Shown here piece by piece: positions 1 through 64,000 of a stretch of DNA of 64,000 nucleotides (its first letter is position 1; the number at the start of each line of letters is the position of its first letter). Origin of the DNA: Pseudomonas urmiensis (GTDB taxonomy: Bacteria; Pseudomonadota; Gammaproteobacteria; Pseudomonadales; Pseudomonadaceae); assembly GCF_014268815.2 (NCBI RefSeq), contig NZ_JABWRE020000001.1, positions 2,051,001-2,115,000 of the forward strand, in the 5' to 3' direction. A program made the translations under genes and the position numbers. The notes beneath the pieces are model-generated. The model was not told the origin of the DNA. It saw only the letters and a list, made by a program, of their open reading frames with translations, and searched no databases.

Positions 1-2650
1 CGTTCCATTGATCTTCATCGATGCGCCAGTCGTTACGCCAATCGCCCTGGTCGAGCACCGAGGCGGTGGCGCGCAGCAGCAAGTCGTTGCTCGACTCGGC
101 GTGCCCGCGCAGATCGCCCCAGTTATCGCCGACCTTGCTCGGGCTGAGCAACTGGCCAAGGCTCAAGCCGTTGTAGTGCTGGTCGTCGATCTGGCGCTGG
201 TGATAAAGCTCGGCGTAGAGGTTTAGGTTGGCCTGGCCGAACGGTTTCCAGCGCAGGCCTACGCCAGTGCCCATGCTTTGCGCGTAGTCGGAGCGCCCCG
301 GACCGCCAAACAGCACCCGGCCATACACCGACAGGGTACTGCCATTGCGGCTGGGCTGTTCGCCCAGGGCATGGTCCCACATCGCCAGCTGCACGTTCTG
401 CGAGCGCGCCCGGCGCTCGCTACGGCCGGTGTCGAAGTTGTCGTTGGTCGAGGTACCGGCGGGCGACCAGGTGCTGGCCAGGGTGATGCTGTCGCGCCGC
501 GACAGGGTTTCGTGGGCACGACGCTGGCGGTATTTGCGCGCTTCCAGGCTGCCGTATTCGTCGTCGCCGTCGACCACATGCTGCTCCACATCGATGACGC
601 GGCGCAGTTCGCGGCGGGCCGAGGCACTGTCTTCGACTTCGTCATAGCGCAGCGCCAGGGTTTCGCCGAGGCGGTAGTCCTCGGGAAAATCGCGGGTCGA
701 ACGCTCAAGGTAGGGGATCGCTGCGCGGCGCTGTTGCGGGTCCGCCGAGCTTGCCAAACGCATGCCGTAGTCGGCGCGGTAGCGCGGCTGGTCAGGCGCC
801 AGGCGCACCGCTTCGGCCAGCCAGGCGGTGCTTTGCGCACTGTCACCGGCCGCTTGGGCGGTGCCCGCGGCGGCGTAGTAATGATCGGCTCGTGGGGTGT
901 GCGCCAGCGCCTGGCGTTGCCGGTTGAGCGCTGTGTTGAAATCGCCCTGGCGCTGGGCGATGGCGGCGCCCAAGGCCCAATCATCGGCGCTTTTGTGCGC
1001 TGCCACCTGCCAATAGCGCTGGGCGGCTTGGGCGTCGCCTGCATTCAAGGCGCCTTGTGCGGCGGTCAGGCGGGCGTTGTCGGTCCAGGCTTCGGCGGGC
1101 AGGCTGCGCCAGATTGGCAGGGCTGCTTCGAAGTCACCCGCTGCCTGCAGCGCATAGGCCAGCGGCAGACGGCTGGCAGTGTCGCCCAGGCCTTCTGCGG
1201 CCTGGTAATAAACCACCGCTTCGCCGGGATGCTCGGGCATGGCGCAGCGGCCCAGGGCACGGTATTGGCCGGGTTCGGTTGGTTTACCCGGGATTACCCC
1301 GCGCACCGCATCGCACTGTCCGGCTTCGGCCAGGCGCGCGAGCAGTTGCGCCCGGGTGGCGGCGTCGACCCGGGGGACCAGCGCCAGCATGCGGCGGCTG
1401 TCCAGCGGGCCATCATTGCGTGCGTAAAGGTTGCCCAGGCGCCGCAGCAGGGACGGCGTCAAGCGGCCCTGGCGACGGTCGTAGGCCTGCACGAGCAGGT
1501 GTCGTGCGCGCTCGGCCTGGCCTTGCTCGACTAGCAGGAAACTGGCTTGTTCGAGCGCCGCCAGGTCGCCGCTTTGCCGGTAACGCTGCTCCCACTGCGC
1601 GGCCGTGCGCGGCTGCGGTGGTTGCGGCGGGTCGCCATACAGGCGTTGCTTGAGCACGGCATGGGCGCGTGGGTTGTCGTCGCGGGTACAACCCTTGAGC
1701 TGCTCGCGGGCCAGCGCAGGATCGTGTCGCGACAGCCAGTCGACCGTTTCCAGGCACGGTTTGCCGAGCTGGTTGCTCAGCTGCTGGACCTGCGCCGCGT
1801 TATCGCCCTGGCGCGCCAGTTCCCACAGTTGCTGGCGTTGCTCGGGGTGTTGTAGCTGCTCACTGGGCAGGCTTTGCAGCCAGCGCTCGGCCTGCTGATT
1901 ATGGCCCACGGCGATTGCCCGGTTGGCCATGGCCAGGCGCGTCTGGTTGGCCACCTCGGCCGATGGCGCGCTGGCCAGGAGTTTGTTCAGGCCGTTTTCG
2001 TCGACTTGCTGCACGTAGGCGTTGGCCAGTCGCTGCCAGTTCTCGGCTGACAGCTGGCCCTTGTCGGCCAAGGGTTGCAGTTGCTCGATGGTCTCGCCCC
2101 AATTGCGCAACTGTTCGGCGAAGTTGGCCCGTGTCAGGCGCAAGACCATGCCGTCGCCATGCGCTGGCAGTTGGTTGAGCCACGCCAAGGCTCGCCCGGC
2201 GCCTCCGAACTTGGCCAGGCTCATGCTGTAGGCCTGCCACAGGCGCACACGGGTGTTGCCTTCGCTGCTGGCGATCCAGCCCTCGACCTGGCTGGCCGGT
2301 GGCGGGTCTTGCTCGATCCAGGTCAAGCGCAGTTCGAGCAGGGCGTCGGCGTGCTCGGGGCTGTTCTGCAACTGCTCGGCCATTGCCTGGGCTTCTTTAT
2401 AGCGGCGCTGGTGGGCCAGTGCCGACATCAGCAAGGCACGTGCCTCATCGTTGTTCGGTACCCGGTCGAGCACATGGCGAGTCAGCCGCTCGACCTCGGC
2501 CCAGTTGTCTTTCTGCGCCTCGCGATAGCCACGCTCCATGAAGGGATAGCTAGTGAAACGCTGGAAGTCAGTCATCGGGGCTGCCAAAACCGGCAGGGCG
2601 GTGGAACACAGCAACAAGGTAGTCAACGTCAGGGAAATACCGGGCTTCAT
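1..2650 (-). CDS. nfrA: NfrA-type outer-membrane phage N4 receptor / glycan export protein (partial)
   Basis: The gene starts at ATG 2650 and stays open to the left edge, so the C-terminal end and stop lie outside. The 883 codons present begin with a signal peptide (MKPGISLTLTTLLLC...LAAP, about 24 residues), continue as a long series of TPR-like helical repeats (for example DNWAEVERLTRHVL, NNDEARALLMSALAHQ), and reach a barrel-like tail rich in alternating polar and aromatic residues. This is the layout of NfrA, the outer-membrane protein that phage N4 uses in E. coli and that is thought to export the glycan made by NfrB. The start overlaps the nfrB stop as ATGA, so translation is probably coupled. 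Order wecB-nfrB-nfrA supports the call. Family assignment is confident; the binding of any particular phage is inference. Confidence 0.85.
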   Translation of the reverse strand, partial: MKPGISLTLTTLLLCSTALPVLAAPMTDFQRFTSYPFMERGYREAQKDNWAEVERLTRHVLDRVPNNDEARALLMSALAHQRRYKEAQAMAEQLQNSPEHADALLELRLTWIEQDPPPASQVEGWIASSEGNTRVRLWQAYSMSLAKFGGAGRALAWLNQLPAHGDGMVLRLTRANFAEQLRNWGETIEQLQPLADKGQLSAENWQRLANAYVQQVDENGLNKLLASAPSAEVANQTRLAMANRAIAVGHNQQAERWLQSLPSEQLQHPEQRQQLWELARQGDNAAQVQQLSNQLGKPCLETVDWLSRHDPALAREQLKGCTRDDNPRAHAVLKQRLYGDPPQPPQPRTAAQWEQRYRQSGDLAALEQASFLLVEQGQAERARHLLVQAYDRRQGRLTPSLLRRLGNLYARNDGPLDSRRMLALVPRVDAATRAQLLARLAEAGQCDAVRGVIPGKPTEPGQYRALGRCAMPEHPGEAVVYYQAAEGLGDTASRLPLAYALQAAGDFEAALPIWRSLPAEAWTDNARLTAAQGALNAGDAQAAQRYWQVAAHKSADDWALGAAIAQRQGDFNTALNRQRQALAHTPRADHYYAAAGTAQAAGDSAQSTAWLAEAVRLAPDQPRYRADYGMRLASSADPQQRRAAIPYLERSTRDFPEDYRLGETLALRYDEVEDSASARRELRRVIDVEQHVVDGDDEYGSLEARKYRQRRAHETLSRRDSITLASTWSPAGTSTNDNFDTGRSERRARSQNVQLAMWDHALGEQPSRNGSTLSVYGRVLFGGPGRSDYAQSMGTGVGLRWKPFGQANLNLYAELYHQRQIDDQHYNGLSLGQLLSPSKVGDNWGDLRGHAESSNDLLLRATASVLDQGDWRNDWRIDEDQWN

Positions 2651-4819
2651 GCCACCTCCCGCGTCAGGTCATAGGCAGCCTGCTGTTCGCTGGCTTGTTC
2701 GGCGAGGGCTTGTTGCAGCACCTGCTCGGTGATGATGCCGCGGGCGATCAGGTGCTCGCCCAGGCTCATGGTGTCGGGGTCGAAATCGATCAGCGCCTGA
2801 TTGAACAAGGTCGCCGGGACCATACCGCGCACTTGCAGGAGTGCACCGAGCATGACCTGGTGGGTGCTGACCTTCTCGATCAGCTCGGCGTCATCCTGAT
2901 GACGCTCCAGCACGGCCAGCATCTGTTGGGTCTCGGGTTTTTGCCAGGGGCTGGGATAGTGATAACGCAGGCCCAGCGTCACCCGCCCCTGGGGCGCCAA
3001 GCGGCTGCGCACCGGGCGCTTGAGCTGGCGGCTGATGACCCCCAGCGACACCTGGCTGACCGGGCTTTCACTGGCCAGCACCAGCGTGTCGCCATCTTCC
3101 GCCACAGGCAGCACGCCATAGTGAACGGCCAGGCGGCGCGGGAGTTTGCCGATCAGCGCTGGGGGGATCTTGAACGGATTGAGTGGTGCCCAGGGCAGCT
3201 CCAGCTGTTCAGCCAGGGTTTCGACCAGTTGCTCGCTGGTCAGCCATCCACGCAACAGCAGTTCGCGTCCCAACCGGCGGCGTACTGGGCTGGTGATGGC
3301 TTGCTCAAGTTGCGCTTCGCTGATGTAGCCTTTTTCAACCAGACGATGGCCCAGGGGCGTGCGAGCTGGTGAGGCGAGGGCCGGGAATTCGTGGGTGGTT
3401 GTCCCAGGCCACTCGCCGTGAATCACCCATTTCCATCACTTGGCGCAGGGCACGCAGGTTGGCGAAGAAATTGACGAAGTTGCTCCACATCATCCGCGGC
3501 GCCGACAGCAGCCCTTCGCCAATACCGTAGTAGCGAGTGACGAACCAACCACGCTGGAACAGCCGATTGATCAGCAACAAGCCGTTGAGCCAGAGCAGGG
3601 TGGAGAGCAGCCAACTGTCACCCAGGATCGACATGAAGCGCCAGGATTCAGGGGCGATCACCGTCACCAGCCACATCGCCAACAGGACCAGGAACAACAG
3701 GTTGACCAAAAAGCTCAGCAGGTAGGCGAACAGCCCGCGCCGGTCACGCCAAAGGAAGTAATTGAGCGCGCCCTTGCGGCTCCAGCCCAGGTTGCTGGTG
3801 CCTTGGAACACGATGCCGACGATCCAGCGCGACTTTTGCCGAATGGCGTGCTGCCAGTCGCGCGGGAAGTGTTCGCGCACGCAGATCACCTGGGAGAAGG
3901 CCCGGCTCATGCCGAACCGCCAGTCCTGCTTGAGCGTCAGCGCCGGGTCGGTGATGGAATAACGGGCGAAGATGCACTTCATGCCTTTTTGTTTCAGGCG
4001 AAAACCGATGTCGTAGTCCTCGGTCAGACTCTGCACATCGAACGCGATGCCGTCACCGTCCTCGAGCAGCGCGCTGATCGCCCGCCGGCTGAAGCAGGTG
4101 CCGACCCCGGCACTGGGCACTTGCCCGGTCAACGCTTCGCGGACGATGACATCCTTGCCGTGGTTTTCGGCGAACTCATCCACGTAGTGCCCAGCGGTGA
4201 AGCCTTTCCATTCTGGCGCGTAGGGATACACCGGGATCTGGATCATGTCCTTGTTGGGCAGCAGGTAGTTGAACAGGCGCAGTTCCATTGGCGAGATGAC
4301 GTCTTCGGCGTCATGCAGGATGAACCCGGCGAACTCGATGCGTGCGTCCTGCTGGAACCGCAGGATGGCGTCGATGATGTTGTTCAGGCAGTCGGCCTTG
4401 CTGGTCGGGCCTGGCCGGGCGCAGACCACTTTGTGCACGTTGGGGTAGTGCAGGCACACCGCATCGACATCGGCTTGGGTCTGCGGATCGTTGGGGTAGG
4501 TGCCGACGAAGATCTGGTAGTTCTCGTAGTCGATGGTCGAAGCGGCCAGGCGCGCCATCTCGCCGACCACGCCCACCTCGTTCCAGGCTGGCACCATGAT
4601 CGCCAGGGGTTTTTCCGGCACTTCGAACAGGCGTTTCTCATCGGCCGGTTCGTATTTGTCATAGATCCGGAAGCGCCGCACCAGCTTGCGGCCCCAGTAG
4701 CACAGGTCGATGAACAGGTCATCCAGGCCGAGCAGGAACATCAGGCTGGCGAGGATGATGGCGAGAATCTTCAGGCCGAACAGTACATAGGTCAGAAAAT
4801 CGATAAAGGCCAGGCTCAT
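2647..4819 (-). pseudogene. nfrB: nfrB, c-di-GMP-responsive glycosyltransferase, split by a -1 frameshift
   Basis: Two overlapping frames make up one NfrB. The first (4819 to 3335) has N-terminal membrane segments, a GT2 core with DAED at residues 170-173, TED at 266-268 and QKSRW at 328-332, then further membrane segments. The second (codons usable from about 3426 to the stop at 2647) carries four copies of an LGxxLxxxGxxxxxxLxxxL repeat, best copy RLGRELLLRGWLTSEQL, the MshEN type known to bind c-di-GMP. In the first frame the reading RRVAWD is followed by NHPRIPG; one extra base near 3397-3400 would restore RRVAWD-x-TTHEFPALA, the natural join. Intact NfrB proteins are about 700-750 residues, matching the repaired length. 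In E. coli NfrB polymerises ManNAc using UDP-ManNAc from WecB. Start overlaps the wecB stop as ATGA. The break could be a real mutation or a sequencing error. Confidence 0.85.
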
Positions 4820-5970
4820 GCGTCGTCTCGTCCGTTTTCGCGCTCCTCGAACCAGCGTTGCAGGCGTTCGGCAATGCGCTCGCTGGCATGGCCGTCGCCG
4901 AACGGGGTGTACACCCGAGCCATTTGCCGATACGCCTCGGGGTCATCGAGCAGTTGGCTGGTTTCCCTGACGATGCGTTCGGTGAGGGTGCCGACCAGCT
5001 TGACCGTACCGCCTTCGAGCACTGACGGACGTTCAGTGACCTTGCGCAGGACCAACACCGGCTTGCCCAGCGCCGGCGCTTCTTCCTGGACCCCGCCAGA
5101 GTCGGTGAGGATCACCTGGGCGCGGTCCATCAGCCAGACGAAGTGCTGATAATCCTGGGGGGCGACCAAATGGATGTTGTCGCGGCCCGAGAGCACGCCG
5201 TAGACAGCTTTTTGCACCTGGGGGTTGAGGTGCACCGGGTAGACGAACTGCACGTCTGGGTAGCGCAAGGCCAACTCGGCCAGCGCCAGGCAGATGCGCT
5301 CGAAACCGGCGCCGAAGTTTTCCCGACGATGGCCGGTGATCAGCACCATACGCTGATCAGCGCCCAGCACTGCCAGCGGCGAATCGGCTGCCGGATGCCA
5401 GCCGCTGGTGTTCAGATGCGCGCGCATCCACAGCAGCGCGTCGATCACGGTATTGCCGGTCACTTCGATGTGTTCGGCGGGCACATGTTCGCCCAACAGG
5501 TTGTCGCGGGACTTGGTGGTAGGGGTGAAATGCAGATCGGCGAGCACCCCGGTCAGGCGCCGGTTGGCCTCTTCCGGCCAGGGTTGCTGCAGGTTACCGG
5601 TGCGCAGCCCGGCTTCGACATGGCCGATGGGGATGCGCCGGTGAAAGGCGGCGAGGGCGGCGATGAAACTGGTGGTGGTATCGCCGTGGACCAGCACGAT
5701 GTCCGGGTTTACCTGTGCGTAGGCCTGGTCGATCTTGTCCAGCAGGTCGCGGGCCAGGCCATTGAGGGTCTGGTTCTTGGTCATCACCTGCAGGTCCTGA
5801 TCGACCGACAGGCCGAAGGCAGTCAGCACTTGTTCGAGCATTTCCCGGTGCTGGCCGGTGGAGCAGATATGCAGGTCGAGCTCGGGCCATTCGCGCAGCA
5901 CGCGCGCTAGCGGAGCCATTTTGATCGCTTCTGGGCGGGTACCGAAAACCATCATGACGGTATGGGGCAT
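4816..5970 (-). CDS. wecB: UDP-N-acetylglucosamine 2-epimerase (non-hydrolysing)
   Basis: This 384-residue cytoplasmic enzyme interconverts UDP-GlcNAc and UDP-ManNAc. Family signatures are clear: VFGTRPEAIKM at the N terminus, HGDTTTSF, HVEAGLRTG, TGHRRENFG and DSGGVQEEAP, all in the usual order and spacing. The open frame extends upstream to 6138, but the start at ATG 5970 is preferred because it is preceded by GAGGAG about 8 bases away and matches the family's first residues; the upstream stretch has no family similarity. It is the first gene of wecB-nfrB-nfrA and overlaps nfrB by ATGA, so the most likely job here is supplying UDP-ManNAc to NfrB rather than enterobacterial common antigen synthesis, which has no genes in view. 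Confidence 0.95.
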   Translation of the reverse strand: MPHTVMMVFGTRPEAIKMAPLARVLREWPELDLHICSTGQHREMLEQVLTAFGLSVDQDLQVMTKNQTLNGLARDLLDKIDQAYAQVNPDIVLVHGDTTTSFIAALAAFHRRIPIGHVEAGLRTGNLQQPWPEEANRRLTGVLADLHFTPTTKSRDNLLGEHVPAEHIEVTGNTVIDALLWMRAHLNTSGWHPAADSPLAVLGADQRMVLITGHRRENFGAGFERICLALAELALRYPDVQFVYPVHLNPQVQKAVYGVLSGRDNIHLVAPQDYQHFVWLMDRAQVILTDSGGVQEEAPALGKPVLVLRKVTERPSVLEGGTVKLVGTLTERIVRETSQLLDDPEAYRQMARVYTPFGDGHASERIAERLQRWFEERENGRDDA

Positions 5971-6157
5971 CGTCTCGCTCCTCGTCCGATTCCGTGTCCG
6001 AAGTTGTACGAATGCGTCGCGCTTGTAGGAGTTAGATACAAGCAGGCGAACCAGGGGTTGTCCAATTGCGTGCGCAGCGGCCAGCGGATGCTGCAAAGGT
6101 TGAAGATCCGCCCAGAGCGGCGTACCGTTTCTGTCCATTTCTCATCAGGAGGCCCCC

Positions 6158-6589
6158 ATGCAAGGCAAGGCCCGCAAGATCGTCCAGGCCATCTGCTATG
6201 AAGTCATCGCCGTGGCCTGCGTAGCGCCGGCGCTGTCGTTGATGTTCGACGCAGGCATGGCCCATTCGACGGTGCTGTCGGTGCTGATGTCGGGCATCGC
6301 CATGAGTTGGAACATGGGCTACAACTGGGCCTTCGAGCGCTGGGAGGCGCGTCAGCAGCAGCGTACCCGTACCCTGTTGCGCCGGGTGCTGCATGCGTTG
6401 GGCTTCGAGGGTGGGCTGGTGTTGATCCTGCTGCCGCTGGTGGCGTTCTGGCTCGACATCAGCCTGTGGCAGGCATTGCTGACCAACCTGGCCTTGTTCG
6501 TGTTCTTCTTCGTCTATGCCTTCGTGTTCCAATGGGGCTTTGACAAGGTGTTCGATGTGCCGCTCTCGGCCCAGCACGTCAAATGTTGA
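6158..6589 (+). CDS. PACE-family multidrug/biocide efflux transporter
   Basis: A 143-residue inner-membrane protein with four predicted helices arranged as two copies of the bacterial transmembrane pair (BTP) domain. The paired motifs are visible: RKIVQAICYEVIAV with WNMGYNWAFERWE in the first half, and RRVLHALGFEGGLV with FVYAFVFQWGFDKVFD in the second. These match AceI-type PACE exporters, which expel chlorhexidine, acriflavine and short-chain diamines using the proton gradient. A strong ribosome site (AGGAGG) lies 6 bases upstream of ATG 6158. It is divergent from wecB and followed closely by the ilvA leader region. The family is confident; the substrate is unknown. Confidence 0.9.
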   Translation: MQGKARKIVQAICYEVIAVACVAPALSLMFDAGMAHSTVLSVLMSGIAMSWNMGYNWAFERWEARQQQRTRTLLRRVLHALGFEGGLVLILLPLVAFWLDISLWQALLTNLALFVFFFVYAFVFQWGFDKVFDVPLSAQHVKC

Positions 6590-6615
6590 CTTGCCGTACC
6601 CAGGCAGGCTAACGT
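6586..6615 (+). promoter_or_regulatory. Candidate promoter of the ilvA leader transcript
   Basis: TTGACT at 6586-6591 overlaps the stop codon of the PACE gene and a weaker TAACGT lies at 6610-6615, 18 bases downstream. The next ATG, of the Ile-rich leader peptide, is only 8 bases past the -10-like box and has no visible Shine-Dalgarno sequence, so the leader message may be nearly leaderless. The -35 is good and the -10 is poor, so the call rests partly on its position in front of the attenuator. Confidence 0.45.
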
Positions 6616-6623
6616 CAGCGCCC

Positions 6624-6692
6624 ATGAATACCTTCCCGCAACGTCGCGCCCTGAGCATTATTATTACCGCCATTATCGGATTGGCGGGCTAG
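6624..6692 (+). CDS. Isoleucine-rich leader peptide of ilvA
   Basis: A 22-codon open frame from ATG 6624 to TAG 6690-6692. Five of its codons are isoleucine, in the run SIIITAIIG (codons 6657-6677), with threonine and leucine nearby, and it ends just before an intrinsic terminator placed ahead of a threonine dehydratase gene. This is the arrangement of classic amino-acid attenuators such as those of thr and ilv operons. The sequence GGCGGG at 6683-6688, inside the last codons, is identical to the 3' arm of the terminator at 6721-6726 and could pair with its 5' arm CCCGCC at 6710-6715 as an antiterminator. A ribosome held at the Ile codons would leave that segment free; one reaching the stop codon would cover it. 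The reading frame and structures are seen; the mechanism is inferred. Confidence 0.8.
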   Translation: MNTFPQRRALSIIITAIIGLAG

Positions 6693-6709
6693 CGCGTACG
6701 TGCACCGAA

Positions 6710-6732
6710 CCCGCCCTGGAGGCGGGTTTTTT
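6710..6732 (+). terminator. Intrinsic terminator (attenuator) before ilvA
   Basis: CCCGCC at 6710-6715 pairs with GGCGGG at 6721-6726 over a 5-base loop, followed directly by six T residues. It lies between the leader peptide stop (6692) and the ilvA ribosome site (AGGAG, 6766-6770). The competing pairing with 6683-6688 is described under the leader peptide. Confidence 0.85.
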
Positions 6733-6776
6733 CTCTCTGACTCCTGGGCAAATCAAAAAAAAGCCAGGAGTCATCG

Positions 6777-8339
6777 ATGACCAGCCTCAGTGTCAGCCCG
6801 CGTACCGCCACCACGCCGCAACAATTGCTTTCGGAGCAGGTGCGGCGGATTCTTGCCGCCCCCGTGTACGACCTGGCCATCGAGACCCCACTGCAAGTCG
6901 CCCCCGCCTTGTCGGCAAGCTTGGCTAACCAGGTGCTGCTCAAGCGTGAAGACCTGCAGCCAACCTTCTCGTTCAAGATCCGCGGTGCCTACACCCGGCT
7001 ATCACGGCTGACCACTGCCCAGCGCGAGCGCGGGGTGATCACCGCCTCGGCGGGCAACCACGCCCAGGGGGTCGCCCTGGCTGCGGCGCACCTGGGGATG
7101 CGTGCGACCATCGTCATGCCCACCACCACGCCGACGCTGAAGATCGAAGGCGTGCGTTCTCGCGGTGGCAATGTGGTGCTGCATGGCGAAAGCTTTCCCC
7201 ATGCGCTGGCCCACGCCCTGCGCCTGGCCGACGAGCACGGCGCGACGTTCGTGCCGCCGTTCGACGATCCAGACGTGATCGCAGGCCAAGGCACCGTGGC
7301 CATGGAGATTCTTCGCCAGCAGCCTGGGGCGCTGGATGCGATCTTCGTGCCGGTGGGTGGCGGCGGCCTGATCGCCGGGATTGCCGCCTACGTCAAATAC
7401 CTGCGGCCCGAGGTCAAGGTGATCGGCGTCGAGCCGCAGGACTCCAACTGCCTGCAAGCGGCCATGGCTGCCGGTGAGCGGGTGATCCTGGCGCAGGTCG
7501 GCACGTTCGCCGATGGCGTTGCGGTGGCGCAGATCGGCGCCCATTGCTTCGAATTGTGCCGACATTTCGTCGATGAAGTGATCACCGTCAGCAGCGATGA
7601 GCTCTGCGCGGCGATCAAGGACATCTACGACGACACCCGCTCTATCACCGAGCCCTCTGGCGCGTTGGCGGTGGCCGGGATCAAGAAGTACGTGGCCCGT
7701 GACGGCGTGCAGGGGCAGACCCTGGTGGCGATTGACTCGGGCGCCAACGTCAATTTTGACCGCCTGCGTCATGTCGCCGAGCGGGCCGAGCTGGGTGAGC
7801 AGCGCGAGGCGATCATCGCCGTGACCATCCCGGAGCAGCCAGGCAGTTTCCGCGCATTCTGCCAGGCCCTGGGCAAGCGCCAGATCACCGAGTTCAACTA
7901 CCGCTATTACCCAGGAAAAGAAGCGCGGCTGTTCGTCGGGGTGCAAACGCATCCGCTGAACGACCCGCGTGAACAGCTGCTGGCCAGCCTGCGTGAGCAG
8001 GGCTACAGCGTGCTCGACCTGACCGACAACGAATTGGCCAAGCTGCATGTGCGTCATACCGTCGGTGGGCATGCCGCGCCTGGGGCGGATGAGCGGGTGT
8101 TGCGCTTTGAGTTCCCGGAGCGGCCGGGGGCGTTGTTGGGCTTTTTGGAGCGCTTGGGCAAGCGTTGGAACATCAGCCTGTTCCATTACCGCAACCATGG
8201 TGCGGCCGAGGCCCGGGTGTTTGCCGCGCTGGAAGTGCCTGGGGATGAACTGGCGGGCCTGCCGGTGGCGTTGGATGAAATGGGCTATCGCTATTGGGAT
8301 GAGACGGATAACCCGGCGTATCAGCTGTTTTTGGGCTAG
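6777..8339 (+). CDS. ilvA: Threonine ammonia-lyase, biosynthetic (IlvA)
   Basis: A 520-residue PLP enzyme converting L-threonine to 2-oxobutanoate and ammonia, the first step of isoleucine synthesis. The catalytic domain shows the PLP lysine in SFKIRGAY (Lys67), SAGNHAQG, the phosphate-binding loop VGGGGLIAG and the DSGANV stretch. The C-terminal third (about 340-520) holds two ACT-like regulatory domains (IPEQPGSFRAFCQALG and FPERPGALLGFLERLG), the mark of the isoleucine-inhibited biosynthetic form rather than the catabolic one. ATG 6777 has AGGAG at 6766-6770. Expression is probably set by the upstream Ile-rich attenuator, so both transcription and enzyme activity would answer to isoleucine. 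Pseudomonads commonly have more than one threonine dehydratase gene; which copy this is cannot be told from the window. Confidence 0.95.
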   Translation: MTSLSVSPRTATTPQQLLSEQVRRILAAPVYDLAIETPLQVAPALSASLANQVLLKREDLQPTFSFKIRGAYTRLSRLTTAQRERGVITASAGNHAQGVALAAAHLGMRATIVMPTTTPTLKIEGVRSRGGNVVLHGESFPHALAHALRLADEHGATFVPPFDDPDVIAGQGTVAMEILRQQPGALDAIFVPVGGGGLIAGIAAYVKYLRPEVKVIGVEPQDSNCLQAAMAAGERVILAQVGTFADGVAVAQIGAHCFELCRHFVDEVITVSSDELCAAIKDIYDDTRSITEPSGALAVAGIKKYVARDGVQGQTLVAIDSGANVNFDRLRHVAERAELGEQREAIIAVTIPEQPGSFRAFCQALGKRQITEFNYRYYPGKEARLFVGVQTHPLNDPREQLLASLREQGYSVLDLTDNELAKLHVRHTVGGHAAPGADERVLRFEFPERPGALLGFLERLGKRWNISLFHYRNHGAAEARVFAALEVPGDELAGLPVALDEMGYRYWDETDNPAYQLFLG

Positions 8340-8345
8340 AAGTAC

Positions 8346-8380
8346 CGCGCCCATCGCTGGGCAAGTCGGCGATGGGCGCG
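8346..8380 (+). terminator. Stem-loop after ilvA
   Basis: A perfect 12-base stem, CGCGCCCATCGC at 8346-8357 with its complement at 8369-8380, around an 11-base loop, begins 6 bases after the ilvA stop. No T run follows, so it may be a Rho-assisted end or a message-stabilising hairpin rather than a full intrinsic terminator. Confidence 0.55.
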
Positions 8381-8468
8381 TCACTCACAACACATTGCCC
8401 TGGATCAACACCCTTCGCGCCATTCAGGTCGATCCTCAAGCCAGACCCAGTTTGCCGAGGAACCGCCC

Positions 8469-9617
8469 ATGAGCAGCACATTCTTCATCCCCGCCGTCAA
8501 CATCATGGGCATCGATTGCCTGGAGGAGGCGATGACCGCCATTGCCGGCTATGGCCTGCGCAAGGCATTGATCGTCACCGACGAAGGGCTGGCGAAGGCT
8601 GGCGTGGCCCAGCGTATCTCCGAGATGCTGGCAATGCGTGACATCGATTCGGTGGTGTTCGACGGCGCCCAGCCCAACCCGAGCATCGCCAATGTCGAAG
8701 CGGGCCTGGCGGTGCTCCAGCGTGAACGCTGTGACTGTGTGGTGTCCCTCGGTGGCGGCTCACCCCACGACTGCGCCAAGGGCATTGCCCTGTGCGCAAC
8801 CAATGGCGGGCATATCAGCGATTACGAGGGTGTCGACCGCTCAAGCAAGCCGCAGTTGCCGCTGATTGCGATCAATACCACTGCCGGTACGGCCAGCGAG
8901 ATGACTCGCTTCTGCATCATCACTGATCAAGCACGCCACGTGAAAATGGCCATTGTCGACCGTAACGTCACGCCGATTCTCTCGGTCAACGACCCAGCCT
9001 TGATGGCCGCTATGCCCAAGGGCCTGACGGCCGCGACGGGCATGGACGCCCTGACCCATGCCATCGAGGCGTATGTGTCGACAGCGGCAACCCCGATTAC
9101 CGACGCTTGCGCGCTCAAGGCCATCAGCCTGATCAGCGACAACCTGCGCCAGGCGGTGGCGGACGGCAAGGATCTGCAAGCGCGGGAGAACATGGCCTAT
9201 GCCCAGTTCCTTGCCGGCATGGCGTTCAACAATGCCTCGCTCGGCTACGTCCATGCCATGGCCCACCAGCTCGGCGGCTATTATGACTTGCCGCATGGGG
9301 TCTGTAATGCGGTGCTGCTACCGCACGTGCAGCGCTTCAATGCCAAGGTCAGTGCGGCGCGTCTGCGCGATGTGGCCAAGGCCATGGGCGTGCGGGTGTG
9401 TGCCTTGGATGCGCAGCAGGGCGCGGGGGCGGCGATCAGCGCAATCGAGCATCTGGCTGCGGCGATCGGCATTCCCGCGGGGCTGGCGGAGTTGGGTGCC
9501 AAAGTCCAGGACGTGCCGGTCCTGGCTGAAAACGCGTTGAAGGATGCGTGTGGGCTGACCAATCCGCGGCCGGCCAGCCAGGCTGAGATCGAGGCGATCT
9601 TCCGCGCGGCGTTCTGA
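8469..9617 (+). CDS. yiaY: Iron-containing alcohol dehydrogenase, YiaY type
   Basis: A 382-residue group III (iron-activated) dehydrogenase. It shows the NAD-binding [13 protein letters not shown], the [14 protein letters not shown] stretch, and metal-ligand regions [21 protein letters not shown] and LPHGVCN. The sequence follows E. coli YiaY almost from end to end, including length. E. coli YiaY has been described as an alcohol/threonine dehydrogenase; the natural substrate here is not known. ATG 8469 has GAGGA about 8 bases upstream. It stands alone between two strong hairpins (8346-8380 and 9629-9665), so it is probably a single-gene unit. Confidence 0.9.
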
Positions 9618-9628
9618 TCGTTCAGCTC

Positions 9629-9665
9629 AATCGCCGGACACGTCCCAGTGACGTGTCCGGCGATT
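9629..9665. terminator. Bidirectional hairpin between convergent genes
   Basis: A perfect 16-base stem (AATCGCCGGACACGTC at 9629-9644, complement at 9650-9665) around the 5-base loop CCAGT. It lies 11 bases past the alcohol dehydrogenase stop and 16 bases before the end of the opposing gene at 9682, so it can serve both. Confidence 0.75.
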
Positions 9666-9681
9666 GGCAGCGCTACTGTCT

Positions 9682-10866
9682 TCAGCGTTCGCGCATGAAG
9701 AACCCTGCCACATACTTGCGAAACGTCTCCAGGCTCTTGAAGTCGGCATAGCGCTTGAAGTGCTCGGTCTCAGGCTCCGGCCCGACGGGTTGTTCGAGCA
9801 GTGAAACCGATAGCACCCGGTCCTGATCCGAGGTCAGCACCAGTTCATCCATCACCTGGCCACCGATTACCGGCCGGCGCATCAGTACCTTGACCCCCTT
9901 GCTCGCCATCCAGTCGATCAACGACACCAGCGCCTTGAGCGGTTCGCGCTCTTCATCGCGGTACACCGGGAACAGATGCGCGCGCGACAATACCGGCACG
10001 CTGGCGACATGGATCAACTCATAGAAGTGGCTGCCTGCCATGGTCGGTGAGTAAAGGGCCAAGGCCAGCAGTGGCCCAGTGGTGCGGCTGCCACCCCAAT
10101 ACAAGTGATGCCCCTGGAAATCGAAGCCATCTTCGCTGCGGGCGTTGAACAGCTTGCGTGCCTTGATCTGATCGACGCAGTCGAGCAACAGGCCGTGGCG
10201 GCGGTGGTTGGCAAATACCGTGGCTTCGCGCAGGCGGGACTTGAGCATCATCATGTGCTTCATGTCCAGGCGGGTTTCCAGGTAGTTGCTGGCCGGCACC
10301 CGTTCGAGCAAGGGGTAGCGACTGGCGACGCTGCGCAGTTCGGCGAACTGGGCGGTGAGGTCTTTTTTCAGGTGGGTGGCATAGACGTTCAGGCCGCTGA
10401 TCTCGATCCAGGTCAGCAGTAGCGACAGCAGATGTTGCTGCTCACGCCGATCGCCAGGCTCTGCAGCCGCGCCGCCTTCTGCGGTTTTGCGAAAATCGCC
10501 TATCAGCCGCAGCGGCGTATCGGGCGCCAGCCAAGCCGGTGGCGGGGTGGTCTCGTTGCGGCGCTCGTCGGCCTCGCGCTCATCCTTGGTGAACGGGCAG
10601 CCGGGGGCATGCTCGGGGGTGTCGGGGTTGTTGCGCAGGATCAGCCGACCGGTGTCGCCATTGAGGGCGATGTTGAGCACCGGCAAGGCATCCTTGCGGC
10701 AATCACAGGCCAGCCACTGGTTGGCGCTGCGCACCTTCATCAGCATCTGGTTGGCCTGTAGCACGGCGGGGCCGCTGAGGCTGGCGCTGGCAAAACCGGC
10801 CAGCAGTTCTTCCTCGGCTGGGGTCAGGCTGCGCACCAGGGTGGCGTTTTTTTCGATGATTCGCAT
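9682..10866 (-). CDS. Conserved protein of unknown function with a CxC...C cluster
   Basis: I do not firmly recognise this 394-residue soluble protein. The start ATG 10866 (MRIIEKNATLVRSL) is preferred to an upstream one at 10893 because the extra residues look like read-through of the adjacent repeat. Near residues 55-95 there is ACDCRKD followed by a basic stretch and HAPGCPF, a possible metal site. The layout (CxC, then an Arg/Pro-rich HAPxC segment, then a Leu-rich region with LLSLLLTWIEISGLN) recalls DUF1173 proteins of integrative elements, but only loosely and from memory. No signal peptide or membrane helix. It is separated from the VOC gene upstream on the same strand by an inverted repeat, so it may be its own unit. 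Function unknown. Confidence 0.75.
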   Translation of the reverse strand: MRIIEKNATLVRSLTPAEEELLAGFASASLSGPAVLQANQMLMKVRSANQWLACDCRKDALPVLNIALNGDTGRLILRNNPDTPEHAPGCPFTKDEREADERRNETTPPPAWLAPDTPLRLIGDFRKTAEGGAAAEPGDRREQQHLLSLLLTWIEISGLNVYATHLKKDLTAQFAELRSVASRYPLLERVPASNYLETRLDMKHMMMLKSRLREATVFANHRRHGLLLDCVDQIKARKLFNARSEDGFDFQGHHLYWGGSRTTGPLLALALYSPTMAGSHFYELIHVASVPVLSRAHLFPVYRDEEREPLKALVSLIDWMASKGVKVLMRRPVIGGQVMDELVLTSDQDRVLSVSLLEQPVGPEPETEHFKRYADFKSLETFRKYVAGFFMRER

Positions 10867-10875
10867 GAAGCAGCT

Positions 10876-10940
10876 CCAAGCTACAAGCCTCAAGCTTCAA
10901 GCAAAGCCGCGCCGCTTTCAACTTGAAGCTTGTGGCTTGG
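10876..10940. repeat. Imperfect inverted repeat of the CAAGCTTCAAG type
   Basis: The left arm (10876-10901, CCAAGCTACAAG then CCTCAAGCTTCAAG) pairs with the right arm (10922-10940, CTTGAAGCTTGTGGCTTGG) apart from an extra CCTCAAG in the left arm. Short CAAGC/CTTGAAGC repeats of this kind are scattered between genes in many Pseudomonas genomes. Here it lies between two minus-strand genes and could end transcription of the VOC gene. That role is inferred. Confidence 0.6.
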
Positions 10941-10950
10941 TGCTCAAGGC

Positions 10951-11418
10951 TCAGTTAGCGCCGAACATCTTCGCGGCGCGGGCGCGAATTTCTTCAACCG
11001 AGAGGTCTTCCTTATGGGTCGAGACGAACCACAGGTTGCCGAACGGGTCCTTCACGGTGCCACTGCGGTCGCCGTAGAACTGGTCTTGCAAAGGGCTGAC
11101 CTGGGTAGCGCCAGCAGCGATGGCCTGGGCGTAGATCTGGTCGCAGTCCTCGACATACAAGTGCAGGCCAACAGCCACGCCGTTGACCGATTGGCTGGCG
11201 GTCAAGCCGCCGCTTTCGCCGCAGGGCTCGGCGAGCATCAGCGACGAGTCGCCGATTTTCAGCTCGGCGTGGCCGACCCGGCCGTCTGGGCTGTCGAGGC
11301 GAAACATCTCTTGGGCGTTGAAGGCCTTTTTGTAGAACTCGATGGCCAGGTGGGCGTCCTTGATGCCCAGGTAGGGGGTGATGCTGTGTTGCCCTTCGGG
11401 AATCGGTTTGGCTGCCAT
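10951..11418 (-). CDS. VOC-family (glyoxalase/PhnB-like) protein
   Basis: A 155-residue single-chain protein of the vicinal oxygen chelate fold with two beta-alpha-beta-beta-beta modules: SITPYLGIKDAHLAIEFY opens the first and VGLHLYVEDCDQIYAQAI the second. The end DPFGNLWFVSTHKEDLS is typical of PhnB-like members, often annotated as glyoxalase or bleomycin-resistance-like. ATG 11418 has GGAG about 8 bases upstream; a longer frame from 11457 has no comparable ribosome site. The upstream region holds a degenerate REP and, about 110 bases before the start, a perfect SOS box. Substrate unknown. Confidence 0.85.
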   Translation of the reverse strand: MAAKPIPEGQHSITPYLGIKDAHLAIEFYKKAFNAQEMFRLDSPDGRVGHAELKIGDSSLMLAEPCGESGGLTASQSVNGVAVGLHLYVEDCDQIYAQAIAAGATQVSPLQDQFYGDRSGTVKDPFGNLWFVSTHKEDLSVEEIRARAAKMFGAN

Positions 11419-11458
11419 CTTGTTATCTCCTTGGGGTTTGAGCATTGGGCGGGTCATG

Positions 11459-11495
11459 CTGGCCTCTCGCGGGACCAGCCCGCTGCTACACGGAC
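11459..11495. repeat. Degenerate P. putida-type REP element
   Basis: The stretch beginning CTGGCCTCTCGCGGG and continuing ACCAGCCCGCTGCTACA follows the known P. putida REP (GGCCTCTTCGCGGG, then AAACCCGCTCCTACA) with a few changes, keeping the CGCGGG/CCCGC stem. Recognition is from memory of the REP consensus. It supports assignment to the P. putida / P. fluorescens side of the genus. Confidence 0.65.
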
Positions 11496-11530
11496 GGTGT
11501 CGCGCGATGAGGCCAATATAAACAGCGAGG

Positions 11531-11546
11531 CTGTATGTTTATACAG
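11531..11546. promoter_or_regulatory. LexA (SOS) box
   Basis: CTGTATGTTTATACAG has both conserved halves, CTGT and ACAG, with an AT-rich 8-base centre, a full match to the gamma-proteobacterial SOS consensus CTGT-N8-ACAG. The only gene that starts downstream is the minus-strand VOC gene (start 11418); the gene on the other side (ending at 11593) is also minus-strand and ends here. LexA control of the VOC transcript is inferred. Confidence 0.65.
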
Positions 11547-11592
11547 CTAGCCGCTTAACGCAAATGCCAATTCCCCATAAGCAACCGTCTGG

Positions 11593-13218
11593 CTAGAAGA
11601 TGTAGTCGGTCGTCAGGAAGCTCGATTGTCGATTACGAATGATCTCGCTGATCAATTGTTTGTTAGCCTCCTGGAACTTGGTCGCGACCAAGGTGCGGAT
11701 CGAGAATACCCGCAAGGCGTCATGTACCGACAAGGTCCCTTCAGCGCTGTTCTTGCGGCCGTTGAACGGGTAGGTATCCGGGCCACGCTGGCACTGCGCA
11801 TTGATGTTGATGCGCCCCACCTGGTTGGCAAAGGTGTCGACCAGCGTGCCGATGGTCTGGGGATCATTGCCGAACAGGCTCAACTGCTGGCCGTAGTCGG
11901 AGTCCAGTACATATTCGATCACTGTCTCAAGGTCGCGGTAGGGCACCACCGGCACCACCGGCCCAAACTGCTCCTCGTGATACACGCGCATATCGGCGCT
12001 AACCGGGTAGAGCAGGGCAGGATAGAAGAACGAACCCCGGCTGTGGCCGCCGCCTTCATGCTCATTGAGTACCTGCGCGCCCTTGCCCTTGGCATCCTCC
12101 ACCAAGGCGTTGAGGTAGTCGACCTTGCCTTGCTCCGGCAGTGGCGTCAGCGCCACCCCCGGTGCCCAGGGCATGCCGGGCTTGAGCGCAGCCAGCTTGC
12201 GTTGGAATTTCTCCAGGAACGGCGCGACCACATCCTCGTGCACGAACAGGATCTTCAGCGCGGTGCAGCGCTGGCCATTGAAGGACAGGGCGCCGGTCAC
12301 TGCTTCCTCGACGGCGTTGTCCAGGTCCACCTGGGGCAGCACGATCCCGGGGTTCTTGGCGTCCAGGCCCAGCGCTGCGCGCAGGCGGTGCGGGCGTGGG
12401 TGGAGTTTTTTCAGGTCGCTGGCGGCTTTGTGGGTGCCGATGAAGGCGAACACGTCGATCTTGCCGCTGGCCATCAAGGCGCTGACGGTCTCCCGGCCGC
12501 GACCATAGATGACGTTGATCACCCCGGCCGGGAAGCTGTCGCGGAACGCTTCGAGCAGTGGCCGGATCAGCAGCACGCCGAACTTGGCCGGCTTGAACAC
12601 CACGGTATTGCCCATGATCAACGCCGGGATCAGGGTGGTGAAGGTCTCGTTCAGCGGATAGTTGTAAGGGCCCATGCACAGCGCCACGCCTAGCGGCGCA
12701 CGGCGGATCTGGCCGAGGGTGCCTTGTTCGAGTTCAAAGCGGCTGGAGCGTCGGTCCAGATCCTTGAGGGCGTTGATGGTGTCGACGATGTAGTCGCAGG
12801 TGCGGTCGAACTCTTTCTCCGAATCCTTGAGGTTCTTGCCAATCTCCCACATCAGCAGCTTGACCACCGCGCTGCGCTGTTCGCGCATGCGCGCCAGGAA
12901 CGCTTCGACGTGCTGGATGCGCTCGGCCACGCGCATGTTCGGCCAGCTGCCGCGGCCTTTGTCATAGGCTTGAACCGCAGCATCCAGGGCGGTGAGGGCG
13001 GTGTCGGCGTCAAGCAACGGTGCACTGCCCAAAATCACCTGGTGCTCTTCATCGCCCTGTTTGAGCCAGACCGGACTGCGCACGGTAGCCAAGGGCCCGT
13101 GCCATTGCCTGAGTTCGCCATTGACGAGGTAATCGCGCTGTTCCAGTGGCGGGCCGAGGCGCCAGGCTTCGGGGATCTCTTCGGCGGTCGGAAACAGCGA
13201 ATCGAGCAAACGGTCCAT
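11593..13218 (-). CDS. NADP-dependent glyceraldehyde-3-phosphate dehydrogenase-like aldehyde dehydrogenase (GapN-like)
   Basis: A 541-residue member of the aldehyde dehydrogenase superfamily in the subgroup usually annotated as non-phosphorylating NADP glyceraldehyde-3-phosphate dehydrogenase. It shows the nucleotide-fold stretch GPYNYPLNETFTTLIPAL, NTVVFKPA, the catalytic cysteine in SFNGQRCTALK (Cys318) and HEEQFGPVVPVVPY near the end. The usual general-base glutamate of E-L-G-G-K-(N/D)-P is not present: the aligned stretch reads ALGLDAKNPG, with Ala282 in its place. ATG 13218 has GAGGTG upstream. It stands divergent from the GGDEF-EAL gene, about 140 bases apart. Substrate is by family annotation only. 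Confidence 0.8.
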   Translation of the reverse strand: MDRLLDSLFPTAEEIPEAWRLGPPLEQRDYLVNGELRQWHGPLATVRSPVWLKQGDEEHQVILGSAPLLDADTALTALDAAVQAYDKGRGSWPNMRVAERIQHVEAFLARMREQRSAVVKLLMWEIGKNLKDSEKEFDRTCDYIVDTINALKDLDRRSSRFELEQGTLGQIRRAPLGVALCMGPYNYPLNETFTTLIPALIMGNTVVFKPAKFGVLLIRPLLEAFRDSFPAGVINVIYGRGRETVSALMASGKIDVFAFIGTHKAASDLKKLHPRPHRLRAALGLDAKNPGIVLPQVDLDNAVEEAVTGALSFNGQRCTALKILFVHEDVVAPFLEKFQRKLAALKPGMPWAPGVALTPLPEQGKVDYLNALVEDAKGKGAQVLNEHEGGGHSRGSFFYPALLYPVSADMRVYHEEQFGPVVPVVPYRDLETVIEYVLDSDYGQQLSLFGNDPQTIGTLVDTFANQVGRININAQCQRGPDTYPFNGRKNSAEGTLSVHDALRVFSIRTLVATKFQEANKQLISEIIRNRQSSFLTTDYIF

Positions 13219-13358
13219 GGTTACTGCACCTCACAGGTTTGGCTAGGTGAAACGCTTCAGCGTCCGAGCATGCACCCGCCGCAAGAAAAACACCAGTCTG
13301 GCTCAACATTGGCCAGCCTGCGCCGATACAGGATCAATCGTCCTCCGATCGCGGGCCC

Positions 13359-15593
13359 ATGAGAACCGTCCACCCTTCCCCTGATGACCCGCCAGCCGCC
13401 GCGGGCTCGCTGCGTCGCAGCGCCAACCGCCTGCTGCCAGTGGGTTTTGCCGTGATTGGCATCAGCTTGTCGCTGGTGCTTGGCCGGCTGGACGTGCAAC
13501 GCGAGCAGAGCGAGCAGGTCGCCACCATTGCTGCACATTTGTCTGGGGTACGGGCCGCCTTGGAGGCGCAACTGCGCGCAGCCTTTGGCGAAACCGAGGG
13601 CATTGCCCAACTGATTGCCGCCGATGGCCATATCAGTGCCGAGCACTTCCATGGCATGGCGCGTGAAGCGTTGGCTTCGGTGCCGTACATGCGCCATGTG
13701 TCGCTGGCGCCGGACGATGTGATCAGCGATGTCTATCCGCTCAAGGACAACCAGGCCATCATTGGCCTGGACTACCGGCGTCTGCCGGAGCAGTTCCCGC
13801 TGTTGCAATCGGCGCGCGAGCAGATGCAGCCGGTGCTTGCCGGGCCGGTGAAGCTATATCAGGGCGGCCAGGCGCTGATTTATCGGCGCCCGGTGTTCAT
13901 CAATGGCAAGCGCGGGGTGAAGTTCTATTGGGGCAACGTCTCGACCGTGGCCGACATCGATCGGCTGCTGGCCGCCGCCGGGCTTGGGCCGGAGCTTGAG
14001 ATCGACGTGGCCGTGCGTGGCGCCAATGGCCAAGGCGGCGAAGGCGGGTTGATCTGGGGCGATGCACGGCTGTTCGAAGACCCGCTGCTCAGCCAGACGG
14101 TGGAAGTGCCAGGTGGTCGCTGGCAGCTGGTGGCTGCCCCGCGTGCCGGCTGGCCGGTGCTGGGCTTGTTCGCGTCGCCCTTGTTTTTGTTCGCCTTGAG
14201 TTGCACCGGGCTGTTCAGCGTGTTCGTCGCCCAGCTCAATCGCAATCACCGTTTGCTCAAGCAGCGCAACCGCGAACTGCGCCAGTCACAGGCTCAGCTG
14301 GAGCGCCTGGCCCACTACGACACCATCACTGGGCTGCCTAATCGCGTGCTGTTCCAGCAGCAGTTGGCCGCTGCCATCCTCAAGGGCAATGGCCTGGCGG
14401 TGTTGATGCTGGATATCGACGGCTTCAAGCAGGTCAATGACAGCCTCGGCCACCCCATGGGCGATCTGCTTTTGCAACAAGCCACCGCGCGCTTTTTGCA
14501 AGAGCTCGACAGCGCCGACCGCGTATGCCGACTCGGCGGCGATGAGTTCGTGTTCATGCTCCAAGGCAGCCAGGGCCAGGTCAGTCATCAGGTACGGGCA
14601 ATCTTGCGTTGCCTGCAACGGCCGTTCGACCTCAACGGCAATGCCGCGCTGGTCACCGGCAGCATCGGTTTGGCCTGGTGTCCGCAGCATGGCGAGAGTG
14701 TCGACAGCCTGCTGCGCCATGCCGACACCGCCATGTACGTGGCCAAGGAGAGCGGCCGCAATGCCTGGCGCCCGTATCACCCCGAGATGACCGCGCGCCT
14801 GCAGCAGCGGCTGGAGTTGGAACGCAACCTGCGCCGGGCCCTGCAGGACAACGAATTCGAGCTGTGGTACCAGCCCAAGGTGGATTTGTTCAGTGGTCAG
14901 CTGGAGGGGGTCGAGGCGCTGTTGCGCTGGCGTGACCCCGAGCATGGGCTGGTGTCGCCGGCCGAGTTCATCCCGTTGGCCGAACGCACCGGTTTGATCA
15001 TCCCGCTAGGTGAGTTGGTGCTGGATCTGGCCTGCGCGCAGTTGGCCAGCTGGCGCGCCGCAGACTGTTTGCCTGGGCCATTGGCGATCAACGTCGCGGC
15101 CTTGCAGATCGAGCGCAGCGACTATGTCACCAGCCTCGCTACGGCGCTGGCACGTTACGACTTGCCGGCGCAACTGCTGGAGGTGGAGATCACCGAAAGC
15201 TTGCTGATGGAAAGCCAGCAGCAGGCCTGCGCGGTGCTGGCCCAGCTGCAAGCCATGGGCGTGGCCACCGCGGTGGACGACTTCGGGACCGGCTACTCGT
15301 CGCTGGCCTATCTGCGCTCGCTGCCGATCGATCACCTGAAGATCGACCGCGCCTTCATCAAGGACCTGCCTGGCGACGACGATGCCGTCGCCGTTGCCCG
15401 CGCGATCATCGACCTGGGCCATGCGCTGGGCTTTCGGATCACCGCCGAAGGCATCGAAACCCAGGAGCAGTACGATTTTCTGCGCAATGCCGGATGCAAT
15501 CAGGGCCAAGGCTACCTGATGGCCCGGCCGATGCCTGCGCAGGCGTTGCAGGCATGGCTGGTGCAACATGAGCAGCGGCGGCCGGCGCGCTGA
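13359..15593 (+). CDS. Membrane CHASE-GGDEF-EAL c-di-GMP enzyme
   Basis: A 744-residue inner-membrane protein with a hydrophobic helix at about 26-42, a periplasmic CHASE-type sensor domain to about 260, a second helix at about 266-292, a GGDEF domain and a C-terminal EAL domain. The cyclase signature is intact (RLGGDEFVFM, GGDEF at 393-397). So is the phosphodiesterase domain: VEALLRW (EAL at 519-521), VDDFGTGYSSLAYL and AEGIETQEQ. Both activities look possible, and which prevails cannot be read from sequence. No RxxD inhibitory site is obvious just before GGDEF. There is no clear ribosome site before ATG 13359. It converges on the end of the exopolysaccharide operon with only 19 bases between. 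Confidence 0.93.
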   Translation: MRTVHPSPDDPPAAAGSLRRSANRLLPVGFAVIGISLSLVLGRLDVQREQSEQVATIAAHLSGVRAALEAQLRAAFGETEGIAQLIAADGHISAEHFHGMAREALASVPYMRHVSLAPDDVISDVYPLKDNQAIIGLDYRRLPEQFPLLQSAREQMQPVLAGPVKLYQGGQALIYRRPVFINGKRGVKFYWGNVSTVADIDRLLAAAGLGPELEIDVAVRGANGQGGEGGLIWGDARLFEDPLLSQTVEVPGGRWQLVAAPRAGWPVLGLFASPLFLFALSCTGLFSVFVAQLNRNHRLLKQRNRELRQSQAQLERLAHYDTITGLPNRVLFQQQLAAAILKGNGLAVLMLDIDGFKQVNDSLGHPMGDLLLQQATARFLQELDSADRVCRLGGDEFVFMLQGSQGQVSHQVRAILRCLQRPFDLNGNAALVTGSIGLAWCPQHGESVDSLLRHADTAMYVAKESGRNAWRPYHPEMTARLQQRLELERNLRRALQDNEFELWYQPKVDLFSGQLEGVEALLRWRDPEHGLVSPAEFIPLAERTGLIIPLGELVLDLACAQLASWRAADCLPGPLAINVAALQIERSDYVTSLATALARYDLPAQLLEVEITESLLMESQQQACAVLAQLQAMGVATAVDDFGTGYSSLAYLRSLPIDHLKIDRAFIKDLPGDDDAVAVARAIIDLGHALGFRITAEGIETQEQYDFLRNAGCNQGQGYLMARPMPAQALQAWLVQHEQRRPAR

Positions 15594-15612
15594 GATCGCT
15601 GCTCGACGCCTA

Positions 15613-16404
15613 TCAAGTCTGCGCAGCGAGTGCCGAAGGCTGAGCAGCCAGGCAGGTGTAGCCAACCCGAGGAAGCCCCGCCAGCCGCTGGTCAATCAGG
15701 CTCTTGAGCGACTCGCCGGTGGCCAGGTAGGCATCACCAAAGTCATGCCCGCCCAGTGCGCTGGGATGGGCGACGATTTCCAGTACGCCCTGTTTGGGCG
15801 CCAGGCCCGCTTTCAAGTCCAGCGGCGTGCACACGTAGTCTGCCGTCGCCCCGCTGAGTTGGCGCAAGCGCCGATTGAGCAGCGCCTTGAAAGTTTTCTT
15901 CAAGGGGCCGATGTTCTGCCCCAGGTTGCGCGCCAAGCGCACTGGCACCCCTTGTTTGCGAGCGAAGCGTGCGACGATCTCGCCGATCGGCCAGATGTTG
16001 TGCACATGCTGATGCGAGTCCAGGTGGCTGGGCATCACCCCATGTTCCAGGCAGCGGTTCCACTGGGCTTCGAGCTCCTGCTCGACTGCCAGCCGCTCAC
16101 GCCGCGTCAGGCGCAGGGTGCGGCGCTTGAGCTTGAGCTCGAATTCGCCGTGCGGCGCGCAAAAACGCGCTTCGGCCAAGATGGCCTGGCTTAACGGCCG
16201 GCCGTAGGTCAGGTTGAAATGCAAGCCAATCCGTCCTTTGAGCGCCGGCTGCTGGGCCAGGACGCAGGCTGCGGCAAACGCCGGCATGTTGGCCATGGCC
16301 GTCGCCGAACTGATCAAGCCGGCCTGGAAGGCATGCAAGATCACCGCGTTGGTATGGGCACTGAGGCCGAAATCGTCAGCGTTGACTATGACCTGAGATG
16401 GCAT
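15613..16404 (-). CDS. ChbG/HpnK (YdjC)-family carbohydrate deacetylase
   Basis: A 263-residue cytoplasmic protein of the YdjC fold, metal-dependent deacetylases acting on N-acetylated sugars. The metal site is visible: IVNADDFGLS at the N terminus supplies the Asp, and SHLDSHQHVHNI (about 125-136) the histidines. The start ATG 16404 follows AGGAGAG and lies inside the end of the preceding gene (29-base overlap). It is the last gene of the exopolysaccharide operon, so a role in trimming or modifying an N-acetylated building block or lipid-linked intermediate is likely, but inferred. The frame ends 19 bases from the convergent GGDEF-EAL gene. Confidence 0.88.
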   Translation of the reverse strand: MPSQVIVNADDFGLSAHTNAVILHAFQAGLISSATAMANMPAFAAACVLAQQPALKGRIGLHFNLTYGRPLSQAILAEARFCAPHGEFELKLKRRTLRLTRRERLAVEQELEAQWNRCLEHGVMPSHLDSHQHVHNIWPIGEIVARFARKQGVPVRLARNLGQNIGPLKKTFKALLNRRLRQLSGATADYVCTPLDLKAGLAPKQGVLEIVAHPSALGGHDFGDAYLATGESLKSLIDQRLAGLPRVGYTCLAAQPSALAAQT

Positions 16405-17545
16405 TCGGACTCTCCTGTGGGGGATTGGGGGTGGCCGCGACCTGGGGGCTGGCGGCGCGCTTGCCCAGGCGCGGCTTGAGCCACTGCCAGCAGCGCAGCG
16501 CCAGCCCCAGGGCGATGCCGTCCAGGCGCCAGCTGTAGCAGCTCAGGCGCCACTGGTCGACCTGCTCGGTCTGGCGTTCGTGCAGCTGGTGGCTGGAGTT
16601 TTCCAGGCTGACGCGGGAGGCGTCGACCCACTGCCAGCCGTCGTCCAGGCCCCAGTGGATAAACTCTTCGAGCAGCACCCGGCCACTGCCCAGGTCGCGA
16701 TAGGCAGGCTCGAAGGCCAGGTTGTAGTCGTACACCCGGCCCCGTTCGAGCAGGCCCAGGCGGTAACTGATGCAGCGGCCGTCGAGCTCCAGCAGGACCA
16801 GGCACACCAGGCCTTCACCCGCCAGGGCGGTAAAGGCCTGGTACATCCACTGGCGGCGCTGCTCGCCGGAGAAGATGCCGACTTCATCGTCACCTTTCCA
16901 GCTGGCCGCTTCGACAGCGCTGATGGCATCGAGCAGCTGGCCGATGTTGTCCTGAGTGGCGATGACGCGCCGCACTTGCGCGCCACAGGCGGCGATGCGT
17001 TTGCGCGCGCGGCGCAGTTTATAGCGCGGATCGCCGCTGACTTCCTGGCGATCGGCGTCGCTGATGCGATGCACCGGCACGCTGCAGGTCAGGCGCCGTT
17101 CGAAGGTCGAGCTGCGGCTGGCCCAGCGCCGCAGCCAGTTGTCACCGGCCGCGCCGTCGGGCACTTCGCTCAATTGCAGCAGGGCATGTGGCAGCTGGTT
17201 GCGAATGGCGCGCAGGACCTTGCCAGCCGCATTGCCCGGCAGGTCGATCAACAGGGCGATGCGGTCACTCAGTGGGTAGCCCAGGTGGCGTACCACCGCC
17301 AAGGAGATGGGGCCGAATGCTTCGCGCTGGCGCACCAGCGGCAGGCACAGGCAGAGCTGGCCGTTCTTGTAGCCAAGCAGCACTTGCAGCAATTGCCCAG
17401 GTTGCAGGGCGGCCTCGGCGGCACGTAGCCAGCCCAGGTGGTTGAAAGGGGTGCTGCCGGCCAGGCGCTGGCGCAGCGCCTCGTAGTCGGCAGCGGGGAA
17501 GTCGGGGGTGCGCAGCGAGGCGCACCAGCTCAGGCGCAAGCCCAT
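16376..17545 (-). CDS. GNAT-fold acyltransferase of the CelD/BcsL type
   Basis: A 389-residue protein with the double-GNAT layout of CelD/BcsL-like (Acetyltransf_6) proteins found in polysaccharide clusters. The second half carries the usual signature, LVLLELDGRCISYRLGLL, then YDYNLAFEPAYRDLGSGRVLLEEFI. ATG 17545 sits 4 bases past the stop of the upstream GNAT gene; a longer frame from 17650 would overlap that gene and lacks family similarity. The C-terminal 25 residues are Pro/Ser/Asn-rich and probably disordered. It may acylate a sugar precursor or the polymer. Donor and acceptor are unknown. Confidence 0.82.
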   Translation of the reverse strand: MGLRLSWCASLRTPDFPAADYEALRQRLAGSTPFNHLGWLRAAEAALQPGQLLQVLLGYKNGQLCLCLPLVRQREAFGPISLAVVRHLGYPLSDRIALLIDLPGNAAGKVLRAIRNQLPHALLQLSEVPDGAAGDNWLRRWASRSSTFERRLTCSVPVHRISDADRQEVSGDPRYKLRRARKRIAACGAQVRRVIATQDNIGQLLDAISAVEAASWKGDDEVGIFSGEQRRQWMYQAFTALAGEGLVCLVLLELDGRCISYRLGLLERGRVYDYNLAFEPAYRDLGSGRVLLEEFIHWGLDDGWQWVDASRVSLENSSHQLHERQTEQVDQWRLSCYSWRLDGIALGLALRCWQWLKPRLGKRAASPQVAATPNPPQESPNAISGHSQR

Positions 17546-17549
17546 GGCT

Positions 17550-18239
17550 TCACGACGCCGTGGCCGAGACGGTTTCCCGCTCAGGTTTGCGCAGTGGCTC
17601 AAGGCGTGACTCGGTGTAGCGGGTTTCGCGGAAGAACTTCCAGCGACCAAACAGGCAATACACGTTCATGATTCGTCCTTGCTCCTTGTAGCCGGTACGC
17701 AAATGCAGCTTCAGCGCAGGGATGTTGTCGCTTTCGCACACATCCACCACCTTGGTGCAGCCTTGCGCGGCCATGGCTTTCCAGATTTCCAACTGGATAT
17801 CCAGGGACAAGCGCGTGCCCCAGTATTTGCGGATCAGCTCGCCACCGAACTCGAAGAATTCGCCCGCTTGCACCGGGAACCAGCACCCGTAGAAGTGGCG
17901 GTCGTGGTAGTGCCGGCTGCTGCCCCAGATGAACGCACAGGTGTGGTTGTCATCGTCAAGGAACATCAGCCCGGTGTGGCCCTCGGCGGCCAGCTCGCGC
18001 ATGACTTCCACGCGATCGCCGAAATGCTTGGCAAAGGCCTGGACATTGTTCACCGTGATCCGCTCCACCCGCAGCGGCGTGTACGCTTTAAGCCGGTGGG
18101 GAGGGACGGGGCTGACCAGGTCACGCTCCATCCACAGCAATTCCCAATGATAGAAGACGAATCGCTTGAACGCGGCTCGCAGTGTGTTGCGCAATCCTTT
18201 GCGCTGGATGCGCTCCCGGATTTTGCTCAATGCACGCAT
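17550..18239 (-). CDS. GNAT-family N-acetyltransferase
   Basis: A 229-residue protein. The core holds a GNAT-like segment (TGLMFLDDDNHTCAFIWGS followed by KVVDVCESDNIPALKLHLR and TGYKEQGRI), where the last part resembles the GNAT motif in which a residue number increase of the acceptor leads to the G-Y/F end. The N terminus is basic (MRALSKIRERIQRKGLRN). ATG 18239 has GGAGG 5 bases upstream. A gap of about 106 bases separates it from wzx, the longest within the operon. The pairing with a CelD-like acyltransferase directly downstream suggests acetylation of an amino sugar or of the polymer, but the substrate is not known. Confidence 0.78.
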   Translation of the reverse strand: MRALSKIRERIQRKGLRNTLRAAFKRFVFYHWELLWMERDLVSPVPPHRLKAYTPLRVERITVNNVQAFAKHFGDRVEVMRELAAEGHTGLMFLDDDNHTCAFIWGSSRHYHDRHFYGCWFPVQAGEFFEFGGELIRKYWGTRLSLDIQLEIWKAMAAQGCTKVVDVCESDNIPALKLHLRTGYKEQGRIMNVYCLFGRWKFFRETRYTESRLEPLRKPERETVSATAS

Positions 18240-18345
18240 GGTGCCTCCTGTTTGTGGCAGGTCGAGATGCGTCGGTTGACGCGTTCCAGCTCAGGGCGAC
18301 CTCCTACTGCCCTGGCGCTTGGAGGTGGAGTGAGAGAAGAGAGAT

Positions 18346-19650
18346 TCATGCCGGCCTCCGTTGCAGCATCTGGCGCAGCGGGGCGAAGTCGCTGGGTAGA
18401 ACGATCAAGGTCTGCCCCAGCGCGACGCCACTGAGCCGGCAATACAGCACCAGCATGGCCACGGTCACCGCGAGGTAGGCGATCGAGGAGGCCATGGCGG
18501 CGCCGACGATGCCCCAGGTGGGAATCAGGATCAGGTTGAGCACCAGGTTCAGCGCGGCGCCTGCGCCCATCATCAGAGACACCGTGCCGGGGCGATTCTT
18601 GCCCAGCAGGTCCAGGCGCAGGATGCTCGCGTAGCACAGCCCAAGCAGGCCTGGCAGCAGCGCCAGCAGGGCCGGGTAGGCGGGTTGGTACTCGGCGCCG
18701 AACAGGGTCACGATCAGCCATTGGCCAATCAGCGCCATGCCCAGGCAGGCGCCGAGCATGACCGTAGCGGTCAGGCGCAGGGCCAATGGGGTGATCTTGT
18801 CCATGCCGGCATCTTGTTGCAGCAGGCGCTTCATCAGCGGCGTGGTGACCGCTTCGGGGATGATCAGCAGCAGTTCGGCGGCGGCGCTGGCCATGGCGTA
18901 GTGTCCCAGCGCGGTACTGCCCAGAATCGCGCCGATGAACAGGTAGTCCGAGCGCAGGATCAGTTGCTGGAACAACAGGTCCGGATGGCTTTTGGCGCTG
19001 TAGTTCAAGAGCTCGCGCTGGCCGCTGCGGTCCCAGCGCAGGTGCAGGGGGTGTTGCCGCCGTAGCCACCACAGGCCCAGTACCAGCACCAGGGCGATAC
19101 CGCCCAGCCAGCTGATCAGCGCCGCTTCCAGGGCGTGCTCCTGCCACATCCAGTACAGCCCGACGAACAGCAGCAGCGGCGCCAGTGATTCGCTCAGGCG
19201 CAGGGCATTGAAGGCGCCGACGCCGCCGCTGGCGTTGTGCAGGGTCAGCAGGCCGCTCTTGAGCACGGTCATGGGCACTGCCAGCAGCAACAGCCAGGCG
19301 AGCACGCCCAGCTGCAGGGTGATCTCCAGCTCAGCACCGAACTCGCGCACCAGCACGACACACACCAGCGTCAGCAACCCGGCCAGCAGGCAGCCATAGA
19401 TCAGCACCTGGGTCAGCAGCAGGCCCATATCGCGTTGCTTGGCCGCCTGGTAGCCGACGGCACTGTTGAGCCCGCCGCTGGTGGCGGCGCTGATCAGGTC
19501 GGGCAGGGTGCTGAGCAGGGCGAACAAACCGCGCTCGCTGGGGCCGAGGATGCGCGCCAGCAACACGTTGCGCGCCAGGCGCAGGGCGATCATGGCAAGT
19601 TTGGTGCCCATGCTCAGCAGCAGATGGCGCAGGTAGCTGTTGCGGTTCAT
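18346..19650 (-). CDS. Wzx-type lipid-linked oligosaccharide flippase
   Basis: A 434-residue inner-membrane protein with about twelve predicted helices, of the polysaccharide-transport (MATE/MOP) superfamily. The N terminus, GTKLAMIALRLARNVLLARILGPSERGLFALL, is a typical Wzx opening (seen as two short blocks, KLAMIALRLARNVLLAR and ILGPSERGLFALL), and the centre has QQLILRSDYLFIGAILG. It would move undecaprenyl-linked repeat units to the periplasmic face for Wzy. ATG 19650 overlaps the upstream stop as ATGA; an ORF start at 19677 lies inside the upstream gene and is less likely. The gene is in the operon with the matching Wzy, Wzz-like and export genes. Confidence 0.88.
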   Translation of the reverse strand: MNRNSYLRHLLLSMGTKLAMIALRLARNVLLARILGPSERGLFALLSTLPDLISAATSGGLNSAVGYQAAKQRDMGLLLTQVLIYGCLLAGLLTLVCVVLVREFGAELEITLQLGVLAWLLLLAVPMTVLKSGLLTLHNASGGVGAFNALRLSESLAPLLLFVGLYWMWQEHALEAALISWLGGIALVLVLGLWWLRRQHPLHLRWDRSGQRELLNYSAKSHPDLLFQQLILRSDYLFIGAILGSTALGHYAMASAAAELLLIIPEAVTTPLMKRLLQQDAGMDKITPLALRLTATVMLGACLGMALIGQWLIVTLFGAEYQPAYPALLALLPGLLGLCYASILRLDLLGKNRPGTVSLMMGAGAALNLVLNLILIPTWGIVGAAMASSIAYLAVTVAMLVLYCRLSGVALGQTLIVLPSDFAPLRQMLQRRPA

Positions 19651-20666
19651 GAGCGGTTCCCGCGGCTGATGCGCCAAGCCAGCAGCGAAGGCCGGCTGGC
19701 ATTGCGTTGGCTGACGCCGATACGGGGCAACGCCAACGGGTCGTCATAGCCTTGGCAAATCCCGGCGCGGGTGCTCAGGGCATAGGGGTAGCGGTGCGCG
19801 GCGACCCGCGCACGAACCCGCTCGTCGTGGTCGCCGTTGGGGTAGCAGTACACCGGCAGCGGTTGCTGGCAGCCTTGGTTGAGGGCGGCGTGACTGCGCT
19901 GCAGTTCTTCGTCCAGACGGCGGTCGTCCAGGTACGGCAGCAGCGCATGGCTGGCGCCATGGGGGCCGAAGCGCACCAGGCCTGAGTCTTCCAGTTCGCG
20001 CACCTGCTGCCAGTCCATGGCCTGGGCCAGGGACTCTGGCGGGCAGGCGTCGGTGAGCAACTGCAAGGCCTGATGATTGAGGCTCTTGAGGCTTTGCAGA
20101 TACTGCGCCAGCGCGTGGCTGCGCGCTTTGGGCCGGTCGTTCATGAAGTAGGCCGCAGGCAGCGGTCGCCCGAGCTTGCGCAAGCGCTCGATCAGTTGCC
20201 GGCGCGGCTCTTCGCCATGGCTGCCCCACAGGGTTTCGCCGACGCTTTCCCACCAGAAACGCTGGCGGCTGCCGATGAAATCGGTGGAGAGGAAGATGCT
20301 CGCCGGTATGTGATGTTTACGCAGCAAGGGAAAGGCGTTCAGGGCGTTGTCGCGCCAGCCGTCGTCGAAGGTCAGGGCAACCTTGGGCCGGCCGCTGCCG
20401 CGAGTGCCTTGGTGGTCTTTGAGCAGGTCCATCAGGCTGACGCAGTCAAAGTGCCGCGGCAGCCAGCGCAGCAGGCCCTCGAAGGCCTTGGGGCCGACGC
20501 ACAGTTCATTGCGATGGGGCAGCGCGGCGCTGGCGTCGTCGGCCAGCACCCGGTGCAGCATGAGTATCACCCCGGCACCGCGCAGCTGGCTGCGGCCCTT
20601 GGGAGAGTTGAGGTAGAGCCAACCGCTGGCACGCTTGATACTGGTCTTGATCGGCATGTCAGGCAC
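19647..20666 (-). CDS. Polysaccharide deacetylase family protein (CE4/NodB-like)
   Basis: A 339-residue protein with a NodB-type deacetylase domain. Metal and catalytic motifs are visible: ALTFDDGWRDN (about 96-106), the segment ASIFLSTDFIG, FGPHGASHALL (the H-x-x-x-H-type pair) and YCYPNGDHDERV. No signal peptide is seen, so it probably acts on the cytoplasmic side or at the membrane. The start is either GTG 20666, directly after the upstream stop, or ATG 20657; both give nearly the same protein. Its place among glycosyltransferases and Wzx suggests deacetylation of an N-acetyl sugar in the repeat unit. Confidence 0.85.
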   Translation of the reverse strand: MPDMPIKTSIKRASGWLYLNSPKGRSQLRGAGVILMLHRVLADDASAALPHRNELCVGPKAFEGLLRWLPRHFDCVSLMDLLKDHQGTRGSGRPKVALTFDDGWRDNALNAFPLLRKHHIPASIFLSTDFIGSRQRFWWESVGETLWGSHGEEPRRQLIERLRKLGRPLPAAYFMNDRPKARSHALAQYLQSLKSLNHQALQLLTDACPPESLAQAMDWQQVRELEDSGLVRFGPHGASHALLPYLDDRRLDEELQRSHAALNQGCQQPLPVYCYPNGDHDERVRARVAAHRYPYALSTRAGICQGYDDPLALPRIGVSQRNASRPSLLAWRISRGNRS

Positions 20667-21803
20667 TCATCGAGTCTGGTCGGGGTTCCATTGGTTGTAG
20701 CTGTGCCCGCGCAAGAACTGCCACAGGCCCACGCTCATCCCCGCCAAGGTCACCAGGACGAATGCGGCCAGGCGAAACGGCTTGGGCAGGCGATGACGCA
20801 CATCCAACAGGCCCGCCACGGCAATCGCGTAGCAGAGCAACTGGGCGACCAGCGTCAGACGGTAGAAAACGTGCTCGTCGAGCAGGAAAAAGTTGGCCAG
20901 CAACAGCGGCAGCAGCAGTACCGGCGCCAGCCGGCGAATCAGCTTGTGGCTGATCAGGGCGATGGCGTACAGGCCATGGCGCAGTGGGTTGAGCAGCTCG
21001 CGGCGTGCGGCCAGGCTGATCAGGCCGCCGACCGTGACCCGCTGGCGGCGGCTGAATTGCCGATGCGCTTGGTCCACGCCAATGTCCAGCACCTTGGCCT
21101 GGTCGACGTACACCACACGCTTGCCGGCCACCGGTGCGCAGGTATTGATGTAGAAGTCGTCGTTGACCCGTGGCGGGATCGGTTGGTAATACTCGCGGCG
21201 TACCGCTTGCAGCGCGCCATCGGCCGAAACCGTGCAGCCGGTGCGGTTCTCCACCCGGCGCAGCCAGGCTTCGTAGTGGCGATACAGGCTTTCACCCAGG
21301 CTCAGGCCTTTACCGGCGACGGGGATGACCATGTTGCCGACGCTGGCGCCCACGGCTGGGTCGGCAAACGGTGCCAGCAGGGCGCTGAGGGTGCCATCGA
21401 GCCAGTGCACATCGGCATCGGTGAACACCAGGATATCGCCGCTGCAGTGTTCGACGGCGGCGTTGAGCACGCTGTTCTTGCCTTGGCGTGGCAGGTCCAG
21501 CACGTGAATTCGTGGGTCATCGAAGCTGCGTGCCAGGGCCACGGTGCGATCGCTGGAGCCATCGCTGGCAACGATGATCTGCAGGTCGGCGGCTGGGCAG
21601 TTCTGCGCGAGCAGGTTGCGCAGTTTGTCTTCGATATGCCGCTCCTCGTTGTGTGCGGCCACCACCACACTGACCTGTTGCCGGGGCAACGGCCCTGGCC
21701 GATGGCGGGCGAATAACGGCCCGACCAGGGTCAGCAGCAGCGGGTAGCCGAGCCAGGCATAAAAGGGCAGTAGCAGGCAGAGCCAGAAGATTGATTCAGC
21801 CAC
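20667..21803 (-). CDS. Glycosyltransferase family 2 with C-terminal membrane helices
   Basis: A 378-residue GT2 protein. VSVVVAAHNEERHIEDKL opens the nucleotide-sugar domain, VFTDADVHW holds the DxD, and NDDFYINTC and FSRRQRVTVGG match the later catalytic ED and QxxRW-like regions. Several hydrophobic helices follow (LLLLPLLLANFFLL and after) and one precedes (SIFWLCLLLPFYAWLGYPLLL). The start is taken as GTG 21803, which has a perfect AGGAGG 7-8 bases upstream; it overlaps the previous gene by 8 bases. Upstream candidates lack a ribosome site. It probably adds one sugar of the repeat unit on lipid carrier. Confidence 0.87.
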   Translation of the reverse strand: MAESIFWLCLLLPFYAWLGYPLLLTLVGPLFARHRPGPLPRQQVSVVVAAHNEERHIEDKLRNLLAQNCPAADLQIIVASDGSSDRTVALARSFDDPRIHVLDLPRQGKNSVLNAAVEHCSGDILVFTDADVHWLDGTLSALLAPFADPAVGASVGNMVIPVAGKGLSLGESLYRHYEAWLRRVENRTGCTVSADGALQAVRREYYQPIPPRVNDDFYINTCAPVAGKRVVYVDQAKVLDIGVDQAHRQFSRRQRVTVGGLISLAARRELLNPLRHGLYAIALISHKLIRRLAPVLLLPLLLANFFLLDEHVFYRLTLVAQLLCYAIAVAGLLDVRHRLPKPFRLAAFVLVTLAGMSVGLWQFLRGHSYNQWNPDQTR

Positions 21804-22761
21804 GTGCGGGCCTCCTTGCATTCCAGTTGAACAGGCTGAGTACACAGGCCGCGCCGGCCAGGTGCAGGCGCACCCAGTGCAGGCCCCATAGCTGCAGGAC
21901 AAACAGTGGATCGCGGTGTTTCAGGCTCTGGCGCAGGCTCAAGACCAGGGCGGGCAGGGCGCCGACCAGCGCTAGCAGCAAGGCTGCGCGAGCATTGCCG
22001 GCCACTAGCAGCGCCAGGGCAAGTGCATCGAACAGCCAGATCGCCAGCGACAGTAGCGGGAAACGCAGCAAGCGCAGGCTCAGGCCGTTGCTTCGCAGCA
22101 GTTGCAGGTGGCTGCCCTGGCGCCACAGCTCCTTGCCCAGCCACTCCGCCCAACTGCCTTCGAAGCCCCAGTGCAGCACCACCGGTTGGCGCAGCACACG
22201 CAGGCGCGCGCCAGCTTGATGCAGGCGCAAGGTGAAGTCTTTGTCTTCGCCCGTGCGCAGCCGTTCGTCAAAACCGCCGACCCGGTCGAACCACTGGCGC
22301 TGCATCAACAGGTTGGGGGTCGGCAGCCAGCTGCTGTCTTGCAGGGTTTGCCCGGCACGCAAGGTGCGGCGCTGCCAGGCGTAGGCGAACCACGGCGCCT
22401 GGCGTGGGGTGTCGCAATCCAGGGCGAACACATCGCCCTCGCCACGGCGCTGCAGGTCGAGCAAGCGGCTGAGCCAATCGCTGGGCACCTCGATGTCGGC
22501 GTCGAGAAACGCCAACCATTGCCCGTTGCTAGCGCGGGCGCCGTAGTTGCGCAGGGCGCCGATGGCCATTTTCGGCAAGCTCAGCACCCGCGCACCGAAG
22601 CTTGCGGCAATAGCAGGGCCGGCGTCGCTGGAGCCGTTGTCGACCACCAGCACTTCACAGTCGAGCCCGGCATTGGCCGCCGCCAGCTGCACCGCCTGCA
22701 AGGTCCGGGCAATATGCCGGGCCTCGTTGAACATGGGAATGACGATGCTGATCAGGCTCAT
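21796..22761 (-). CDS. Glycosyltransferase family 2
   Basis: A 321-residue GT2 protein beginning ISIVIPMFNEARHIARTL, with DNGSSDAGP, WLAFLDADIEVP (the DxD) and GGFDERLRTGEDKDFTLRL, all standard for the family. The last 100 residues contain hydrophobic segments and may lie on the membrane. ATG 22761 overlaps the Wzy stop as ATGA. It is one of three sugar-adding transferases in the operon, which together with the priming enzyme would suggest a repeat unit of at least four sugars. Confidence 0.88.
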   Translation of the reverse strand: MSLISIVIPMFNEARHIARTLQAVQLAAANAGLDCEVLVVDNGSSDAGPAIAASFGARVLSLPKMAIGALRNYGARASNGQWLAFLDADIEVPSDWLSRLLDLQRRGEGDVFALDCDTPRQAPWFAYAWQRRTLRAGQTLQDSSWLPTPNLLMQRQWFDRVGGFDERLRTGEDKDFTLRLHQAGARLRVLRQPVVLHWGFEGSWAEWLGKELWRQGSHLQLLRSNGLSLRLLRFPLLSLAIWLFDALALALLVAGNARAALLLALVGALPALVLSLRQSLKHRDPLFVLQLWGLHWVRLHLAGAACVLSLFNWNARRPARG

Positions 22762-24128
22762 GCCGCCCCCTGCAATGCCCGGGCCTGGGCCGCTTCACGC
22801 CAGACCACGCTGGACAGCGCCAGCATCAGCCACAGGTACTTGAGGCTCGGTGAACTGAGGAACATCAGGAACAGCGCAATGGCCAGCATGCTGATGGTCA
22901 GGTGGGTCATCATGTCGGCTTTGTCGTGCTCGCCGATCGCCGCCCAGGCCGCGCGCGCCCGCCAGAAGTTGCGCAGGGCCAGGGCGATCATGCCAACGAA
23001 CAGCAACCCAGCCGGCAGGCCGATTTCGCTGAAGATTTCCAGGTAGGTGTTGTGCGCGCGGCGATACAGGTCGGTGGCGACGCTGTTGACCGGGGCAAAG
23101 GCCTTGGAGAAGCCGGTGTCGGCGTAATGCAGTGGGAAGGTGCCTGGGCCGGCACCGAGGACCGGGTTGTCGCTGATCATCTGCTTGCCCACCACCAGGT
23201 AGGTGGCGCGCCGGCCGAGTGACTCGTCCTTGTGCGCATTGACCCCGGACTTGAGCATCGCCAGCGACGCGATACGATCGACATAGCTGGCCGGCACTAC
23301 CGCAGCGGCCAACGGCAGGATGATGGCGATGCCCAGCATGGCGAAGCCCAGGTGGCGCGGGCGAATGTGGCTGAGCTGCTCACGGTAGTTGTAGAGCAGG
23401 ATGCCCGAGCTGATCAGCAGCACCACCAGCCCTGAGCGTGAGTCGGTCTTGGTCATGCCGGCCAGCAGCAACAGACAGCAGCCTATCCAGAACAGCTTGA
23501 TCGGCAGCTGGCGGCTCTTCAGGGCCAGCCACAAGCCCATCGGCATGGCCACGGTAATCATCATGGCGAACAGGTTGGCGTCGAGCATGGCGGTGGCGCG
23601 GCCGCCTTCCTGGTACTTGGTCGAGAACAGGCCGAACAGGCACATCACGCAGACGCTGAGGGTAATTACCCGGGCCAGCCAAGGCAGGTTCAGGTCGCGG
23701 CCGATGAGCAAGGTGAGAACGAACACCACCAGGCCAACGATCAGGTCGCGCAGGTGGTTCAGCGACAAGCTGAGGTTGTCGCTGGTCCACAGGCTCAGCA
23801 GATAGAAGGTCAGGAACAGCGCCAGCAGCCGCCAGTGCGAGCTGCGCAGGCGCGCACCCTGCAACTGGCCGACCGCCAGTTGCAGGGTGAGGATCAGGGC
23901 CAGGCCAATCCCCACCAGTTTGGCGCCGGAGACCAGGCCATCTTTGAGCAAGCCTTCCAGCGGCACCAGGGTGACGATCGCCAGCAAGCCCAAGGCCGGC
24001 GGCCGGTACAAGACCAGCGCACCGGCAAGGCCGAGCACCGCGCCAGGCGCCAGGTAGGGGTAGGGGCTGGCCAGCAAGCCCAGGCACACCATGGCGACCA
24101 GGCCGACCAGCGACAGTGGAATGATCAT
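22758..24128 (-). CDS. Wzy-like O-antigen ligase/polymerase family membrane protein
   Basis: A 456-residue protein with about a dozen hydrophobic helices and the large periplasmic loop expected of the Wzy_C (O-antigen polymerase/ligase) family. The loop includes GKQMISDNPVLGAGPGTFPL and RAHNTYLEIFSEIGLPAGL, the best-conserved stretch of the family. It most likely joins flipped repeat units into polymer in the periplasm. ATG 24128 has AGGAGG about 8 bases upstream and overlaps the GT4 stop as ATGA. Ligase and polymerase members cannot be told apart by eye, but the operon setting favours polymerase. Confidence 0.87.
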   Translation of the reverse strand: MIIPLSLVGLVAMVCLGLLASPYPYLAPGAVLGLAGALVLYRPPALGLLAIVTLVPLEGLLKDGLVSGAKLVGIGLALILTLQLAVGQLQGARLRSSHWRLLALFLTFYLLSLWTSDNLSLSLNHLRDLIVGLVVFVLTLLIGRDLNLPWLARVITLSVCVMCLFGLFSTKYQEGGRATAMLDANLFAMMITVAMPMGLWLALKSRQLPIKLFWIGCCLLLLAGMTKTDSRSGLVVLLISSGILLYNYREQLSHIRPRHLGFAMLGIAIILPLAAAVVPASYVDRIASLAMLKSGVNAHKDESLGRRATYLVVGKQMISDNPVLGAGPGTFPLHYADTGFSKAFAPVNSVATDLYRRAHNTYLEIFSEIGLPAGLLFVGMIALALRNFWRARAAWAAIGEHDKADMMTHLTISMLAIALFLMFLSSPSLKYLWLMLALSSVVWREAAQARALQGAA

Positions 24129-25207
24129 GCGACGACCTCCTGTGCCGCGCCCCGGTAAACCTGGGCCCAGCGTTGTGCCAGGGTGGGAAGGTGGTAGCGT
24201 TCACGTTGGGTCTGGCGGGCGCGGGCGACCAGCTCGCCAGCCTGCGCCGGGTCTTCGAGCAGGGCCAGCAGCTGCTGGCCCAGCTCATCGACGGCCAGTG
24301 GCCGGGCCAACAGGCCATTGCGCCCATGTTCGATGACGTCAGGGATGCCGCCGACGCCGAAGGCCACCACTGGGACGCCATCCTGCATGGCTTCGAGCAG
24401 GATCATCGGCGTGCCTTCGGTGCGCGAGCTGATCACTAGCGCATCCAGGCGGGCCATCCAGCTGCGCATATCGCGCTGAAAGCCTGGCAGGGTGATGCGC
24501 TCGGTGAGCCCGGCGGCATCGATGCGCGCTTGCAGTTCAGCGCGTTCAGGGCCTTCGCCGAGCATTACCCCACGCACCTGCCGGTGGCGTTGGCACAGCG
24601 GGATCAAGGCGTCGAGGAACAGGTCCGGGCCTTTTTCGCGGCTCAAGCGTCCCACATAGCCGGCCAGCCACGTCCCGCTCGCCGGTATCCGTTCAGGCAG
24701 GGCAGCGGCTTGCGGCAGGCCATTGGGAATCACCTGCAGGCGGCTCGCCGGTACCCCCGCATCGCGCAAAATACGCGCGATGCTTTCGGCCACGCAGACC
24801 ACCCGCTCAACGTTGGGCATGCGGCACAGTTGCAGGCTCAGCCAGGTATACAGGCGTTGTTTGCGGCTGCTGGGGGTAAAGCCGTGCTGGGTGATCACCA
24901 GCGGCAAGCGCCACACGCTGGCACCCAGCCAACCGAACACCAGGCCTTTGAAGTTGTGCGTATTGATCAACGGCCGTTGCTCGCGCAACAGCCGCAGCAG
25001 CGCTGGCAGGCTGTCGCACGACTGGCACTGAACCCCTGCCTCGCGGAACCGGGTAACCAGCTCCGCCGGGGCATCGAGGAACACCACGCGATGGTCGCCC
25101 GAGGTCGCCTGGCAGTGGTCCAGCAGCATGCGCTCAGCACCATAGAAGCCGCCGCTGCTGAGCAGGTGCACGATCGGCCGGCCGGCGGCGGGCACGGCGG
25201 CGTTCAA
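24125..25207 (-). CDS. Glycosyltransferase family 4
   Basis: A 360-residue GT4/GT-B enzyme: LLSSGGFYGAERMLL at the N-terminal lobe, IPNGLPQAAALPE at the hinge, WLAGYVGRLSREKGPD, and the conserved E-x7-E region SSRTEGTPMILLEAMQDGVPVVAF, seen as SSRTEGTPMILLEAM. The first codon is uncertain: TTG 25207 overlaps the preceding stop (TTGA), while GTG 25195 is an alternative. The gene overlaps its neighbours on both sides, which fits translational coupling within the operon. It would add one sugar to the lipid-linked repeat unit. Confidence 0.87.
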   Translation of the reverse strand: MNAAVPAAGRPIVHLLSSGGFYGAERMLLDHCQATSGDHRVVFLDAPAELVTRFREAGVQCQSCDSLPALLRLLREQRPLINTHNFKGLVFGWLGASVWRLPLVITQHGFTPSSRKQRLYTWLSLQLCRMPNVERVVCVAESIARILRDAGVPASRLQVIPNGLPQAAALPERIPASGTWLAGYVGRLSREKGPDLFLDALIPLCQRHRQVRGVMLGEGPERAELQARIDAAGLTERITLPGFQRDMRSWMARLDALVISSRTEGTPMILLEAMQDGVPVVAFGVGGIPDVIEHGRNGLLARPLAVDELGQQLLALLEDPAQAGELVARARQTQRERYHLPTLAQRWAQVYRGAAQEVVA

Positions 25208-26778
25208 TTGCGCACCCAGTGCACCAGCCGCGGCAGCGACCAGGTCTTGTGCGGGTTGGGCAGGGCCGGGGCGTGGTCGTTGATTACCAGCAGTACTGGC
25301 AGGCCCAGCTCTTGACCGATTTGCGCAGGGTGTTTGAAGCGATGGTCGAAGAACTCCTTGACGTAGACCACGGCAATCGCCAGAAGCAAGCCGCAGAGCA
25401 AGCCGAACGGAATGATCAGGCCAGGTTTGGGGAAGGCCGCCGCGGTTGGCTCGTAAGGTGCGCTGAGGATCCTGGCGTTGGACTGGCTACCGTCGAGCAG
25501 GCCCTGGCCACGGCTTTCTTCATAACGCTGGGCGTAGGTCGAGAAGGCCTTGTGCAGGGCATCGATTTCGGTGTCCAGCTGGCGGGTCTTGCTCTGGGTT
25601 TCGCGCAGTTGCAGGATGCGCGCCTTGTAGTCGGCGATGCGCTGGGTCTTCTGGTCGATCACTTGCTGGGTGACGGAAAGATCCTGTTGGCGCTCACGGA
25701 TGCGGTTCTCGACGATCTTGAGGAACTGCCCGCGCAGCTGGGCGATCTGCTCACGTGCCAGCAGCATGGGTTCGGAGCCCGGTTGGAACACCGTCCGGTC
25801 GGCGTTGTAGCGCGCCAGTTGGGTGGTCAGCTGCTCGCCCAGTTGCTTGATCTCGCGGTCTTCGAACGCCACGTTCTCCAGGGTGGTGGTGAAGGTGTAG
25901 GGGAAGGCGTAGTCGGCAATTCTTGCCTTGCTGGCGGCAGCCAGGTGGGTTTGCAGGTATTCGAGCCATTTCTGGTTCTGCAACTGGCGGTCGCGCTGCA
26001 CGTTCAGCGCCTGCTCTTCGGTGTTGATCGCGTTCAGGCGGAAAGTGATCTCCTCTTTCGGGTCAGACGAGCTGATCGCAGTCAGCAGGCCCATCCGTTG
26101 CCCTTCCAGGTCACCCAGGCGGGCTTGGTAGTGGAGTTTTTTCTGCTCGTAGAAGCTTTGTGGCAGCTCGTTGGACTGCAGGTCCTGGCGGTTTTTCAGG
26201 AAGTTGTCCAGCAACTGGCTGACGAACAGGGTGCCGACCTTGGGATCATCGGCGCTGTAGGTCACCGAGATGACGTTCGAACCTGGCAGGGTCTCGACGG
26301 TGAGTGCCTTGACCGCTTGGTCGGTGAGGGCGTCCAGCTCGGTGTCGCGCTGTACTGCGGGCTCACTGCCCAACAGGCTTTTCAGCGGATTGAGCACCTG
26401 CTCGCGCAGCGGCGTGAACACATGACGCTGCAAGACGCCGGGCTCGGTCTTGAACTGGCCGTCCTTGCGCAGCTGGTCGATGGTCTGGCGAATCAGGGTC
26501 GGCGAGCGCAGGATGTTGCTCTCGGTTTCCATGTCGGCCAGGGTCGGTGGAATGAAGCGGTCGGCTTCCTGGGTCAGCGCCGAACTGGTGTCGCTCTGTG
26601 AGAGTTTCTTCGACTGCACGATGACCTCAGCGGTGATGTCGTAGCTCTGCTTGAGCACGAACGGCAGCACCAGGGCGATCACCGCAAACACCAGGAACAC
26701 CCGCTTGGCCAACTGCTTATTGGCGAAAAAGATGCGGAAGAACTCATGCACATAGTTTTCTTTGGGTTGCGTCGTCAT
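25204..26778 (-). CDS. Wzz/GumC-type polysaccharide co-polymerase (chain-length determinant, no kinase domain)
   Basis: A 524-residue inner-membrane protein. A hydrophobic helix at about 26-44 (FLVFAVIALVLPFVL) and another near 460 (GLIIPFGLLCGLLLAIAVVYV) flank a long periplasmic part rich in heptads (about 215-430), likely coiled coil. The proline-rich stretch just before the second helix (APYEPTAAAFPKPGL) is the usual Wzz signature. It would set chain length and link Wzy to the outer-membrane exporter. The cytoplasmic tail is short, so the partner ATPase must be a separate protein, and the CpsD-like gene two places upstream fits that role. Confidence 0.88.
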   Translation of the reverse strand: MTTQPKENYVHEFFRIFFANKQLAKRVFLVFAVIALVLPFVLKQSYDITAEVIVQSKKLSQSDTSSALTQEADRFIPPTLADMETESNILRSPTLIRQTIDQLRKDGQFKTEPGVLQRHVFTPLREQVLNPLKSLLGSEPAVQRDTELDALTDQAVKALTVETLPGSNVISVTYSADDPKVGTLFVSQLLDNFLKNRQDLQSNELPQSFYEQKKLHYQARLGDLEGQRMGLLTAISSSDPKEEITFRLNAINTEEQALNVQRDRQLQNQKWLEYLQTHLAAASKARIADYAFPYTFTTTLENVAFEDREIKQLGEQLTTQLARYNADRTVFQPGSEPMLLAREQIAQLRGQFLKIVENRIRERQQDLSVTQQVIDQKTQRIADYKARILQLRETQSKTRQLDTEIDALHKAFSTYAQRYEESRGQGLLDGSQSNARILSAPYEPTAAAFPKPGLIIPFGLLCGLLLAIAVVYVKEFFDHRFKHPAQIGQELGLPVLLVINDHAPALPNPHKTWSLPRLVHWVRN

Positions 26779-26792
26779 GGTTCGATCCCCGG

Positions 26793-27812
26793 TCAGTTGT
26801 TGTCGTCTTTGTTGTCGACGCGATAGCTGAAGCTGAAGCCGAAGCCCTGGAACAGCACGACGTCAGCCAATTGCCGGGACAGCTCGCCGGCACTGGCCAG
26901 CTTGCTCTTGGGCACATAGAGCATGTCTTCGGGCTGCAGGTAGGCGATCTTCTGGCTGCCACCGGAGAGGGCCTGGTCGACGTCGTAGTTGTAGGCATGC
27001 ACGGTGTTGCCGTTACGGCGCATGATCACCACCGAGCCGAGCTTGGCCTTGAGGGTCGGGCCGCGGGCCAGGGTCAGTGCTTCGAGCACCGATACCGGCC
27101 GGCGGATCTGGAAGGCACCCGGCTGGCCGACTTCACCCAGGACATAGATCTCGTTGGCAGCGGTTGACTTGAGCAGCACGTCGACCGTCATCCGGCCCGG
27201 CAGGCTGGCGTAGCGCTCGTTGAGGTAGTCGCGCAGTTGGTTGACGGTCATGCCTTGCAGCGGCACCGAACCAATTTCCGGGAAGGTCGCGCGGCCGTCG
27301 GTACCGACCGTGATGTCGCGGCTCATGCCGGTGCCAGGGTGGGTCAGGGTGTTCTTCAGGGTGACCTCATTGGTCATCGGGCTGATCACCCGCAACGTCA
27401 CCTGGTCGCGGTTGTTCTGGAACACGCGCTTGTTGCGGTAGGCCTCGCGGATGGCGTTTTCAGCTTCGCCCGGGGTCATCCCTTCGACCTTGACCGTCGA
27501 GTTGGTGCTGGGCAGGGTAATGGTGCCGTCTGGTTGCACCAGCTGGCTGCCGTTGAGGCCGCTGGCGGCCATGAAGTTGAGGTCGATGCTGTCGCCCGAC
27601 TGGATGCGATAGGCGCCAGCACTGGTGCCGCTGATGTGGAAGATCACTTCCAGCACGTCTTGCGGGCGCAGCACCTGCTCGCGCCGCGCCACTTCGGTGG
27701 CCTGGCTGTCTTCGGGCGCAGCAGTGAGGATCTGCACCGGCATCTCGCGGTTATCCTGGCTGGCGCAACCGGTCAGGACCAGCAGGCACAGGGCAATGGA
27801 TGGGTATCTCAT
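26793..27812 (-). CDS. Wza/GumB-type outer-membrane polysaccharide export lipoprotein
   Basis: A 339-residue lipoprotein: signal peptide with lipobox LLVLTGCAS (Cys16), then a polysaccharide export domain (LRPQDVLEVIFHI, YRIQSGDSIDLNF, VQPDGTITLP) and at least two SLBB-like repeats (VTVGTDGRATFPEIGSV, YVLGEVGQPGAFQI). It would form the outer-membrane channel for the polymer. AGGAGAG precedes ATG 27812. It sits directly upstream of the co-polymerase gene, 14 bases apart, as is usual for OPX/PCP pairs. Confidence 0.9.
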   Translation of the reverse strand: MRYPSIALCLLVLTGCASQDNREMPVQILTAAPEDSQATEVARREQVLRPQDVLEVIFHISGTSAGAYRIQSGDSIDLNFMAASGLNGSQLVQPDGTITLPSTNSTVKVEGMTPGEAENAIREAYRNKRVFQNNRDQVTLRVISPMTNEVTLKNTLTHPGTGMSRDITVGTDGRATFPEIGSVPLQGMTVNQLRDYLNERYASLPGRMTVDVLLKSTAANEIYVLGEVGQPGAFQIRRPVSVLEALTLARGPTLKAKLGSVVIMRRNGNTVHAYNYDVDQALSGGSQKIAYLQPEDMLYVPKSKLASAGELSRQLADVVLFQGFGFSFSYRVDNKDDNN

Positions 27813-27831
27813 GGGTCTCTCCTGTACCGGC

Positions 27832-28479
27832 CTAGAGGTTGTTGTACAGCCACTTGGGCATGTAGTACTTGCGCTTGTTGAACACGCTACCGATCAGGCG
27901 CGCGCCGGCCTGGGTCAGGCGCTGGGCGGCGGCCTGGGCGACTTCCTTGCGGGTCTCCTCGGCGCACACCACCAGGATCACGCCATCGACCAGGGTGCCG
28001 ATCACCAGGCTGTCGGCGCTGGCATAGATCGCTTCGCCGTCGATCACCACGAAGCGGTACTGGCCGCCGAGCTGGTGCAGCAGCACGCGCAGGCGCTCAG
28101 GATCGAGCGCGGCGCGCCCGCGCTTCCAGGTGCCCCCGGGGAGGATGTCGAACAGTTGATCGGACAGGCGCACGATGCAGTCCTGGGCCAGTGGCGGGGT
28201 GTCTTGGTCGAACAACAGGTCGGTGTACCCGCGCAGCTTGCCCAGACCCAGTTGCTGACTGAGGCCACCGGTGCTGTTGCTGCTGTCGATCAGCAGCACG
28301 GCGCCGGCGCTCATTAGCGCCAGTTGGCTGGCGAACGCCAGCGCGCTGGTACTGGTACCGCTGCCGGTGTTGGCCGCGGTCAGCAGCAAGGTGCGCTGCT
28401 CCAGGTCAAGAACGGTGGCGGTCAGGTTGGTCTCGCTCGGGGTGGCGATACTCAGGCTTCTCGAAGTGGAACCGTCCAT
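27832..28479 (-). CDS. CpsD/CapB-like polysaccharide ATPase with degenerate Walker motifs
   Basis: A 215-residue protein of the BY-kinase / MinD-like fold that partners PCP proteins. The expected motifs are altered. Walker A should read GxGKST but reads GSGTST (39-44), with Thr42 in place of the lysine. Walker A' reads VLLIDSSNS instead of the usual IDADLR-type stretch, keeping only the first Asp (Asp65). The Walker B-like FVVIDGE is present. The C terminus, KRKYYMPKWLYNNL, has three tyrosines and resembles the tails of the family. It could still bind nucleotide weakly, or act as a non-catalytic partner of the co-polymerase. The start ATG 28479 is one base past the upstream stop. Confidence 0.78.
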   Translation of the reverse strand: MDGSTSRSLSIATPSETNLTATVLDLEQRTLLLTAANTGSGTSTSALAFASQLALMSAGAVLLIDSSNSTGGLSQQLGLGKLRGYTDLLFDQDTPPLAQDCIVRLSDQLFDILPGGTWKRGRAALDPERLRVLLHQLGGQYRFVVIDGEAIYASADSLVIGTLVDGVILVVCAEETRKEVAQAAAQRLTQAGARLIGSVFNKRKYYMPKWLYNNL

Positions 28480-28480
28480 C

Positions 28481-29227
28481 TCAACTTGCTCCGTGGCCAG
28501 TGAACACTTTGAACGGGGTCTTGAAGAGGATCTTCAGATCCAGCATCAGGCTCTGTTCGTTGATGTAGCTAAGGTCGAGCTCTACGCGTTGGTCAAAATC
28601 GATGTTGCTGCGCCCGGAGATCTGCCACAGGCCGGTCATGCCGGGGTAGATCGACAGCCGCGCGAGGTGGTTGTCCTTGTAGCGGTAGGCGTTGAAAGAG
28701 GTGGGGCGGGGGCCTACCAGGCGCATGTCGCCGGTGACCACGTTGATCAGGTTGGGCAGCTCGTCCAGGCTGCTGCGGCGCAGCCAACTGCCCACCGAGG
28801 TGATGCGCGGATCCTTGTCGATCTTGAAGTCGATGGCGTCGGCGCCGTGTTTGTTCAGGTGGCGCACCGAGTCCTTGAGCGCTTCGGCATTGGCGACCAT
28901 GGTGCGGAACTTGAACATGCCGAACAGGCGGCCGCGGTAGCCGGTGCGTTTTTGCACGAAAAATACCGGGCCTGGGCTTGAGGTCTTGATCAGTATTGCC
29001 AGCACCAGCAACATCGGCGACAGCAACAGCAGCAGAACCACCGCCGCGATGCCGGACAACACCCGGTTGGTGCGTGACAAGGTCCACGGGCGCCCGCCCA
29101 CCCGGCCGGTGATCCAACCGCGACCTTGCATGTGGATGGCCGCATCGATACGTTGCCGATGCGCCGGATCCATCCGTTTATCCTGGTATAGCGCCTGTAG
29201 TTGCGCGCTTTTAGGTTGTCCTGTCAT
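28481..29227 (-). CDS. Priming sugar-phosphate transferase (WcaJ/ExoY-like bacterial sugar transferase)
   Basis: A 248-residue monotopic inner-membrane enzyme that puts the first sugar phosphate on undecaprenyl phosphate. After a short soluble lead and one hydrophobic helix (VVLLLLLSPMLLVLAILI, about 63-80), the conserved core follows: GPVFFVQKRTGYRGRLFGMFKFRTM (seen as VFFVQKRTGYRG and FGMFKFRTM), SLDELPNLINVVTGDM, LVGPRP and PGMTGLWQISGRS. Length matches the short ExoY type rather than the long WbaP type. ATG 29227 overlaps the epimerase stop as ATGA. The sugar it transfers is not evident. Confidence 0.92.
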   Translation of the reverse strand: MTGQPKSAQLQALYQDKRMDPAHRQRIDAAIHMQGRGWITGRVGGRPWTLSRTNRVLSGIAAVVLLLLLSPMLLVLAILIKTSSPGPVFFVQKRTGYRGRLFGMFKFRTMVANAEALKDSVRHLNKHGADAIDFKIDKDPRITSVGSWLRRSSLDELPNLINVVTGDMRLVGPRPTSFNAYRYKDNHLARLSIYPGMTGLWQISGRSNIDFDQRVELDLSYINEQSLMLDLKILFKTPFKVFTGHGAS

Positions 29228-30288
29228 ACCGCCCTCCGTTGATCGGACTGCTCGCCAGCACGGTTGGCCTCCAAGGCGGTGTGCGAGTAGTACTCTTGAA
29301 ACCAGGCGACGAACCGCCTGAGCCCTTCATCCAGGGAAATACGTGGGGTAAAGCCGGTCACCTGAGCCAAGGCGCTGGCGTCGGCGCAGGTGGCCAGCAC
29401 GTCGCCCGGTTGCAGTGGCAGCAGCTCGATCACGGCGTTGCGCTGCAGGTGGCGCTCCAGCACGGCCAGGTAGTCGAGCAGTTCCACCGGGCGTTGCCCG
29501 CCGATGTTGAACAGCCGCCACGGCGCTTGGCTGCTGGCCGGATCAGGTTCCAGGGCGTTCCAGTCCGAATTGCCTGCCGGGGGGTGGGGCATCAGCCGCA
29601 CCAGGCTCTCGACGATGTCGTCGATGTAGGTGAAATCGCGTTGGTGGCGGCCGTGGTTGAACAGCTGGATGGGCCGGCCTTCGCTGATCGCCTTGGCAAA
29701 CTGCATTGGCGACATGTCCGGGCGGCCCCAGGGGCCATACACGGTAAAGAAGCGCAGGCCGCTACAAGCAATGCCGAACAGGTGGCTGTAGCTGTGGGCC
29801 ATCGCCTCGTTGGCTTTTTTCGTAGCCGCGTACAGCGACAGCGGATGATCGACCGCGTCCTGGACCCGATAAGGCGTGCGCTGGTTGGCGCCGTACACCG
29901 AACTGGACGAGGCGTACAGTAGGTGGCGCACCGGATGACGGCGGCAACCCTCGAGGATATTGAGAAAGCCTGCCAGGTTGCTGTCGACATAAGCCTGAGG
30001 GTTTTGCAGCGAGTAGCGCACCCCGGCTTGAGCAGCCAAATGGATGACCACCTCGGGGCGTTCGATGGCAAACAGCCGGGCGACGCCGTCGCGGTCGACC
30101 AGATCCAGGCGATGCACCTCAAAGTCGTCGGCCTGCTCACGTACCCAACGCAGCCGAGCGTGTTTGAGCGCCGGATCGTAGTAGTCGTTGAAGTTGTCCA
30201 GGCCCACCACCTCATGGCCATCGCGCAGCAGCCGCAGGCAGGTGTGGGCACCGATGAAGCCGGCCGCGCCGGTTACCAACACCTTCAT
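29224..30288 (-). CDS. NAD-dependent sugar epimerase, probable UDP-glucuronate 4-epimerase
   Basis: A 354-residue short-chain extended dehydrogenase. VTGAAGFIGAHTCLRLL is the NAD-binding loop and YAATKKANE holds the catalytic Tyr-x3-Lys. The opening FNDYYDPALKHARL and the stretch TVYGPWGRPDMSPMQFA are characteristic of UDP-glucuronate 4-epimerases, which make UDP-galacturonate. That fits its position directly after ugd, whose product is UDP-glucuronate. It overlaps both neighbours by ATGA. UDP-galacturonate is therefore a likely building block of the polymer; this is inference from family and context. Confidence 0.88.
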   Translation of the reverse strand: MKVLVTGAAGFIGAHTCLRLLRDGHEVVGLDNFNDYYDPALKHARLRWVREQADDFEVHRLDLVDRDGVARLFAIERPEVVIHLAAQAGVRYSLQNPQAYVDSNLAGFLNILEGCRRHPVRHLLYASSSSVYGANQRTPYRVQDAVDHPLSLYAATKKANEAMAHSYSHLFGIACSGLRFFTVYGPWGRPDMSPMQFAKAISEGRPIQLFNHGRHQRDFTYIDDIVESLVRLMPHPPAGNSDWNALEPDPASSQAPWRLFNIGGQRPVELLDYLAVLERHLQRNAVIELLPLQPGDVLATCADASALAQVTGFTPRISLDEGLRRFVAWFQEYYSHTALEANRAGEQSDQRRAV

Positions 30289-31637
30289 GGCGCACTCACT
30301 TGTGCGTTGACCTGACGCAGACCGATGCCACTGTAGTGCAGGCCGTGGGCTGCCACGTGCTCGGGGTTGTACAGGTTGCGCCCGTCGATGATCAGCCGCT
30401 CACGCAGTTTGCTGGCGAGCAGGGCGAAGTCGACCACGCGAAAGTTCTTCCACTCGGTGCAGATCACCAGGGCGTCAGCGTCCTGCAGGGTGTCGTCGCG
30501 GGTGGCGCACAGTTGCAGGTCATCGCGGTAGCCGTACAGGCGCCGGCATTCATCCATGGCTTCTGGGTCGTAAGCGCGCACCGTGGCACCCTCGGCCCAC
30601 AGCGCTTCCATCAGATAGCGGCTCGGCGCTTCGCGCATGTCGTCGGTGTTAGGTTTGAACGCCAGCCCCCAGAGCGCAATAGACTTGCCGGCCAGCTGGC
30701 CTTGCAGGCGTTGCTGGAGTTTGGCGAACAGAATCTGCCGCTGCCGATCGTTGACGTCGTGCACGCTTTGCAGCAGGCGCAGCGGCATCCCGCTGTGTTC
30801 TGCGGTGTGCAGCAGGGCCTTGATGTCCTTGGGGAAGCACGAGCCACCAAAGCCACAGCCGGGATAGATGAAGTGGTAGCCGATACGCGGGTCGGAGCCG
30901 ATGCCCTTGCGCACCGCTTCGATGTCGGCGCCCAGGTGCTCGCTGAGGTTGGCCAGCTCGTTCATGAAGCTGATGCGCGTGGCGAGCATGGCGTTGGCGG
31001 CGTACTTGGTCAGCTCGGCGCTGCGGTTATCCATGAACATGAGCTTTTCATGGTTGCGGCAGAACGGCGCGTAGAGCTCGGCCAGTTGGTCATGCGCAAG
31101 CGCGTCGCGGGTGCCGACGATGATCCGGTCGGGGCGCATGCAGTCGGCCAGGGCGCTGCCTTCCTTGAGAAACTCGGGGTTGGACACCACGCGCACCTGC
31201 AAGTGGTCTTTACCCAGACGCTGCAGTTCGGCGCGGGCCAGGGCCGAGACCTGGTCGGCGGTGCCTACCGGCACGGTGGACTTGACGATCAAGGTCCGGT
31301 CGGCGTCCATCAGTTCGGTGATTTGGCGGGTGACGTTGAGCACATGGCTGAGGTCGGCGGAGCCGTCTTCGTCGGGCGGCGTGCCAACGGCGATGAAGAT
31401 CAGCTCGGCGTGGCTGACCGCGTCGCTGGCCTGGGTGCTGAACAGCAGGCGGCCTTCCTTGATGTTGTCCTCGAGCAGTTCCGACAGGCCAGGCTCGCTG
31501 ATCGGCGGCACGCCTTGGCGCAGTTGGTTGATCTTGTGGGTGTCCAAATCCACGCACAACACGCGATGGCCGACATCCGCCAAAGCCGCTGCTTGAACCA
31601 GACCGACATAACCGGTGCCAAAAACGCTCACGTCCAT
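30285..31637 (-). CDS. ugd: UDP-glucose 6-dehydrogenase
   Basis: A 450-residue cytoplasmic enzyme oxidising UDP-glucose to UDP-glucuronate with two NAD+. VFGTGYVGLVQAAALADVGH is the nucleotide fold (seen as FGTGYVGLVQAAALAD), NPEFLKEGSA and PGCGFGGSCFPKDIKAL carry the substrate loop and catalytic cysteine, and LAFKPNTDDMREAPS is the C-terminal signature. ATG 31637 has GAGGCA about 8 bases upstream. It is the first gene of the exopolysaccharide operon, and the 390-base region before it probably holds the operon promoter. The end overlaps the epimerase start as ATGA. Confidence 0.95.
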   Translation of the reverse strand: MDVSVFGTGYVGLVQAAALADVGHRVLCVDLDTHKINQLRQGVPPISEPGLSELLEDNIKEGRLLFSTQASDAVSHAELIFIAVGTPPDEDGSADLSHVLNVTRQITELMDADRTLIVKSTVPVGTADQVSALARAELQRLGKDHLQVRVVSNPEFLKEGSALADCMRPDRIIVGTRDALAHDQLAELYAPFCRNHEKLMFMDNRSAELTKYAANAMLATRISFMNELANLSEHLGADIEAVRKGIGSDPRIGYHFIYPGCGFGGSCFPKDIKALLHTAEHSGMPLRLLQSVHDVNDRQRQILFAKLQQRLQGQLAGKSIALWGLAFKPNTDDMREAPSRYLMEALWAEGATVRAYDPEAMDECRRLYGYRDDLQLCATRDDTLQDADALVICTEWKNFRVVDFALLASKLRERLIIDGRNLYNPEHVAAHGLHYSGIGLRQVNAQVSAP

Positions 31638-32027
31638 GCGCGGTGCCTCGTATGGATGGGGGGTAAGTAAGGTGGATGAAACAGGGTGTGAGTTCGGTAT
31701 AGCTCAGCTGTGGGGAATTGCGTCAAAGCAATGGCATGTTTCGTCAGATTTACACGCGCTAGCTGAACGGGCCATTGGCCACCAACCCTTTGCCAATCCG
31801 AGGCTTAGCGCTCAAAGCTACTGGCAATTGGCCGGTCAACAAGCCGATGAACGGTCTAAGCCCCCGAAATTTGGGAAGTTTGAGTAATAGAGAGGGTCGG
31901 GTGAGAGGGCGTGAAGACGCCAAATTCTGGCGTTGTGATATCGTCGGAAAATTGACTTTTGCGACTTGTGATTTGTTTCAGGGCTGCTACGGTTTGGGTA
32001 GATTTCCATGAATGGAGGGGCCAAATC
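31638..32027. promoter_or_regulatory. Divergent control region between the exopolysaccharide operon and the sulfatase-fold gene
   Basis: This 390-base stretch has no convincing gene. It is more AT-rich than its surroundings, particularly on the right side. It holds the perfect inverted repeat ACGCCA-AATTC-TGGCGT at 31917-31933 and a FleQ-like site at 31943-31956. Promoter boxes for either gene were not clear to me. Confidence 0.5.
31943..31956. promoter_or_regulatory. Candidate FleQ binding site
   Basis: GTCGGAAAATTGAC agrees with the P. aeruginosa FleQ consensus GTCAATAAATTGAC at 11 of 14 positions, including both outer half-sites GTC and TTGAC. FleQ is a c-di-GMP-responsive regulator of exopolysaccharide operons. 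The site is about 70 bases before the sulfatase-fold gene and 306 bases before ugd, so either or both could be the target. Confidence 0.4.
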
Positions 32028-33725
32028 ATGCGCGGGTGGATCAAGTTGCTGTTGGTGCTTATCTATCTTGGCTCCTTTCATGCCTATTACCTGGAGCGCA
32101 TAGATGCCTTGGGCCTAGGCCTGCCGCTGGTACTTTTCCTGGGCGTATTCGCAGTATTGGTAGTGGCTTTGCTGCTGGCCGCCTGGATACGACCGGCCTG
32201 GCTGCGCTGGCCGCTGGCACTGGCGCTGGCGGTCAGTGCGGTGTTCTTCGACGCCTATACCCGCATTACTGACTCGTACATGACCTATAGCGCATTCGTC
32301 TCTATGGTGTATGCCGGCGGTTTTGTCGGCGAAGCGCTGCAGCAATACCACTACGCAATTACCTTGGCGTTGGCCAAATCGCTGTTGCTGCTCCTGGGTG
32401 TCGGCCTGCGCCCAGGCCCGGCGCCGCGCCTGCCGCAGTGGTTGCCGATTGCCGCGCCAGTACTGGCCTTGCTGCTGCTGATCAGCGTGCTGTTCGTGCG
32501 CGCTGGCGAAGGTGCGCGCGGGCTGCCGGTGATGTACACGCCGCTGGCCTACATGAGCCTGCTCACTTATGAAACGCTGAGCGACAATGTCGGCCCGCGC
32601 GAACCCGTAAGCCTGGCACGCAGCGGTGCACCGCTGGCGCGAGACATCGTGCTGGTGATCGACGAAAGCATTTCCGGCAACTACCTGGACGTCAATGCGG
32701 CGGGCGGGGTGACCAGCCATCTGGCCCAGTTGCAACCCAAGGCAGACATCTTCAATTACGGTTATGCCGCATCCATTGCCAATTGTAGTGCTGATACCAA
32801 CATCACGTTGCGCTATGGCGGCACCCGCGAGGACTACCTGCGGATCAATTCGACCCTGCCTTCGATCTGGCAGTACGCCAAGCAAGCCGGGCTACGCACG
32901 GTGTACATCGACGGCCAGCGCACTGCGGGTAATCTGCAGAACCTGATGACCGCCACTGAGAAGCAGGATATCGACCAGTTCATTCAGTTTGATGACACGC
33001 CCGTGTTACAGCGTGACATGGCAGCGGTAGCCAAGCTCAGCGCATTGCTCAACGATGGCCAGGCGCAGTTGATCGTCATCAACAAGGTGGGTGCGCACTT
33101 TCCGGTGCACGACAAGTACCCGAATGAGTTCATGAAGTATCAGCCGGCGCTGCCGCGTGGACGCTTTGCCGACGTGGCCGACTCAGGCACGCGTGAAGGC
33201 TTCGATGGACGTAGCGAGGATTGGGTGCTGTATCGCAACTCCTATAAAAACAGCGTGCTGTGGAGCGTTGGCGAGTTCTTCCGCCGCTTGTTCGCCGAAG
33301 CCGACTTGAGCCAGGCGGTGGTGATCTACACCTCCGACCATGGCCAGGACCTGCACGAGCGCGGCAACCCAGGGCTCAATACCCATTGCGACAGTGATCC
33401 GGTGCCTGAGGAAGGTTTGGTGCCACTGGTGATCATCCAAGGCAAGGGCCTCAAGACCCTCGACTGGCAGGCGCACCTGGAGCAGAACCGCAACGCTTCG
33501 AGCCACTACAACATCTTCCCGACCTTGCTGCGTTTGATGGGCTATGACAGCGCGGGGGTAGGGCAGGTGTATGGGCGCGCCCTGGATGTACCGACTGAGG
33601 ATCCATTCACGTTCAATGTACGGTTCAACGCTCGGTTGGGTGCGCAGCCGGATTTCCGCCATATCGACCTGGGCCAGATCGTCACGCCGGTGGTGGTCGA
33701 GAAGGGCACTGTGGCGGCGCAGTGA
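32028..33725 (+). CDS. Membrane-anchored sulfatase / phosphotransferase-fold protein
   Basis: A 565-residue inner-membrane protein with four or five N-terminal helices (to about 170) and a periplasmic alkaline-phosphatase-superfamily domain like that of lipid A or glycan phosphoethanolamine and phosphoglycerol transferases. VLVIDESISGNYLDV (about 208-222) carries the metal ligand Glu and the nucleophile position, occupied by serine, and YTSDHGQDLHE (about 434-444) holds the Asp-His metal pair; THCDSDPVPEE follows. ATG 32028 has GGAGGGG at 32014-32020, which decides it over a longer frame from 31959. It is divergent from the exopolysaccharide operon and may decorate that polymer or LPS; the donor group is unknown. 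Confidence 0.82.
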   Translation: MRGWIKLLLVLIYLGSFHAYYLERIDALGLGLPLVLFLGVFAVLVVALLLAAWIRPAWLRWPLALALAVSAVFFDAYTRITDSYMTYSAFVSMVYAGGFVGEALQQYHYAITLALAKSLLLLLGVGLRPGPAPRLPQWLPIAAPVLALLLLISVLFVRAGEGARGLPVMYTPLAYMSLLTYETLSDNVGPREPVSLARSGAPLARDIVLVIDESISGNYLDVNAAGGVTSHLAQLQPKADIFNYGYAASIANCSADTNITLRYGGTREDYLRINSTLPSIWQYAKQAGLRTVYIDGQRTAGNLQNLMTATEKQDIDQFIQFDDTPVLQRDMAAVAKLSALLNDGQAQLIVINKVGAHFPVHDKYPNEFMKYQPALPRGRFADVADSGTREGFDGRSEDWVLYRNSYKNSVLWSVGEFFRRLFAEADLSQAVVIYTSDHGQDLHERGNPGLNTHCDSDPVPEEGLVPLVIIQGKGLKTLDWQAHLEQNRNASSHYNIFPTLLRLMGYDSAGVGQVYGRALDVPTEDPFTFNVRFNARLGAQPDFRHIDLGQIVTPVVVEKGTVAAQ

Positions 33726-33742
33726 GTACTGCATTCGCCTGA

Positions 33743-34678
33743 TCAAGCCAACGGATGGAGTGCCCGGAACCCCTGGGCCTCCTCAACCAACCAGTCATGC
33801 ACCGCCCGCGCGCCCGGCTGGCTCAGCCCGCCTGGTGGGTAGTGCAGCACGTAGCGTTTATGATTGGCCACCGGCACCCCGAACGGCACGATCAACGCCC
33901 CGCGTTCCAATTCGTCGTTGAGCAGCGTGCGCCGCGCGATGGCCACGCCAACCCCGGCAATCGCCGCCTCGATGGTCAGGTGGTTGCGGTTGAAGGTGTG
34001 CCCGCGCCTCACATCCAGCCCAGCGGCGCCGATGCCCTCTAGATAGAACTCCCATTCGGCATACTCCGAGCTGCCGCGCCAGGCGGTAATGTCGTGCAGC
34101 AACGGATAGTGCATCAGGTCAGTCGGCCCGTGCAGCGGCGGGCGACCGCGCAGCAGCGCCGGGGAGCAGACCGGGAAGATCTGCTCATCCAGTAGCGGCG
34201 TGGAGAGCATGCCTGGATAGCTGCCGTCGTTGAGGTCAATGGCCAGGTCGAAATCATCCGGATGCAGCGCTTGGTTGCTGTCTTCAGCGACAAGCCGCAA
34301 CTCGATGTCCGGGTAGCGTTGCTGGAAACGCGGCAAGCGCGGCGTCAGCCATTTGGCAAGAAACGAGGGGATCGAACGCAGGCGCAAGGTGCCGCGGATC
34401 TCGCCGGCATCCAGGCGCAGTAACTCCGCCTCGATGCTGCCATAGGCCTCGGCCACCGTTTGTGCCAGGCGCTGGCCTTCGGCAGACAGCTCCACTCCGC
34501 GCGCCCGACGCAGAAACAGCCGGTAGCCCAGGCGCTCTTCGAGCTGGCGCATTTGCTGGCTGACCGCACCAGGAGTGATGTGCAGCTCCTCGGCGCAGCG
34601 AGTGAACGACAGGTGCCGCGCGGCACACGCGAACACATGCAGCCAGACATACATCTGGCCATTAAGTTGCCGCCTCAT
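33743..34678 (-). CDS. LysR-family regulator, DsdC/GcvA-like
   Basis: A 311-residue LysR protein: N-terminal winged helix-turn-helix ([27 protein letters not shown], seen as [19 protein letters not shown]) and a periplasmic-binding-like effector domain from about 95. The effector half ([26 protein letters not shown]) looks like DsdC, the D-serine-responsive activator. It is divergent from sdaA and sdaC, so it most likely activates serine use. AGGA precedes ATG 34678. A palindrome with LysR geometry (34681-34695) overlaps its own ribosome site, which would allow autoregulation. Effector identity is inferred from context. Confidence 0.85.
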
Positions 34679-34680
34679 TG

Positions 34681-34695
34681 TTTAGTCCTGCTAAA
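34681..34695. promoter_or_regulatory. Candidate LysR operator
   Basis: TTTAG-TCCTG-CTAAA is a perfect inverted repeat with the T-N11-A geometry of LysR sites. It starts 2 bases upstream of the regulator's start codon, overlapping its ribosome site, in the region shared with sdaA. Confidence 0.4.
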
Positions 34696-34824
34696 GGCTT
34701 GCTTAGAAACTTTCGTTGGTCATTATCAGTTGAGAGCGGCAGTATCGCCCAACTTGGCAATACCGTTCAATTTTTCCAGAGAGCCGTTGGCCGGTGCAGT
34801 AGGCCGCCACGGTCAGGCATTAGC

Positions 34825-36201
<1,377 letters not shown>

Positions 36202-36379
36202 TCTGCGCAGCGTTTGCTGTGTAAGCGTGCTTGCGCTGCGATTGAGGCTCAAGGGTCAACCTTGCTGCCTGTTCTGACGGCTCGCAGCCCAGGCCCGCTT
36301 GCACAGCAAGCGCGGCGCAACGCCTCTATTGCAACACCTGCTGTACCAGCAACAAAAACAACTACAAAGGCGATATCTG

Positions 36380-37687
36380 ATGACCGATGTACAAAGCACC
36401 ACGACTGTTCGTGCGGATTCGGCTGCCCCGGCTTCTGCCGTCGGCTCGACCACCTGGAACCGCCACGACACCACCTGGGCCTTGGGCCTGTATGGCACGG
36501 CGATCGGCGCGGGCACCTTGTTCCTGCCGATCAACGCCGGAGTGGGCGGTTTCTGGCCGCTGCTGATCCTGGCGCTGCTGGCGTTTCCGATGACCTTCTA
36601 TGCGCATCGGGCGCTGACGCGCTTCGTCCTGTCAGGGCGCAAAGGCGGCAACGAAGACATCACCGAAGTGGTCGAGGAGCACTTCGGCACCGGTGCTGGC
36701 AAGCTGATCACCGCGTTGTATTTTTTGGCCATCTTCCCGATCCTGCTGGTCTACAGCGTCGCCCTGACCAACACCTTGACCAGCTTCCTTGAGCATCAGC
36801 TGCACGTCCCTGCGCCACCGCGGGCAGTGCTGTCGCTGTTGTTGATCTGCGGGTTGATGATCGTGGTGCGCTGCGGTCAGCAGATCATCGTCAAGGCCAT
36901 GAGCGTGCTGGTGTATCCGTTCGTGACGTCGCTGTTGCTGCTCGCCCTGAGCTTGATCCCGAACTGGAACGGTGCCTTTCTGGCCCAAGCCAACGAGGGT
37001 ATCAGCGCATCGAAGCTGCTCTTGACCCTGTGGCTGGCGATTCCGGTGATGGTGTTCTCGTTCAACCACTCGCCGATCATCTCGGCGTTCGCTGTCGATC
37101 AGAAACACCGTTACGGCGCAGCTGCCGATCGCAAGAGTGGCCGTACCCTGGCCACTGCACACCTGATGATGGTACTGACGGTGATGTTCTTCTGCTTCAG
37201 TTGCGTGCTGGCGTTGAGCCCGGCCGACCTGGCTGCGGCCAAGGAGCAGAACATTTCCGTGCTGTCGTACCTGGCCAACCACTTCCAGACGCCGGTGATT
37301 GCCTTCGTGGCGCCGCTAATTGCCCTGGTGGCGATCACCAAGTCGTTCCTGGGCCACTACATCGGTGCCAGCGAGGGCTTCCAGGGGATGATCGTCAAGA
37401 GCCTGCGCGGGCAGGGCAAGGCCTGGCCGGCCAAGCGTCTGGAGCGGATCACGGCCGTGTTCATGGTGCTGGCTTGCTGGATCGTGGCGACGCTCAATCC
37501 GAGCATCCTGGGGCTGATCGAGAGCATGGGCGGGCCTGTGATTGCCTGCTTGCTGTTCCTCATGCCGATGTATGCCGTGCGCCGGGTGCCGTCGCTGCGC
37601 AAATACTCGGGCACGTTGTCGAACGTGTTCGTGACCTTGGTGGGGCTGATTACCCTGTCGGCGATCTTCTATAGCTTTATCGCCTGA
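36380..37687 (+). CDS. HAAAP-family serine/threonine transporter (SdaC-like)
   Basis: A 435-residue inner-membrane permease with about eleven helices, of the hydroxy/aromatic amino acid permease family. It opens GLYGTAIGAGTLFLPINAGVGG (in blocks TAIGAGTLFLPINAG), the family signature, and has SFNHSPIISAFAVDQKHRYG and KSFLGHYIGASEGF further on, like E. coli SdaC. It would import L-serine with protons for SdaA. ATG 36380 has AAAGG about 9 bases upstream. A 178-base gap follows sdaA, then a strong hairpin closes the unit after this gene. Serine is favoured as substrate by context; threonine or others are possible. Confidence 0.9.
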   Translation: MTDVQSTTTVRADSAAPASAVGSTTWNRHDTTWALGLYGTAIGAGTLFLPINAGVGGFWPLLILALLAFPMTFYAHRALTRFVLSGRKGGNEDITEVVEEHFGTGAGKLITALYFLAIFPILLVYSVALTNTLTSFLEHQLHVPAPPRAVLSLLLICGLMIVVRCGQQIIVKAMSVLVYPFVTSLLLLALSLIPNWNGAFLAQANEGISASKLLLTLWLAIPVMVFSFNHSPIISAFAVDQKHRYGAAADRKSGRTLATAHLMMVLTVMFFCFSCVLALSPADLAAAKEQNISVLSYLANHFQTPVIAFVAPLIALVAITKSFLGHYIGASEGFQGMIVKSLRGQGKAWPAKRLERITAVFMVLACWIVATLNPSILGLIESMGGPVIACLLFLMPMYAVRRVPSLRKYSGTLSNVFVTLVGLITLSAIFYSFIA

Positions 37688-37690
37688 TCA

Positions 37691-37725
37691 CAGGCCTTGG
37701 GGCTGCATAGCAGCCCCAAGGCCTG
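37691..37725. terminator. Bidirectional hairpin between convergent genes
   Basis: A perfect 15-base stem (CAGGCCTTGGGGCTG at 37691-37705, complement at 37711-37725) with loop CATAG begins 3 bases after the transporter stop. It also lies 33 bases beyond the end of the opposing lipoprotein gene, so it may stop transcription both ways. Confidence 0.75.
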
Positions 37726-37758
37726 CAATAACCGCCCTGAGCAATGGCGCTCAGCTGT

Positions 37759-38436
37759 TCAACGGGCCTTCTGCTTGAGCGCAACGAAGCTCTTGCGCAT
37801 GTCGCTCGCCCAGCCATCGAGCACCGGCTTGACGTCTTCCAGGGTCAATTGCTGGGTGTCGTTCTCCAACTCCTTGCCACTGCCCTTGCGCACCACCTGC
37901 GCGAGCACCTTCTGATTAGCCCCATCCAGGAAGGCCGCCTCCACGGCGATATCCACGGCCTGATCACGCCCACCAGCGGCCGTGTTCACCGCCGCGGCGA
38001 CCAGCGCGATCGGGATCACTTCATAAGGCTTCAGGCCCTCGGTATGGGTCGATACCGCGGTGATGGCCGGGCGCACCACGATAGTCCCTGGCCCAGGTGC
38101 CTTGGCCAAGGTCATCACGCTGCCCAGTTCTCGGCGCATGGCGTCGTTGAAGTAGCGGGTGATGGCTTGCAGCGTTTGCGTCGAGATCACCGATGTCGCT
38201 TGCGGCTTGGGATAGAACTGGCTCGGCTCGATGAAAACCTGGTTGTAATCGCGGGCTTTGATGTTGGGGTCAATCCAGCGCATCACCGGCTGGCCGGAAA
38301 TGCTTTCGGCAGGCTGGAGGCGACTGTAATCGTTGAGAAACCCTGAGTACTGGCTAGGATCGACACGGTTGCTCGAGCATGCCGCCAGGGCTAGCAGGGC
38401 GGCGCACAGCAGGGTGGCGCGGGGCAGTGATTTCAT
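37759..38436 (-). CDS. DUF3313-type lipoprotein
   Basis: A 225-residue exported lipoprotein. The signal peptide ends in a lipobox (LLALAACSS, Cys near residue 20), followed by QYSGFLNDYSRLQP and MRWIDPNIKARDYNQVFIEP, which match the DUF3313 family of Pseudomonas and related bacteria. The rest alternates strands and helices without membrane helices. ATG 38436 gives the cleanest signal peptide; a start at 38472 would add residues ahead of it. Ser-Asn after the lipid Cys, with no Asp at +2, suggests outer-membrane sorting. Function unknown. Confidence 0.85.
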   Translation of the reverse strand: MKSLPRATLLCAALLALAACSSNRVDPSQYSGFLNDYSRLQPAESISGQPVMRWIDPNIKARDYNQVFIEPSQFYPKPQATSVISTQTLQAITRYFNDAMRRELGSVMTLAKAPGPGTIVVRPAITAVSTHTEGLKPYEVIPIALVAAAVNTAAGGRDQAVDIAVEAAFLDGANQKVLAQVVRKGSGKELENDTQQLTLEDVKPVLDGWASDMRKSFVALKQKAR

Positions 38437-38665
38437 GATGTAGGGCATCCATTGAGGGGACGGCCAGAACAACGCTAGCAGGTGCTTGGCGCTTGGCCAG
38501 CTTTAGCCTGGGCAGTCATAAAAATGGCGGCTGTGTTTCGCTGATCAGCGTGTGCCGCTGCCGATTGTCGGCATTTTGACTTTTCTCCTTGGCGGCGAGC
38601 GACAGTCGTACTACATATCAAAGGTGGCATTTTGCCTCGACGCCTTTTTCGAAGGATGATCACTC

Positions 38666-40609
38666 ATGCGTCAGGAAAGTTACCGCTCCGATATTGACGG
38701 TTTGCGCGCGGTGGCGGTGATTGCCGTGTTCCTGCATCACCTGAACACCTCGTTGTTGCCGGGCGGTTTCGTCGGCGTCGACATCTTTTTTGTCATCTCC
38801 GGCTACCTGATCACCTCGCAAGTGTTCCAGGAGGTGCGTCAAGGTAGCTTCTCGCTCAAAAGCTTCTATCAGCGACGGATCAACCGCATCGTGCCTGCGC
38901 TGGCAACGGTGCTGTTGGTGTGCGTGGTGCTCGGCGCCTTCTTGCTGTCACCGGTAGACCTGATGCGGCTCAACGCCAATGCCCTGTTCGCCCTGTTGGG
39001 GGTGTCGAACATCTTCATCTGGCTCAAGTACGGCAACTACTTTGCCGCCGACGCCGGTGAAGCGCCGCTGCTGCATACCTGGTCGCTGGGTATCGAAGAG
39101 CAGTTCTATGTGGTCTGGCCATTGCTGGTGCTGTTGGTCTATCGCGTGGCGCCACGGCATTTGTTGTGGGTGCTGGGGGGCGGGCTGGTGCTGGCGATAG
39201 GCGTTTCGCAGTATGCGACTGGGGTGTTCGCTACGGCGTCTTACTATTTGCTGCCAACCCGCTTTTTCGAACTGATGCTCGGCGGCTGGTTGGGTATTTG
39301 GCACTTGCAACATACGCCGCGGGTTGGCCGGATGACATCGCTGGGGTGTTCGCTGCTTGGCTACCTGTTGATTGGCTCGTCGCTATTGCTGCTTAGCGAG
39401 GGCGCGCCGTTCCCAGGGTTGAATGCCTTGTGGCCGTGCCTGGGGGCAGCATTGCTGATCCATGCCGGGGTCAGCGGCGGTCCTTCGCCGGTTCTCGGTT
39501 GCCGACCGATGGTGTTCGTCGGGCTGATCTCGTATTCGCTTTATCTATGGCATTGGCCGCTGATTGCCTACCTCAATTACCTTGAGGTGCCGATGACCTT
39601 TGCCCTTGGCTGTGGGGTGGTCGCCGGCGCGCTGCTGTTGGCCTGGCTGTCCTGGCGCTATGTGGAAAAACCCATGCGCCGCAGTGGCGTAAAGCTTGGT
39701 TTCGCCCAGGTGTTCGCGCGCCGCTTCGCCGTGCCGGCCCTGGGCTTGGCGCTGTTGGCAGGGGTCACGCAGCAGTTCAGCGGCTTCCCGCAGCGCTTCA
39801 GCCCGCAGGTGCTGGCCCTGGAGGCGATGACCCTGGAGCGGCCAGCAGAGATTCGCCGCGGCTGTCACGTGCCCAGCGGGCTGTACCGCACCGAGCCGGA
39901 TGACACCTGCCGCCTTGGTGCGGCGAAAGCGGCTATCGACGGCATCCTGGTCGGCGATTCGGTGGCCAACCATTTCAGCGGCATGGTCGATATCCTGGCA
40001 CGCCCAGACGGCATCAGCCTGATGGACTACACCCTCGACTCCTGTGCGCCAGTGCTGGGCTACAACGGCGGCATGCCAGGGGCCTACGCCGATCATTGCG
40101 CTCAACGAAACCAACGGGTGTACGCCTTGATCGAGGCCAAGCGTTATCCCTACGTGGTACTGGCGGGTAACTGGCCGAACAACGAATCGGTTGGGCCGGC
40201 GATCGAGGCCAGTCTGGCGCGGGTGGTGGCCAGCAGCGGGCAGGTGATCGTGATCCTCAGAAACCAGCCGATCGACAAAGCCGCGACCTGCCCGATACGG
40301 CGGCTGATGTTTGGCCTTGAGCATCCGTGTGAAGCCGCTGAGACGCCACTACCGCAGTATTGGGCGCAGATTCGCGGCAAGTATCCGCAGGTGCGCTTCA
40401 TCGACCCCAACCAAGTGATTTGCCCCAATGGCCTGTGCAGTCCGTTGATCGATGGCAAGTTGCTGTATCTGGATAACGGCCATTTGAACGAGGTCGGCTC
40501 GCGGTTTATCGGCCAGACCTTGCTGGAACGGGGGTATTCACTGCTCAAGGATCCTCGGCCGCAGGTGGTCAGCACCAACGCGCCCGGCAAAGCTGACCGG
40601 TCGAACTAA
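38666..40609 (+). CDS. OafA/YrhL-type O-acyltransferase with C-terminal SGNH domain
   Basis: A 647-residue inner-membrane protein. The first part (about 6-345) is an acyltransferase_3 domain with ten or so helices: YRSDIDGLRAVAVIAVFLHHL, seen as DGLRAVAVIAVFLHH, gives the catalytic His, and FVGVDIFFVISGYLIT follows. The second part is a periplasmic SGNH domain with GDSVANHFSGM (about 430) and the Asp/His block YLDNGHLNEVGS (about 600). Such fusions O-acetylate LPS O-antigen, peptidoglycan or exopolysaccharide. GAAGGA precedes ATG 38666. It stands alone; its target could be the LPS or the exopolysaccharide made by the operon 7 kb upstream, but nothing in the sequence decides it. Confidence 0.92.
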   Translation: MRQESYRSDIDGLRAVAVIAVFLHHLNTSLLPGGFVGVDIFFVISGYLITSQVFQEVRQGSFSLKSFYQRRINRIVPALATVLLVCVVLGAFLLSPVDLMRLNANALFALLGVSNIFIWLKYGNYFAADAGEAPLLHTWSLGIEEQFYVVWPLLVLLVYRVAPRHLLWVLGGGLVLAIGVSQYATGVFATASYYLLPTRFFELMLGGWLGIWHLQHTPRVGRMTSLGCSLLGYLLIGSSLLLLSEGAPFPGLNALWPCLGAALLIHAGVSGGPSPVLGCRPMVFVGLISYSLYLWHWPLIAYLNYLEVPMTFALGCGVVAGALLLAWLSWRYVEKPMRRSGVKLGFAQVFARRFAVPALGLALLAGVTQQFSGFPQRFSPQVLALEAMTLERPAEIRRGCHVPSGLYRTEPDDTCRLGAAKAAIDGILVGDSVANHFSGMVDILARPDGISLMDYTLDSCAPVLGYNGGMPGAYADHCAQRNQRVYALIEAKRYPYVVLAGNWPNNESVGPAIEASLARVVASSGQVIVILRNQPIDKAATCPIRRLMFGLEHPCEAAETPLPQYWAQIRGKYPQVRFIDPNQVICPNGLCSPLIDGKLLYLDNGHLNEVGSRFIGQTLLERGYSLLKDPRPQVVSTNAPGKADRSN

Positions 40610-40783
40610 GACAATCTTCTACTGTTTGCGTGCACTGGCTGACTGAGCAGTGTCACGGGCAATGTGGGGTACCTGTGCCCGTTCGATTTGCCCATAACGC
40701 CGGACCAGTTAGGGCAACGGCTGCGCCGTTGAAATTTCCCACAATGCGCCCTGATTCCGCCGACTTATCACTGCTGCCCATCA

Positions 40784-40812
40784 TTGGAAACTATACCCGT
40801 AAAGGGTATGGT
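40784..40812 (+). promoter_or_regulatory. Promoter with embedded palindromic operator
   Basis: TTGGAA at 40784-40789 and TATGGT at 40807-40812 are 17 bases apart. Between them and over the -10 lies the perfect inverted repeat ATACCC-GTAAA-GGGTAT (40793-40809). The next gene is the HTH protein at 40910, so this looks like an autoregulated promoter. In the 174 bases between 40610 and 40783 I see only weak hairpins and no gene. Confidence 0.65.
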
Positions 40813-40909
40813 TAAGGCCGACTCACATTTGCCGGCAGGGTATTTCTCGAATTATCTGCTGCTGCCTTGGCGAAGGCCCTCAGGGCAGGTGTACTGATGG
40901 AGGTGTGCT

Positions 40910-41215
40910 GTGAGCAGCAAACTTATTGAGTCGTTGCGTGATGACCTTACTGCACTGCATCAAGCAGGGGCGGTGGGCAAGGTTACGCTGCGCGACTTCG
41001 AGGCGATTTGCCCCGCGCCGGTGCGCGATTTCAGCGCGCTGGATATCCGCCGTTTGCGCGAAACGCTCAATTTCAGTCAGCCGGTCTTCGCCCTGCATCT
41101 GCATACCAGCGCGTCCACTGTACGCAAGTGGGAGCAGGGCGAAACACGGCCAGCCGGGCCTGCGTTAAAGCTGCTCAATGTCATTGCTGACAAGGGGCTG
41201 CAGGCCATTCTTTGA
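40910..41215 (+). CDS. HTH (XRE-type) regulator resembling a HigA/RelE-partner antitoxin, no toxin gene present
   Basis: A 101-residue protein. The opening GKVTLRDFEAICPAPV and the helix-turn-helix LRETLNFSQPVFALHLHTSASTVRKWEQGETRPAG, visible as NFSQPVFALHLHTSASTV and KWEQGETRPAG, match the antitoxin half of reverse-order type II modules in which a RelE/HigB-like toxin comes first. No such toxin frame is found upstream or downstream; the only upstream frame (40808-40897, 29 codons) has no toxin likeness. The start is GTG 40910 with TGGAGG about 8 bases before it. A palindromic operator in its promoter suggests self-repression. It may be a leftover antitoxin or a stand-alone regulator. Confidence 0.8.
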   Translation: MSSKLIESLRDDLTALHQAGAVGKVTLRDFEAICPAPVRDFSALDIRRLRETLNFSQPVFALHLHTSASTVRKWEQGETRPAGPALKLLNVIADKGLQAIL

Positions 41216-41233
41216 AGCGCTGCCCGTCGCAGG

Positions 41234-42529
41234 CTAGCCCAGCACCTCGCGCAGCCGGTACCACATCATCCCCAGCGCCAGCAGCGGCGAGCGCAGGGCC
41301 TTGCCTCCCGGGAAGGTCAGGTGCGGGACTGCGCTGAATACATCCAAGCCCTGGCTATGACCGAGCGCGATGGCTTCGGCCAACAGCTTGGCGGTCCAGT
41401 GGGTGACATTCAGGCCGTGCCCTGAATAGCCCTGGGCGTAGTAGACGTTGGGATACTGGCTGAGCCGACCGACTTGCGGGAAGCGGTTGGCAGTGATGCC
41501 GATCATGCCGCCCCACTGATAGTCGATGCGTACACCGGCCAGTTGCGGGAACACCTTGAGGACCTTGGGCAGCATGTAGGCGCCAATGTCCTTGGGATCG
41601 CGCCCGGAGTAGTGGCAGGCACCGCCGAACAACAAGCGGCGGTCGGCGGTGAGGCGGTAGTAGTCCAGGCCGACTTTCTGGTCGCACATCGCCATGTTCT
41701 GAGGGATCAGCGTCTTGGCCAACTGCTCTGGCAGCGGTTCGCTGGCTACAACGTAGCTGCCCGCGGGCAGTACCTTGCCGCTCAGGCGTGGTTCGAGTTC
41801 GTCCAGGTGGGCGTTGCAACCCAGTACCAGACTCTTGGCCCGCACGCTGCCACGGGCGCAGTGCAGGGTTACCGTGCTGCCGTGCTCGATGCGCAGCACA
41901 GGGCTCTGCTCGAAGATCTGTACGCCCAGGCCTGCGGCTGCGCGGGCTTCGCCTTGCACCAGGTCGAGTGGGTGCAGGTGCCCTGAGCCCATGTCGATCA
42001 GGCCACCTGCGTACTGCTCGCTGGCGACCACTTCATGCATCCGCTCGGCACTGACCAGGCGCGTTTCGTGGCGGTAGCCGAGGCTGGCCAGCTCTTGCTG
42101 TTCATCGCTGAAGGCAGCGAACTGCGCCGGGGTGTTGGCCAGTTCGCAAAAGCCCCAGTGCAAATCGCACTGGATGTCGTATTGGGCGATGCGCTGGCGG
42201 ACCAACTCGACCGAATCGATCCCGGCGTGCTTGAGGTAGCGCACGCCGTCCTGGCCGACGTAGCGGGCAAAGCCACTGACGTCATGGCCGATGCCGCGAA
42301 TCAGCTGGCCGCCGTTGCGCCCGCTGGCGCCCCAGCCAATCCGCCGGGCCTCCAGGAGGATCACCGAAAGCCCGCGCTCGGCCAGCTCCAGGGCGGTGTT
42401 GACCCCGGTAAGACCACCCCCGACCACGCAGACATCGGCAATGAGCGCGCCTTCGAGTGCAGGGTAGGGCGTCGTCGCCCGCGCGCTGGCAGCGTAGTAG
42501 GAGGCAGTGTGGTGAGTATCAAGGGACAT
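41234..42529 (-). CDS. puuB: FAD-dependent gamma-glutamylpolyamine oxidase (PuuB/PauB-like)
   Basis: A 431-residue DAO-fold flavoprotein. VCVVGGGLTGVNTALELAERG is the FAD dinucleotide loop (seen as VVGGGLTGVNTALELAE), SGRNGGQLIRGIG follows, and GYSGHGLNVTHWTAKLLAEA near the end is characteristic of gamma-glutamylputrescine oxidases. It would oxidise gamma-glutamyl-putrescine to the aldehyde with release of ammonia and H2O2. It is third in an operon after a glutamyl-polyamine synthetase and a polyamine-binding protein (14 bases from the latter). Pseudomonas have several such paralogs with different polyamine preferences, so the exact substrate is open. Confidence 0.88.
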   Translation of the reverse strand: MSLDTHHTASYYAASARATTPYPALEGALIADVCVVGGGLTGVNTALELAERGLSVILLEARRIGWGASGRNGGQLIRGIGHDVSGFARYVGQDGVRYLKHAGIDSVELVRQRIAQYDIQCDLHWGFCELANTPAQFAAFSDEQQELASLGYRHETRLVSAERMHEVVASEQYAGGLIDMGSGHLHPLDLVQGEARAAAGLGVQIFEQSPVLRIEHGSTVTLHCARGSVRAKSLVLGCNAHLDELEPRLSGKVLPAGSYVVASEPLPEQLAKTLIPQNMAMCDQKVGLDYYRLTADRRLLFGGACHYSGRDPKDIGAYMLPKVLKVFPQLAGVRIDYQWGGMIGITANRFPQVGRLSQYPNVYYAQGYSGHGLNVTHWTAKLLAEAIALGHSQGLDVFSAVPHLTFPGGKALRSPLLALGMMWYRLREVLG

Positions 42530-42543
42530 GGCGCGTACTCGGC

Positions 42544-43641
<1,098 letters not shown>

Positions 43642-43681
43642 TCATTGGTATTTTTCTTGGGTCTGTTGCGAGTGTTGCGGA

Positions 43682-45040
43682 TCAGACGCTGAGCATCAGG
43701 AACTCACGCTCCCAGGAGCTGATCACGCGCTTGAAGTTCTCGTGTTCGGCACGCTTGACCGCCACATAGCCTTGGACGAACTGGCGGCCCAGGTAGGTCT
43801 GCAGAATTTCGCAGTCTTCCATGTGCTGCAGGGCGTCTTCGATGGTGATCGGCAGACGCAGGTTGCGCCGCTCGTAGGCACGGCCTTGGACCGCTGCGCT
43901 CGGCTCGATCTTCTCGACCATGCCCAGGTAGCCACACAGCAGGCTCGCCGCGATGGCCAGGTACGGGTTGGCATCGGCGCCCGGCAGGCGGTTCTCGACC
44001 CGCATCGCTTCGGGGCTCGAGGTCGGCACGCGCAAGCCGGCGGTGCGGTTTTCTTCGCCCCACTCGACGTTCACCGGCGCCGAGGTATCGGGCAGGAAGC
44101 GGCGGAACGAGTTGACGTTGGGGGCGAACATCGGCAGCACTTTGGGGATGTACTTCTGCAGGCCGCCAATGTGATGCAGGAACAGCTCGCTCATGCTGCC
44201 ATCGTCGTTGGCGAAGATTGGCTTGCCAGTGGCAATGTCGACCACGCTTTGGTGCAGGTGCATGGCGCTGCCCGGCTCGTCGGTAATCGGCTTGGCCATG
44301 AAGGTCGCGGCGACGTTGTGCTTGAGCGCCGCCTCACGCATGGTGCGCTTGAACACGGTGATCTGGTCGGCGAGGTCGAGCGCGTCGCCGTGACGGAAGT
44401 TGATTTCCATCTGCGCCGGGCCGTCTTCATGGATCAGCGTGTCCAGGTCCAGCCCCTGGATTTCGCACCAGTCGTAGACGTCTTCGAACAGTGGGTCGAA
44501 TTCGTTGGCGGCATCGATGGAGAACGACTGCCGACCGCTCTCGGCGCGCCCCGAACGGCCCAGTGGCACTTGCAGGGGCAAGTCCGGGTCTTCGCAGCGC
44601 TTGGTCAGGTAGAACTCCATCTCCGGCGCGACGATAGGCTGCCAGCCTTTGTCGGCGTACAGCTTGAGGACCTTTTTCAGCACGTTGCGCGGCGACAGTT
44701 CGATCGGGTTGCCTTGTTTGTCGAAGGTGTCGTGGATCACGATCGCGGTCGGCTCGATCGCCCACGGGATCTGGTACACCGCACTAGGGTCGGGGCGGCA
44801 GACCATGTCGATGTCGGCAGGGTCAAGCAGGTCGTAGTAGATGTCGTCGTCGACATAGTCGCCGGTGACGGTCTGCAGCAGCACGCTCTCTGGCAGGCGC
44901 ATGCCGCGCTCATGGAGGAACTTGGCGGTCGGCGCGATCTTGCCGCGGGCGATGCCGGTCAGGTCGCTGATCACGCATTCGACTTCAGTGATGCGGTGTT
45001 CTTTCAGCCACGTGGACAGCTGATCGAAAGGGGCGTTCAT
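43682..45040 (-). CDS. puuA: Gamma-glutamylpolyamine synthetase (glutamine synthetase family, PuuA/SpuI-like)
   Basis: A 452-residue glutamine-synthetase-fold enzyme that ligates glutamate to a polyamine with ATP, the first step of the gamma-glutamyl pathway. Motifs include EVECVISDLTGIARGK at the N terminus, the metal-binding PEMEFYL, AQMEINFRHGDALDLAD, PGSAMHLHQSVVD and ENRTAGLRVP. The sequence lacks the adenylylation loop of true GlnA and matches SpuI/PauA-type Pseudomonas proteins. ATG 45040 (MNAPFDQL) has AGAGGT upstream; a start at 45070 has none. It leads the polyamine operon and is divergent from an AraC-type regulator. Confidence 0.92.
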   Translation of the reverse strand: MNAPFDQLSTWLKEHRITEVECVISDLTGIARGKIAPTAKFLHERGMRLPESVLLQTVTGDYVDDDIYYDLLDPADIDMVCRPDPSAVYQIPWAIEPTAIVIHDTFDKQGNPIELSPRNVLKKVLKLYADKGWQPIVAPEMEFYLTKRCEDPDLPLQVPLGRSGRAESGRQSFSIDAANEFDPLFEDVYDWCEIQGLDLDTLIHEDGPAQMEINFRHGDALDLADQITVFKRTMREAALKHNVAATFMAKPITDEPGSAMHLHQSVVDIATGKPIFANDDGSMSELFLHHIGGLQKYIPKVLPMFAPNVNSFRRFLPDTSAPVNVEWGEENRTAGLRVPTSSPEAMRVENRLPGADANPYLAIAASLLCGYLGMVEKIEPSAAVQGRAYERRNLRLPITIEDALQHMEDCEILQTYLGRQFVQGYVAVKRAEHENFKRVISSWEREFLMLSV

Positions 45041-45191
45041 ACAGACCTCTTGGTTGGGTTTTGGTGGCACATCGTTTCAAGGAATCTTCCCAGCTGATGC
45101 GCTGAGGGCTATCTTGGTCGCAGCCCACAGGGTTGATCTATCCACTTCCTTCGGCAATGAATGCACCAAAAGAGTGCATATAGGACATCGC

Positions 45192-46091
45192 GTGACAACG
45201 CCCCATGCCTTGCAGGTCCAGGCTTTCAACACCAGCGACGTAACAGAACAGGTGCGCGCCACCCCGGGCTGGCAGCAGCAATACCGGCAAATGTCCCCCG
45301 GGCATTTCAACGGTCAGCTGCGCTGTTTGGGGCTCGATGGCGTGGAAGTCTACGAAGAACGCCTCAATACCCGGGTCGAGCAGTTCTTCCGCGCGCCCAG
45401 CGGGTCGCTGACGTTTTGCTTTGATCGCAGCGATAACAGCCTCTACGTGCTCAATGAAGAGAGCCGCAATATCTGGATCACCCCAGAGAACTACCAGGAA
45501 GTGGCGGTGGTGTTCGATCAAGGCTTCTTGCAACGCCATGGGCTGGATGTCAATCGCTTGGAAGGCTTGTTCATGGTGCCCTTGGACAGCGTGCAGAACG
45601 CGCTGTTCGGCGGCTGGCTCAGCGCCACCCTGACGCGCCTGGGCCAAGCCGATTCGCCGTTGGAGGGCAGGGCGCTGGCCGAGCAATTGCTGGAGGACTG
45701 CCTGTTCATCCTCGACAACGCCAGCCAACGGCTGCAGGGCGATGCCCTGGAGCGGCGTGGCGAGGCGCGGGCGGTGATGCGGCGGGTCAGTGACTGGGCG
45801 GCGGATTGCCCGGACGAGACGCTTAACCTGGTGGAGCTGGCCAACGTTGCCGGGGTCTCGGTGCGCCAGTTGCAGCAGACGTTCAAAGCCTTCACCAACC
45901 TGCCACCGGCTCATTGGTTGCGTTTGCGCAGGCTAAACGGAGCACGGCGAGACCTGCTGCGTGGGGGCGAGTTGACAGTGGCTGAAGTGGCGATGCGTTG
46001 GTCGTTCTGGCATCTGGGGCGGTTTTCCGACAGTTATCGCCAGTTGTTTGGCGAGTTGCCGAGTGAGACGCTGCGCCGGGCAAGGGGTTGA
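45192..46091 (+). CDS. AraC-family transcriptional regulator
   Basis: A 299-residue regulator with an N-terminal domain of unknown ligand (to about 190) and a C-terminal AraC DNA-binding domain. Its first helix-turn-helix is LVELANVAGVSVRQLQQTF and the second is LTVAEVAMRWSFWHLGRFS, followed by YRQLFGELPSETL, the AraC signature. The start is GTG 45192, with AGGA 7-8 bases upstream; an in-frame ATG at 45054 would overlap the divergent gene's control region. It is divergent from the polyamine operon with a 151-base gap, so it probably controls it. Confidence 0.87.
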   Translation: MTTPHALQVQAFNTSDVTEQVRATPGWQQQYRQMSPGHFNGQLRCLGLDGVEVYEERLNTRVEQFFRAPSGSLTFCFDRSDNSLYVLNEESRNIWITPENYQEVAVVFDQGFLQRHGLDVNRLEGLFMVPLDSVQNALFGGWLSATLTRLGQADSPLEGRALAEQLLEDCLFILDNASQRLQGDALERRGEARAVMRRVSDWAADCPDETLNLVELANVAGVSVRQLQQTFKAFTNLPPAHWLRLRRLNGARRDLLRGGELTVAEVAMRWSFWHLGRFSDSYRQLFGELPSETLRRARG

Positions 46092-46168
46092 GGCCTGCGC
46101 CAGCGCAGACAATCCTGCATGCCCCGGTAAATATTGGTATGGTGCCCGGCAGTTTCCCTGAGGTTCCG

Positions 46169-48082
46169 ATGTTCTATCTGCCACTGACCAGCGACCAAGC
46201 CGAACGCCTCGCCAGCGAGGCCTGCGCCGGCGAATTTCTTCCCCAGGCCAGCCTGCCGGAAACGGCCAGCGTGCTGTTCATTCAGAACCTGCCGCGCCAG
46301 CAAGGAAAACCCTCGGTGGAGGCCCAAGAACGGCGCTTTGCCGAAATGCTGCGCATCGCCGATGAAGTGCATGCTGCCGCCCCCGAGCAGTTCCAGGCGC
46401 AAGTAGCCATGCGTTTCGACGCCGAGGCGTTCGCCATGGGGCTGGGCATGCTCGGAGAAAACGGCATTGGCCTGCTGAGCCCTGAGACGCCAGTCGATCC
46501 TGCCGACTGGCGCGACAGTGAGGGCGGCTGGAACTTCCTGTTCGCCGATAGCTACCGCCAGTTGGTAACGCCGCTGCACCCTGTCAGCCTGCCGTCGCTG
46601 TCCAGCGACCTGCGTCTGAGCGACCAGCAGAATCGCCTGCTGCGCGAATTTCTCTCCGGTGTCGACGAATCGGTAGCCGTGCAAGGGTTCGCCGGCACTG
46701 GCAAGACGTTCCTGATCCATCAATTCGCGCGCTTGCTCGACCCCCAGCGCACCTTGTTGCTGGCCATGACCGAGGGCCAGTTGCGCGCCTTGCAGGCGCG
46801 GGTCAAGGACGCTTCGGCGTTCACTGCGCTGACGTTCGGCCAGTTGGCCGACGAAATCCTCAATCGCGACCTGACCAGCAATGGCTGGCGCCTGCGCGAC
46901 GCCTACCGCAGCAAACTGTCCTGGCGCCCACAGGAGTCGCAGGTGGTGCAGTGGCTGGGTATCCCCGATATCGGCCCGCTGGCTGCTCGTGAGGTGGTTG
47001 CCTTGTGCATCAAGGCCGTGCGCAGCTTCTGCCGCAGCGCTGATGAGGTTATTGGCTTGCAGCATCTGCCATGGATGGGGCCGGGATTCTCGCCGCTGGA
47101 TCAGGAGGTGTTGCTGGAGAAGGCGCGCCTGTACTGGCAACAACTGATCCGCCCTTCGGCGCGGGAGATCCAGCTACCGGTGCGCGACTACCATCGGGTC
47201 AAGCTGCTGTCGCTGACGCGCGAAGTCATCGATGTCCAATTCAGCCATGTCATCGTCGACGAAGCCCATGAGTTATCCGCGCCGATGCTTGCCGTGCTCG
47301 ACCGCAGCCCCCAGGCGATCATCACCCTAGGGGATGACCTGCAGAACCTCAATGGCCTGAGCCCGCACCACGGCAGCTTCATTCGCCAGCGCTGCATCGA
47401 TCACTCGTTGCGAGCGGGGCCGGCGATGGAGGGCGTGCTCAATCCGCTGATCCTGGCGCACCCATCGGCTATCCAGGCGGCGTTCACCGGCAGCGCCGAG
47501 CACTACACGCGGGTGAGTTTCTTCGATGCGGTGACGGTGCCCGAGCAACCTACGGCGTTGCTGGTTGACGATGAATGGGGGCTGTTTGGCTGGTTCCAGC
47601 GCCTTACCCATCAGGGCGTGCCGTTCGTGCTGCTCCAAGGCGCACGCAAGGAGTTCGAGCTGTTCGTCGAAGACTGTATCGAACTCTACCGCCATGGCAC
47701 CCGACCACGGCACAACATGCTGTTTCGCTATGCCAGCTGGCAAGCGCTGGAGCAGGACAAGGGTGACGACAAGGCCTTCGCTGCGGTGGCCAACATGCTG
47801 CGCAAAGGCTATAGCCCGGAACACTTTGCCAAGGCCAAGAGCCGCTACCGCTGGGACAAGGCGCCCAAGCTGTTTCTAGGTCGGGTAAGGGATGTGAAGA
47901 ACATGGAGTTCGCCCGGGTGATGGTGTCGCCTGAGCTGATGGTTGCGCCTGGCGCCGGCAACAACCGCAACGAGCGGGCGCGGATGTTGGCCGGATTGTA
48001 TACCGCCTGTTCGCGGGCCAGGCATGAACTGATTGTGCCTGGGGGAATGCTCGATTGGGTCAAGGATCAGGTGCGCGATTGA
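46169..48082 (+). CDS. UvrD-like superfamily 1 helicase of unknown role
   Basis: A 637-residue protein. The first 150 residues have no domain I recognise. Then come SF1 helicase motifs: QGFAGTGKT (Walker A, 172-180), VIVDEAHELS (Walker B, 361-370), TLGDDLQNLNG (motif III-like) and GLYTACSRARHELIV (motif VI, near the end). It lacks the long inserts of UvrD/Rep, so it belongs with the shorter, poorly studied SF1 ATPases. The start at ATG 46169 has GAGG 7-8 bases upstream; the upstream in-frame codons overlap the AraC gene. It is flanked by metabolic genes on both sides and closed by a hairpin. No nuclease or defence partner is visible. Function unknown. Confidence 0.82.
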   Translation: MFYLPLTSDQAERLASEACAGEFLPQASLPETASVLFIQNLPRQQGKPSVEAQERRFAEMLRIADEVHAAAPEQFQAQVAMRFDAEAFAMGLGMLGENGIGLLSPETPVDPADWRDSEGGWNFLFADSYRQLVTPLHPVSLPSLSSDLRLSDQQNRLLREFLSGVDESVAVQGFAGTGKTFLIHQFARLLDPQRTLLLAMTEGQLRALQARVKDASAFTALTFGQLADEILNRDLTSNGWRLRDAYRSKLSWRPQESQVVQWLGIPDIGPLAAREVVALCIKAVRSFCRSADEVIGLQHLPWMGPGFSPLDQEVLLEKARLYWQQLIRPSAREIQLPVRDYHRVKLLSLTREVIDVQFSHVIVDEAHELSAPMLAVLDRSPQAIITLGDDLQNLNGLSPHHGSFIRQRCIDHSLRAGPAMEGVLNPLILAHPSAIQAAFTGSAEHYTRVSFFDAVTVPEQPTALLVDDEWGLFGWFQRLTHQGVPFVLLQGARKEFELFVEDCIELYRHGTRPRHNMLFRYASWQALEQDKGDDKAFAAVANMLRKGYSPEHFAKAKSRYRWDKAPKLFLGRVRDVKNMEFARVMVSPELMVAPGAGNNRNERARMLAGLYTACSRARHELIVPGGMLDWVKDQVRD

Positions 48083-48086
48083 ACAG

Positions 48087-48111
48087 GTTGGGGCCGCAAA
48101 GCGGCCCCAAC
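48087..48111. terminator. Bidirectional hairpin between convergent genes
   Basis: GTTGGGGCCGC at 48087-48097 pairs perfectly with 48101-48111 over the 3-base loop AAA. It starts 4 bases after the helicase stop and lies 16 bases past the end of the opposing sad gene. Confidence 0.75.
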
Positions 48112-48127
48112 TGCCAACGCAAAACAA

Positions 48128-49513
48128 TCAGTTGCGATCCAACCAAACCGTCTGCACGTTGCAGAACTCACGCACGCCAAAGTGCGACAGCTCGCGGCCA
48201 AACCCGCTTTTCTTGACGCCACCGAACGCCACCCGCGGATCGGACGCGCAATAGCCGTTGATGAACACGCCACCGGTATCCAGTGCAGCAGTCATCCGTT
48301 CTGCCAAGGCAACATCGGCGGTATAAATGGTCGCGGCCAAGCCAAACTCGCTGTCATTGGCCAGTTCCACCGCGTGGTCGGCATCGCGCGCTGCGATGAT
48401 CGCCGCCACTGGGCCAAACAACTCTTGCTTGAACGCGGTCATTTCGCAGGTCACGCCAGCGAGCACGGTCGGCGGGTAGAGGTTGGCGACGCCCTCGGCT
48501 TTCTGGCCGCCGAGCAGCAGGGTTGCGCCTTCAGCCAAGGTCGCCTGTACCTGGCCGTGCAACTCGTCGCGCAGGTCATAACGGGCCATCGGGCCGATGT
48601 AGGTGTCGTCCTGCAGCGGGTTACCGACCTTCAGCTGGCGGGTCGCCTCGACGAATTTGCGGGTGAACTCATCAACGATGCTGTCTTCGACGATCAGGCG
48701 CTTGGCCGCGGCGCAGACCTGGCCGGTGTTCTGATAACGGCCGATCACCGCGGCTTTGACGGCAGCATCGAGGTCGGCGTCGGCCAGCACGATGAACGGG
48801 TCTGAACCGCCCAGCTCCAGCACGCATTTCTTCAACGCAGCACCGGCCTGGGCGCCGATGGCCATGCCGGCGCGCACGCTGCCGGTCAGGGTCACGGCAG
48901 CAATGCGCGGGTCATTGATGGCGCGAGTGACACCATCAGGGGTGACGTTGATAACCTCGAAGCTGCCATCTGGCAGGCCGGCCTGCTGGATGATCTGCAG
49001 CAGCAGGTAGGCGCTGCCCATCACATTGGGTGCGTGCTTGAGTACGTAGGTGTTACCGGCCAGCAGCGCAGGCACGGCGCCGCGCAGGACTTGCCAGATG
49101 GGGAAGTTCCACGGCATCACCGCCAGGATCGGGCCCAGTGGACGGTACTCGATACGCGCTTTTTCGATCTGCGTCGGCTCCGGGGCGAGCATGGCTGGGC
49201 CGTGTTCGGCGTACCACTGGCACAGGCCAACGCACTTGCTCACTTCGCCACGGGCCTGGCTGATCGGCTTGCCGATTTCGCGGCTGATCATCACCGCCAG
49301 GGCTTCGTGGTTGGCTTGCAGGGCATCTGCCAGAGCGATCAGGTATTCGCTGCGCTGACCCAGCGACACCTTGCGCCACAGGTTGAAGCCAACCTTGGCA
49401 CGTTGCAGCGCCGCGTCCAGTGCGGCGTCGGTGTCGAATGGGTAGTGGCCGATCTGCTCGCCGCTGTACGGGTCGACGGAGATGGCGTGGGTCAGGCTAG
49501 TGATCTGGCTCAT
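48128..49513 (-). CDS. sad: NAD-dependent succinate-semialdehyde dehydrogenase (Sad/YneI type)
   Basis: A 461-residue aldehyde dehydrogenase oxidising succinate semialdehyde to succinate, the last step of GABA breakdown. PWNFPIWQVLRGAVPALLAGN (seen as MPWNFPIWQVLRGAVPAL), LTGSVRAGMAIG, VLELGGSDPFIVL (catalytic Glu) and NTGQVCAAAKR (catalytic Cys) are all intact. It follows E. coli Sad (YneI) rather than GabD, and like the E. coli gene it is divergent from a LysR gene. ATG 49513 has GAGG about 10 bases upstream. It links the nearby polyamine genes to central metabolism, though transaminase and other middle steps are not in the window. Confidence 0.92.
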   Translation of the reverse strand: MSQITSLTHAISVDPYSGEQIGHYPFDTDAALDAALQRAKVGFNLWRKVSLGQRSEYLIALADALQANHEALAVMISREIGKPISQARGEVSKCVGLCQWYAEHGPAMLAPEPTQIEKARIEYRPLGPILAVMPWNFPIWQVLRGAVPALLAGNTYVLKHAPNVMGSAYLLLQIIQQAGLPDGSFEVINVTPDGVTRAINDPRIAAVTLTGSVRAGMAIGAQAGAALKKCVLELGGSDPFIVLADADLDAAVKAAVIGRYQNTGQVCAAAKRLIVEDSIVDEFTRKFVEATRQLKVGNPLQDDTYIGPMARYDLRDELHGQVQATLAEGATLLLGGQKAEGVANLYPPTVLAGVTCEMTAFKQELFGPVAAIIAARDADHAVELANDSEFGLAATIYTADVALAERMTAALDTGGVFINGYCASDPRVAFGGVKKSGFGRELSHFGVREFCNVQTVWLDRN

Positions 49514-49566
49514 GGCAGAGCGCCTCGTTGTTGTTGGTGAGTGACGCCAGACTAGTGGTGTGCATC

Positions 49567-49586
49567 ATTATTGAAAACTGAATAAT
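49567..49586. promoter_or_regulatory. Candidate operator in the sad-LysR intergenic region
   Basis: ATTATT-GAAAACTG-AATAAT is a perfect inverted repeat (arms 49567-49572 and 49581-49586) with LysR-like T-N11-A spacing. It is the most AT-rich stretch of the 106-base divergent gap and lies 33 bases before the LysR start and 53 before sad. Confidence 0.5.
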
Positions 49587-49619
49587 AATGAGCGAAACAT
49601 TCACGTTTGGAGAAAGATA

Positions 49620-50486
49620 GTGGACTTGGTGCAACTGGAAATCTTCAAGGCCGTGGCCGAGCACGGCAGCATCAGCGCGGCCGCCCAGCAGATTCATCGG
49701 GTGCCGTCGAACCTGACCACCCGTATCAAGCAGCTTGAGGAGGACCTGGGCGTCGAGCTGTTCATCCGCGAAAAAAGCCGGCTGCGCCTGTCGCCGGCCG
49801 GTTGGAATTTTCTTGAATACACCCGGCGCATTCTTGACCTGGTGCATGAAGCCCGACTGACCGTCGCCGGTGAAGACCCGCAAGGCACATTCGCCCTGGG
49901 TTCGCTGGAAAGCACCGCCGCGGTTCGCATCCCGGTGCTGCTGGCGGCCTACAACCAGCGCTATCCCAAGGTCGATCTGGACCTCTCTACCGGACCTTCG
50001 GGCACCATGCTTGAGGGGGTGTTGTCTGGCCGACTGGTCGCGGCATTCGTCGACGGCCCGGTGTTGCACCCGACCTTGGAAGGCATGGCGGTGTTCGAGG
50101 AGGAGATGGTGGTCATCGCGCCGCTCAACCATGCACCGATCAGCCGGGCGCGCGAGGTCAATGGCGAGAGCATCTACGCCTTTCGCGCCAACTGCTCCTA
50201 CCGCCATCACTTCGAGAACTGGTTCGTACAGGATCAGGCGGTGCCCGGCAAGATCCACGAGATGGAGTCCTACCACGGCATGCTTGCCTGCGTCAGCGCC
50301 GGTGCGGGCCTGGCACTGATGCCGCGTAGCATGCTCGACAGCATGCCAGGGGTGAGCACGGTGAGTGTGTGGCCGTTGTCGCAGGACTTTCGCTATCTCA
50401 AAACCTGGCTGGTGTGGCGCCGCGGGACGGTGTCGCGCAGCTTGAGCATGTTCATCAAGTTGCTGGAAGAGCGCCGCGCTGCCTGA
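49620..50486 (+). CDS. LysR-family regulator, PtrR/YneJ-like
   Basis: A 288-residue LysR protein: helix-turn-helix [21 protein letters not shown] and [16 protein letters not shown], then an effector domain ([35 protein letters not shown]). Both its sequence style and its divergent position next to a sad gene match E. coli YneJ (PtrR), which governs sad and glutamate/putrescine use. The start is GTG 49620 with GGAG about 7 bases upstream. It most likely regulates sad and itself through the palindrome at 49567-49586. Confidence 0.87.
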
Positions 50487-50569
50487 CCGATGGTCGCGCC
50501 ATGGCGCAACGCCAGGCGCGGCGCAGCGTCGAACATAGGGTAAGCATCCCGTTGATGGAGGAGTGCACC

Positions 50570-51013
50570 ATGCGCAACCATCATTACAGCCTGTGTGCGG
50601 CATTGCTGGTGGGCCTGGCTCTACCCTGGACGCTGGCCGCTGGCGCAGACCTCAACGCGCCAATCGATACGCAGGCTGTGCAACTGCAGCCGCAGGAGCA
50701 GAACGGCATCCGCTATCTGCAAGGTGGCATCGGCCAGGACGAGGCCAACGCCTTGCGCCAAACCCAGGGCTACAACCTGCACATCACCCTGTCGACCGGC
50801 CCCGAAGGCAAGTTCCAGACTGGGGCGGCGGTCGATATTCAAAGTGGCCAGGGCCAGCCGCTGCTGAACCTGCAGGACGTTGGCCCGATGATCTACGTGC
50901 AACTGCCACCGGGGCATTACCGGGTGATCGGCCAGGCTCAAGGGCAGACCGTCCAGCAGCAAGTGAGTATTGACGGCAAGGCGCCGGCGAAGGTCAATCT
51001 GAACTGGCGTTGA
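50570..51013 (+). CDS. Small secreted protein with carboxypeptidase-regulatory-like fold
   Basis: A 147-residue exported protein. The signal peptide (HHYSLCAALLVGLALPWTLAAGA) is cleaved near residue 26. The mature part begins QGGIGQDEANALRQTQGYNLHITLSTGPEG, seen in parts as GIGQDEANALRQTQGYNL, and ends with MIYVQLPPGHYRVIGQAQGQTVQQQVSI, a beta-sandwich pattern like carboxypeptidase regulatory domains. ATG 50570 has GGAGGAG 7-8 bases before it. Comparable short proteins are common in Pseudomonas and uncharacterised. It is followed by a dioxygenase gene 55 bases on. Function unknown. Confidence 0.8.
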   Translation: MRNHHYSLCAALLVGLALPWTLAAGADLNAPIDTQAVQLQPQEQNGIRYLQGGIGQDEANALRQTQGYNLHITLSTGPEGKFQTGAAVDIQSGQGQPLLNLQDVGPMIYVQLPPGHYRVIGQAQGQTVQQQVSIDGKAPAKVNLNWR

Positions 51014-51068
51014 ATGCCCATTCATAACCAGGAGTACAGATGTGCTCCTGGCGCCGGAGGGTAACCCG

Positions 51069-51815
51069 ATGGGTGTGCAGGAGCAGCTGCAAGCGCTGCA
51101 CGACGACGGTTTTGTGCTCATCCGTGACGTGCTCGATGCGCTGCAGATCGCCTTGATACGCTGCGCGATCGACGACCTGCAGCCACTGCATTGGGACTAC
51201 CAAGGCCTGCTCGAACACTACAAGTGCGTCTTCAACCGCAGCCCGCTGTGGCTGAGTTTTCTCGACCTACCGGCGCTTATCGGCCTGGCCGAAGCGGCCT
51301 TGGGCGACGATTGCCACATCATCGGCCAGACCGCTTGGCGCAGTCATCCTGGCTATCCAGGCCTGCCATTGCATCTGGATCACCTGCCGATGCAATTGCC
51401 GCCGTGGCTTTACGCCCAGCACGATTTCAGCCTGCCCATGCAGATCATCACGGCGCAGCTGTATTTGTGCGATATCGACCTGGCCATCGGCCCAACCTGG
51501 GTAGTGCCAGGCAGTCATCGCGCGGGGCGAGCGCCAGAGCCGGGCGAGGACAGCTGGCAAGGGCAGGGCGCCCAGGCGCTGCTGTGTCGGGCCGGTACTG
51601 TCTTGGTGTTTCGCAGTGACCTCTGGCACCGCGGCGCGGCCAACAGCAGTGCTGGACAGGTGCGCGACATGCTCCAGGTGCACTATGGCCGGCGCATGGT
51701 GGCGCAGAAGTTTTCCCCGTACCTGAGCTGGCAGTTCAACCCTCAAGTGCTCGCCGCAGCCACTGCCCGGCAACGGCGGTTACTCGGTGAGCACGCCGAA
51801 TCGGAATACGATTAG
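51069..51815 (+). CDS. Phytanoyl-CoA dioxygenase (PhyH)-family protein
   Basis: A 248-residue Fe(II)/2-oxoglutarate-type oxygenase. LHDDGFVLIRDVLDALQIALI is the family opening (visible as HDDGFVLIRDVLD), LHLDHLP provides the HxD metal pair, WVVPGSHRAGRAPEPG is the conserved loop and LWHRGAANSS the distal His with the 2-oxoglutarate side. ATG 51069 has GGAGGG about 9 bases upstream, preferred to 51042. It follows the small secreted protein on the same strand, but no shared role is apparent. Substrate unknown. Confidence 0.85.
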   Translation: MGVQEQLQALHDDGFVLIRDVLDALQIALIRCAIDDLQPLHWDYQGLLEHYKCVFNRSPLWLSFLDLPALIGLAEAALGDDCHIIGQTAWRSHPGYPGLPLHLDHLPMQLPPWLYAQHDFSLPMQIITAQLYLCDIDLAIGPTWVVPGSHRAGRAPEPGEDSWQGQGAQALLCRAGTVLVFRSDLWHRGAANSSAGQVRDMLQVHYGRRMVAQKFSPYLSWQFNPQVLAAATARQRRLLGEHAESEYD

Positions 51816-51977
51816 CCTATTAGCCAATAGTGGCAATCCACTTTCAACTTCCTGACCATCTAGTCGATAATCCGAGAAGTATTGCACCTTGTTACTTGGC
51901 GGGATGCCCAGGTAGACAAGCGAAAAATGAGGGGCTCAAGCCCCCGATGTCCGTGAAGACCATCAGGAGAGTCATTG

Positions 51978-52499
51978 ATGAAAACCCGTCTCGCCACCAC
52001 GCTGGCGGCCGCCGTCCTGGCGTTCGCTGGCGCCAATCTGGCCCACGCCGCACAAGTGTCCGGCGCTGTTGGCGCCACCGGCCAAGGTGACATGACCTAC
52101 CGTATCGGCCTGTCCTGGGATTGGGACAAACAATGGCTGCAAAGCAGCACTGGCCACCTGACCGGCTACTGGGATGCCGCCTACACCTACTGGGAAGGCG
52201 GTGAGGCCAGCGGCGCCCATTCGCTGTCGTTCAGCCCGGTATTCGTCTACGAGTTCAGCGGCTTCACCTACACCCCCTACATCGAGGCGGGCATTGGCCT
52301 GGCAGCGTTCTCCAAGACTGACGTTGGCGACCAACGCCTGGGCTCTGCGGTCAACTTCGAAGACCGCATCGGCTTTGGCCTGAAGCTGCCGGGCGAGCAG
52401 AAGGTTGGCATCCGCGCGATGCATTACTCCAACGCCGGCATCAAGCAGCCTAACGACGGCATCGAGTCGTACTCGCTGTTCTACAGCAAAGGCTTCTGA
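51978..52499 (+). CDS. pagL: Lipid A 3-O-deacylase (PagL)
   Basis: A 173-residue outer-membrane beta-barrel that removes the 3-O acyl chain from lipid A. The signal peptide is cleaved near AHA-A (23-24). The catalytic residues His149, Ser151 and Glu163 are found in AMHYSNAGIKQPNDGIESYS, seen as MHYSNAG and GIESYS. Numbered from the mature protein these are 126, 128 and 140, the same as in P. aeruginosa PagL. The last residues YSLFYSKGF end in Phe, typical of barrel proteins. ATG 51978 has AGGAGA about 7 bases upstream. Regulation is unknown; no PhoP box was seen. Confidence 0.95.
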   Translation: MKTRLATTLAAAVLAFAGANLAHAAQVSGAVGATGQGDMTYRIGLSWDWDKQWLQSSTGHLTGYWDAAYTYWEGGEASGAHSLSFSPVFVYEFSGFTYTPYIEAGIGLAAFSKTDVGDQRLGSAVNFEDRIGFGLKLPGEQKVGIRAMHYSNAGIKQPNDGIESYSLFYSKGF

Positions 52500-52507
52500 T
52501 ACCTGGC

Positions 52508-52532
52508 AGGCAGGGCGGTAATCGCCCTGCCT
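52508..52532. terminator. Bidirectional hairpin between convergent genes
   Basis: AGGCAGGGCG at 52508-52517 pairs perfectly with 52523-52532 over the loop GTAAT. It begins 8 bases after the pagL stop and 18 bases past the end of the opposing gene. Confidence 0.75.
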
Positions 52533-52550
52533 GAACGTTCGCCAGTGCCT

Positions 52551-53441
52551 TCAGTGCACTGCCTTGATCGCCAGCACGTTGCACAGTGGATGTTCCAGCA
52601 CATGCGCGGTGGTACCGCCCAGGAAGGTCTGCATGGCGTCGTGCCGATGGCTGCCCATGACGATCACATCGACCCGGCTATGACTGATGTACTGGGCAAT
52701 CGCCCTGATCGCCGGCCCCTCGAGGAAATGCCTCCGCTCCAGGGCGACTTCATGATGATCACCCAATCGATTGAACGCGGTCCGTTGCGCGACCCGCACA
52801 CTGGCGTCGAAGCCAGGCATGGTCACTGTGCCTGCGCCAAAGTCGGCGATATGGGTTTTCGACGCATCGCACACATGCAGCAAATGCAGCTCGGCATTGC
52901 ATTGCAGGGCCAGCGCACGCGCGCTGTGGATGACCTGCTCGTCCAGGTGTTCACCGGCGCCGTGGCTATTGAGATCGACTGCTGCAGCGATTTGCCGGGG
53001 TAGCGGCAGGCGGATTTCGCTGACCAGATGCACGGCGACCGGGCTGTCCTTGAGCAGTTGCCAGTCCAAGGGGGTTACCAGTAGCCGCTTGAGCACCGGC
53101 TCGTGTTGCACATCCTTGACCAGCAGATCGCAGCCCAGGCGTTCGACTTGTTCCAGCACACTGCCCAGGGGATCGCGGGTCAGCAGCAGCTCGGTGGAAA
53201 CATCCAGACCGGTATTACGCAGCTGCTCGGCAACGTCCGCCAGCCACAGACGATTGTGGGTCAACAGACGTTCGCGCTCGCTGCCATCGCTCATCAGGCC
53301 AAAGGTGTCGACATCGTCGACGAAAACGTTGACATCCAGCAAGGCACCGCTGGATTCGGCCAGCGCCGCCGCCCGCTGCAAGGCGGGTGAGTAACGCATC
53401 TGCGGGCCGAGCATGACGAACATGCGCTTGAACTGGCTCAT
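52551..53441 (-). CDS. uspE: Tandem universal stress protein (UspE-like)
   Basis: A 296-residue cytoplasmic protein made of two Usp domains (about 1-140 and 150-296). The second keeps the nucleotide-binding loop: VIVMGSHRHDAMQTFLGGTTAHVLEHPLCNVL, seen as VIVMGSHRHDAMQTFLG and TTAHVLEHP. The first ends with LKDSPVAVHLVSE, with a degenerate loop (CDLLVKDVQHEPVLKRLLV). The tandem form matches UspE. ATG 53441 has a perfect GGAGG about 7 bases upstream. Role in stress survival is by family only. Confidence 0.85.
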   Translation of the reverse strand: MSQFKRMFVMLGPQMRYSPALQRAAALAESSGALLDVNVFVDDVDTFGLMSDGSERERLLTHNRLWLADVAEQLRNTGLDVSTELLLTRDPLGSVLEQVERLGCDLLVKDVQHEPVLKRLLVTPLDWQLLKDSPVAVHLVSEIRLPLPRQIAAAVDLNSHGAGEHLDEQVIHSARALALQCNAELHLLHVCDASKTHIADFGAGTVTMPGFDASVRVAQRTAFNRLGDHHEVALERRHFLEGPAIRAIAQYISHSRVDVIVMGSHRHDAMQTFLGGTTAHVLEHPLCNVLAIKAVH

Positions 53442-53522
53442 CGCACACCTCCTCGTGTGGCAGCCCCCCGTTCATGCCGTTGTTGGTTTGCGGGCCAAGT
53501 GGCGCGCCAATCCACTTTCAGT

Positions 53523-54107
53523 CTAGACGCTCTGCGCCGGCGGCACGTCGCTGGGGCGATCGATGTCGATCAATACCCCCGGGTCATCGACCGTCAGCGT
53601 GTGCACTGCGTGGCTGTTGGCCTGGACCACGCTACGCGCGCCGCTGTCGCCGGCAAGCTGGCTGAGCTCGGCCCAGAAGTCGCGGCCGAATATGACTGGA
53701 TGGCCGGTCTTGCCTTGGTAGGCGGGGCGGCAGATTCGATCAGGAGCAGCGCTGGCGAGCAGGGTATCCAGGGTACTGGCGTGGATGAACGGCATGTCGG
53801 CGAGAAACACTGCCAGCGCCTGGCCCTTGGAAACGGCGCTGATACGCTGGACGCTGGCGGCGATGCTATGACCTAGACCCAGCCGGCTGCTGGCGCACTG
53901 AACGATACGGACCTTGCTCGGCAGGTCGAGCGGCACCGGATCGTCCTCGCGCAGGGCCAGCCAGACTTCCTCGAACACCGCGCAAGGCAGTAACAGGCTC
54001 GATTGCAACAAGGTGAGGCCATTGCTCAAGCGCTGTTGACGCTTGTCGGCGCCAAAGCGTTGGCTGCGGCCGGCGGCGAGTACCAGGGCGATTGGCTTGC
54101 AAACCAT
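53523..54107 (-). CDS. MocA-like nucleotidyltransferase
   Basis: A 194-residue NTP-transferase-fold protein: ALVLAAGRSQRFGADKR is the nucleotide-binding signature, VFLADMPFIHASTLD the metal-binding DMP, and PAYQGKTGHPVIFGRDFW the cofactor side. These are hallmarks of MocA-type molybdopterin cytidylyltransferases and related enzymes. The start is ATG 54107 (MVCKPIALV) with AAGGAC upstream; a start at 54170 lacks this. No molybdo-enzyme genes are next to it, so the cofactor substrate remains unproven. Confidence 0.82.
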   Translation of the reverse strand: MVCKPIALVLAAGRSQRFGADKRQQRLSNGLTLLQSSLLLPCAVFEEVWLALREDDPVPLDLPSKVRIVQCASSRLGLGHSIAASVQRISAVSKGQALAVFLADMPFIHASTLDTLLASAAPDRICRPAYQGKTGHPVIFGRDFWAELSQLAGDSGARSVVQANSHAVHTLTVDDPGVLIDIDRPSDVPPAQSV

Positions 54108-54202
54108 GGGCGGTGTCCTTATCGAGGGCAAGGTTCGCCTGCGCTGGATCGGTGCTGGCGGCAGGTGCATGTTAACAGCCCGCCTGGGGACACGGCTGCC
54201 CC

Positions 54203-55663
54203 TCAGCTCTGCCTGGCAAGGCTGAGGCTAACGCAGCGCTTGGCCAACACCTGCGTGGGATCGACGAAGTGCACCTTGACTCCCTCGACCAGCTGATCGC
54301 CCGCGCGCTGGATCAGCGGCAGCTCCGTGCATCCAAGAATCAGTACTCGCGCGCCCTCGCGGACCAACTGGACCGCCGCCGCCCGCAGATCGTCGACACA
54401 ACGCCCCTGGGTAAATCCCGCCTTGACCCCATGCTCAGCGTAAATCGCGCGCATCAGCTGGGCCTGAGCCGTCTCGTCCGGCGTTTTCAAGGTGAGCCCC
54501 AAGCGTTCGGCCACCTGGTGATAGACCCCGCTGTGCACCGTACCCGAAGTCGCCAGCAGGCCGATGGGCAGTTGGTCGCCATACGCCTCGCGGATCGACT
54601 TCAGGGTCTCTTCGAGCATATGGACGATGGGAACCGCCAAGTGCTCCTGGATCCGTTCGACATAGGCATGGGCGGTGTTGCACGGAATGGCGATCGCCTG
54701 GGCCCCCTCGCGCTCCAGGCGCTTGCAGGTGGCGTACAGGGCCACGGTTGGATCGCTTTGGCCGTGCAGGAGATTGGCAGTGCGATCAGGAATCTGCGGG
54801 TTTTGCTCTACCACCAGCTTGATATGTTCCTGATCGCGCCCGGCGGGGGTCTGGCTGACCAGCTTGGCCATGAAGTCCACCGTCGCCGCTGGCCCCACAC
54901 CGCCGACGATGCCGAGCTTGAACGGCGCAGGGCGTGGCCCGAGCGCAGCGCTGATGGCGAAGTCGGCATATACCTGGTTGGCGTCGAGCAGCGCCACGCC
55001 TTGGCGCTGCAGGTCATTGGCCAGCAGCGACAGTTCAGTCATGCCCGGCAGCATCAGTTGAGCGCCTTGGGCCTGTAGTTCACCGCAGATCTGCTGCAGT
55101 TGCTCCAGCACCCTCCCATCCAGGTAGCCGCGCTTGATGCCCTGGGGGCCGTAGACGATCTCCATCAACCGCGCCTGACTGCTCGCACTGGGGTAAACCA
55201 GCGGGTATTGCCCGGCAAAATGCCGTTCGAAGCTGCCGCAGGCGCGTACATAGTCCGAAGCCAGCACGCCCAGCCGCGCCCCTGGCGCAACGCGGCTGGC
55301 CACCTGCCTGGCAACGGCGTCGAACAGGTCGAGAATCGGCGTTTGCAGCTCCGCCTGCAATTCTTCCAGGACACTCTGGCTAGCGAAACACGGCACCAGC
55401 ACGGCATCGGCGCCGCGCTCGGTGAAGCGCTGGCAAGCCTGGTAGACATACAACTTGCGCGATGTCAGGCGCGCCTGTGCGTCGAGCGGCAGCTCCAGGT
55501 CCTTGAAGGGGTGTTGCTCGAACAACAAGTGGTAGCGCCCCTGATCAGCCAGCACTGGCTGGCTTTTGAGCAGCTTGGAGAACAGGTCGGCACCGGCCAG
55601 GGCGCCGAGGCCACCGATGATACCGAGCGTGCGCGAAGCTTCATGGGAAGGAGTGGGGTTCAT
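54203..55663 (-). CDS. Fused double Asp/Glu racemase-family protein
   Basis: A 486-residue protein made of two complete aspartate/glutamate racemase-fold units. The C-terminal unit (about 248-486) has both catalytic cysteines, IPCNTAHAY (Cys328) and LGCTELPL (Cys445). The N-terminal unit (about 12-235) keeps the first, VPCFASQ (Cys92), but the second position reads LPGMTELS, with Met208. So only one unit looks catalytic. Single-domain relatives are about 230-240 residues. It lies 8 bases downstream of a dicarboxylate/amino acid symporter with which it forms an operon, so the substrate is probably a D- or L-acidic amino acid. Confidence 0.88.
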   Translation of the reverse strand: MNPTPSHEASRTLGIIGGLGALAGADLFSKLLKSQPVLADQGRYHLLFEQHPFKDLELPLDAQARLTSRKLYVYQACQRFTERGADAVLVPCFASQSVLEELQAELQTPILDLFDAVARQVASRVAPGARLGVLASDYVRACGSFERHFAGQYPLVYPSASSQARLMEIVYGPQGIKRGYLDGRVLEQLQQICGELQAQGAQLMLPGMTELSLLANDLQRQGVALLDANQVYADFAISAALGPRPAPFKLGIVGGVGPAATVDFMAKLVSQTPAGRDQEHIKLVVEQNPQIPDRTANLLHGQSDPTVALYATCKRLEREGAQAIAIPCNTAHAYVERIQEHLAVPIVHMLEETLKSIREAYGDQLPIGLLATSGTVHSGVYHQVAERLGLTLKTPDETAQAQLMRAIYAEHGVKAGFTQGRCVDDLRAAAVQLVREGARVLILGCTELPLIQRAGDQLVEGVKVHFVDPTQVLAKRCVSLSLARQS

Positions 55664-55671
55664 GATCTGGC

Positions 55672-56952
55672 TCAGGCGTTGTGGGCAGCGAGGGTAGGTT
55701 GTTCAGCAGGCGCTTGTGGCTCGCCACGACGCGCCTCCAGGTTGGCGATCACTGCCGTGGCGATACTGTTGCCGACCACATTGGTCGCCGTGCGGGCCAT
55801 GTCGAGGAACTGATCGATCGCCAGGATCAGCAGCAGCCCGGCTTCGGGCAGGTTGAACATCGGCAAGGTAGCGGCGACCACCACCACCGAAGCGCGAGCA
55901 ACGCCGGCCATGCCTTTGCTGGTGATCATCAGGGTCAGCAAAATCAGCAACTGCTGGGTGAAGCTCAAATCGATGTTGTAGGCCTGGGCGATGAACAGGA
56001 TGGCGAACGCCTGGTACATCATCGAGCCGTCCAAGTTGAACGAGTAACCCAGCGGCAAGACGAAACTGGAAACCCGCTTGGGCGCGCCAAATTTTTCCAG
56101 CGCATCGATGGTCTTGGGGTAGGCCGACTCACTGCTGGCGGTCGAGAAGGCCAGCAGGACCGGCTCGCGAATCAACTTGCCCAGGGTGAACACCGGACGG
56201 CCGAGGAACAGATAGCCCACCGCGAACAGCAGCGCCCACAGCAGCAGGATGCCCAGGTAGAACTGGCCGATCAGCTTGCCGTAGTCGAGCAGCAAGCCGA
56301 TGCCCTGGGTGGTGACCGCTGCCGCGAGCGCGGCAAACACGCCCAGTGGTGCGCACAGCATCACGTAGTCGGTGATGCGGAACATGACCTTGGCCAATTC
56401 ATCGACCAGGTTGCCGATCGCGCTGTGCCCCTGGCGTTTGGCATAGGCCAGGGCCAGGCCGAAGAACAACGAGAACACCACGATCTGCAAAATCTCGTTG
56501 TTGGCCATCGCTTCGGCGATGCTGCGCGGGAACACATGGCCGATGAACGCCTTGAGGCTGAAGTCGCCGGCGTTGACCGCCGCCTGGCTGCCCACCGCCT
56601 GGCTGACGCTCAAGTCCAGGTGGGCGCCGGGCTGGAACCAGTTGACCAGCAACATGCCCAGCGCCAACGAGGCGAACGAGGCGCAGACGAACCAGGTCAT
56701 CGCCCGCAGGCCGATGCGCCCGACCGAGCCGGAGCTGCCCAGGCTGGCGATGCCGCCGACCAGGGTGGCGAATACCAGCGGGGCGATGATCATCTTGATC
56801 ATGCGCAGGAAAATGTCGGTCACCAGGCTGAAGTAACCGGCGATGCGTTGGCTGGCTTCGACACTCTCGGCGTAATGGTGACAGCACCAGCCGACCAGGA
56901 TGCCCAGGACGATCGCCACGGCGATGTAACGGGGAAGTTTTTTAGGGTTCAT
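55672..56952 (-). CDS. Dicarboxylate/glutamate:cation symporter (DAACS family)
   Basis: A 426-residue inner-membrane transporter with eight helices and two re-entrant loops. The typical blocks are present: FLRMIKMIIAPLVFATLVGG near the N terminus (seen as LRMIKMIIAPLVFATL), the serine-rich loop AFSTASSESAYPKTIDAL, PLGYSFNLDGSMMYQA, and the last motif FLDMARTATNVVGNSIATAV. GltP and DctA have this same order. GAGAGG precedes ATG 56952. It is co-transcribed with the fused racemase, favouring an acidic amino acid as substrate, and is divergent from a LysR gene. Confidence 0.93.
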   Translation of the reverse strand: MNPKKLPRYIAVAIVLGILVGWCCHHYAESVEASQRIAGYFSLVTDIFLRMIKMIIAPLVFATLVGGIASLGSSGSVGRIGLRAMTWFVCASFASLALGMLLVNWFQPGAHLDLSVSQAVGSQAAVNAGDFSLKAFIGHVFPRSIAEAMANNEILQIVVFSLFFGLALAYAKRQGHSAIGNLVDELAKVMFRITDYVMLCAPLGVFAALAAAVTTQGIGLLLDYGKLIGQFYLGILLLWALLFAVGYLFLGRPVFTLGKLIREPVLLAFSTASSESAYPKTIDALEKFGAPKRVSSFVLPLGYSFNLDGSMMYQAFAILFIAQAYNIDLSFTQQLLILLTLMITSKGMAGVARASVVVVAATLPMFNLPEAGLLLILAIDQFLDMARTATNVVGNSIATAVIANLEARRGEPQAPAEQPTLAAHNA

Positions 56953-57049
56953 CGCGACCTCTCTTGTTGTTGGCAGTCACCACGGCTGGGTGACGCGAAC
57001 AGATTAAGAGGGCAACCAGAGGGAGCTGATGAGATCGCGCCATAGTTTG

Positions 57050-57064
57050 ATGCGAAAAGCGCAT
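57050..57064. promoter_or_regulatory. Candidate LysR operator in the symporter-LysR gap
   Basis: ATGCG-AAAAG-CGCAT is a perfect inverted repeat with T-N11-A geometry. It is overlapped by a direct repeat, CATAGTTT at 57041-57048 and 57062-57069, 21 bases apart or two helical turns. The position, about 98 bases from the symporter start and 159 from the LysR start, suits an activator site for the symporter-racemase operon. Confidence 0.5.
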
Positions 57065-57222
57065 AGTTTTCGATTAGAGCCAATACACGCCGATCAGGCC
57101 GCTAACATTGAGGTTGTTCGGCTTAGTTCGCATCTTGCGTTCATATACCGCTACCCGCCTGTATCGCGAGACGCTGGCCAGTCGACTTAACATTCCAGAA
57201 TCTCTCCTTGCTTAGGCGCCCC

Positions 57223-58128
57223 ATGCAAACCAAATGGATCGACGATCTGCTCGCTGTTGCGCAAACCAAGAACTTCTCCCGCGCCGCAGAAATCCGTTGC
57301 ATCACGCAGTCGGCCCTATCGAGGCGAATTCGCTCGTTGGAAGAGTGGGTCGGCGTCGAATTGGTCGACCGCGGCACCTACCCGGTGCAGCTGACCCAGG
57401 CTGGGCAGACGTTCTGCGAGGAGGGCGGCGAAGCGTTGGCCACCTTCATGCAGTTGCGCTCGGTACTGCGCCGGGGCGAGCGCATGCCGGGGCGTTCGAT
57501 CCAGGTGGTCGCCGGGCACACCTTGTCGATGACCTTCGTGCCACAGTGGTTCGCCGCCTTCCAGCGCCGTAACGGATACTTCAACGCGCGGGTGTTGGCC
57601 GACAACGTGCAAGAGGCGGTGATTGCCCTGGCGGAAGGCAACTGCGACCTGATGATCGGCTACAGCCACCCGCAAGTGCCGATCTTCCTCGACCCGGACA
57701 AGTTCGTCGGCCTGCGCCTGGGCAGCGACCGCTTCATTCCAGTGTCAGCGCCCGACGAGCATGGCCAGCCGCTGTTCTCCCTGCCCGGCACGAGCGCGCA
57801 ACCGATTCCTTACCTGGGCTACACCGCGACCTCGTTTCTTGGCCGGGTGGTCGACGTGATCCTGCGCGCGGCGCCCCAGCCCTTGGCGCTGGAGCGCTTT
57901 CATGAAGCGGACATGGCCATGCACCTGTCGCGGATGGCCCGCGAGGGCTATGGCATCTGCTGGCTGCCGGAATCGGCCGCGCAGGATGAACTGGCCGCCG
58001 GCCGCCTGGTGCACGCGGGCGGCGCACAGTGGTGCGCAGATCTGGAGATTTGGTCGTTCAAGGCAACCGGCAACAGCAACCCGACCATGATCGAGTTGTG
58101 GCGCTCGCTGGAGAAGGATGTGCCGTGA
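57223..58128 (+). CDS. LysR-family regulator, HypT-like
   Basis: A 301-residue LysR protein. The N terminus KWIDDLLAVAQTKNFSRAAEIR and CITQSALSRRIRSLEEWVGVELV resemble HypT (YjiE) and related regulators, with aromatic KWI at the start. The effector domain follows from about 90 (SIQVVAGHTLSMTFVPQWF, NCDLMIGYSHP). ATG 57223 is preferred to a start at 57208. It is divergent from the symporter-racemase operon and probably controls it through the palindrome at 57050-57064. No redox-active cysteine pattern was looked for beyond noting Cys31, Cys71 and Cys147 or nearby; an oxidative role is not claimed. Confidence 0.85.
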   Translation: MQTKWIDDLLAVAQTKNFSRAAEIRCITQSALSRRIRSLEEWVGVELVDRGTYPVQLTQAGQTFCEEGGEALATFMQLRSVLRRGERMPGRSIQVVAGHTLSMTFVPQWFAAFQRRNGYFNARVLADNVQEAVIALAEGNCDLMIGYSHPQVPIFLDPDKFVGLRLGSDRFIPVSAPDEHGQPLFSLPGTSAQPIPYLGYTATSFLGRVVDVILRAAPQPLALERFHEADMAMHLSRMAREGYGICWLPESAAQDELAAGRLVHAGGAQWCADLEIWSFKATGNSNPTMIELWRSLEKDVP

Positions 58129-58195
58129 TCGGACCTGACCGAGCCGCATAGCGTCGGGTATGATGCGCCCCTCATCACTCCAAGAGGCCTGCCCC

Positions 58196-58987
58196 ATGTC
58201 CCTGAGCGCTGCACAGATTGGCGAATTCCGCGCCTTTGCCGAACAGTTGGCCGATGCCGCCGCTGCGGCGATCCAGCCGTATTTCCGAGCCAGCCTGGAC
58301 GTCGAGGACAAAGGCGGACGCCTGTACGACCCCGTGACCGTGGCCGACAAAGCGGCAGAAGACGCCATGCGTGCGTTGATCCAGGCGCGCTATCCCGAGC
58401 ACGGCATTCTTGGCGAAGAGCAGGGCGTGGCAGTAGGCAGCAGCCCCTTGACCTGGGTCCTGGACCCGATCGACGGCACCCGCGCGTTCATTACCGGCCT
58501 GCCGCTGTGGGGCACGCTGATAGCCTTGAACGACGGTGAGCGCCCGCGCGTGGGGGTGATGAACCAGCCGTTTACCGGCGAGCGCTTCGTCGGTACCCCT
58601 GAAGGCGCTTGGCTGGGCAACGCTGCACTGAAGACCCGCGCCTGTAGCGACCTGGCCTCGGCGACCTTGATGTGCACCACGCCGGACATGTTCGATACCC
58701 CGGCGCGCAAGGCGGCCTTCGAAGCGGTGGCTGGCCAGGCGCGCTTGATGCGCTATGGCGGTGATTGCTACGCCTACTGCATGCTCGCCTCGGGTTTTGT
58801 CGATGTGATCGTCGAGGCCAGCCTGCAGCCGTATGACGTGCAGGCACTGATGCCGATCATCGAAGGGGCGGGTGGGGTGATTACCGCCTGGGACGGTAGC
58901 TCGGCGCAGAACGGCGGGTGTGTGGTGGCCTGTGGTGATCCGGTGTTGCATGCCCAGGTGCTGGAGATGTTGCGCCACGCGATGTGA
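58196..58987 (+). CDS. hisN: Inositol monophosphatase-family phosphatase, histidinol-phosphatase (HisN)-like
   Basis: A 263-residue metal-dependent phosphatase. The metal site appears as GILGEEQG (Glu-Glu), VLDPIDGTRAFITG (Asp-x-Ile-Asp-Gly-Thr) and PYDVQALMPIIEGAGG, where the usual W-D is Y-D. The F-I-T-G run after the DGTRA motif is found in HisN-type histidinol-phosphate phosphatases, which is the usual annotation in Pseudomonas, but inositol or nucleotide phosphates are possible. ATG 58196 has AAGAGG about 9 bases upstream; a TATGAT-type -10 lies at 58159-58164. It stands alone. Confidence 0.82.
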   Translation: MSLSAAQIGEFRAFAEQLADAAAAAIQPYFRASLDVEDKGGRLYDPVTVADKAAEDAMRALIQARYPEHGILGEEQGVAVGSSPLTWVLDPIDGTRAFITGLPLWGTLIALNDGERPRVGVMNQPFTGERFVGTPEGAWLGNAALKTRACSDLASATLMCTTPDMFDTPARKAAFEAVAGQARLMRYGGDCYAYCMLASGFVDVIVEASLQPYDVQALMPIIEGAGGVITAWDGSSAQNGGCVVACGDPVLHAQVLEMLRHAM

Positions 58988-59086
58988 TGCGTGGCCTTCA
59001 CTGCACTTTTTCAACTTTCCGCGCTCTATGTCTGGTCAGGCTGAGCCGATCCCCGGCCCCGTCGTTGATCTCAGACCCCGGTGCCA

Positions 59087-59818
59087 ATGGTTGTCCCAGT
59101 CTCCCGACATTGCTCGCGCCTGCTGCTGGCAGGCGCCCTGATCGCCCTGTGCGCGTGCACCCAGCAACAGGGGCGCGACATCGTCAGCCAGTTCGGTGAC
59201 GGCAAGCCCAGCGAGTTGTTCCAGACCAGCGTCGACCGCATGGCCACGCTGTCGATGCGCGACAATCTGCAGAGTTTGTACCTGCTGATGAACAAGCTCT
59301 ACCTGCGCAATCCCAGCCAGTGGAAACAGTCCGGCTACCTCGATGCCGCTACCGCCGAGCGGCAGATTCGAGTGGCGATCGAGCAGCGCCAGCCCTTGGC
59401 GCAGTTGGGCGAACGGCGTGACCTGGCGGCCTTGAGCTATGCCTTGAGCCCCGAGTTCCGGGGCGATCGGGTGGGTGCCTTCATCTACGCCATTGGCAGC
59501 ATGATCATCACTGCCCACGGCGGGCGCACCGAGTTCTACATGACCGATGCGATTGACCCGCTGTTCGTCAACAACGCCGCCCGCAACATCGAAAAAGCTA
59601 CCTGGATGCTCAGCCAACGCCAGGATGCCAATGGCGTGTTGCTGCTGTTTTCCAATGAGATTTCCGAGGTGGGCAGTAACCTGAGTTTTGCCGTGGAGTT
59701 CGGCAAGATCGTCGCGCGCCTGGATCTGCTGGCACAGATGCTCGACGAGCGCTATCGGCGGATCGGCCTGAATTATGCGCAGAGCTTGTTGCTGATGAAT
59801 TTCTTGCCGGTTCAGTGA
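59087..59818 (+). CDS. Lipoprotein of unknown function
   Basis: A 243-residue exported lipoprotein (lipobox LIALCACTQ; the signal peptide runs from the first Met). The mature part is mostly helical (LSMRDNLQSLYLLMNKLYLRNP, seen as SMRDNLQSLYLLMNKLYL; IGSMIITAHGGRTEFYM). The start may be ATG 59087 or GTG 59081; neither has a good ribosome site. It is 99 bases after hisN and convergent with a hydrolase gene. I do not recognise the family; similar lipoproteins occur in Pseudomonas. Function unknown. Confidence 0.8.
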   Translation: MVVPVSRHCSRLLLAGALIALCACTQQQGRDIVSQFGDGKPSELFQTSVDRMATLSMRDNLQSLYLLMNKLYLRNPSQWKQSGYLDAATAERQIRVAIEQRQPLAQLGERRDLAALSYALSPEFRGDRVGAFIYAIGSMIITAHGGRTEFYMTDAIDPLFVNNAARNIEKATWMLSQRQDANGVLLLFSNEISEVGSNLSFAVEFGKIVARLDLLAQMLDERYRRIGLNYAQSLLLMNFLPVQ

Positions 59819-59843
59819 GAGCTCAAAGGCCCTCGAATCGCTA

Positions 59844-60728
59844 TCAAAGCAGTCCACGAATCGCCTGCTGATAGCGCTGCCCAGCCAAACGCATGCTGTT
59901 GTTATGGCTCGCCCCCGGCACCAGCAACAAGCTCTTGGGCTCCTGCGCCGCTTCATACAACTGCTCACTAAAGCGCGGCGGGACAAATCGGTCATCTTGC
60001 CCATGCACCAACAACACCGGCATGCCGACATCCTTGATCTTGTCGATCGAGTCGAACTTCTGCGACAGCAACCAACGCACCGGCAGCGCGGTGTCAGCCA
60101 CTGCGGCGGCGACATCGCCCAGGGAGGTGAAGGTCGACTCCAGGATCAAACCACGAGCGGCGGAGGGAGCACCGGCGCTCTGCGCCTGGCGCGCCAGTTC
60201 TGCGGCCAGCTCAACGGCCACCGCGCCGCCCAGCGAGTGGCCGAAGATCAGCCGCTTGTCGCGGTCTGGCTGCAGTTGCGCGAAGCGCTCCCAAGCGATG
60301 CGCGCATCCTCGTAGACGGTCGCCTCCGACGGCAGATCGCCCCGGCTCTGGCCGAAGCCGCGGTAATCCACGGCTAATACCGAATAGCCCATGGCATGCA
60401 GTTGTTCGATACGAAACAGCTGCCCGGTGAGGTTCCAGCGCACTCCGTGCAGGTAGAGGATGGCGGGGGCATCGGCGCGCCGCGCCGGCCACCACCAAGC
60501 GTGCAGGCTTTGATTGTCGGCAAAGCTGCGCGGGCGCAATTGGAGTTCCTGGACGCCTGCCGGCAGGCCGTGGAACCAGCTAGCGTTACCGGGTTCGATG
60601 CGAAACACCAGTTCGCGCTCTTTGTGTTGCAGCACGGCGCAGCCGGTCGGTAGGCCGACCAACAGCAGGGCCACGCACAGCCAGCTGAGCCAGCGGCGTT
60701 TGAGATGATCGAGCAGGGGAGTTGGCAT
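59844..60728 (-). CDS. Lipid-anchored alpha/beta hydrolase (YfhR/ABHD17-like)
   Basis: A 294-residue protein with a signal segment and lipobox LVGLPTGCAV (Cys30), then an alpha/beta hydrolase domain. ILYLHGVRWNLTGQL is the oxyanion-hole HG, VDYRGFGQSRGDLPSE is a family hallmark, and FGHSLGGAV (Ser165), HGQDDRFVP (Asp) and GASHNNSM (His) form the catalytic triad. The family contains esterases and peptidase-like hydrolases. ATG 60728 gives a complete signal segment. It ends 25 bases from the convergent lipoprotein gene. Substrate unknown. Confidence 0.85.
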   Translation of the reverse strand: MPTPLLDHLKRRWLSWLCVALLLVGLPTGCAVLQHKERELVFRIEPGNASWFHGLPAGVQELQLRPRSFADNQSLHAWWWPARRADAPAILYLHGVRWNLTGQLFRIEQLHAMGYSVLAVDYRGFGQSRGDLPSEATVYEDARIAWERFAQLQPDRDKRLIFGHSLGGAVAVELAAELARQAQSAGAPSAARGLILESTFTSLGDVAAAVADTALPVRWLLSQKFDSIDKIKDVGMPVLLVHGQDDRFVPPRFSEQLYEAAQEPKSLLLVPGASHNNSMRLAGQRYQQAIRGLL

Positions 60729-60829
60729 GAGGGGCGTTTTATCAGAAGCCGTAGTGGGTTTGTCGGGGAAATTGCCCAGTGGCGTATTCGGATGATTTCA
60801 GGTTGTGTCAGTCAGCGCCTCAGAGGCAA

Positions 60830-61807
60830 CTAACCCGCTTGTTGCTCCCCAGGCTGCTGGTACTGCCCCAACAACCAATCGCGCAAGCGCCGGCAACTGG
60901 AGTCATGCTCCTTCTCTTCGTTGAACGCCAGGTAGTGGAAGGTATCCTTGAGCACCAGCTCATGCGGCACCGGCCGCACCAACAGGCCGCGCTCGACCAG
61001 GGTTGCAACCAGATGATGCCAGCCCAGCGCCACCCCTTGATGATTCTGCGCAAGCTGCACCAGCAGGTTGTAGTCGTTGGCGTTGAAGTAGTGCGGCGCC
61101 TGGCTGGCGCGGCGCTTGAGGTCGATATTGTGAAAGGCCAGCCAAACGTCCCAGTCGACATGCTCGGCCACTTGCGAGCGGCCGTAGGGGCTGAGGTTGA
61201 GCAGTGCGGCATCGCGGATGTTGTCCAGCGTGCACAGCTCAGGGTGTTGTTCCAGGTACTGCGGTGAGCAGATCGGGTAGACCACATCATGGTTGAGCGC
61301 CAGGCAGCGGTAGCCGTCGTGGATCTTGCCCAGCTTGGTGATGAAGATATCCGGACGCACCCCTGGTTCCATCGACAGGAAGTTCTGGGTGGTGATCAGG
61401 TTGATGTCGATGTCTGGATGTTGTTCGAAGAACAGTGGCAGGCGCGGTGCAAGCCAGAGGTTGGCGAACGCCGGCGAGCAGCACAGGGTCACCACGTGCT
61501 TGGTGGTGGTGTTGCTGCGAATGCGCTCGGCCGCCTGGGAAATATTGACGAACGATAACTGCACCGCATCGAAGAAGATCGAACCGGCCACGGTCAGCTC
61601 AACGGCGCGGCCTACCCGGGTGAACAGCTGCGCGCCAAGGTGCGCTTCCAGCTCGCGAATCTGCCGGCTCACGGCGGCCTGGGTCACGCACAACGCTTCG
61701 GCGGCACGGGTGAAGTTCTGATACTTGGCGGCCGCGACGAACACCTTCACGGCGCGTAGCGACGGCATCTTGATCAGGGTCTGATCGGGCTCGGTGTGTT
61801 TGACCAT
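60830..61807 (-). CDS. LysR-family regulator divergent from proV-proW
   Basis: A 325-residue LysR protein with helix-turn-helix AAKYQNFTRAAEALCVTQAAVSRQIRELE (seen as NFTRAAEALCVTQAAVSRQ) and an effector domain beginning near 100. Central stretches LGKIHDGYRCLALNHDVVYPICSP and FNANDYNLLVQLAQNHQGVALG are typical of GcvA-like members. The start is ATG 61807 with no clear ribosome site; ATG 61768 would skip the first 13 residues. It is divergent from a quaternary-amine ABC transporter operon across 352 bases, so it probably regulates osmoprotectant or betaine uptake. Effector unknown. Confidence 0.83.
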   Translation of the reverse strand: MVKHTEPDQTLIKMPSLRAVKVFVAAAKYQNFTRAAEALCVTQAAVSRQIRELEAHLGAQLFTRVGRAVELTVAGSIFFDAVQLSFVNISQAAERIRSNTTTKHVVTLCCSPAFANLWLAPRLPLFFEQHPDIDINLITTQNFLSMEPGVRPDIFITKLGKIHDGYRCLALNHDVVYPICSPQYLEQHPELCTLDNIRDAALLNLSPYGRSQVAEHVDWDVWLAFHNIDLKRRASQAPHYFNANDYNLLVQLAQNHQGVALGWHHLVATLVERGLLVRPVPHELVLKDTFHYLAFNEEKEHDSSCRRLRDWLLGQYQQPGEQQAG

Positions 61808-62159
61808 GAGGGCAGATCAGATCCTTGCTGTCAGCGGGGCGGGCTGACCACTGTAGCGATTAAGCAGTGAGGTGGTAAACCACGATCACCACCCTGGCCA
61901 TATTGATAACCCCAGGTAATGGTTTGCGCCCTACAAATGTCGTTGGACCCGCTATTCGCCGAGGCCTAACGTTAACTCAACGGCGCGGCATTGAAGCGAT
62001 CGATGTCGATAATTTTACAGCAGGAATTTCTGCGTGCCGGGTTGACTCCACGTTCCGATTTGAACGACTGCCAAGCGTCCTCGTACTGACATTCAACGCC
62101 TGCACGGCGTGCCAGTGCGAAGTGTGAATTTGGTTATAAAGATAATAAAAGAGGGTCGT
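61808..62159. promoter_or_regulatory. Divergent control region between LysR gene and proV
   Basis: No gene is seen in this 352-base stretch. It contains GTGGT-AA-ACCAC at 61872-61883, a short perfect palindrome, and AACC-N9-GGTT around 61907-61923. The last 100 bases before proV become AT-rich with GATAATTTTAC at about 62008. The ribosome site GAGGG precedes proV. I could not fix promoter boxes. Confidence 0.4.
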
Positions 62160-63320
62160 ATGAAGCAGGCCGATGAAATTCTCTCGGTGAACAACATCTT
62201 CAAGGTGTTTGGTCCCAACCCGGACCTGGCCATGCAGATGTTGCGCAAAGGCGCCGACAAGCATGAGATCTTCAGCAAGACCGGCCATGTGGTCGGCGTG
62301 TTCGATGCAAGCTTTGCCGTCAAGCGTGGCGAGATCTTCGTCATCATGGGCCTCTCCGGCTCCGGTAAGTCGACCATGGTGCGGCTGTTCAACCGCCTGA
62401 TCGAGCCTACCTCTGGCAGCATTCACCTCAACGGCCGGGAAATCACCGGGCTATCCGACAAGGAACTGCTCGATGTACGCCGCAAGGAAATGGGCATGGT
62501 GTTCCAATCCTTTGCCTTGATGCCCCACATGAGCGTGCTGCAAAACACCGCCTTTGGCCTGGAAATCGCCGGGGTCGCCGAGCAGGAGCGCACTCGCCGT
62601 GCTCGCGAAGCGCTCAGCCAGGTCGGCTTGGCCGGGCACGAGCACAGTTACCCGCACCAGCTGTCCGGCGGCATGCAGCAACGCGTTGGCCTGGCCCGGG
62701 CACTGGCCAACGATCCGACCATCTTGCTCATGGACGAGGCCTTCTCCGCCCTCGACCCGCTGATCCGCAGTGAAATGCAAGGCGAGCTGATCCGCCTGCA
62801 GGCCGAGCAACAACGCACCATCATCTTCATTTCCCACGACATCGAAGAAGCCATCCGCATCGGCCATCGCATCGCGATCATGGAAGGCGGCAAAGTCGTG
62901 CAGATCGGCACCCCGCAAGAGCTGATCAACCAGCCCGCCAACGACTACGTGCGCACCTTCTTCAAGGGCTTTGACAGCTCGCGCGTGCTCAAAGCCGGCG
63001 ATGTCGCCGAGTTCGACCCAGAGCTGGTCTGCCGGGTCAACGGCAAGGCGCCACGCTTCAGGGCCGGGGTGCCGTTCGGCTACCTGGTAGACGAGTGCGG
63101 GCAACTGCTGGGTGTGGTCGATACCGCTGCCGACGGCGCCGCGGCCACGGATCGCTACAGCCTGCACGAACGGCAACCGGTATACACCGACACGCCGCTG
63201 CACGAGGTGCTGGATATCGCCGCCACGCTGCCGTACCCGGTGCCGGTCCTCGACCGCGAGGGAGCGCTCAAGGGCACCTTGTCGAAGAACCAGCTGCTGC
63301 AGACCCTGAGCCGCCACTAA
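62160..63320 (+). CDS. proV: Quaternary-amine / betaine-proline ABC transporter ATP-binding protein (ProV)
   Basis: A 386-residue ABC ATPase. MGLSGSGKSTMVRLFNRL holds Walker A, MGMVFQSFALMPHM the Q loop, LSGGMQQRVGLARALA the signature, and ILLMDEAFSALDPLIR Walker B. The N-terminal extension (VFGPNPDLAMQMLRKG) and the C-terminal CBS-like region are typical of ProV/OpuAA proteins for glycine betaine, proline betaine or choline. ATG 62160 has GAGGG about 5-9 bases upstream; an upstream frame from 62109 lacks family similarity. It leads an operon with the permease gene beginning at 63352. Confidence 0.92.
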   Translation: MKQADEILSVNNIFKVFGPNPDLAMQMLRKGADKHEIFSKTGHVVGVFDASFAVKRGEIFVIMGLSGSGKSTMVRLFNRLIEPTSGSIHLNGREITGLSDKELLDVRRKEMGMVFQSFALMPHMSVLQNTAFGLEIAGVAEQERTRRAREALSQVGLAGHEHSYPHQLSGGMQQRVGLARALANDPTILLMDEAFSALDPLIRSEMQGELIRLQAEQQRTIIFISHDIEEAIRIGHRIAIMEGGKVVQIGTPQELINQPANDYVRTFFKGFDSSRVLKAGDVAEFDPELVCRVNGKAPRFRAGVPFGYLVDECGQLLGVVDTAADGAAATDRYSLHERQPVYTDTPLHEVLDIAATLPYPVPVLDREGALKGTLSKNQLLQTLSRH

Positions 63321-63351
63321 GCGTCAGCGACCCTTGCCGAGGTAAGCCCTA

Positions 63352-64000
63352 ATGTCCGAATTCAGTCTGCTCGACCCGTTCCAGTCGGCCACCATACCGC
63401 TGGGTGACTGGGTGCAAGCCACCCTTAACTTCCTGGTGCACAACTTTCGCGATGTGTTCCGCGCCATTCGCTGGCCGATCGACCAAGTGCTCAATGGCAT
63501 CGAGATGATCTTGCAGAGCATCCCGCCGAGCATCGGCATCCTGCTTTCGTCCCTGCTGGGTTGGCAGCTGGCGGGCAAGCGCATGGCCCTGTTGTGTTTT
63601 GTGACCTTGACCCTGCTTGGCCTGATCGGCGTGTGGTCGGCGTCGATGACCACCCTGGCGCTGGTGTTGACCTCGGTGTTCTTCTGCGCCGTGATCGGCA
63701 TTCCGCTGGGCATCTTCTGTGCGCGCAGCAATCGCCTGGAGCAGGTGGTGCGGCCGGTGCTCGATGCGATGCAGACGCTGCCGGCGTTCGTCTACCTGGT
63801 GCCGGTGGTGATGCTGTTTGGCATCGGCAACGTGCCTGGGGTGTTGGTCACCATCGTATTTGCCTTGCCGCCCTTGGTACGCCTGACCAACCTGGGGATT
63901 CGCCAGGTGCCGGAAGACAAGATCGAAGCCGCCCGTGCCTTTGGCTGCACGCCCCGGCAGATGCTGACCCGGGTACAACTGCCGCTGGCCACCTCGACCA
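63352..64000 (+). CDS. proW: Quaternary-amine / betaine-proline ABC transporter permease (ProW), partial
   Basis: The frame opens at ATG 63352 (MSEFSLLDPFQSA) with GAGG upstream and runs off the right edge with 216 codons present. It has an N-terminal soluble lead, helices near LLSSLLGWQLAG and ALLCFVTLTLLGLIGVW, and ABC-permease blocks ALVLTSVFFCAVIGIPLG and the EAA-like region VPEDKIEAARAFGCTP. These are typical of ProW/OpuAB permeases. It is 31 bases after proV and likely co-transcribed. The C-terminal end and the binding-protein gene must lie outside. Confidence 0.92.
   Translation, partial: MSEFSLLDPFQSATIPLGDWVQATLNFLVHNFRDVFRAIRWPIDQVLNGIEMILQSIPPSIGILLSSLLGWQLAGKRMALLCFVTLTLLGLIGVWSASMTTLALVLTSVFFCAVIGIPLGIFCARSNRLEQVVRPVLDAMQTLPAFVYLVPVVMLFGIGNVPGVLVTIVFALPPLVRLTNLGIRQVPEDKIEAARAFGCTPRQMLTRVQLPLATST

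Follow-up and report, generated by a model that had tools for sequence, protein, structure and literature searches.

A conserved putative isoleucine attenuator, probably leaderless, precedes ilvA2 in Pseudomonas urmiensis and is best read as the origin of the P9 RNA

We conclude that ilvA2 of Pseudomonas urmiensis is very likely coupled to the supply of isoleucyl-tRNA by a ribosome-mediated attenuator, the leader of which would be read as a leaderless message and the terminated RNA of which would be the catalogued P9. Translation of a tiny Ile-rich leader thus probably decides whether transcription continues into ilvA. The sequence anatomy of the attenuator, its conservation, its pairing and the covariation of its helices are directly observed in the window and its relatives.

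Results

Anatomy of the leader region

The window, i.e. the whole 64,000-nt stretch of P. urmiensis DNA analysed here, contains the features collected in Table 1. The leader peptide reads MNTFPQRRALSIIITAIIGLAG up to the TAG at 6690-6692. Its five Ile codons are ATT at 6657, 6660, 6663 and 6672 and ATC at 6675, and the GGCGGG at 6683-6688 lies within the leader codons TTG GCG GGC. The two strands of the window together hold 306 ORFs of 15-30 aa that begin with ATG, and just two of them have five Ile codons, namely the leader at 6624 and a 30-aa ORF at 24387. The product of 6777-8339 carries PALP and Thr_dehydrat_C domains according to a domain search.

A preliminary description of this DNA had pictured a 22-residue leader with five Ile codons followed by a terminator, and every one of these elements is present in the sequence. 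Folding speaks in its favor as well: none of 200 dinucleotide shuffles is as stable as 6624-6776 (z -4.38). It had further called the arrangement a classic attenuator in front of ilvA; the anatomy stands, but segment 1, which forms the 1:2 hairpin, and the second hairpin over the ilvA Shine-Dalgarno had been missed.

Table 1. Features of the ilvA2 leader region in window coordinates
Feature	Position	Strand	Remarks
-35 box TTGACT	6586..6591	+	match of at least 5/6 to TTGACA (spacer 15-19 allowed) in 152/169 unique leaders
-10 box TAACGT	6610..6615	+	8 nt upstream of the leader ATG
Leader peptide ORF, 22 codons + TAG (6690-6692)	6624..6692	+	ATG at 6624; probably leaderless, putative start
Control Ile codons ATT ATT ATT	6657..6665	+	immediately 5' of segment 1
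Rfam RF00624 (P9) match	6657..6730	+	87.3 bits, cut-off 43
Segment 1 CCGCCA	6667..6672	+	partner 6682-6687
Segment 2 TGGCGGG	6682..6688	+	common to 1:2 and the antiterminator
Segment 3 CCCGCC	6710..6715	+	partner segment 2 (antiterminator) or segment 4 (terminator)
Segment 4 GGCGGG	6721..6726	+	partner segment 3; 3:4 formed in 95.2% of cells
Intrinsic terminator	6707..6732	+	9-bp stem 6707-6715/6721-6729, then T-run
10-bp hairpin enclosing the ilvA Shine-Dalgarno	6738..6773	+	6738-6747 with 6764-6773, predicted fold; moderate support
ilvA Shine-Dalgarno AGGAG	6766..6770	+	read from sequence
Threonine ammonia-lyase gene, ilvA2 type, 520 aa	6777..8339	+	NF009130, 990.9 bits

RF00624, 'Pseudomonas sRNA P9', is the only Rfam match above the cut-off in the window; a riboswitch or T-box was set aside on this ground. 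Since 6657-6730 matches this model, the best reading of P9 is that of a terminated attenuator leader. PMC2375449 counts P9 as one of the sRNAs that had been detected by Livny et al. In the literature searched, we found no attenuator role, leaderless layout or additional targets for P9, and an earlier claim may exist elsewhere; the term 'ilva' is absent from the main texts of PMC3460626 and PMC3247240 in a term search.

The leaders compared here derive from a start set of 187 entries, i.e. the window and 186 loci. Eleven of them (L211-L221), read as chance matches, were dropped, as were L201, L207, L209 and L210 (the last three because TAnnnT is missing) and three duplicate regions, leaving 169 unique leaders. 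L201 was lost to a regex that was too narrow; inspection by eye shows TACATT 7 nt upstream of its ATG. Because of these dropping rules, promoter and start counts over the 169 are conditional, the unconditional count being 172/175. Rates over loci also lean upward, since the loci are mostly the best-ranked among the matches listed.

Promoter and leader start

TAnnnT stands 5-9 nt before an in-frame start in 172 of the 175 loci scored, the exceptions being L207, L209 and L210, and the gaps actually used are 6, 7 or 8 nt. The same procedure at random anchors in the loci gave 153/7000 (2.2%), and 84 of 4998 other ATGs have TAnnnT at the gap. Among the 169 unique leaders, the distance from the -10 box to the ATG is 6 nt in 48, 7 nt in 86 and 8 nt in 35. 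The leader start is ATG in 169/169 although GTG and TTG were allowed, ATG having been preferred in the four cases where several starts fitted. The 17 of the 169 leaders without a -35 box of at least 5/6 carry the extended -10 TGn, and the 12 leaders before the P-loop gene described below have TTGAC 34-37 nt upstream of a leader ATG. A promoter scan with its own cut-off gave no sigma-70 site at the leader; the -35/-10 assignment rests on conservation. By itself, the promoter-ATG pattern is unenriched in the own genome, with 4 matches versus 4 in the reversed control.

Position -1 of the leader ATG is C in 96% of the unique leaders. An AGGAGGT word of at least four letters precedes the leader start in 3/169, compared with 10.6% of random windows. 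The promoter geometry, the ATG start and the absence of a Shine-Dalgarno constitute the layout of a leaderless mRNA. Judged from this layout, the leader mRNA is probably leaderless and would start at, or within ~2 nt of, the A of the ATG. The lack of a Shine-Dalgarno and the very short 5' end, which had been suspected for this one leader, are thereby supported as a conserved layout across the leaders of relatives.

Pairing and covariation of the four segments

The pairing was scored in an alignment of 42 representatives. Helix 1:2 (6667-6672 with 6682-6687) is paired in 97.2% of cells, the antiterminator 2:3 (6683-6688 with 6710-6715) in 252/252 and the terminator 3:4 (6707-6715 with 6721-6729) in 95.2%, and sliding the partners by 1-3 columns lowers the paired cells to 23-66% across the three helices. 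In helix 1:2, four cells are changed on both sides, a number reached by 0/500 shuffles, and these fall in two pairs, a pair number reached by 43/500. The covariation score of 3:4 is reached by 0/500 shuffles. Helix 2:3 is nearly invariant within the family, as a single pair varies and on one side only, and 500/500 shuffles equal it.

A wider alignment (MAFFT) of 54 rows joins to the 42 representatives 12 leaders that belong to the order but to other families, L270 and L271 being absent through a regex miss. Base 3 of segment 2, base 4 of segment 3 and base 3 of segment 4 together read C/G/C in 37 rows, T/G/C in 11, T/A/T in 5 and T/C/T in 1. The T/A/T rows are a three-way compensatory change in five relatives outside the family. 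Because the bases of the three segments change in a coordinated manner, segment 2 follows both of its partners.

In 158/169 leaders, the stop codon lies 7 nt past the first G of segment 2; in 1 leader it lies 11 nt past this G and in 10 it comes 4 nt ahead of it. Since the 10 leaders whose stop precedes segment 2 keep this segment, the constraint is on the RNA, not on the peptide, and conservation of the LAG tail at the peptide level was rejected for the same reason. The terminator loop CTNGA varies, and its pairing with the second hairpin was weighed by eye only.

Isoleucine codons and folding around a stalled ribosome

The number of Ile codons per leader is three to six in 162/169 and two in 7/169, the second control codon of these seven being ATG; L329, outside the family, has two as well. 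ATTAT is invariant at the control-codon site in the 42 representatives, and segment 2 follows the last control Ile codon at a distance of 20 nt in 149/169 leaders and of 17, 19 or 23 nt in the rest. The 169 leaders use ATT 522, ATC 73 and ATA 17 times, and the downstream genes use ATC 2288, ATT 317 and ATA 35 times. In the leaders L002-L008, the control run opens with ATA in place of ATT, ATA being a codon that the downstream genes seldom use.

Assuming that the leading edge of the ribosome lies ~15 nt beyond the first base of the P site, none but the first three Ile codons should be able to antiterminate, and a stall at the fourth or fifth would cover part of segment 2. When the RNA behind the edge of a ribosome stalled at 6657, 6660 or 6663 is removed and the transcript extends to 6720, 2:3 forms in the predicted fold (-16.5, -16.5 and -15.5 kcal/mol, respectively), and the free RNA, from which nothing is removed, folds as 1:2 plus 3:4. 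Once the RNA includes the whole T-run, 3:4 (-21.3 to -22.0 kcal/mol) is more stable than 2:3, even if the 5' part is taken away. Antitermination must be kinetic, because the complete segment 4 makes 3:4 favored in each case.

These results bear on the switching logic of the preliminary description. Its antiterminator, GGCGGG paired with the 5' arm of the terminator, is the helix formed in all 252 cells of the 42-row alignment. The Ile codons, the conservation of which it had made decisive, are retained (at least three in 162/169 unique leaders, two in 7). Its idea that a stall at the first Ile codons frees segment 2 agrees with the footprint geometry for 6657, 6660 and 6663 and with the folding, and the stop 7 nt past the first G of segment 2 in 158/169 is consistent with a ribosome at the stop codon masking the antiterminator.

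A second hairpin over the ilvA Shine-Dalgarno

A predicted hairpin, 6738-6747/6764-6773 (-16.7 kcal/mol), hides the AGGAG at 6766-6770. A downstream start with a Shine-Dalgarno follows closely after the terminator in 165/169 leaders, a Shine-Dalgarno at that start having itself been a search condition. GGAG is present in 163 of the 165, and the best-pairing word opposite is mostly CTCC, with C at its first, third and fourth base in 159, 161 and 157 of the 163, respectively; it sits 14 nt past the terminator in 97 rows. As for the flanking pairs, the next outer one is formed in 80/163 (T-A 53, A-T 26), the second outer one in 148/163 and the inner ones in 88, 126 and 134 of 163. The pairing probability of the Shine-Dalgarno averages 0.88, compared with 0.80 in shuffles, and is higher in 129/165 leaders; 31/36 representatives have a Shine-Dalgarno more paired than the shuffles. 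The support for the second hairpin is moderate because the choice of anchors favored maximal pairing and the shuffles, too, are well paired. At L254, a stretch that by eye resembles an inserted dispersed repeat follows the terminator, where relatives carry the Shine-Dalgarno.

Distribution and downstream genes

At E 0.001, RF00624 is found in 299/398 genomes of the genus sample, 290 above the Rfam cut-off, and in 139/298 of the family sample, 129 above it, with 0/14 control genomes in both searches. The remaining 99/398 genus genomes have no match at this E value, and the search filters lose weak matches. Among the matches listed, the switch regex, which is strict and may miss variants, matched 9/80 loci of the nearest IlvA relatives. 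The switch was not seen by eye in the upstream 340 nt of 22 of the 71 regex-negative loci, and most of these 22 adjoin a divergent gene that we take to be rpiA. Of the two IlvA loci of strain BN102, L036 carries the switch and L093 lacks it. From this survey of IlvA loci, BN102 included, the switch appears to belong to one of two ilvA types. The order-wide R1 search hit 21/244 genomes, 16 of which were placed, 6 in the family and 10 at the P-loop gene. The class-wide R1 search hit 13/321, comprising the own genome, two SnoaL-like cases, one P-loop case and nine others (L273-L281) that were read by eye as chance terminators.

The first downstream ORF of the 169 leaders encodes IlvA in 108, a SnoaL-like protein in 31 (including L141, shortened, and L190, with a misassigned start) and a second short ORF in 26, with no clear start in 4; the sorting used script labels, and 35 'other' and two odd short ORFs were assigned by hand from their sequences. 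The preliminary description had seen a switch for a single-gene threonine dehydratase. In the window, ilvA2 does lie downstream; elsewhere the switch is not restricted to ilvA.

The SnoaL-like proteins have SnoaL_3 and DUF4440 domains. In the family sample, the gene is found in 25/148 genomes (E 1e-10) and stands directly behind an RF00624 match (E 0.001) in 25/25, two of these matches, in G136 and G438, being below the Rfam cut-off. G136 has two switches, one before ilvA and the other before the SnoaL-like gene (G136:C27). In the genus sample, the gene occurs in 12/249 genomes, 9 with an upstream model match, one of them weak (26.8 bits), and 3 without. Homologues are also present in Rhizobium and Methylomonas, and the own genome gave no SnoaL-like match. 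A SnoaL/NTF2-like gene was seen behind the switch, with or without ilvA2 following it, at L191-L210, L138-L146, L165 and others. L320, upstream of the SnoaL-like gene, has what look like remnants of the terminator arm and of the second hairpin without a full switch, and is possibly a decayed switch copy.

The P-loop NTPase gene occurs in 14/244 genomes of the order, 12 with an upstream model match and 2 without. Its product weakly resembles models of DNA topology modulation proteins, below their cut-offs. Outside the family, at L323-L329, L331-L334 and L336, the gene lies behind the switch and a leader that holds two to seven Ile codons.

The second short ORF (25-40 aa, mostly starting MI, with 2-6 Ile) follows the terminator in 26/169 loci, for example L001-L015, L042 (P. 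congelans) and L088 (P. viridiflava). Its stop overlaps the ilvA start as ATGA in 16 of the 26, which suggests that the short ORF and ilvA may be translationally coupled.

Discussion

In the proposed mechanism, transcription would begin on the A of the leader ATG or right beside it, and the 22-codon leader would be read as a leaderless message. When Ile-tRNA is scarce, the ribosome would stall on the ATT codons at 6657-6665 and mask segment 1; 2:3 would then form and RNA polymerase would continue into ilvA. When Ile is ample, a ribosome at the TAG (6690) would mask segment 2 and the 3:4 terminator would form. Should there be no translation, 1:2 would form, and the terminator too. The terminated transcript would be the catalogued P9 RNA, and in read-through transcripts the second hairpin may reduce access to the ilvA Shine-Dalgarno. 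The 5' end, the stalling, the response to Ile and the effect of the second hairpin are the parts of this model that we infer.

Other origins of the same sequence pattern have to be weighed. P9 could be the gene of a trans-acting sRNA with its own terminator, with the position before ilvA and the short ORF being incidental. Rfam files it as an sRNA, it is among the detections of Livny et al. (according to PMC2375449), and the attenuator RNA rnTrpL of S. meliloti also acts in trans (PMC7298713). We nevertheless regard this as very unlikely, because 169/169 unique leaders have an ORF that places one or more Ile codons 17-23 nt ahead of segment 2, the 2:3 pairing, useless to a plain sRNA, is formed in 252/252 cells, and a gene start with a Shine-Dalgarno lies closely behind the terminator in 165/169. 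It is likewise improbable that the control is mainly translational, with the Shine-Dalgarno hairpin as the switch and the terminator as a minor leak-stop. The four-segment switch is more conserved than the hairpin. In favor of such control, the 10-bp stem reaches -16.7 kcal/mol in the window, CTCC is mostly opposite GGAG and the neighboring pair is T-A in 53 rows and A-T in 26, but the anchors were picked to maximise pairing, this pair is formed in just 80 of 163 rows, and the Shine-Dalgarno pairing is 0.88 where shuffles give 0.80.

The seven leaders with two Ile codons and the frequency of Ala and Thr in leaders might suggest a promoter-proximal terminator whose leader ORF lacks Ile specificity, e.g. 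a general sensor of translation or growth rate. This seems extremely unlikely, given that Ile makes up 18.5% of leader residues after Met1, that at least one Ile codon occupies the stalling position in 169/169 leaders, and that leaders outside the family carry runs of up to five Ile codons.

The putative Ile-responsive attenuator has parallels in known systems. The ilvGMEDA operon of E. coli, which contains a threonine deaminase gene, is preceded by alternative hairpins and a leader peptide that includes Ile codons, and the whole operon is under multivalent control by Ile, Val and Leu. In contrast, the switch described here heads ilvA directly, with Ile as the sole control codons. The RF00624 entry covers the same sequence, its model spanning the Ile codons to the T-run, but it is filed as an sRNA and the model omits the promoter, the leader start and the second hairpin.

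Ribosome-mediated and leaderless attenuators are already a known kind, and the ilvA2 switch would be a further case. According to PMC11857589, the leader start codon of C. glutamicum ilvBNC is one nt from the transcription start and a short terminated transcript is made. This system also has a branched-chain amino acid leader peptide, although it belongs to an actinobacterium, controls ilvBNC, is valine-dependent and uses a different 15-aa leader with Ile, Val and Leu codons. In S. meliloti, the small RNA rnTrpL has the ATG that opens its leader ORF right at the 5' end, as PMC7298713 describes; it is, like the ilvA2 switch, a proteobacterial attenuator with an RNA starting at the leader ATG (putatively so here), but it responds to tryptophan, controls trpE(G), and its RNA and peptide act in trans. 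The C. glutamicum and S. meliloti cases show that leaderless attenuators are precedented outside Gammaproteobacteria.

The attenuator reading offers a function for an Rfam family that is filed as sRNA, and provides a simple Ile attenuator in which leaderless initiation becomes testable in a Gammaproteobacterium. Through the common switch, two uncharacterised protein families are also linked to the supply of isoleucine. We see about an even chance that P9 is a portable leaderless Ile-sensing switch that heads an Ile-starvation regulon of ilvA2, SnoaL/NTF2-like and P-loop NTPase genes across Pseudomonadales. If this is true, the SnoaL-like protein and the P-loop NTPase, both without known function, would be implicated in Ile metabolism, where, as a guess, they may handle reactive intermediates of threonine deamination.
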